This document shows positions 1 through 32,153 of a DNA stretch of 32,153 nucleotides, piece after piece. The notes beneath the pieces were generated by a model. That model was not told where the DNA came from. It saw nothing but the letters and a program-made list of their open reading frames with translations, and did no database searches. Source of the DNA: Candidatus Dojkabacteria bacterium (lineage in GTDB: Bacteria > Patescibacteriota > Dojkabacteria > JAOAGR01); contig JAOAGR010000012.1 in assembly GCA_026415655.1 (NCBI GenBank), positions 1 through 32,153 of the forward strand. Reading direction: 5' to 3'. Position numbers and translations under genes: made by a program. Position 1 is the first letter of the stretch. Each line of letters starts with the position of its first letter.

Positions 1-2
1 GT

Positions 3-1542
<1,540 letters not shown>

Positions 1543-1591
1543 ACTACAAATATTGAATAATTGTTTATCACTATAATATAATATTTATCAT

Positions 1592-1665
1592 TGCCAGATC
1601 GTCTAATGGTAGGACAGGGGACTCTGGATCCCTTAGTCTAGGTTCGAATCCTAGTCTGGCAGCCA
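1592..1665 (+). tRNA. tRNA-Gln(CTG), CCA encoded
   Basis: Acceptor TGCCAGA/TCTGGCA, anticodon loop CTCTGGA, T-loop TTCGAAT, G73, CCA. Confidence 0.93.
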
Positions 1666-1794
1666 GCAGGAATTAAAAATTAGTCATTATATGTTGTTTG
1701 CAAGTTTCAAGAAATCGATTGATATAAAGATATTCAAGTGTTGCAGATTGGAATATAAAGACGTATATTTAATTTATATTTTATTTTAAAACTT

Positions 1795-2763
1795 ATGAAT
1801 AGGCAGGTCCTTGTGAGTGGTGAAGGACAGTCAGCATTGTCAGATTTAGCGACCCGGCTTGTTGAAAGAATCCAAGAAGATGTTACTGGCCTAAATCTAT
1901 CGCGTGTTATACAATTTGTGGAAGAACAATGATTTGGAATCAATAGAGAAAGAAAATGTATAATTTTTAATCCAAGCGAACTACTTAAGGTTCAAGAGAT
2001 TCTTGGAAATACAGGATTATTGATACCCGAGTTTTATGACAATTGTGGTATTCAAGGTGCTTATGTTCCAGAAATAAACTGTATACTAGTTCTACGTGAC
2101 AGTGCTCTTGAAGCGGTAAATGATCCAACATTGATAGAGGCTTTTTTGGTTCATGAGATGATGCATGCTAGTGCACACAAGCTTATAAAGGAGGGGTGGT
2201 TTCGTTCGCCATATGATGAAACTTACTGGGGGACGTTTTTAGAGGAAGGGTGGGCAGACTTGCATAGAGGAATATATAGATCCCGATATATGGAACTAAA
2301 AAGTTTGCAAGAGAAATTAAATTATGATAATCTATCTACTGAATCTATAGTGCCAATACGTTTTGCGAAAGATAATATATATCTTCCAATTCCGGTAAAG
2401 TATTTACATGTCGCGTCGGATGGAAAAGTCAGGTACTCTATTACAGCTTTTGCTGGTTATGCTTTGGAATTACTTTGGAGGAAACGTCCTGATTTAAGAG
2501 ATGCTATGAAAGAAGCTAGAACATTATTTTCTGGACTAGAAAGAGTAAAAAGTATTTTAGATGAGATTCATCGAGGAATCTATAGAGCATTACAACTTGG
2601 GGGTTATACCGAGGATGATTTCGTGAATAAACTTAATATGGTAATATCAAAATTTTATGGTGGATTACCAAGTTTTATAGATGGGGAAAGAGAAAAATTA
2701 ACAGAAGAATTAAAAGAGGTGTGGAACAATATTTTATCGCCCGATAGACGTAAAATCTTTTAA
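1795..2763 (+). pseudogene. HExxH zinc metallopeptidase-like protein interrupted by one in-frame TGA (1930-1932); downstream ORF 2020-2763 uses TTG
   Basis: ATG at 1795 reads MNRQVLVSGEGQSALSDLATRLVERIQEDVTGLNLSRVIQFVEEQ, then TGA, then the same frame continues FGINRERKCIIFNPSELLKVQEILGNTGLLIPEFYDN...; HEMMH motif and EEGWAD downstream. Confidence 0.6.
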
Positions 2764-2766
2764 TCG

Positions 2767-2812
2767 ATAATAGTATTGAACTTTTGTATTGATACTGATT
2801 ATTGTTTTATAT
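2767..2812 (+). terminator. Weak putative intrinsic terminator
   Basis: ATAATAGTAT / ATACTgATTAT stem with bulge, followed by a T-rich tract. Confidence 0.35.
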
Positions 2813-3048
2813 TTTTTATTTTTAGAATAAAGTTTGTTGTCTTAAAAAACGATTTTGATTCTTTTTGATTGGTTTAAATTTATATTTTTAAATATGGTAA
2901 AATTTCCGTATATGTATATTTAACGGAGTCTATGTTTTAAAATGTTTTTGACTTATCATTTATATCAAATCAAAGATATGGAAAAGATACAAATAGATTT
3001 GTTATATACAACTTTTGCTGTATTATATTTTGAAGTAATTAATATTTT

Positions 3049-3921
3049 ATGTATGATATAAACGAACTTCGAAAAAAGATTGATGAAATAGATAAACAAT
3101 TATTAGATTTACTAAATCAACGTTTTGACATAACTCGCAAGATTGGTAGGTATAAAATTTTGAATGAACTCAAATTTTATGACAAAGATAGGTGGAATGA
3201 GCTACTGAAGAAAAAAATAGAGTATATTAATAATAATTGTAAAAATCTTACTGAAGCTTGTGTGGTGGATATCTTTAACATTTTTCATGCATATTCTATA
3301 CAAAAACAGAAAGAGCTTCTTAAAAGCCAGAATAAAAAAATCAGGGTTGGTATACAGGGGGGACGAGGGAGTTTTAATGAACAAGCTCTACTCGAAAATA
3401 AAGATGTTATATTTGGTAACAAAGAAGTTGAGATTGTCTATTTATATACAACAGAAAATGTATTACATGCTCTCAGTGTCCACGAAATAGATTATGGTCA
3501 GTTCGCTCTTTTCAATATACTAGGAGGAGTTGTTGAAGAAACTATCACAAATGTTGGTAGGTATGATTTTGAGTACGTTAGTTCATATAAAACTCGTATT
3601 TCTCATGCTTTGATGAAAAAGAAAGGAGTACCGCTAGAAAAAATCGATACAGTAATGGCTCACCCACAAGTTTTTTTACAGACAAAAGATACAATGGCTA
3701 AAAAGTATCCAAATCTACGTCAGATCTCAGGTAATGGTGAGATGATAACGCATTCAAAGGTCGCAGAATTATTGGCTAGTGGTGAACTTGAAGACAATAT
3801 TGCGGTAATGGGTTCAAGCTTGTTAGCTGAAATTTTTAATCTCGATATAGTAGAGACAAATTTAGAAGACAATAAAGAAAACTATACATTTTTTGTTTTG
3901 GTTAAACCTAAAAGTTATTAA
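3049..3921 (+). CDS. pheA: Chorismate mutase / prephenate dehydratase-like bifunctional protein
   Basis: N-terminal AroQ-type helix (INELRKKIDEIDKQLLDLLNQRFDITRKIGRYK); C-terminal PDT-like region (GIQGGRGSFNEQA, AHPQVFLQT, NLEDNKENYTFFVLV). Confidence 0.82.
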   Translation: MYDINELRKKIDEIDKQLLDLLNQRFDITRKIGRYKILNELKFYDKDRWNELLKKKIEYINNNCKNLTEACVVDIFNIFHAYSIQKQKELLKSQNKKIRVGIQGGRGSFNEQALLENKDVIFGNKEVEIVYLYTTENVLHALSVHEIDYGQFALFNILGGVVEETITNVGRYDFEYVSSYKTRISHALMKKKGVPLEKIDTVMAHPQVFLQTKDTMAKKYPNLRQISGNGEMITHSKVAELLASGELEDNIAVMGSSLLAEIFNLDIVETNLEDNKENYTFFVLVKPKSY

Positions 3922-4397
3922 TTAAGAATTAACTCTAACCACTTTATAATGTAGCTACTGTTATTTTTTTCATTGTTTATATTTTCATTATCGTAATTTT
4001 TTATACTGTCGATATTATGTGATATTTGTGTTGTAGGATTAGGAGAGATATTTATATTGTTGGCCTGATTTAGTTTATACAAGATTTCTCCGTCTTTTAT
4101 CATGCCCATGTTCCTAGCTTCTCCTTCAAGGTAAAATTGACTAAAAATCTGTTCTTTAATGATCTGTAGTCGCCTGTTTTCGTTTTTCAGTTCTTCAATT
4201 TGCGCTTCATAAATCCTGACTTTTTCTTCAATATTAGATTTATTTATTATACTGGCTAGTATTTCATTGGAGACAAATAAAATTGTGCTAAAGATAATTA
4301 CAAAATAGATAACATGAAAGACTAAATCAGAGAGTTTAGATTTTAAGTTATCACGTATTTTACTTAAATGTATAACAAAAGAATTCCTAATTGTCAT
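3918..4397 (-). CDS. FtsB/DivIC-like septum formation initiator family protein
   Basis: Single N-terminal TM, coiled coil, then EGEARNMGMIKDGEILYKL, typical of the DivIC/FtsB family. Confidence 0.75.
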   Translation of the reverse strand: MTIRNSFVIHLSKIRDNLKSKLSDLVFHVIYFVIIFSTILFVSNEILASIINKSNIEEKVRIYEAQIEELKNENRRLQIIKEQIFSQFYLEGEARNMGMIKDGEILYKLNQANNINISPNPTTQISHNIDSIKNYDNENINNEKNNSSYIIKWLELILN

Positions 4398-4441
4398 ATG
4401 GGCAGTTTTAAAAATATCTTAGCAACTTGAGATAAAAATAA

Positions 4442-4469
4442 AAACCCTTTCTATTTCTAGAAAGGGTTT
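4442..4469 (-). terminator. Intrinsic terminator (minus strand)
   Basis: 11-bp perfect stem AAACCCTTTCT/AGAAAGGGTTT, 6-nt loop, followed on the minus strand by TTTATTTTTATC. Confidence 0.85.
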
Positions 4470-4523
4470 GGTAAAAGAGGCCTACCGATTTATGTTATCA
4501 ATTTTTATAAAATTTGCAAATTA

Positions 4524-4814
4524 TTAAAAGTACAAAATTTTAATCAATAATGCGACAGCTGAAATTAATCCCACAAAAAAGCTTAAATATATAAGTTGAT
4601 TGTTCAAAATTATTTTTTTGCTTTTGTTTTTCTTTGTTAATACACTATATAAAATGTAAAATATTGAGGCTATTAGATTACCAAAAAAGAAACTAAGAAA
4701 AAATACAGCTATTATGTTTATTTCATTGATTTCAGAGTAGGGGGGGATGAAATTGAATATCGTTATTATGCCAATAATTGAAACTGTAATTATTAAAAAC
4801 AAAATCCAGGACAT
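4524..4814 (-). CDS. Small multi-TM membrane protein, unknown function
   Basis: 96 aa, about three hydrophobic segments; bounded by terminators. Confidence 0.65.
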   Translation of the reverse strand: MSWILFLIITVSIIGIITIFNFIPPYSEINEINIIAVFFLSFFFGNLIASIFYILYSVLTKKNKSKKIILNNQLIYLSFFVGLISAVALLIKILYF

Positions 4815-4833
4815 AGTTTATTATGTCCTGGAT
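4804..4833 (-). terminator. Intrinsic terminator hairpin overlapping the next gene's start codon
   Basis: 12-bp perfect stem ATCCAGGACATA/TATGTCCTGGAT, loop GTTTAT; T-rich downstream on the minus strand; ATG at 4812-4814 lies in the stem. Confidence 0.7.
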
Positions 4834-4856
4834 AGTATTGATTTTCAACTTAAGAT

Positions 4857-7800
4857 TTAGGCTAGATATTCTTCTTTTCGAACAAATCTCATCAAAATAT
4901 AGGCTGTAGTTGATACCAATCCTGGTAAAATTAATTGTATAAATCCATCAGCACCAGTGTCCTTTGAAGGTGGTACTATTATCTTTACACAAGCTTCGGC
5001 ATTATTACTGCGAGCACCATTATTATCATTTGATCTAACATCAGTATAAACAGTATCACAAGTACTATTTGTACCAGCTAAAGCCTCATATACAAGCTCT
5101 ATTGTGTATGACCGATTGTATTCTAAGTTACCTAATGGCCCCGCATTAGTTACACTTTGCAGATCTTGAATATTTTCAATTCTCCACGGACTTACGTGTG
5201 GAACATTTGTAATTTCTGCGGCTCTACCATTTGGTGCTGTAATACGTGCTCTTATGGGTCTCAAAAATCTAATATCGTAAGTATCTACAAAATCTATATC
5301 ATTATACGTTCTTCTCTCAGGATCGTTATTGGTAATAGTTATTCTAAATCTTGCTTCTTGGGTAATATTTACCTCCGGTGTAACAGTATTTTTACTAATT
5401 TGTACGGTAAGTGGTCTGGGTGTACGTGTGAAGAACTCATCACAACTTCTCAGATCTACAGTCCTGACTTCGGTTTCGTTTCTATCATTTACAAATCTTA
5501 TGGTGTTTATAAGTCCACAGTTATCATTTTCTCTAGCATTTTGTGGTAAATTGTCTGTGGATTGAAGCGTTCTGAATCTTACTCTCAGAACGAATGTCTC
5601 ATTGACTGTGAGTATTCCATCTTCGCCTGGTATATTACCTGATTTAGGAGGCATATCGTCCCATCGAAGAGTTATTAAATTATTATTTGGACCAATTCTT
5701 GTAGTTGGTGCTAGATTTACATTTCTGTATGTAGCATCAACAAATTCAAGATATCTACTATCAAATTCATCTGATAGATTAAATGATCTTATGTCTACAT
5801 TTCCAGTATTTCTCACAACAATGTCAAAGACAACATTGTTTCGGATATTCTGATAATTTCCCTCAATAAGTCGTTTTTCTATAGTTATATTCGGATTTTG
5901 TGTTTGGCGGGTGCAATTTCTAAATACAAAGGTGGCAGTTTGGCCGTTGGTTAGGTTGCTTATGGTTCTGCCTGGTGGGTCTACAAATTCCAAATTTGGA
6001 TAGTTTGTTGTCTGTCGTATTCTTTGTATTTCATCAGTTATTTCTACTCTTACGGGTATTTGATTAGAAAGAAAATTATGAGTTCTTACGGAGTTACCGT
6101 CTGTCGTGCCAGTTTGTGTAGAATTGTCTTGTGCGGTTATTCTGTAGTTTATTCCACCAAGCCTAATAGTTTGATTATTATCACGACATACAGCTTCAAC
6201 ATTTACTGATTGATTTGTAATTTGAGCGAAATTAAATTCGACAACACATAGGTTGTTTTGATTATTAGATCCCGGTCTTACATCTCCTCTTATCCGGAAT
6301 GTTCTTAAATCATTATCATTATTGACAGTCAGATCGAACGATGGACTATTTGATGTGTTCGATGCTGATAATGGAACCCGTGTACCGTAAAATGTGACAG
6401 CTTGTTCGTATATATATTCACTTGGATTACCTGAGTATCTAATATTTACTCTCAATCTATCGCCTCTATTTACATTACAAGCGGCGGGATTAGAAGCATT
6501 ACATGTATTATTATTTCTTAAATTTGTTATTTCTAAACCTGTACATCTTGGCGTTTCTGTCTGTGCCGGTCTAGCGTTGGCTACACAGATGTTGTCACAT
6601 CTCTGATTTAGATGTCTCCATTGTACACCGGTACAGTTACCACTGTTGTCCCTGTTTACACAGTATACCTCGATTGTATCCCCACCATCAGTGCGACCTG
6701 ATACATTTCTACAAAATCTCATTCCTTCTACCCAATCAGCATGGTAATTCACGCCAAACATTATGCCTTGTCTGAAATCTAGTTTATTATTACATTGTCC
6801 TACTTTATCTTGTCCAGCATCTCCTCGTGATAATTCTGTTAAATAATTATTTGGTAAAGTAAATGTAGCTGTTGTTGTGTTACCAGATGTATTTATGTTT
6901 GTATTGACTGTTCCATTGCGAATTAGATAAAAATTACATCCCTGAGAAGGATCCGCATTAATGGGCTTCATCCAGAAAGTTCTAAATAATGTATTTGCAT
7001 CACCACCAGTTGATATTAATCTCAATTGTGTACCTGGTTTTGGTAATCCATCAGCAATATTAACAGAATTTACAGATGCAACATTTATGTTTTTTTGCTG
7101 GTCATTTGTATCGGTGTATTCTATTCGCAAAGAAGTACATTGTCCTGTTATTGGTATATAACAATTTGTAAAATCAAAAATCGCTTCTCCACCGTTTGAT
7201 ATAGTAATTGTACTTGGGCTTATTTGTCTTAATTGAGTAAATCTTTGTAACTGGGGCAATCTCTTGATTTCATCAAGATTAGAACTGAGTGTGACGTTAA
7301 CATTTCCCGTGCCATTAAATGTATGACTGTTTAGGCTATTACTTGTAGTACCATTCTGCGTCTGTCCATTCATTGAGGCTTGATATCTTATTCCAGTTAT
7401 TTTGAATATTTCATTCCTTCCATCTTCGGTCATACATCTTGCGCCGACTTTTATGGAGGTTGATGCGGGTGGTGGGGTTGTAGGTATCCTACATCCACTA
7501 TATTCGAGTCTACATGTGCCACCATCCCTGAGTTGTAAACCTGCACATGTATTGTTGGAGACATAAACACCATTATTTGATGTTGGAGAGTTGTCCAGAT
7601 TAAGACGTACCGGAAGATCAGTATCAGCGAAGTAATCAAAACTAATAGTGTATCTCTGTACACTTGAACTGGGTCTTACATTATTATACGTCTGTGCAGC
7701 TAGGCCTCTTCCGTCGGAACTGCGAACAACTGATGCCGTAATGGTGAAATTACCTGTTCTATCGTTTCCATCGACACATATAACTTCTAGATTTACACTA

Positions 7801-8315
7801 GCCCGTTTTGGGCCAGGTGTTTGCCTTGGAGGACATTTGATAGCATATGGATTATGACAGACTGCCGCTATTCCTCTCACTATACGACTTCCGTCAGGAA
7901 GTGTTTCACCGGGTACATTTGGATTGTTACAGATATTTGTATCTATACCACATTCTGTATATTCAGATACTGGTCTGAGTGCAAAATTACCATAAGTTAA
8001 ACCCTGTTCTTGGTTCACTATGATGTTATTCGAACAGACACAGATCGTGTCTGGACCAGGATTGCATCCTCGAAATTCTGATAATGCACATTTTCCACCG
8101 CCAGTCTGGTATCGGCAATTGCGGTCTCCGTATGTCCAAGTTGCGTTGAATGAGTGAGCATAAACTGTATTATCCTGATTATTTTTTGAATGATCGACGT
8201 TTAGTATTGCTGATGCAAGATAGATTATGAAGAATATACCAAAGATTATGAATCCAGATAACGTGAAAATGTATTTATATTTTTGAGTTTTAGATAATAG
8301 TGTAGAAGTGTACAT
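4857..8315 (-). CDS. Very large Cys-rich surface protein with DUF11-like C-terminal repeats and C-terminal TM anchor
   Basis: N-terminal TM (YIFTLSGFIIFGIFFIIYLASAIL), extracellular Cys/Asn/Thr-rich repeats, DUF11-like regions (TVQISKNTVTPEVNITQEARFRITITNND), C-terminal TM then RKEEYLA; likely start MYTST at 8315 (ORF track start 8354). Confidence 0.8.
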   Translation of the reverse strand: MYTSTLLSKTQKYKYIFTLSGFIIFGIFFIIYLASAILNVDHSKNNQDNTVYAHSFNATWTYGDRNCRYQTGGGKCALSEFRGCNPGPDTICVCSNNIIVNQEQGLTYGNFALRPVSEYTECGIDTNICNNPNVPGETLPDGSRIVRGIAAVCHNPYAIKCPPRQTPGPKRASVNLEVICVDGNDRTGNFTITASVVRSSDGRGLAAQTYNNVRPSSSVQRYTISFDYFADTDLPVRLNLDNSPTSNNGVYVSNNTCAGLQLRDGGTCRLEYSGCRIPTTPPPASTSIKVGARCMTEDGRNEIFKITGIRYQASMNGQTQNGTTSNSLNSHTFNGTGNVNVTLSSNLDEIKRLPQLQRFTQLRQISPSTITISNGGEAIFDFTNCYIPITGQCTSLRIEYTDTNDQQKNINVASVNSVNIADGLPKPGTQLRLISTGGDANTLFRTFWMKPINADPSQGCNFYLIRNGTVNTNINTSGNTTTATFTLPNNYLTELSRGDAGQDKVGQCNNKLDFRQGIMFGVNYHADWVEGMRFCRNVSGRTDGGDTIEVYCVNRDNSGNCTGVQWRHLNQRCDNICVANARPAQTETPRCTGLEITNLRNNNTCNASNPAACNVNRGDRLRVNIRYSGNPSEYIYEQAVTFYGTRVPLSASNTSNSPSFDLTVNNDNDLRTFRIRGDVRPGSNNQNNLCVVEFNFAQITNQSVNVEAVCRDNNQTIRLGGINYRITAQDNSTQTGTTDGNSVRTHNFLSNQIPVRVEITDEIQRIRQTTNYPNLEFVDPPGRTISNLTNGQTATFVFRNCTRQTQNPNITIEKRLIEGNYQNIRNNVVFDIVVRNTGNVDIRSFNLSDEFDSRYLEFVDATYRNVNLAPTTRIGPNNNLITLRWDDMPPKSGNIPGEDGILTVNETFVLRVRFRTLQSTDNLPQNARENDNCGLINTIRFVNDRNETEVRTVDLRSCDEFFTRTPRPLTVQISKNTVTPEVNITQEARFRITITNNDPERRTYNDIDFVDTYDIRFLRPIRARITAPNGRAAEITNVPHVSPWRIENIQDLQSVTNAGPLGNLEYNRSYTIELVYEALAGTNSTCDTVYTDVRSNDNNGARSNNAEACVKIIVPPSKDTGADGFIQLILPGLVSTTAYILMRFVRKEEYLA

Positions 8316-8471
8316 AATATATATTTTATCACAACAGATACTTTGTGTAAACATATGAATGAGTTATGTGTAACAAATCATGATGTTGGATACTTGTCTG
8401 CGTTTAACTAGTGGCAATAGTATTGGGGAAGAAGATTGAAGATAGTATAAAAAAATGTTAAACTATGTATC

Positions 8472-11400
8472 ATGTCAAATAAAAGCCATCCATCTAAGAA
8501 TAACAGAGCAGTTCTGTTAGAGAATATCAAAGAGACGCTAGAGAAAATAAAGAATACCTTTACTAATAACTTTAAGAATAGTGGTCATTTAAATTATCAA
8601 AAATTTTTTCTTGGTAGAAATCTAATTACTCATAAAAATAAAAGATTGATTGTCGTAATGACGCTAGCATTTGCAGTTGTTATTACAGGAGTAGTTTTAG
8701 CTGTTTTGGCGTTTGTTGGCAATAATACCACTTCGCCCAGCAATACCCAGGCTAATAATAGAAGTTGGCATTTGCAAGATCGAAAGTATTATTTTTCCCA
8801 AATGAAGGAATATTTAAATGAAATCAGAACTAAATTTCCGAATGAAAATAATTCTGAAGTTGTGTATAGTATAGAAGTATTATGGAATAATACTAACTAT
8901 GGATGTACTAATAATAAGGGGCAACATTTATATGATTTAAAACCTGGTTTTTTATTTGTATTGAAAAATGGTGATACATATAAGTATTATCATGGTGCAG
9001 GAAGTTGGAAAGATACGAATAAAGGGATAATAAGTATCGATACTGTATTTCTTTGTAAACAAATAAATACATTTGAACAAGAAAATTTGCCATGGCCATA
9101 TATGGCTTCAATATATAAAAATGATCTTAAATTATGTTCAGTTGAGGCTATTAATAACTTTGTCAAAGGTGCAAATAAAATAACAAATAAATATGTCAAT
9201 GCGGATCTTACCTCAGGCACTATAACTTTAAATCCGGGACATGCAGTAGACATTAGTGTCTCATTATTTAATACATCAGATAAGATTAGATTGTTTATAT
9301 ATGATAAGAATGGTAATCCACTTAAATTGAGGTACGCTTATAATAACAGCAATCCAGGTGATTTTCAAACTTACAATGACATAGTAAATAAAGCTTCTGA
9401 GATGACTGTTGCTACAATCCCTACATCAACGTTTGCGGAGATTGGTACGGCATGGTTGCCCACTGATATTTACGCTAGTGGATTTGTCGGTGCTATAACA
9501 TATAACGCGAAATTTAGAGTTTCGTTTTCTCAACTGTTTCAAGATTTTTATATTACAGAATCCAATGGTAATGTAAAACTAAGTAATTCTTTTAATGATG
9601 AAGTCTATTTAATCGTTCATAATATAGATGACAATACTATTACAGCTAACGATAGGTGTGGCATAAGAGTGAAGTTGAATATTAATGATTCAAATCGACC
9701 AATGTGTCAGATAGATGCAGTAAAAGTTTATGATGCAAATGGACGAGAGGTTCAAAATCACGGAAACAAATTATATAAAGGCGAAGCAATATCATATAGT
9801 ATGTTAGTGCGCAACCCGGTTTCGCATACTGCTTTTGCGGTGATAGAAAATAGAGACAATTCTAATAAAGTGGCAACTTTTAATAAAGAAGTTAATGACA
9901 CTATTGGTAATCTATTGAATCCTGTTAGATCGTATATGTATCCTTATACTATAAAAAATGATAGTGGAGTAGATATAAAATTAACAGGATGGAGACTTCT
10001 GCCACAGCATAATCAGATTGTTGCACATTCTGACGATGTTAATGGATCGGTACAAATATATAAATATACTGTCGTAATAGGATATGAACAAATAGCATCA
10101 GATGATATTTTGGATGTAAATTATGCTACTAATGTCAAAGGGGCAGATGGGAAAATAAAAAATGCACAATTAAAAATATATCCGGACAGATGGGGTGTAG
10201 GTCAATTAGGGCGTGTAGCAAATCCAGCAGAGTGTATGCCTGTTTTTGAAATAATTCGTGAAGAGAGGAATAAACCTAAACCCATTGAGAGTACTTGTAG
10301 AATAATTCTAGAGTATGATAACGCATCACAACGTTGTGATGGTGCAAGTGGTCAAGTCTGTAGGCTACTAGGAAAAGGTAAAAATGCAAAAGTTACTGTT
10401 GCATCTAATTTAGCAACTCTTCAAACAGTAAATACACGATATAATCTTGCAGAAGATATTACTTATAATAATGGTAAAACAACTCAAAATTCCTATTTAT
10501 CTAATAGCGAACAAAATTCTGTTGATTTTGCCAATTACCCAAATAATTACAGAGCCGATGAAATAGGGAGAGAGTTTGGAGGACAGGTCAATATCCCTGA
10601 CACTACGCCAGTACCTTGTATGCTGAAAGTTCAATTTTCTGAAGTTGGTCAGCCACCACAACCTCCGGTCACCCAGACACCTGTCGTGACTCCAACGCCA
10701 ACAGTGGTACAAACCCCGGGACAACGACCGTCAACATGTCAAACAGTTAAATTAAAAAATATAACTAAGAATAAGGAGTGCTGGGATGTTGAGATGAGTA
10801 AGTGTGAAATAGCTCATGGTCATAGATTAAAAGTAGAGAATGTTTCCTATACTGGCCCAGAGCCACAAGGATATGAGGCGGTTGTAACTCAGATAAGTTA
10901 TAACAATGAGTCCACAGAACTAATACTTACTCAAGGTGATGAATTCACGGTAGATGACAATACTCGTACATTACAGGTGATGGGAAGAATAAAAGTCAAT
11001 AATAAAGATTATAATTGTAAAACTTATTCCACTGATATTAGGCCGCCTTTAGCCTGTTCTGACATAGTCTATAAGATCAAAAATGTTACCAAAAATCTAA
11101 CATGTAATGCTAAAGCTGGTAGTATTCATAATCTCAGTAATTGTCAGATAGAAAGAGGAGATGTAATAGAAGTTCGTGTTCCAAAAGTCTCTTGGGTGAG
11201 AGATTACAATATCACTAAACCTTCTTTATTAGTGTTTTATGAGGGATTGAAACTTTTTAGTGGATCAGAATATGCTGATGATTTCTTCTATACCATGGTG
11301 AATAATGCGACTGATAATGAATATGTTTTCAGAATCGATGGGTCCAATGCGGATACTAAATATTATAAGTGGGGATATTACGCAGATGACTATGGCGAAA

Positions 11401-12200
11401 ATCTATATTTAAATGCTATTAGTTTTGGATTTGCTGTTGCCATTGCAGATAATCAGGGTACTTATCATTATGATAATGATAGCTATAACTGTAACAAAAA
11501 CCCAAAAAATCGAGTAACGATTGATTTAACAAGCCCTTATACAAAGCCAGTTTGTCTTGATCTTGTAAGAAAAGTGCAAAACGACGACATTGTGTATCGA
11601 TCCAACGATGACTCTGTGATCCGTCATGATAACTTGGCGACTCGTATGACGTCAGTGCATACTTGGTATCGTTTCAACGGTACAAACCAAGGTAATATTA
11701 TGTTTAAGCTAAAGATGCGTGCTAAACCAGGTGTACGTGATTATGTTGCTTACTTGAGACCAGTTAGATACAAGAACAGTATGTTAGAAGTTGAAGATAT
11801 GCCTTTAAGACAAGTAATTCCTAATTTTGCACAAAAACATAATCAAGTTACTATGTTTACAACTCTCGCTCCATACACAAATGGTCAAATCAGAAATTAT
11901 GGATGGGTCAAAAACTTTACTCTCAATCCCGACTTTGCTGGTGAACAAGTTGTAGATTTAGAATTTAGCGTATTGGAAGAACATCTAATCAGGAATTCCG
12001 TAGATACAGTATTTTTAAATTTGTATATTTGGGAATATGATCGACCATCCAATGCAATGAATTGTTCTATTCTTTTGAAGACCCGAAGAGTACCCGATGA
12101 TGAGATTAAGCCAGAAAAATATATGTATACTCCAGTATCTTCTAATGCTTACATGTATGATAATAGAACAAATCGTTACCGAGCAAGCAAAATAGCGTAA
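8472..12200 (+). CDS. Very large single-TM-anchored surface protein with Pro/Thr linker and repeated Cys-rich domains
   Basis: N-terminal TM (LIVVMTLAFAVVITGVVLAVLAFVG); linker PPQPPVTQTPVVTPTPTVVQTPGQ; two Cys-rich domain copies downstream of the linker. Confidence 0.8.
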   Translation: MSNKSHPSKNNRAVLLENIKETLEKIKNTFTNNFKNSGHLNYQKFFLGRNLITHKNKRLIVVMTLAFAVVITGVVLAVLAFVGNNTTSPSNTQANNRSWHLQDRKYYFSQMKEYLNEIRTKFPNENNSEVVYSIEVLWNNTNYGCTNNKGQHLYDLKPGFLFVLKNGDTYKYYHGAGSWKDTNKGIISIDTVFLCKQINTFEQENLPWPYMASIYKNDLKLCSVEAINNFVKGANKITNKYVNADLTSGTITLNPGHAVDISVSLFNTSDKIRLFIYDKNGNPLKLRYAYNNSNPGDFQTYNDIVNKASEMTVATIPTSTFAEIGTAWLPTDIYASGFVGAITYNAKFRVSFSQLFQDFYITESNGNVKLSNSFNDEVYLIVHNIDDNTITANDRCGIRVKLNINDSNRPMCQIDAVKVYDANGREVQNHGNKLYKGEAISYSMLVRNPVSHTAFAVIENRDNSNKVATFNKEVNDTIGNLLNPVRSYMYPYTIKNDSGVDIKLTGWRLLPQHNQIVAHSDDVNGSVQIYKYTVVIGYEQIASDDILDVNYATNVKGADGKIKNAQLKIYPDRWGVGQLGRVANPAECMPVFEIIREERNKPKPIESTCRIILEYDNASQRCDGASGQVCRLLGKGKNAKVTVASNLATLQTVNTRYNLAEDITYNNGKTTQNSYLSNSEQNSVDFANYPNNYRADEIGREFGGQVNIPDTTPVPCMLKVQFSEVGQPPQPPVTQTPVVTPTPTVVQTPGQRPSTCQTVKLKNITKNKECWDVEMSKCEIAHGHRLKVENVSYTGPEPQGYEAVVTQISYNNESTELILTQGDEFTVDDNTRTLQVMGRIKVNNKDYNCKTYSTDIRPPLACSDIVYKIKNVTKNLTCNAKAGSIHNLSNCQIERGDVIEVRVPKVSWVRDYNITKPSLLVFYEGLKLFSGSEYADDFFYTMVNNATDNEYVFRIDGSNADTKYYKWGYYADDYGENLYLNAISFGFAVAIADNQGTYHYDNDSYNCNKNPKNRVTIDLTSPYTKPVCLDLVRKVQNDDIVYRSNDDSVIRHDNLATRMTSVHTWYRFNGTNQGNIMFKLKMRAKPGVRDYVAYLRPVRYKNSMLEVEDMPLRQVIPNFAQKHNQVTMFTTLAPYTNGQIRNYGWVKNFTLNPDFAGEQVVDLEFSVLEEHLIRNSVDTVFLNLYIWEYDRPSNAMNCSILLKTRRVPDDEIKPEKYMYTPVSSNAYMYDNRTNRYRASKIA

Positions 12201-12217
12201 GATCTTATAATAAAGAC

Positions 12218-12246
12218 CGGACCGTCTTTAAAACGGTCCGTTTTTT
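12218..12246 (+). terminator. Intrinsic terminator
   Basis: CGGACCGT/ACGGTCCG stem followed by TTTTTT; the minus-strand gene's stop lies in the T-tract. Confidence 0.9.
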
Positions 12247-13396
12247 ATTTTGTCAAGCTAGTATTGAATATAAACTGATCAAATCCCCTTGCCTTTAATT
12301 GCTTCTTTCTTTTTTCGATGTGGTCTACTATTTTACCTAGATATAGATATGGATTTTTCTCAAAAGCAATTTCTTTTAGGCGATGTAGTCTCTCATTATG
12401 CAATGGTACATCCATATGTGGGATTTCCGGTATATTGGGCATTATTCCATCCACTCTTCCTTCGTTTATATAATCCATCATATCTTTACGTGATGAGTCA
12501 GATGGGGCTATGACTTTGTAACCTTTTTTGCGAGATAGATAGAAAAAGCGATATAACCATGCTTTTTGTATGTATTTAATAATTGGTATATGAGGAACCG
12601 ATGATATAAATTTATAGAGTATTCTATTTTCATCTATATCAGGACTATATAAATGTATCAGGTCCTGATAATCCATTCTATTGCCACGTGATATACCAAA
12701 TTTGAAAGGTCCGATTTTACCTTCATTCAGGATCAACATGATTATATGATGGGTAAAATAAGCATGGAGATAATCAGGAGCGAATTTTTCTGGATGTTTA
12801 AGTTTATATTCGTGTACTTCTTTTCTTAAATGATCTAACTTATTAATGCTTAAAAAGTTATCAATGAAATCCATTTGTATATATTTAGATTTACTTTTTG
12901 GTCCCCATATAGCTGATCTAATAGGTTGTGGAATTCCCTGTACGAATATTGGTCTTTTATAATTTTTATCTGTTAGTTCTAATATGTTAGTCCATAGTAT
13001 TAGTTCTCGTAGATATGTATATCCATTGACACCAACAAATATTCTTTTTCCAAACTTTGAAATAGATTTTAAAAAAACAGGTATATTTAACTTATTATGT
13101 GGAATTTTTATATCCAGATAAACTCTTTTTCTTTTGTATTTTTTGTAGGATAGAAGTTTTAATAAACTATCGTAAGATATTAAAGTTTTATACCTTTTGT
13201 TTATTTCATTAGCGTTTTCGTCAATAGGATCATGTTCTATAATCCCATATCCATCTTTTGTTAGAACTAGATCACACTCTGCAGATTCATAGGTTGATTC
13301 TGCTTCTAAAGAAAATAAGATTGCATCATAACTGTTTGGTTCAAAAACATTACCAAATGCTCCTCTATGATTGAATATCAAGACCTGTTTCTTCAT
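12245..13396 (-). CDS. Glycerophosphodiester phosphodiesterase (GDPD) family protein
   Basis: NHRGAFGN...ECDLVLTKDGYGIIEHDP matches the GDPD HRG / E-x-D / HD catalytic pattern. Confidence 0.8.
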   Translation of the reverse strand: MKKQVLIFNHRGAFGNVFEPNSYDAILFSLEAESTYESAECDLVLTKDGYGIIEHDPIDENANEINKRYKTLISYDSLLKLLSYKKYKRKRVYLDIKIPHNKLNIPVFLKSISKFGKRIFVGVNGYTYLRELILWTNILELTDKNYKRPIFVQGIPQPIRSAIWGPKSKSKYIQMDFIDNFLSINKLDHLRKEVHEYKLKHPEKFAPDYLHAYFTHHIIMLILNEGKIGPFKFGISRGNRMDYQDLIHLYSPDIDENRILYKFISSVPHIPIIKYIQKAWLYRFFYLSRKKGYKVIAPSDSSRKDMMDYINEGRVDGIMPNIPEIPHMDVPLHNERLHRLKEIAFEKNPYLYLGKIVDHIEKRKKQLKARGFDQFIFNTSLTK

Positions 13397-13459
13397 AATT
13401 AGCCTACAAAGAACAGTCTAACAATTTGAAAATCTTTCATCAAGAAAATATACGAATAA

Positions 13460-13534
13460 TGGTCGCGGGGGGTGGACTCGAACCACCGACCTTCAGGTTA
13501 TGAGCCTGACGAGCTGCCACTGCTCTACCCCGCA
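13460..13534 (-). tRNA. tRNA-Met(CAT), initiator-like, CCA encoded
   Basis: Minus-strand TGCGGGGTAGAGCAGTGGCAGCTCGTCAGGCTCATAACCTGAAGGTCGGTGGTTCGAGTCCACCCCCCGCGACCA; loop CTCATAA; weak 1:72 pair. Confidence 0.92.
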
Positions 13535-13587
13535 ATACACAAAAATTATATCATGTAAATTTGTTTTTGTCATGTTATTATTCAAAT

Positions 13588-14793
13588 ATGAAATTGCCAG
13601 CAAAAGTAAAGTGTCCAAAATGTGGGTATGAATTTTCTATAAATGAAGTACTTGCACAGGAAGTAAATGAATATTTGCAAAAACAGAAACTATTCTTTCA
13701 AAAACAACTAGAATCAGAATATGAGGAAAAAGCAAAAAATTTATCAGAAAAAGTGAAGCGAGAGCTCGCGGAAGAAAAAAATAAAGAGATCGAAAGATTA
13801 AAAAGTGAGCTAGAAAAACAATTTAAAGATCAAACACGAGTATATGAAGCAAAGTTGGAGGAGACAAAAAGGAAGATGCATGAAATACAAAAACAAGAAG
13901 AACAACTAAAACAAATGGAAAGTATAATAAAAGAAAAAGAGAGATTGCTTGAGAATCAAATCCGCCTGCAAGTAGAGAAAGAAAGGGAGAATTTGATAAA
14001 AAATTATAATGAAAAATTTAATCAAAAATTTGAACAGATGCGAGCAGAATATGAAGAACGTATCAGACTTTTAAACAAAAGCTTGGAAGAGGCACAAATG
14101 AGGGCAACATCGGCCTCAGAGAGGATTAGGGGAGAAGTTGCAGAGATAAATATACAAAATGAATTGGCCAAGACATTTTCCGAAGATCAAATTGAAGAAG
14201 TATTAAAGGGCGTGACGGGTGCTGATATCATACAGAAGGTATTTTTTAAATCTGTGTATTGTGGAACATTGGTGTGGGAAGTTAAGAGAACGAAAAGTTT
14301 CAATAGGGATTGGATCAAGAAACTAAAGGATGATGTAATAAAATCAAAAGGAAATATAGGGATACTAATAACCACCACATTACCAGAAGAAGTTAGAGAG
14401 TTTGGATTTATTGACGGTATATGGATATGCTCATTTGATGTATATATCCCCTTGGCTGTTGCATTGCGTATACAACTAATAGAACAAAAAAGAATTGAAC
14501 GGTTGTATAACAATCGTGATCTAAAAAGTTCTGAGTTATATAGATATATTATTTCCGATGAATTCAGAAATAAAATAATCTCTATTGTAGAAAACTTTAG
14601 AACAATGCGAGAAGACCTTGAAGCAGAGAAACGTGCAATGCTGAGAATATGGGCTAAAAGAGAAAAGGAAATATTAAGAATGACGAATTCAACCATAAGT
14701 ATTGTTGGTGATTTGCAAGGTATTCTTGGTAATTCATTTCGTAATATTGATACACTTGATCTTGATAAACTATCTGAACCGAAAATATTTTAA
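13588..14793 (+). CDS. DUF2130 family coiled-coil protein (C-terminal nuclease-like fold)
   Basis: N-terminal CPKCGYEF zinc-ribbon half, long coiled coil, then LVWEVKRTKSFNRDWIKKLKDDV...GFIDGIWIC; ORF track TTG start at 13561, ATG at 13588 preferred. Confidence 0.85.
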   Translation: MKLPAKVKCPKCGYEFSINEVLAQEVNEYLQKQKLFFQKQLESEYEEKAKNLSEKVKRELAEEKNKEIERLKSELEKQFKDQTRVYEAKLEETKRKMHEIQKQEEQLKQMESIIKEKERLLENQIRLQVEKERENLIKNYNEKFNQKFEQMRAEYEERIRLLNKSLEEAQMRATSASERIRGEVAEINIQNELAKTFSEDQIEEVLKGVTGADIIQKVFFKSVYCGTLVWEVKRTKSFNRDWIKKLKDDVIKSKGNIGILITTTLPEEVREFGFIDGIWICSFDVYIPLAVALRIQLIEQKRIERLYNNRDLKSSELYRYIISDEFRNKIISIVENFRTMREDLEAEKRAMLRIWAKREKEILRMTNSTISIVGDLQGILGNSFRNIDTLDLDKLSEPKIF

Positions 14794-15339
14794 TTATTTT
14801 GTAACAACATATTTATAAATATGTAATTTTTCATCAATTTCTGTGGGTGATAAATTAGGAAACTTGAATCTATTAGAAATTATTATTATTTTGTCTTTTT
14901 TGAATTCTTTTAATATTTTTTTCTCAACTTTGTTTATCGTATTAGGAAGTAAATATACAAATAAAATATCAGTGTTTTTTATAGAATAGTTCCACATGTT
15001 TCCATGTATAATTTTAACTTTGTTTTTAAAGAAAATCTGGGCAACAATATTACTAAATAGATATAAAAAAAAGTTTTTTTCAATACCAATACATTTTTTA
15101 GCTCCTCTTTTGGCACATAAAAATAGTACACGTCCATCGCCGGATCCTAAATCTAAAACTACTTTATCTTTCAGATCACCTGCAATATCAATCATTTTTA
15201 GTACAGTTTTAAACCTGGACGGTATATATGGGGCTTCTCCTGTAAGAGCTTCTTTTGTGGCTAGAATAACTACGAGTATAAAACTAAAAATTAAAAAAAA
15301 TTTTGTTAATCCATCTAAGATTGCTAAAAAATCAATCAT
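14794..15339 (-). CDS. SAM-dependent methyltransferase
   Basis: N-terminal TM; VVLDLGSGDGRVLFLCAKRGAKKCIGIEKN motif I. Confidence 0.83.
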   Translation of the reverse strand: MIDFLAILDGLTKFFLIFSFILVVILATKEALTGEAPYIPSRFKTVLKMIDIAGDLKDKVVLDLGSGDGRVLFLCAKRGAKKCIGIEKNFFLYLFSNIVAQIFFKNKVKIIHGNMWNYSIKNTDILFVYLLPNTINKVEKKILKEFKKDKIIIISNRFKFPNLSPTEIDEKLHIYKYVVTK

Positions 15340-15394
15340 AATTATTTTGTCTAAAATATGCTAAATATAACATTTTCTGATAAAATTACACATC

Positions 15395-15468
15395 GGGGGT
15401 GTCGTTCAATGGTAGGACTGCGGTCCCAAAAACCGCCAATGGGAGTTCGATTCTCTCCACCCTCGCCA
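15395..15468 (+). tRNA. tRNA with non-canonical anticodon loop (isotype undetermined; formal anticodon CAA, Trp-like stem and G73), CCA encoded
   Basis: Acceptor GGGGGTG/CACCCTC, D-stem GTTC/GGAC, anticodon stem GCGGT/ACCGC with loop CCCAAAA, T-arm GGGAG-TTCGATT-CTCTC, G73, CCA. Confidence 0.8.
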
Positions 15469-15483
15469 TGAATTGTTTTAACT

Positions 15484-16557
15484 ATGAAAAAAGAAGTACA
15501 GTTTGATCAAAATAAGAGATATGTTTTCTTATTCTTTTCTGTACTTATTCTTATTATGTCAGTAATATTTTTAAGGGATTATTTCGGTGTTCTTTCTTTA
15601 GGATTATTAACTGTAGTGGTTTATAATCCAGTGTATCGATTTTTTCTAAAGGTTTTTAAAAGAAATAATATTGCTACTTTTTTTGTAATTACGACAATTT
15701 TTATATCATTAATATTGCCAATTTTGATTGTTGGGATGATTGGTTTTTTTCAAATAAGAAGCATAGCTTCAGATTTTTTGATTACAAATAACGGAGGTAA
15801 TTTGAATATAGAAGAGATTAAAAATTTTACTCTAAGTAAATTAAATTCATTACTCGAATCTATACCATACGTAACTTATAGAGTTTCTGATGAAGATGTT
15901 GATAAATTTATTACAAATGCATATGAAAATTCCGGACAATTACTTCTAGGTTTTGTTACGCCAATTGCTCAGCAAATACCTACTATTACTGCGAATCTTA
16001 TATTGTATGTAATTTTACTTGCGTATTTGTTTCCAAATCAAGATAAACTTCGTGAGAAATTTATAGAGGTTAGTCCTTTTGAAAGGAAAATTGATGAGAA
16101 ATATATTACTCGTATCACCGCTATGGCTAAATCAATGGTTAATGGTACATTCATTGTAGCATTCGTACAATCGGCTATAGCTATGATAACATTAATTATC
16201 TTAGATATTCCTTATGTTGCACTACTTACTTTACTTTATTTTGTGGCTTGTGTTATCCCGGTTTTAGGTGGATTTGTAATAACTATACCACTTGCGATAA
16301 TCATGTTTTTCTCAGGTAATTTAGTTGGAGCAATTTTTCTCATTTTAATCCAAACATTGGTAATATCAATTATTGATAATATACTCAGACCTAAACTTGT
16401 ATCTAAAGAATCAAAATTGCCTGAATTCTTAACTTTGCTTGGTATCATGGCGGGTATAAGCTTTTTTGGCCCACTCGGTTTCATTTATGGGCCAATTGTA
16501 GTGATAATAATTGTAACAACACTGGAGATTTATGCGGCTCAGTATTCTAAAAAATAA
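15484..16557 (+). CDS. AI-2E family transporter / PerM-like permease
   Basis: Multi-TM protein with FVQSAIAMITLIILDIPYVALL and VIPVLGGFV...PKLVSKESKLPEFLTLLGIMAGISFFGPLGFIYGPIV, typical of the family. Confidence 0.87.
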   Translation: MKKEVQFDQNKRYVFLFFSVLILIMSVIFLRDYFGVLSLGLLTVVVYNPVYRFFLKVFKRNNIATFFVITTIFISLILPILIVGMIGFFQIRSIASDFLITNNGGNLNIEEIKNFTLSKLNSLLESIPYVTYRVSDEDVDKFITNAYENSGQLLLGFVTPIAQQIPTITANLILYVILLAYLFPNQDKLREKFIEVSPFERKIDEKYITRITAMAKSMVNGTFIVAFVQSAIAMITLIILDIPYVALLTLLYFVACVIPVLGGFVITIPLAIIMFFSGNLVGAIFLILIQTLVISIIDNILRPKLVSKESKLPEFLTLLGIMAGISFFGPLGFIYGPIVVIIIVTTLEIYAAQYSKK

Positions 16558-16581
16558 TTGTGACTGAAATTTATATACAAA

Positions 16582-16610
16582 TTGACAAATTAATAAATCA
16601 GAGATATCAT
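16582..16610 (+). promoter_or_regulatory. Sigma70-type promoter for tRNA-Glu
   Basis: TTGACA - 17 nt - TATCAT, 13 nt before the tRNA. Confidence 0.6.
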
Positions 16611-16623
16611 TTAACACTATAAT

Positions 16624-16698
16624 GGCTCTGTAGTACAGCGGTTAGTACACCGGGTTTTCAGTCCGGGGACCGGGGTTCGATTCCCCGCAGAGTCACCA
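16624..16698 (+). tRNA. tRNA-Glu(TTC), CCA encoded
   Basis: Acceptor GGCTCTG/CAGAGTC, anticodon loop TTTTCAG, T-arm CGGGGTTCGATTCCCCG. Confidence 0.93.
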
Positions 16699-16703
16699 AA
16701 GCT

Positions 16704-17306
16704 TTATTTTATTTGTTTTTTCTGAAAGTATATAAATAAAATAGTGAATATTAGGTTAGAACTTAGAAATATTGTCTTACCAATATATGTAAGGTAGGGT
16801 AGAGGATCATTTGTAATATTGATCATTCCTAGTGTAATACCTGTATTTGGTATTACGAAAATCAAACCAAAGGATACAAACCAACTACCGAGTATTGATG
16901 AAAGAATAATAACGATCCATTCTTTCAGTTTGAAAATAACAGGTATAGCTGCGAATAAAACTGCAATAGCAATATTTGCAATAAAGATAACATTTTGGTC
17001 TGCATTTGGAAATAACATCCCTGATATAGAAATTGATATGAAATAACCAATTAACCCACTGATAATAAGTAAACCTACATCGTATAAAAATACCCCTATT
17101 GCGGTAAGTAGAGAAGCAACTATTAAAGAAGATATGATAGATAAAATATTTATATTAAAATCAAACCAATATAAAACAGTATATATAGCTAAAACAAAAA
17201 TAAAGATTGGAAATGCAAATTTAAATAGCTTATTACCATATAAACCTAATAGAAGACCTATTAGTATAACGACAAGAATTGATAATATACCTGAATATGA
17301 ATTCAT
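16704..17306 (-). CDS. Multi-TM membrane protein (DUF4203-like)
   Basis: 200 aa, repeated hydrophobic segments; start ATGA overlaps the rpmG stop. Confidence 0.6.
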
Positions 17307-17494
17307 TTCTTCTCTACAAATTTAACATGCTTGCGTACTATTGGATCATATTTCATTAATTCAATCTTTCCTTCAGTTTTTCTTGGATTCTTGAATGTAT
17401 AATATATATATCCTGTAGGTTTTCCATCGGCTTTTGTTGCAGTTGAATGTAATTTTACCAATATTCTTTTTTTCTTTTTACTTTTCGATGCCAT
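17303..17494 (-). CDS. rpmG: 50S ribosomal protein L33
   Basis: [63 protein letters not shown]; start trimmed from ORF track. Confidence 0.93.
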
Positions 17495-17566
17495 ACTTTG
17501 ATTATAATGTATTTTTTGGATAATGACAAAATGTAAAACATTTAGTATCATTATCTTAATATTTAA

Positions 17567-17642
<76 letters not shown>

Positions 17643-17887
17643 TTTTTTATTTTTCTTACTTTCTAGGGATTTACTTAAATGTAAAAGTTTAAAATTGAAT
17701 ATCACTTTTAATTTTTTAGATGAAAACAAGTTTGTTTTTATATTAGTTTATTGATGATTACAAAATTAGGTATGGAATAGATAAATGTAAGCACTCAATT
17801 TAAATTAATATATTTTTAAATTCGATTCTAGGAAAACTAATATAATAAAATTTTAATTTCTATAATTTAAAATAATAAAAGATAATT

Positions 17888-17974
17888 TGGTGCAAGCGGG
17901 TGGATTTGAACCACCGTAGGCATAATGCCGCCAGATTTACAGTCTGGTGCGTTTGACCACTCCGCCACACTTGC
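17888..17974 (-). tRNA. tRNA-Tyr(GTA), CCA encoded
   Basis: Minus strand GCAAGTGTGGCGGAGTGGTCAAACGCACCAGACTGTAAATCTGGCGGCATTATGCCTACGGTGGTTCAAATCCACCCGCTTGCACCA; long variable arm. Confidence 0.94.
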
Positions 17975-17979
17975 ATGAA

Positions 17980-18055
17980 TGGAGCCAGAGGAGGGACTTG
18001 AACCCACGACCGGCGGTTTACAAAACCGCTGCTCTACCGACTGAGCTACTCTGGC
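17980..18055 (-). tRNA. tRNA-Thr(TGT), CCA encoded
   Basis: Minus strand GCCAGAGTAGCTCAGTCGGTAGAGCAGCGGTTTTGTAAACCGCCGGTCGTGGGTTCAAGTCCCTCCTCTGGCTCCA; stem GCGGT/ACCGC, loop TTTGTAA. Confidence 0.93.
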
Positions 18056-18156
18056 ATCAACACAAGTTTAACAAACACTGATTATTTTTGTAAATACCTT
18101 AAAAGTGTTGGTAATTATGTATAGATAATATTGATAAATTTTATTAAACTTAATCT

Positions 18157-20376
18157 ATGCCTAATAATCAAAACAATATGCATAATATGCCTGGTATGAT
18201 GAATTCGGGTAACGTGCAAAATTCGTCTGGTAGCAAAACACAATACGGTTCTAACGCACTATACAATGTACAGCAGTTGCAGCAAAAATATCAAAATAAT
18301 AGTCCTGCTCAAACGATACTGAACAATTCTAATGTGCAAAATGCTTTAGACTATAACAATGTATTGAGCTTGGATAAGGCTATAGAAAGAAAACAACAAA
18401 TCTTAAACCAATCTGTATCAGGGACAGTAAATTCAAAAGGCCCAGTTGGTACAGTTAATTCAGCTAGAAAACAAAATAAAGATTTTTTGTATAATTTAAT
18501 TGAAAATATTGTTAATTCTATTTTTCCTAAAAAAAATAAAGAGAATGTCAGTGAAAATCGTAAAGAAATTGATACTCCTAAAATTGTTTATAAATCCGTA
18601 TCGGAGCAAGAAGTGACTACAATAGAGATACTTGATGATAATAGAGATTTATTATACAGAGAAGACATTAGTGTTCAAGATAAAATTGCGCCATCATCGC
18701 TTGAAGTAGATTTTAATGATATAAAAATTAACGATACATATGTTCGTACAATAGTTGTGGTCGATTACAAAAAAGCTTATCCTGGATTTCTAGAAAGTAT
18801 CATCAATTATGATGAAGCTATAGATGTTTGTATGTATTATTATCCAATTGATACACAGATGATTATTGATTTGATCCGCAGAAAAATAACGGATTTGGAG
18901 GTTCAATTAAACATGGATTTGGAGGCTGGGAGGGTACCAAATCCATATGCAAAAGTAGCTTTGCAAGATGCACTGAGACAGCAAGAAGAATTAGCTTCTG
19001 GTGCAGAAAAATATTTCCATTTTGCGTTATATATAACAATAAAGGCAAACAGTATATCTGATCTAAATTATTTAACATCCACTATCATTTCTGATCTTAA
19101 ATCAAAAGAAATGAGTGTTAAGATACCTACTTTAAAGATGGAAAATGCATTTAAGTCTACTTTACCTTATGGATACGATCGTTTAAAAGAAACAAGGAAC
19201 ATGGATACTAGCTCCATTGCTATGACATTTCCTTTCACATCTTCTGATTTGTCACAAGAAAAGGGTATTTTATATGGAATTAATACTTACAATCAGGGAC
19301 TTATAATATTTGATAGATTTTCAATGCCTAATGCTAACATGGTTGTTTTGGCAACGTCTGGTGGAGGAAAAAGTTATTTTGTAAAACTAGAAATTATACG
19401 TTCACTCATGCTTGGTACAGAATGTATAGTAATAGATCCAGAAAATGAATATCAATTGTTAACAGAAACGTTAGGTGGAGCTTATATTTCATTTTCACAA
19501 GATGGTACACATAAGTTGAACCCATTTGAACTTCCATTTGGGGTCGATAGTGGAGAAGACGAGCTACGATTAAAAGAATTATCACTTCAGGGATTTTTTA
19601 AGATACTTTTTGGAGGTCTAAGCACAGATGAAGTCACAATTTTAGATAAGGCTATAAGATTTGCTTATCGCGAAAAGGGAATTACTCAAGATCCTGCTAC
19701 CTTTGTCAACGAACCGCCAAGACTTGAAGACTTGTACAAAGTATTGAGGGCTATGGATGATTATTCGGCAATAGCTATGGCATCAAAATTAGAGCGTTTT
19801 CTTATTGGTTCAGCTGCTGGTATTTTCGATCGAAAAACAAACATTGATCTCAATAAACCACTGACAGTTTTTTCTATACGCGATTTATCCGAAGAACTGA
19901 GACCTTTGGCTATGTATTTGATGTTGGATTATATTTGGACTATTGTTAAAAGACAAAAGAAAAGACGTATTCTAGCTATAGATGAAGCTTGGATTCTTAT
20001 GAAGTATCCAGATTCGGCGTTGTTTATTAATTCTGTTGCAAAACGAGCCAGAAAATATTATTTAGGACTTACTACTATTTCTCAGGAAGTTAACGACTTT
20101 TTATCGACAGATTATGGTCGTACAGTTATCACAAACTCATCAATTCAGGTTCTACTTCGACAAACTAAAACTTCGGTTAGTGCACTTGCAGGAGTTTTTG
20201 ATCTAACAGAGGGTGAGATGAGTTATTTACAGTCAGTTCCGCCCGGCTATGGCTTGTTTTTTGCAGGGCAAAATCATGTTTCGATAGCAGTCAAAGCTTC
20301 GCCTATCGAGCATATGCTTGTTACATCAAATCCTGTTGAACTTGAGAAATTAAGGAAGCTAGGATTCATTAAATAA
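18157..20376 (+). CDS. VirB4/TraC-type conjugation/type IV secretion ATPase
   Basis: Walker A ATSGGGKSYF, CIVIDPENEYQLL, Walker B RRILAIDEAWILM, STDYGRTVITNSSIQVLLRQ; variable Asn/Gln-rich N-terminus. Confidence 0.92.
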   Translation: MPNNQNNMHNMPGMMNSGNVQNSSGSKTQYGSNALYNVQQLQQKYQNNSPAQTILNNSNVQNALDYNNVLSLDKAIERKQQILNQSVSGTVNSKGPVGTVNSARKQNKDFLYNLIENIVNSIFPKKNKENVSENRKEIDTPKIVYKSVSEQEVTTIEILDDNRDLLYREDISVQDKIAPSSLEVDFNDIKINDTYVRTIVVVDYKKAYPGFLESIINYDEAIDVCMYYYPIDTQMIIDLIRRKITDLEVQLNMDLEAGRVPNPYAKVALQDALRQQEELASGAEKYFHFALYITIKANSISDLNYLTSTIISDLKSKEMSVKIPTLKMENAFKSTLPYGYDRLKETRNMDTSSIAMTFPFTSSDLSQEKGILYGINTYNQGLIIFDRFSMPNANMVVLATSGGGKSYFVKLEIIRSLMLGTECIVIDPENEYQLLTETLGGAYISFSQDGTHKLNPFELPFGVDSGEDELRLKELSLQGFFKILFGGLSTDEVTILDKAIRFAYREKGITQDPATFVNEPPRLEDLYKVLRAMDDYSAIAMASKLERFLIGSAAGIFDRKTNIDLNKPLTVFSIRDLSEELRPLAMYLMLDYIWTIVKRQKKRRILAIDEAWILMKYPDSALFINSVAKRARKYYLGLTTISQEVNDFLSTDYGRTVITNSSIQVLLRQTKTSVSALAGVFDLTEGEMSYLQSVPPGYGLFFAGQNHVSIAVKASPIEHMLVTSNPVELEKLRKLGFIK

Positions 20377-20383
20377 TAAAAAT

Positions 20384-21646
20384 TTACTTCCTATGGTGTG
20401 TCATGTATTGGTAATATATAAATGATGCAATTACCATAGCAACTGAGGATACAAGTAATGGGAGATGAATATTATAATTTATTATCCATGATGAAATAAT
20501 TGGTACTATGCCTTCGACTAATGCTTGCATTGATTGATTGAATCCTAGACTCTCACCCTGATGTTTTTTGTCCGTTGAATTTGATATTACAGTTACTAAG
20601 TTAGCTTGAGTTATACCGTAAAATATTGCTAGAAAAGGAACGATGTAAAAAAGTGTATAGTCCTGTCTTGGTATTAAAAATGCAGGATATATAAAAATTA
20701 ATATCGGGATTGATATGAACAATATTTTATGGGGTTTAATTCGTGTTGAGATTATGCTGTTTATGATGCCGAGAGATATCACAAGCCATATGCCAGCATA
20801 AGCCAAAAATATTCCTAGATCGTTTGGCTTGTATTCAAATTTATAATAAAGATAAATATTAATTCCATATACAAATATTTGGAATGATAGTGATACTAAA
20901 AGTGTTATAAGATATAAAAATTTGACATCACTTTTGAATAAAAAATTATATATATCCTTAATACCGAAAGAAAAATCGAATTTGTTTATAACTGGATATT
21001 TTAATGTTTCTTCTAATAAGAAATAGACACAGATAATAGCGACTATTGATAGGATGCAAGCTACCAGAAATGGAGTGATATTATCGATTTTACTGCTAGT
21101 AGGAATAAATGGGATAATAGAACTTATTTGCACATCAGCAAGCATCCCACCAAGATATGGTCCGAGGATAATACCAAGACCTATTGAAATGCCAATGAAT
21201 CCAAAGTTTCTCGATTTATTCTTCTCAGAACTCAAATCAGCTATGATAGAATTTGCTATTGTGGCATTACCACCCATTGCTCCGCCAAGGGCTCTACCTA
21301 TCAAAATGATCCAAATGTTATGAAAAATTATACCGAACAGGAATGCTAAATTAGCTATAAAGGCACCGTTTAGTGTGAGTAAAAGCAATTTTTTTCTACC
21401 ATAACGATCTGAAAGATTACCAATTATAGGGGCAGCAAAAAATTGAGCTATAGCGTAAGAACCAGTAATGATTCCCAACACTATTGTTCGTAGATCACTG
21501 TCCCAATTTTTGGGTATTAGAGGGCTATTCGGATCTAAGAATAGGGGAGTAATAGATGGAATAATAATCCCAAAGCCTAAAAAATCTATAAAAACAACAA
21601 AAAGCAATACACTAATACGACTTATGAATGTGAGATTTATCTCCAT
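20384..21646 (-). CDS. MFS transporter
   Basis: FLGFGIIIPSITPLF...APIIGNLSDRYGRKKLLLLTL signature; start at MEINL (21646) avoids overlap with the amidase (ORF track start 21688). Confidence 0.87.
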   Translation of the reverse strand: MEINLTFISRISVLLFVVFIDFLGFGIIIPSITPLFLDPNSPLIPKNWDSDLRTIVLGIITGSYAIAQFFAAPIIGNLSDRYGRKKLLLLTLNGAFIANLAFLFGIIFHNIWIILIGRALGGAMGGNATIANSIIADLSSEKNKSRNFGFIGISIGLGIILGPYLGGMLADVQISSIIPFIPTSSKIDNITPFLVACILSIVAIICVYFLLEETLKYPVINKFDFSFGIKDIYNFLFKSDVKFLYLITLLVSLSFQIFVYGINIYLYYKFEYKPNDLGIFLAYAGIWLVISLGIINSIISTRIKPHKILFISIPILIFIYPAFLIPRQDYTLFYIVPFLAIFYGITQANLVTVISNSTDKKHQGESLGFNQSMQALVEGIVPIISSWIINYNIHLPLLVSSVAMVIASFIYYQYMTHHRK

Positions 21647-21653
21647 TTCACGG

Positions 21654-22124
21654 TTAGTATAACAAATTTTTCCAACCTTTTTCTCCAAGAAAACTTTTTC
21701 CTGGACATGTCGTCGTTGGTTTTATCTCACAATGCCCTAGAATTTGACTTATATTTGTTTTGTATTGATATTTTCGTATCAAGTTTTTGAGAGTATTAAT
21801 GACTTTTTTATTCGGAGATTTATTTTCCAAATTATCATTTATGCATATTGCTATAGATTTTGTATTGTATTCCCAATTACCACAATGCCATCCTATATAT
21901 TTATCTGATAATAATTTTTTGACTGTTCCGTTTGAATCCACTAAATAATGATAAGCACAAAATGTCGTTTTTCCATTTCTGATATGACCAGAATCTAATG
22001 GACGGAGATAATGTTCTACATCCTTGTTTAAAAAATCTTTTATATATAAATTTACCATGTGTATTGCTTCTATTTCCCAGATATTACGTTTTTTACCAGA
22101 ATGATGTATTACTATAGTATCAAT
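21654..22124 (-). CDS. N-acetylmuramoyl-L-alanine amidase (amidase_2/PGRP-like); needs non-ATG start to include first zinc-site His
   Basis: In-frame extension upstream of the ATG at 22058 reads (I)DTIVIHHSGKKRNIWEIEAIHM; later AYHYLVDSNG, HCGNWEYNTKSIAICI and GHCEIKPTTTCPGKSF. Confidence 0.75.
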   Translation of the reverse strand: MDTIVIHHSGKKRNIWEIEAIHMVNLYIKDFLNKDVEHYLRPLDSGHIRNGKTTFCAYHYLVDSNGTVKKLLSDKYIGWHCGNWEYNTKSIAICINDNLENKSPNKKVINTLKNLIRKYQYKTNISQILGHCEIKPTTTCPGKSFLGEKGWKNLLY

Positions 22125-22127
22125 ATT

Positions 22128-22400
22128 TTATCGTTGTCTATCAAAATCAACTGAATATTTTTTTGTTGGTATAAGATTTCTTTTTAGTGAAAGAGCAAAG
22201 AATTTAATAATTTTTTCTCTATTTTTTCTTATTAAACCTAAGCTTTGACTAGATGAATTTTTTATATGTTCAGAATATCTAAAAAAATAATAATTTAAAA
22301 ATTCAATGACTATACTGTCAGAATACCAAAAATAGTTTCTATTAGAAAATAGATCCTTACATTTGTAGAAAAATAAATTTAACGAAGAATTAATTAACAT
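22128..22400 (-). pseudogene. 90-codon ORF in the same frame as, and separated by one TAA from, the amidase; possible 5' part of an interrupted gene
   Basis: MLINSSLNLFFYKCKDLF...KKYSVDFDRQR then TAA (22128-22130) then NIDTIVIHHSG in the same frame. Confidence 0.45.
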
Positions 22401-22591
22401 AAACAAAAATAAAAGGGATCGGCACTGCCCCGACCGACCCCGATTGTGACCTCCACTGCCCCAAAGAGGCCACAATCTGAGCCAGTATAATATTTTACAT
22501 TCTTCTAAATTTTTTGCAAGAGCTCAAAAACTTTACTCCCCATAGTCCAGCAGGCCTCTTTTACCGAACCGGACTAGGGGGACTAAAGTCC
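22401..22591 (-). ncRNA. Unassigned structured RNA or 5' leader with intrinsic terminator
   Basis: Promoter at 22598-22626 (-); hairpins 22530-22548/22571-22589, 22442-22453/22466-22477 and 22415-22423/22433-22441, the last followed on the minus strand by TTTTATTTTT. Confidence 0.65.
22415..22441 (-). terminator. Intrinsic terminator ending the structured RNA
   Basis: GGGGTCGGT/GCCGATCCC stem with TTTTATTTTTG tail on the minus strand. Confidence 0.75.
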
Positions 22592-22597
22592 ATAAAC

Positions 22598-22626
22598 AAT
22601 ATACTACATAGTTTGATGTGTGTCAA
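22598..22626 (-). promoter_or_regulatory. Near-consensus sigma70-type promoter
   Basis: Minus strand TTGACA - 17 nt - TATATT. Confidence 0.8.
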
Positions 22627-22864
22627 GAGTAGAGTGAATGTTCTAAATCGATTTCGTTCCTGCATAAAAAGATATAATTTTCATCTATCGCCTTTCAGGC
22701 TGGTTTTGTGGAATGTAAGTGTGTAAAACGAAGCGTGTTGAATGTTATGGGTATCAAATTCGGTTTGATTGTGTGATTGAGTTGCATATAACTTTTGCAG
22801 AATAGATAAATTCGGGTTGTTATTTGTTGATTTACCAAGATTCGATGTTCAGCCAATACTGGCT

Positions 22865-22894
22865 TTGACTGAATGTTGTTTTTTGTAATATAAT
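22865..22894 (+). promoter_or_regulatory. Promoter for tmRNA
   Basis: TTGACT - 18 nt - TATAAT, 11 nt before the tmRNA 5' end. Confidence 0.8.
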
Positions 22895-22905
22895 TTTGCT
22901 TACAT

Positions 22906-23317
22906 GGGGATGAATCTGGATTCGACGGGGTTGTATGAGATGTAAATGCAGGTCGTGTTTGCGATACAACGTAAAAATATCGCTCTTACAAATAATGCCA
23001 AAGAATCAACATTGGCTGATGCTATAAAATCAGCATTGCAAAAAGTTGCACAGCCACAATTGACTCTTGCAGCTTAATCTATAATCCTCGAAGAGAGGAA
23101 GATAGATATAATCATATGGATTTGTACTTTTGCCATATGATTGAAATATAAAAAGTACAGCTTGTATAGCCTGGTCATCTATACAAGTTAAACTGACCTT
23201 ACCATGTGTTATTTTTGTAAATTTTTGAGACACATGGGAAATTTAAAATTTACTAAGCCTGTAGATTTTACATTTCATAGACTCCGGACGCGGGTTCGAT
23301 TCCCGCCATCTCCACCA
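22906..23317 (+). ncRNA. ssrA: tmRNA (one-piece)
   Basis: 5' GGGGATGAATCTGGATTCGACGGG, 3' GGACGCGGGTTCGATTCCCGCCATCTCCACCA, acceptor GGGGATG/CATCTCC, tag frame ending ...QLTLAA-TAA. Confidence 0.96.
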
Positions 23318-23474
23318 TTGCACTAATAATAACTTCAGTGAATTTGATATTTTGTAAATTTCGTTTTTTATTTTTTAGCATTAACACGTAAATTGAAGAG
23401 GTTTTATATTTTTAAGTTTAATTAATAAATTTAATTATTTATAATTCGCTAAACATTCAATTAAGTTCGTGCAG

Positions 23475-24041
23475 ATGAAATTAAAATTACAGAGAAATTT
23501 TGTTCGTGTAATCATAATGATGCCTTTTTCGATTGTAGCTTTGATTGGTGTAATCTATTTGTTAGTCAAATGGTACTATCATGATGATTCGATTGAAAAA
23601 GTAAATACTAATTTCACTCCTGAAAATATTAAATGTAAATATTATTTAGCTCAGAAAAAATTAGAAACAGTTAAATTGGGATTAGTACTTGCAGACGGAG
23701 TTGAACGAAATATCAATGTTGAATTGGCGTCAAATTCGGAACAACACCGTATTGGTTTGATGGGGAGAGAAAAGTTAGAGAGTGATGGAATGTTATTTAT
23801 TTTTAATGAATCAAAGATTCAATCTTTCTGGATGAAAGACACCTGTATGAATCTAGATATTCTTTTTTTTGATGAAAATGGGAATTTTATAAATGGATAT
23901 TTTGATCTAAAGCCTTGTATAGAAAATGATTGTGAGACATATAAGTCTAAAGCACCAATAAAATATGTACTAGAATTACCTGCTGGGAAATTTGACAAAA
24001 ATCTCTTTAATGAAAATACAAAATTGATTTTAAAATTTTAA
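23475..24041 (+). CDS. DUF192 family membrane-anchored protein
   Basis: HRIGLMGREKLESDGMLFIFNESKIQSFWMKDTCMNLDILFFDENG...APIKYVLELPAGKFD; start at the second Met (23475) or at 23469. Confidence 0.85.
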   Translation: MKLKLQRNFVRVIIMMPFSIVALIGVIYLLVKWYYHDDSIEKVNTNFTPENIKCKYYLAQKKLETVKLGLVLADGVERNINVELASNSEQHRIGLMGREKLESDGMLFIFNESKIQSFWMKDTCMNLDILFFDENGNFINGYFDLKPCIENDCETYKSKAPIKYVLELPAGKFDKNLFNENTKLILKF

Positions 24042-24580
24042 TTTTCTTTGGGTTTTCTAAATTGCCAATCAATACCAAAAAGTAAAATGCTAAGTTTGTT
24101 TAATACATTCATGTGTAAGTCCCAGTAATGAAAAGCCTTAGCAAAAACAGTTACTAAATTTTTGATCTCTTTTTCTAACTCATATTTTTCACTGACAACA
24201 ACAAATATTTTATTTTTTTCCCTTCTTACAAACACATTTTCCATTAATATTGTTTCTTCAAACCATTTTGCCATTTTCGTAAAGGGTAGATGTACAATTA
24301 TCTCTGGAGTAGAAACAGCATACCCTATTTTATAGGGTAGTAACATTTTATATGCTCGCATTACTTCATAAATATTTTTTTTAAACTTCGGATCTTTTGT
24401 ATTGACTAAATTTGGATCTGTTTTCAACATATCTCCACGATGTGGAGGACCGCCTTCGCGAGCTAAATAACAAAAAGTTGACCACATTTTATCCCATGCT
24501 ACATTGCCATTTTCATCATATACAAAAGGAGCAGATCCCATAGGGGTATTTGTCACTGATCTTTTTTTACTAAATAACAT
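24038..24580 (-). CDS. Conserved-looking hypothetical protein with LAREGGPPHRGD motif
   Basis: 180 aa ORF flanked by conserved genes; distinctive ordered motif. Confidence 0.6.
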   Translation of the reverse strand: MLFSKKRSVTNTPMGSAPFVYDENGNVAWDKMWSTFCYLAREGGPPHRGDMLKTDPNLVNTKDPKFKKNIYEVMRAYKMLLPYKIGYAVSTPEIIVHLPFTKMAKWFEETILMENVFVRREKNKIFVVVSEKYELEKEIKNLVTVFAKAFHYWDLHMNVLNKLSILLFGIDWQFRKPKEN

Positions 24581-24631
24581 TTTGATTTATTTTATAGTAT
24601 GTATTAAAATTCAACAAAATAAAAAAGTATT

Positions 24632-24877
24632 ATGTCAAGAGTTTGTGATCTAACAGGAAGAAGAGCTAATGTACAGAGATCCGGTAGGCATAAATCGGGT
24701 AAAAGTAGAGCTGGTAAAAAGGCGTTTTCGTATAGGGGGCCACATGGTCTGCGTGGTGTAAAAAAAAGGAAAGTACAAAATTTAAATTTAGTAACAGTGC
24801 GTACTCCTCTTGGTAAATTACGAGTTTCCATGAAGGCTTACAAGACACTTTTTAAGAAAACCAACGAGACACACTAA
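24632..24877 (+). CDS. rpmB: 50S ribosomal protein L28
   Basis: MSRVCDLTGRRANVQRSGRHKSGKSRAGKKAF...LVTVRTPLGKLRVSMKAYKTL. Confidence 0.92.
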   Translation: MSRVCDLTGRRANVQRSGRHKSGKSRAGKKAFSYRGPHGLRGVKKRKVQNLNLVTVRTPLGKLRVSMKAYKTLFKKTNETH

Positions 24878-24918
24878 TAACTAAAATAAAATTAAATACC
24901 ACTATGGTAAAATAAGTT

Positions 24919-25965
24919 ATGTTTGATAGTATTTGGCGTATTTTTACTGATGATGTTGGTATTGATCTAGGTACAGCAAATACAAAAGTAGTAATTTCAG
25001 GATTTAATGAAATAATCTCTGAACCATCGGTTGTTGCGCAAAACGCGAATGATGGTTCAATTTTAGCAGTTGGTGCAGAAGCAAAAAAGATGTTGGGAAG
25101 GACTCCTTCCTACATTAAGGCAGTACGGCCTCTTAGGGATGGAATAATTTCTGATTTTGATGCTACTAAAAATATGGTTTCTTATTTTATTAACTTGGCA
25201 TATAAAAAATCTAATAAATTTTTTAAAATACCTAGACCTCGTACGATTATCGGAGTCCCATCGTCGGCAACGGAGATTGGAAGAAAAGCTGTATATGATG
25301 CGGCGAAATCTGTAGGATCAAGAGAAGTATTTATTATCGAAGAACCAATGGCTGCTGCTATTGGTTCGGGGTTGCCGGTTAGTGAGGCTGTAGGATCCAT
25401 GATTGTTGATATTGGAGGGGGTACAACAGATATAGCTATAATTTCGCTTGGTGGTATCGTTATAGACAAAACTATAGCTGTTGCTGGGGATCTTATGGAT
25501 CAGGCTATAGTAAAATATGTGCGTGAAAAATATAATTTGCTCATAGGAGAACGTATAGCCGAGGATGCCAAAATAAATATCGGTTCAGCATATCACACAA
25601 CCAAGACTAAAATTTTTGAGATTAGAGGGCGTGATTTGATTCAAGGTATACCAAGGATACTAAATATAACATCAAACGAGATAAGAGAAGCTATATCACC
25701 ACAGTTGCAGATGATCGCGGAAGCAATATCTGAAGCGCTCGAAGAATGCCCTCCAGATCTTTTGGCAGATATTACCGCGAGTGGAATTATGCTTGCTGGG
25801 GGTGGGGCTATGATTGAAGGTATTAAAGATTACTTTGAAGATAAAACGAAGATGAAATTCATTGTAAGTGATGATCCGATTTTTGCCGTAGTTAAAGGAA
25901 CGAAAAAACTTTTAGAAGATATAGATTTATTGTCAAAAATAAAAGGTAGTTTTCAAACATTCTAA
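24919..25965 (+). CDS. mreB: Rod shape-determining protein MreB
   Basis: DVGIDLGTANTKV, RTIIGVPSSATEIGRKAVYDAAKSVGSREVFIIEEPMAAAIGSGLPV, DIGGGTTDIAIISLGGIV. Confidence 0.97.
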   Translation: MFDSIWRIFTDDVGIDLGTANTKVVISGFNEIISEPSVVAQNANDGSILAVGAEAKKMLGRTPSYIKAVRPLRDGIISDFDATKNMVSYFINLAYKKSNKFFKIPRPRTIIGVPSSATEIGRKAVYDAAKSVGSREVFIIEEPMAAAIGSGLPVSEAVGSMIVDIGGGTTDIAIISLGGIVIDKTIAVAGDLMDQAIVKYVREKYNLLIGERIAEDAKINIGSAYHTTKTKIFEIRGRDLIQGIPRILNITSNEIREAISPQLQMIAEAISEALEECPPDLLADITASGIMLAGGGAMIEGIKDYFEDKTKMKFIVSDDPIFAVVKGTKKLLEDIDLLSKIKGSFQTF

Positions 25966-25968
25966 TAA

Positions 25969-26754
25969 ATGCAAGTTGAACGTAGAAAAAGAATAATATT
26001 GTATAAAAATTTTTATATAGTTTTATTATTGTCTTTGATAATTATCATTTTTAATTTTTTAGGTCTGTATACGCTACCAAAGCAATTTTTTGCTTCCACA
26101 ATATATCCATTTAAGATTGAGCTTCTAGAATTTTCATACGATACCAAGCTCTTTTGGATTGAAATTTTCGATTATGATGATTTGGTTAGAGAGAATTTAA
26201 GATTGAGGCAAGAAATCTTAGCAATTAGAAAAGTGACACCATCAATACAAGAGGAAAGTTTAAATAATTGTCTTGATAAGCAGAAATTGATGATAACAGG
26301 AGTTGGAGATTTTGATATTACAGGATATATTATTGGCATACCGTTGGTTTTTGACCGTTCAGTTTATTATTACAATCAACCGGTCTTTTTTGGAAATATT
26401 CTTTTTGGTTTTATAGAAGAAATCAATGAAGATTATAGAACTATCAAAGTGCGAAGTGTTTTTAGATATGAAGAAAAAAATGTTTCTGTTAAATTGAAAG
26501 AAAGTGAAGAAATATTTGGTTTTTTAAAATATGATACTGAGACTAAAAGACCTTTTGTCAGAGGTATAAGAAAAAATACTAATCTGAGTGCGGGTGATAT
26601 ATGGGTTACTACAAATTTGGTACAGGGCATACAATCCGGATTGATTGTTGGTTCAACATCCAATATCAAACAACAATTGGAAGCTTATGATGAGTATTAT
26701 ATAGATGTCGGGTATGATATTAGATTGATCGATCATTTGTGTGTAAAATCATAA
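25969..26754 (+). CDS. mreC: Rod shape-determining protein MreC
   Basis: N-terminal TM, coiled coil, beta-domain, position directly after mreB. Confidence 0.83.
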   Translation: MQVERRKRIILYKNFYIVLLLSLIIIIFNFLGLYTLPKQFFASTIYPFKIELLEFSYDTKLFWIEIFDYDDLVRENLRLRQEILAIRKVTPSIQEESLNNCLDKQKLMITGVGDFDITGYIIGIPLVFDRSVYYYNQPVFFGNILFGFIEEINEDYRTIKVRSVFRYEEKNVSVKLKESEEIFGFLKYDTETKRPFVRGIRKNTNLSAGDIWVTTNLVQGIQSGLIVGSTSNIKQQLEAYDEYYIDVGYDIRLIDHLCVKS

Positions 26755-26758
26755 AACG

Positions 26759-27202
26759 ATGAAATTTGTACTAAACGTAATTTTTCTGACTTTTTTCATT
26801 GTTATTTTTTTTATAGAAAATACATTAAACGAACATTTTGCTTTCTTATCTTATTTTTCTATCGGTGCTATTCTTCTTATATTATATTTATTAAATAATA
26901 ATTCGGACTTAAATTTTTATATTCTTTTAATTTTAGGATTCTTTTTAGATCTTTTGCATTATGAAAATATAATAGGTATAAGAAGTTTGCTTTTAATATT
27001 GTCTTGGGCTTTGCTAACCGTAGTTCATATAAATTCACCATTGAAGATATTACATTTACTTAGTGATTTTGTGTTTTTCCTAGTATTATATTTAAGTTTA
27101 AAAGGATATGAATTTGATATATTCAATTTTTTCATTTTTGTAATAATATTATTTTTTATTAGGTTTTTGAAGGATGTTTTTACTTTAGAAACAAAAGAAT
27201 AA
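26759..27202 (+). CDS. mreD: MreD-like membrane protein
   Basis: 147 aa multi-TM, position after mreC. Confidence 0.65.
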   Translation: MKFVLNVIFLTFFIVIFFIENTLNEHFAFLSYFSIGAILLILYLLNNNSDLNFYILLILGFFLDLLHYENIIGIRSLLLILSWALLTVVHINSPLKILHLLSDFVFFLVLYLSLKGYEFDIFNFFIFVIILFFIRFLKDVFTLETKE

Positions 27203-27212
27203 TAGTAAATAT

Positions 27213-27240
27213 TTGAATTTTTAGGATTTTATGGTATAAA
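27213..27240 (+). promoter_or_regulatory. Promoter for rpsB operon
   Basis: TTGAAT - 16 nt - TATAAA. Confidence 0.55.
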
Positions 27241-27257
27241 TCATTTTGATATTAGCA

Positions 27258-27308
27258 CCTAGACAGTGCCTAATGACTTAGTGGGTAACCCCTAAGTTTG
27301 TGTCTAGG
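27258..27308 (+). promoter_or_regulatory. Structured rpsB leader (putative autoregulatory element)
   Basis: Outer stem CCTAGACA/TGTCTAGG, inner stem ACTTAG/CTAAGT, apical GG(G)TAACC(C); 3' arm abuts a GGAGG. Confidence 0.55.
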
Positions 27309-27327
27309 GAGGAATAATTAGGTAAGT

Positions 27328-28230
27328 ATGTCAAAACAAAATGAAATAAAAGAACAAACAAACTCGGTAGTTAATCTACCATATTTAGAATCAAATGAAG
27401 CAACTATAGAATTGCTTCTAAAATTGGGTGCACATTTTGGCCATCAGACACAGAGATGGCATCCATCAATGAAAGAACACATATATACCGAACGTAATGG
27501 AATCCACATAATTGATTTGGTAAAAACTATTGATAATTTTAACAAAGCATTGGATCACTTATACGAATATGCGAAAAGAGGTGAAATACTTTTTGTTTCT
27601 ACTAAGCCACAGTTACGTGAACTTGTTAAAAATGCTGCTATAAAATCAAAATCTCATTTTGTAATAAATAGATGGCCAGGGGGATTACTTACTAATTATC
27701 AAATGTCACAAAAATCTGTGAAGAAATTTAATGAGATGGTAAGTAGCTTTTATCAAGGAATTCATAATCGAACAAAAAAGGAAATGTTGAAAATGGTTGA
27801 TCATATAAGAAGGTTAGAATTTTTATACGGTGGTTTGAGATCCTTTAATAAAAAATTCTCTTGTGTTGTGGTTATAGATCCAAAACTCTCAAAAATTGCT
27901 GTTAAAGAGGCTAGTGTTTCGGGAATACCTGTGGTAGCAATCGCAGATACGAATTCACCAACTACAAACATAAATCACATAATACCTTGTAATGATGATG
28001 CGATAGGCCCTGTTGAGTTTTTGCTTGAAAGAATTGCTGATACAATCTTATTGGGTAATCAAGGTAAAGGAGTAGAATACAAACCAGTCAATTTCGATGA
28101 ACTAACGGAGCTCGCAAATAACATGAATAAAAATCTTGATAAAACTGATCAAGCAGGACAAAATAAGCGTGTTATAAGAGTGACTAAAGAACAAGTAAGC
28201 AAAATAGTAAAACAAAGAAAACAAAAATAA
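27328..28230 (+). CDS. rpsB: 30S ribosomal protein S2
   Basis: LLKLGAHFGHQTQRWHPSMKEHIYTERNGIHIIDLVKT; GIPVVAIADTNSPTTNINHIIPCNDDA. Confidence 0.97.
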   Translation: MSKQNEIKEQTNSVVNLPYLESNEATIELLLKLGAHFGHQTQRWHPSMKEHIYTERNGIHIIDLVKTIDNFNKALDHLYEYAKRGEILFVSTKPQLRELVKNAAIKSKSHFVINRWPGGLLTNYQMSQKSVKKFNEMVSSFYQGIHNRTKKEMLKMVDHIRRLEFLYGGLRSFNKKFSCVVVIDPKLSKIAVKEASVSGIPVVAIADTNSPTTNINHIIPCNDDAIGPVEFLLERIADTILLGNQGKGVEYKPVNFDELTELANNMNKNLDKTDQAGQNKRVIRVTKEQVSKIVKQRKQK

Positions 28231-28236
28231 AAACAT

Positions 28237-28827
28237 ATGTCTACTATAGATTTAATTAAACAACTAAGAGAAGAAACAGGAGCAGGTATATCAGATATCA
28301 AAGAAGCACTTACTGTATCAAATAATGACATAGAAGCGGCAATGGCGTATTTAAGGAAGAAAGGAGTATCAAAAGCAGAAAAAAGACAAGATAGACAAAC
28401 AAATCAAGGTGTTATTGCATCTTATGTCCATTCAAACAATAAAATTGCAGTTTTAGTCGAATTAAATTGTGAGACTGATTTTGTAGCCAGAAATGAAGAG
28501 TTTCAAAACTTAGCACGAGAATTGGCTTTGCATATTTGTGCTAATAACCCTGAGTTTCTTTCCGAAAATGATGTGCCTGAGAATATTCGAGCAGAATTTG
28601 AACGTGAAGTCAAAAATGATCCTAAATTTGCTAATAAGCCAGAAAATGTACTAAGTCAGATAGTAGATTCAAAAGTAAAAACTTACGCCAAGGAAAAAAG
28701 TTTACTTTCGCAGCCTTATTTCCGTGATTCTAGCAAGACAATTGATGATCTGATTAAGGCGTTTACAGCAAAATGTGGAGAAAAAATAGTTGTAAGAAGA
28801 TTTATTAGATGGGAGCTTGGAGCATAA
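28237..28827 (+). CDS. tsf: Elongation factor Ts
   Basis: LIKQLREETGAGISDIKEAL, AVLVELNCETDFVARNEEFQNLARELALHI. Confidence 0.97.
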   Translation: MSTIDLIKQLREETGAGISDIKEALTVSNNDIEAAMAYLRKKGVSKAEKRQDRQTNQGVIASYVHSNNKIAVLVELNCETDFVARNEEFQNLARELALHICANNPEFLSENDVPENIRAEFEREVKNDPKFANKPENVLSQIVDSKVKTYAKEKSLLSQPYFRDSSKTIDDLIKAFTAKCGEKIVVRRFIRWELGA

Positions 28828-28873
28828 ATTGGATTTTGAAATAGTTAGTATTTTTTGATATATATTTGTGAGT

Positions 28874-29428
28874 ATGTATTATATTGATTACGGTCTAGAT
28901 AATAAATTAAGTTCTGCATTAGATCATCTGAATTCTGTTTTAGCAAAAATAAGAACAGGTAGAGCCTCTGCTTCTTTTGTTGAAGATATCCAAGTTAGTG
29001 CATATGGAAGTAAGATGCCAATTAATCAGTTAGCTACAATTTCCATTCCTGAACCAAGACAGATTACCATATCCGTATGGGATCAAAATATTGTAGATGA
29101 CGTAGTTAACGCCATAGTTGCTAGTAACCTAGGTGTGACACCGATTCGTGATGGAAATAATATAAGATTAAACTTTCCTCCGCTCACAGAAGAGCGAAGA
29201 AAAGAGATTGCAAAATTGGTATCACAAGAGGGCGAAAACACAAAAGTTACAATACGCAATATAAGACGAGAGGCTATCAAATTTGTTGAAACAAAGGGGA
29301 AAGAAGAAAATATAAGTGAGGAATTGATAGATAAAAATATTGAAGAGATAGAAAAAATAGTGAAAAATTATATTTCTAAAGTTGATGATATTATAAAGTC
29401 AAAAATTGATGATATAATGCATGTTTAA
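28874..29428 (+). CDS. frr: Ribosome recycling factor
   Basis: KIRTGRASASFVEDIQVSAYGSKMPINQLATISIPEPRQITISVWD; ATG at 28874 or GTG-type start at 28868. Confidence 0.95.
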   Translation: MYYIDYGLDNKLSSALDHLNSVLAKIRTGRASASFVEDIQVSAYGSKMPINQLATISIPEPRQITISVWDQNIVDDVVNAIVASNLGVTPIRDGNNIRLNFPPLTEERRKEIAKLVSQEGENTKVTIRNIRREAIKFVETKGKEENISEELIDKNIEEIEKIVKNYISKVDDIIKSKIDDIMHV

Positions 29429-30971
29429 TATTAATTTGAAAAATTATAAGTTAATTTTGCCGTATCTTTTTGTATTAATCTTTCTCATTGCAGGTTGGTA
29501 TCTTATACCAAATTTTCTGCCCGCTTTGATTGTTTTTATTTTAATATTAGGTGTGCTTGTATTTGTTCATGAGTTGGGCCATTTTATAGCGGCAAAATAT
29601 GTAGGAATTAAGGTTGAAGAATTTGCTATAGGAATGGGTACTATTGTTTATTCGAGGGAATATAAAGGCACTTTGTATTCTTTAAGAGCACTTCCTATAG
29701 GTGGGTATGTGCAGATGTACGGAGAAGGTGAATATGATATAGAATCACCAGATAGTTATTCCGCCAAATCACCTATACAAAGATTATTGGTGCTTGTGGC
29801 AGGAGTTGCGATGAATTTTTTTCTGGCAGTTTTATTACTTTATTTGTTTGCTTTTAATGTCAATTTTCAATTTAGAACCTTTGATACTATATTTGGTTCT
29901 GAATATAATCCTATTTTTGGTACAAAAATTGAACAAAAGCCTTTTGTAATATCTTTAAGTAATGACTCAGTGTTGTCTAACAAGGATGTTCAAGATTTTG
30001 ATATAATTACTCATATAGATGATGAGGATATATATCTATACAATTTTGATGAGAAAATATTAGCTAAAAATGGTCAAACTGTCAGACTGACTTTCCTTGA
30101 TTTTGAAAGTAGTAATACCAAAACCATTAATGTAGAGATTCCGAAATTACCAGAAAATCATTTCAATTCTAAAAATCAATCTTATGTTGTCATAAATTCT
30201 TTCTTAGCAGATTCGGTGTTAAAAGATAAATTGGAGGAGGGTGATATTATTGTTGATATAAATGGACAAGAATATGATCCAAAAGAATTTTCTTCAATAA
30301 TTAGAGCAAATAAGGGAAAAGAAATAAATTTACAATATATTTCTGCATCTGATCCATCAAATGAGGTGAAGACTATTAAAATAAAATTACCAGATAAAGA
30401 GTATCCACTAGGTATAAGAATTTCTACTCTTTATAGGGGTTCAACTTTATTGGGGGTAGATATTTCTGGTATTTCATTTATTCAATTTAATGGCTATGAA
30501 AGATTTTTTGTAGGATTTATGCAGGCGTTTAACCTTGTACATCAATTTTTTCTTGCGTTTGGAAAAATTTTTGTTCAGTCTTTTGAACAACGAGATGTTA
30601 TGCCTATTGCTTCTAATCTAGGTGGTGCAATAAGTATTTTTGAGATAATAAGACGAATACTAACTACTTTTGGATTTTGGGGGATTATTGAAATTATGAT
30701 TTTATTTTCATTAAATCTTGCAGTATTAAATATTTTACCTATACCTGCTCTTGATGGAGGGCACATTCTTTTCAATATTATTGAGATAATAACACGCAAG
30801 AGGTTACCTTCAAAGGTTTATAACTACATTACCAATGCCGGTTTTATATTTTTGCTTACTTTAATGATTGTGGTTGTGGTGTTTGATTTATTCAAGTTCA
30901 CAAATAGTAGATACCTGTGTAATAGTATAAATATACCTTTTCTGTGCGAACTACCAGATATGCGTGAGTAA
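29421..30971 (+). CDS. rseP: RseP-like site-2 zinc metalloprotease with PDZ region
   Basis: VFVHELGHFIAAKYVGIKVEEFAIGMG; NILPIPALDGGHILF; overlaps frr by 8 nt. Confidence 0.93.
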   Translation: MFNINLKNYKLILPYLFVLIFLIAGWYLIPNFLPALIVFILILGVLVFVHELGHFIAAKYVGIKVEEFAIGMGTIVYSREYKGTLYSLRALPIGGYVQMYGEGEYDIESPDSYSAKSPIQRLLVLVAGVAMNFFLAVLLLYLFAFNVNFQFRTFDTIFGSEYNPIFGTKIEQKPFVISLSNDSVLSNKDVQDFDIITHIDDEDIYLYNFDEKILAKNGQTVRLTFLDFESSNTKTINVEIPKLPENHFNSKNQSYVVINSFLADSVLKDKLEEGDIIVDINGQEYDPKEFSSIIRANKGKEINLQYISASDPSNEVKTIKIKLPDKEYPLGIRISTLYRGSTLLGVDISGISFIQFNGYERFFVGFMQAFNLVHQFFLAFGKIFVQSFEQRDVMPIASNLGGAISIFEIIRRILTTFGFWGIIEIMILFSLNLAVLNILPIPALDGGHILFNIIEIITRKRLPSKVYNYITNAGFIFLLTLMIVVVVFDLFKFTNSRYLCNSINIPFLCELPDMRE

Positions 30972-30974
30972 TTT

Positions 30975-31002
30975 TTGATTTATATCCATATTATTGTATA
31001 AT
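30975..31002 (+). promoter_or_regulatory. Promoter immediately upstream of rpsU
   Basis: TTGATT - 16 nt - TATAAT, only 9 nt before the ATG. Confidence 0.65.
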
Positions 31003-31011
31003 ACACGACGT

Positions 31012-31224
31012 ATGATAATAAAATTAAGAGCAAATGAAACACCTGATGCGGCTTTTAGAAGAATATTAAAGGAATGGTTAGCGCTTGGTGTGAACAAAAA
31101 GTTCGAGGAGTTAAGATATCGTATACCAGAGGGACTTGTTTTGCGTCAAAAGAGAATGAAGATTTATAAGACTAAGCGCAGAAGAGCTGCCGTAAGAAGA
31201 AAATTAAGAAATAAGACGGTATAA
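31012..31224 (+). CDS. rpsU: 30S ribosomal protein S21
   Basis: MIIKLRANETPDAAFRRILKEWLALG...RKIYKTKRRRAAVRRKLR-like basic tail; start trimmed from ORF track. Confidence 0.85.
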   Translation: MIIKLRANETPDAAFRRILKEWLALGVNKKFEELRYRIPEGLVLRQKRMKIYKTKRRRAAVRRKLRNKTV

Positions 31225-31359
31225 TTTAGTTCTATTTTGCTTTTTTACTTTAATAATTTGTACCTTTTTATTCGTTTATATTTATATTTTGTTTGAAGTA
31301 AGATTCTGGTTTAAAACTTGAATGATAGTAAATGAAGAATTAACATAGGTGACTTATCA

Positions 31360-31699
31360 ATGGTATATGATGAGGTAAGTGAAGGGATAATGATAGAAGG
31401 AAATATGACAATAAATGGTGTTTTGAAGGCACGTGAGATAAAAGTATCTAAGCTTATATTCTCTTCAGAGAATAATTTTTCTGGTGTAGCAGTAATAAAT
31501 AAATTCTAGAGTATTAGAGTATGAAATATCAAACGAAGCAATAGCAGAAGATGATGACATCATAGTGTTATTTGAGGATAGAGGAATAAGTTATAGAGTA
31601 GAGATGATACCAGGTGTTGGAGCGCGGATAATTTTGGATCAATCATATGAAACAGACTTAAGATTTAGGTATATTATCATCAATTTTGAAGAATCATGA
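31360..31699 (+). pseudogene. Frameshifted remnant of a surface-protein C-terminal tail domain
   Basis: Frame 1: MVYDEVSEGIMIEGNMTINGVLKAREIKVSKLIFSSENNFSGVAVINKF-TAG (31509); +1 frame continues VLEYEISNEAIAEDDDIIVLFEDRGISYRVEMIPGVGARIILDQSYETDLRFRYIIINFEES-TGA. Confidence 0.55.
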
Positions 31700-31766
31700 C
31701 GTTTTATGATGGAACCTGTCTGATTATTTTATCTATTAATAGTTTGTTTGTGATGTATACATACAT

Positions 31767-31794
31767 TTGACATTTGATTTAAATTCTTTACAAT
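31767..31794 (+). promoter_or_regulatory. Promoter for the right-edge surface protein gene
   Basis: TTGACA - 16 nt - TACAAT. Confidence 0.6.
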
Positions 31795-31817
31795 AATGTA
31801 TATATACCAACTGCCCT

Positions 31818-32153
31818 ATGTTTTATTTGAGGAAATATAAATTCGATGTACTAAAAATTTTATCTAGTCGCTTGTTTTTGTATTTGGTTTTGTTGATTTC
31901 TTTGATATTTGTTATTTCTTATTTTGTCTCAGCATATGTTCCTCAAGAGATAACCTACCAAGGTAAACTAACAGATCAATATGGAGTTAATGTACCAAAT
32001 GGTAATAATTACAATATTCAGATAAAGATATTTGATAGTTTAACTGGAGGCAATCAGTTATATGTCCAGACATTTACCAGTGTAAGTGTAACCAATGGAA
32101 TATTTAGTATAAGGATAACAGCGCCAGGAAGTGTATTATCGGGAGGTAATAGA
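31818..32153 (+). CDS. Surface/adhesin-like protein, N-terminal part, truncated by window edge
   Basis: Signal/TM (LFLYLVLLISLIFVISYFVSAY) then VPQEITYQGKLTDQYGVNVPNGNNYNIQIKIFDS...TNGIFSIRI, a 'YQGxLTD' surface-protein start; open to the edge. Confidence 0.75.
   Translation, partial: MFYLRKYKFDVLKILSSRLFLYLVLLISLIFVISYFVSAYVPQEITYQGKLTDQYGVNVPNGNNYNIQIKIFDSLTGGNQLYVQTFTSVSVTNGIFSIRITAPGSVLSGGNR

Follow-up and report, generated by a model that had tools for sequence, protein, structure and literature searches.

Positions 22405 to 22592 on the minus strand of the window, by which we refer to the whole analysed stretch of 32,153 nucleotides, contain one copy of a structured RNA family that is widespread in Dojkabacteria (Patescibacteria). 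By computation, this family is real, structured, previously uncatalogued and nearly universal in the class, and its RNA is encoded by an independent, modular gene outside Rfam, whose 3' hairpin P3 doubles as a predicted intrinsic terminator. With model R1, built from aligned full-length copies, the RNA was detected in 70 of the 76 Dojkabacteria genomes that are at least 80% complete and in all 17 sampled families, and a search across 380 genomes of the phylum revealed it in Dojkabacteria and in only four others, two of them with strong matches (7e-8 and 8e-7). When 58 relatives were compared by blastn, about half of these yielded the 3' hairpin, with an identity of 82-97% across 27-45 nt, and a scan for an exact pattern in about 85,000 species genomes returned 61 records, where all titles that name a lineage refer to Dojkabacteria/WS6 or other Patescibacteria. 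The description in the earlier note as an RNA of unassigned class has withstood comparison with Rfam, which contains no match to the RNA at either gathering or permissive thresholds, and conservation outside of the source genome extends with strong covariation across the whole class.

The organization of the copy in the window is defined by the following features:

22621..22626, minus strand: -35 element TTGACA of the RNA promoter (sequence inspection)
22598..22603, minus strand: -10 element TATATT (sequence inspection)
22405..22592, minus strand: RNA gene, presumed to start about 6 nt downstream of the -10 element and to end at the T-rich tract (R1 match)
22528..22591, minus strand: P1 hairpin, a conserved module in which a pyrimidine mismatch accompanies tandem U.G/G.U pairs (R3 match at 22525-22594)
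22479..22486, minus strand: ACTGGCTC, a possible extension of P2 that would sequester the 5' arm of P3 in an alternative fold (arm pairing probability)
22442..22477, minus strand: P2 linker hairpin, whose loop holds a copy of GGGGCAGTG private to the window genome (absent from the linkers of relatives)
22415..22441, minus strand: P3 hairpin, the terminator stem, GGGGTCGGT-CGGGGCAGT-GCCGATCCC (R2 match at 22409-22444, 55.8 bits; invariant columns)
22424..22431, minus strand: P3 loop GGGGCAGT, nearly invariant across the family (family alignment)
22405..22414, minus strand: T-rich tract TTTTATTTTT after P3, predicted intrinsic terminator (sequence)

Most of these elements had been described in the earlier note and were found as proposed, including the promoter TTGACA-17-TATATT at 22626..22598, which matches 11 of 12 consensus positions, the long P1 hairpin with 22 pairs and two mismatches, the P2 hairpin with its arms at 22442-22453/22466-22477 and the terminator hairpin preceding the T-rich tract. 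The match to R1 spans positions 22406-22596 (E = 6.5e-22, for a copy that is itself part of the training set of the model), and model R2 identifies one P3 on the minus strand of the window. The stability of the 186-nt stretch following the promoter, which folds with -79.1 kcal/mol compared to a mean of -54.3 (sd 4.1) in shuffled sequences (z = -6.05), was reached by none of 200 shuffles. Two assignments hold in part. The closing helix TGAGC/GCTCA is present at its proposed place but not conserved in the family, where the linker is the variable part, and in the window the 5' arm of P3 could instead serve as the pairing partner of the GCTCA stretch. Similarly, the 9-mer GGGGCAGTG is displayed by both distal hairpins of the window and the loop of P3 is almost invariant, but its second copy in P2 is confined to the window genome and not found in the sister genome G001. 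Sitting on an unrelated stem, the P2 loop resembles a case found in L149, where the stem of P3 is replaced and GGGCAGUG is kept in the loop on an unrelated stem, yet it is private to a single genome. Elsewhere in the window, the open reading frame of the Amidase_2 gene at 21654-22140(-) lacks the first approximately 40 profile positions, and an in-frame stop immediately precedes the missing portion, so that the gene may be a pseudogene.

The conserved structure is reflected in the covariation of its paired positions. For 91 distinct sequences, in an alignment that was fitted to the model and that agrees with the MAFFT alignments A1 and A4, the covariation score amounts to 0.511, compared to 0.176 after shuffling and to at most 0.147 with slid partners, 94.9% of cells pair and double changes are found at 24 of 33 pairs. 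The corresponding score of P1 is 0.696 (vs 0.239 shuffled), and this hairpin is recovered by RNAalifold unaided and has a consensus that consists of one helix with a single mismatch. Its core contains UCC, the mismatch and then a helix where an invariant G.U adjoins a nearly invariant U.G, and the GGA of this module is paired. P3 is almost invariant, with a loop of sequence GGGGCAGU followed by a T-rich tract. The entire RNA, with a length of about 110-250 nt, combines one to three tandem copies of P1 with a variable linker and the 3' hairpin P3. The modularity of this arrangement is illustrated by genomes that deviate from it. P1 is found once or twice and without P3 in family f10 and twice in family f6, L077 contains three copies of P1 and one of P3, and in L157 the whole unit is present twice. 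In family f30, which belongs to another class, both modules are separate genes at separate loci, with P1 located downstream of lon and equipped with its own terminator and P3 located upstream of rho. P3 alone is also found upstream of rho in other Patescibacteria, and in G086 and G107 it occurs without P1, directly after a promoter. P1 and P3 may each be a functional RNA in its own right, with the combined form the result of a simple fusion.

The flanking signals usually mark the gene as a transcription unit of its own. In relatives, the promoter has the form TATRGG-n-TTGACA-N10-TATRGG-n-TATAAT, which is poorly kept in the window copy, and by our count 36 of 76 promoters match all 12 consensus positions. 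The TATRGG signature, preceding the -35 and the -10 element, was observed 56 times near the RNA compared to three times elsewhere in 516 kb, and one of these three distant cases belongs to another copy of the RNA. In 55 of 60 loci of relatives, at least six of the 12 bases that come directly after P3 are T, and in 48 of the 60 a second promoter (at least 10/12 matches) separates P3 from the gene that follows. The boxA-like motif G[TA]TC[TA]TT (GTTCTTTnAAAA) is located at the 5' end in 31 of 70 copies, has a background of 1.2% and is absent in the window copy. In genome G040, the rrn leader contains TGTACTTTGACAACTGAATA; the LSU rRNA match in the same genome (L246) covers about 3.9 kb (3403-7328) and exceeds the length of the model by about 1 kb, suggesting an insertion in its 23S gene. 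DnaA boxes of the form TTWTNCACA accumulate around the RNA gene, with 22 in 21.5 kb compared to 17 in 260 kb of flanks, and the strict box occurs once in sampled stretches of two genomes. Perfect boxes, often two of them about 28-30 bp apart, are located next to the RNA promoter in L074, L094, L097, L100, L102, L110 and others, which hints at a regulation of the RNA by DnaA in some families. A location of the gene at the replication origin was rejected, with the skew switch at about 474 kb and the RNA at 669 kb in G009, and at about 370 kb and 306 kb, respectively, in G001.

The gene neighbours of the RNA differ between families. In most Dojkabacteria, the gene is part of the arrangement clp-radA-[RNA]-rho on one strand, and in most genomes of family f5 of clp-[RNA]-rplJ-rplL. 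In the family of the window, represented by the window and G001, the RNA adjoins tmRNA, and G001 contains no co-directional gene downstream of it within the flank searched. What follows the RNA can thus be rho, rplJ, phage genes or no gene, without a fixed downstream family. A scan of viral contigs provided two matches, both on tailed-phage contigs. The copy at L291:2290-2455(-) contains P1 and P3 (R1 E = 1.3e-18, R3 E = 2.9e-8), and the one at L290:10716-10844(+) is of the P2/P3 type, which corresponds to the 3' half of the RNA (8.7e-12). Both copies precede a replication initiator or a RecE-like exonuclease and are surrounded by genes for RecT, exonucleases, replication initiators, RusA and the terminase small subunit. 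Looser scans of viral sequences with fragments of P3 or P1 returned chance matches only, besides L290 and L291, and named phage and plasmid collections contained no match.

Several known classes of RNA can be distinguished from the family. RNase P RNA was rejected as a candidate, as it is found elsewhere in the source genome (C14:10250), and so was tmRNA, which is a separate gene at positions 22906-23317 of the window. SRP RNA was equally rejected, with RF00169 and RF01854 each found in 0/30 genomes, the Ffh M domain in 0/30 and an SRP54 GTPase above the cut-off in 0/20, in searches where controls were detected; from these searches, the signal recognition particle would appear to be lacking in Dojkabacteria (G000 and 29 relatives). 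CsrB/RsmZ-type RNAs, which titrate proteins, also consist of hairpin modules repeated in varying numbers and end with an intrinsic terminator, but the conserved parts of the present RNA are a paired helix core and the GGGGCAGU loop rather than repeated GGA loops; a CsrA/RsmA-binding RNA was rejected, since the several ANGGA motifs in hairpin loops that define it were not found. Leaders of rrn operons with boxA, which mediate Nus antitermination, resemble the 31 of 70 copies with a boxA-like 5' end, whereas the RNA described here is short, structured and without downstream rRNA, and its copy in the window has no such motif. 6S RNA is similar in being a hairpin RNA that stands alone under a promoter of its own. 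A counterpart of 6S too diverged for Rfam, acting as a decoy for RNA polymerase, would account for a long, stable and near-universal hairpin RNA with a strong promoter and for the lack of Rfam-detected 6S in 28 of 30 Dojkabacteria. However, RF00013 does not match the RNA, the consensus of P1 lacks the large central bubble that mimics an open promoter, and one genus among the 30 genomes checked carries both the present RNA and a separate Rfam-positive 6S RNA (G016:C19:6182-6341 and G010:C74:20054-20214), which makes this assignment very improbable.

The earlier note had left open whether the locus encodes a standalone sRNA or a terminator-controlled leader of the downstream amidase and MFS genes. 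The former is favoured by the combination of strong covariation, class-wide conservation and a putative promoter and terminator of its own in an RNA without Rfam match. The latter found no support, as these genes are not neighbours in relatives, downstream genes have a separate promoter in 48 of 60 loci and a competing antiterminator is not general. In the window, the pairing probability of the 5' arm of P3 in an antiterminator-type fold is 0.85 compared to 0.48 in shuffled sequences (0.84 in G001), and it clearly exceeds shuffles in families f1 and f3; the family mean is 0.516 compared to 0.548, and we have thus rejected the antiterminator as a general feature. The same results bear on a cis-acting leader or attenuator of rho (or rplJ), where P3 would be a regulated terminator and P1 a sensor. 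In E. coli, rho is subject to leader attenuation, and the succession radA-[RNA]-rho that most families share, the isolated P3 of other classes, placed immediately behind a promoter and ahead of rho, the tandem copies of P1 reminiscent of tandem aptamers and the P3-sequestering helix possible in the window and G001 would fit such a role. Still, the RNA has separate promoters and a transcript predicted to be terminated, and it is kept without downstream rho in the window, in G001, in most of f5 and on phages, so that we consider this explanation unlikely for the family, although the near-constant adjacency to rho could reflect a role in cis in the families concerned. Together, the second promoters, the differing neighbours and the phage copies argue against a gene-specific leader and in favour of a trans-acting RNA.

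Such an RNA could pair with mRNAs, with the GGGGCAGU loop of P3 as antisense seed, and this loop is almost invariant, has a second copy in P2 of the window and was maintained on a different stem in L149. Targets of the form CACTGCCCC had been proposed, but in 61 loci the 8-mer GGGGCAGT was found at the permutation mean (4 seen, 4.25 expected), in what is a weak test with a sample rich in shared genes, and since the loci share genes we do not trust an enrichment of TGGGGCA. The sequence of the stem is conserved as well and family f10 retains P1 without P3, which makes antisense pairing improbable. We give about even chances to an independent structured RNA gene whose product works in trans, chiefly through the binding of one or several proteins. 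We infer action in trans from the persistence of the RNA next to different neighbours and on phages, and protein binding from the kind of conservation, namely of a paired geometry and a fixed loop, and from the repetition of P1. The core of P1, with its UCC-mismatch and tandem U.G/G.U pairs, and the fixed loop of P3 would be the sites of recognition and, presented once or several times, they would allow the RNA to titrate or scaffold its partner. The steady location ahead of rho, the boxA-like motif with which about half of the copies begin and the carriage by phages would make the transcription-termination machinery the most likely partner. A more elaborate proposal, where the RNA controls Rho or the balance of Nus and Rho in termination in trans, arose when P3, a mini-hairpin RNA linked to rho, was fused with P1 as a module for protein binding, became tied to DnaA in some lineages and was taken up by phages to act on the termination machinery of the host, is in our view a long shot.

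The non-coding RNAs of Dojkabacteria seem barely studied, and a search of the literature found no description of this RNA; the novelty of our study resides on the level of the RNA family rather than of a mechanism. Owing to its clear modular anatomy, its specific promoter signature and its phage copies, the function of the RNA is open to direct tests in vitro, for which recombinant proteins of Dojkabacteria can be used. Collectively, the family would constitute a core non-coding RNA shared by a whole class of bacteria.
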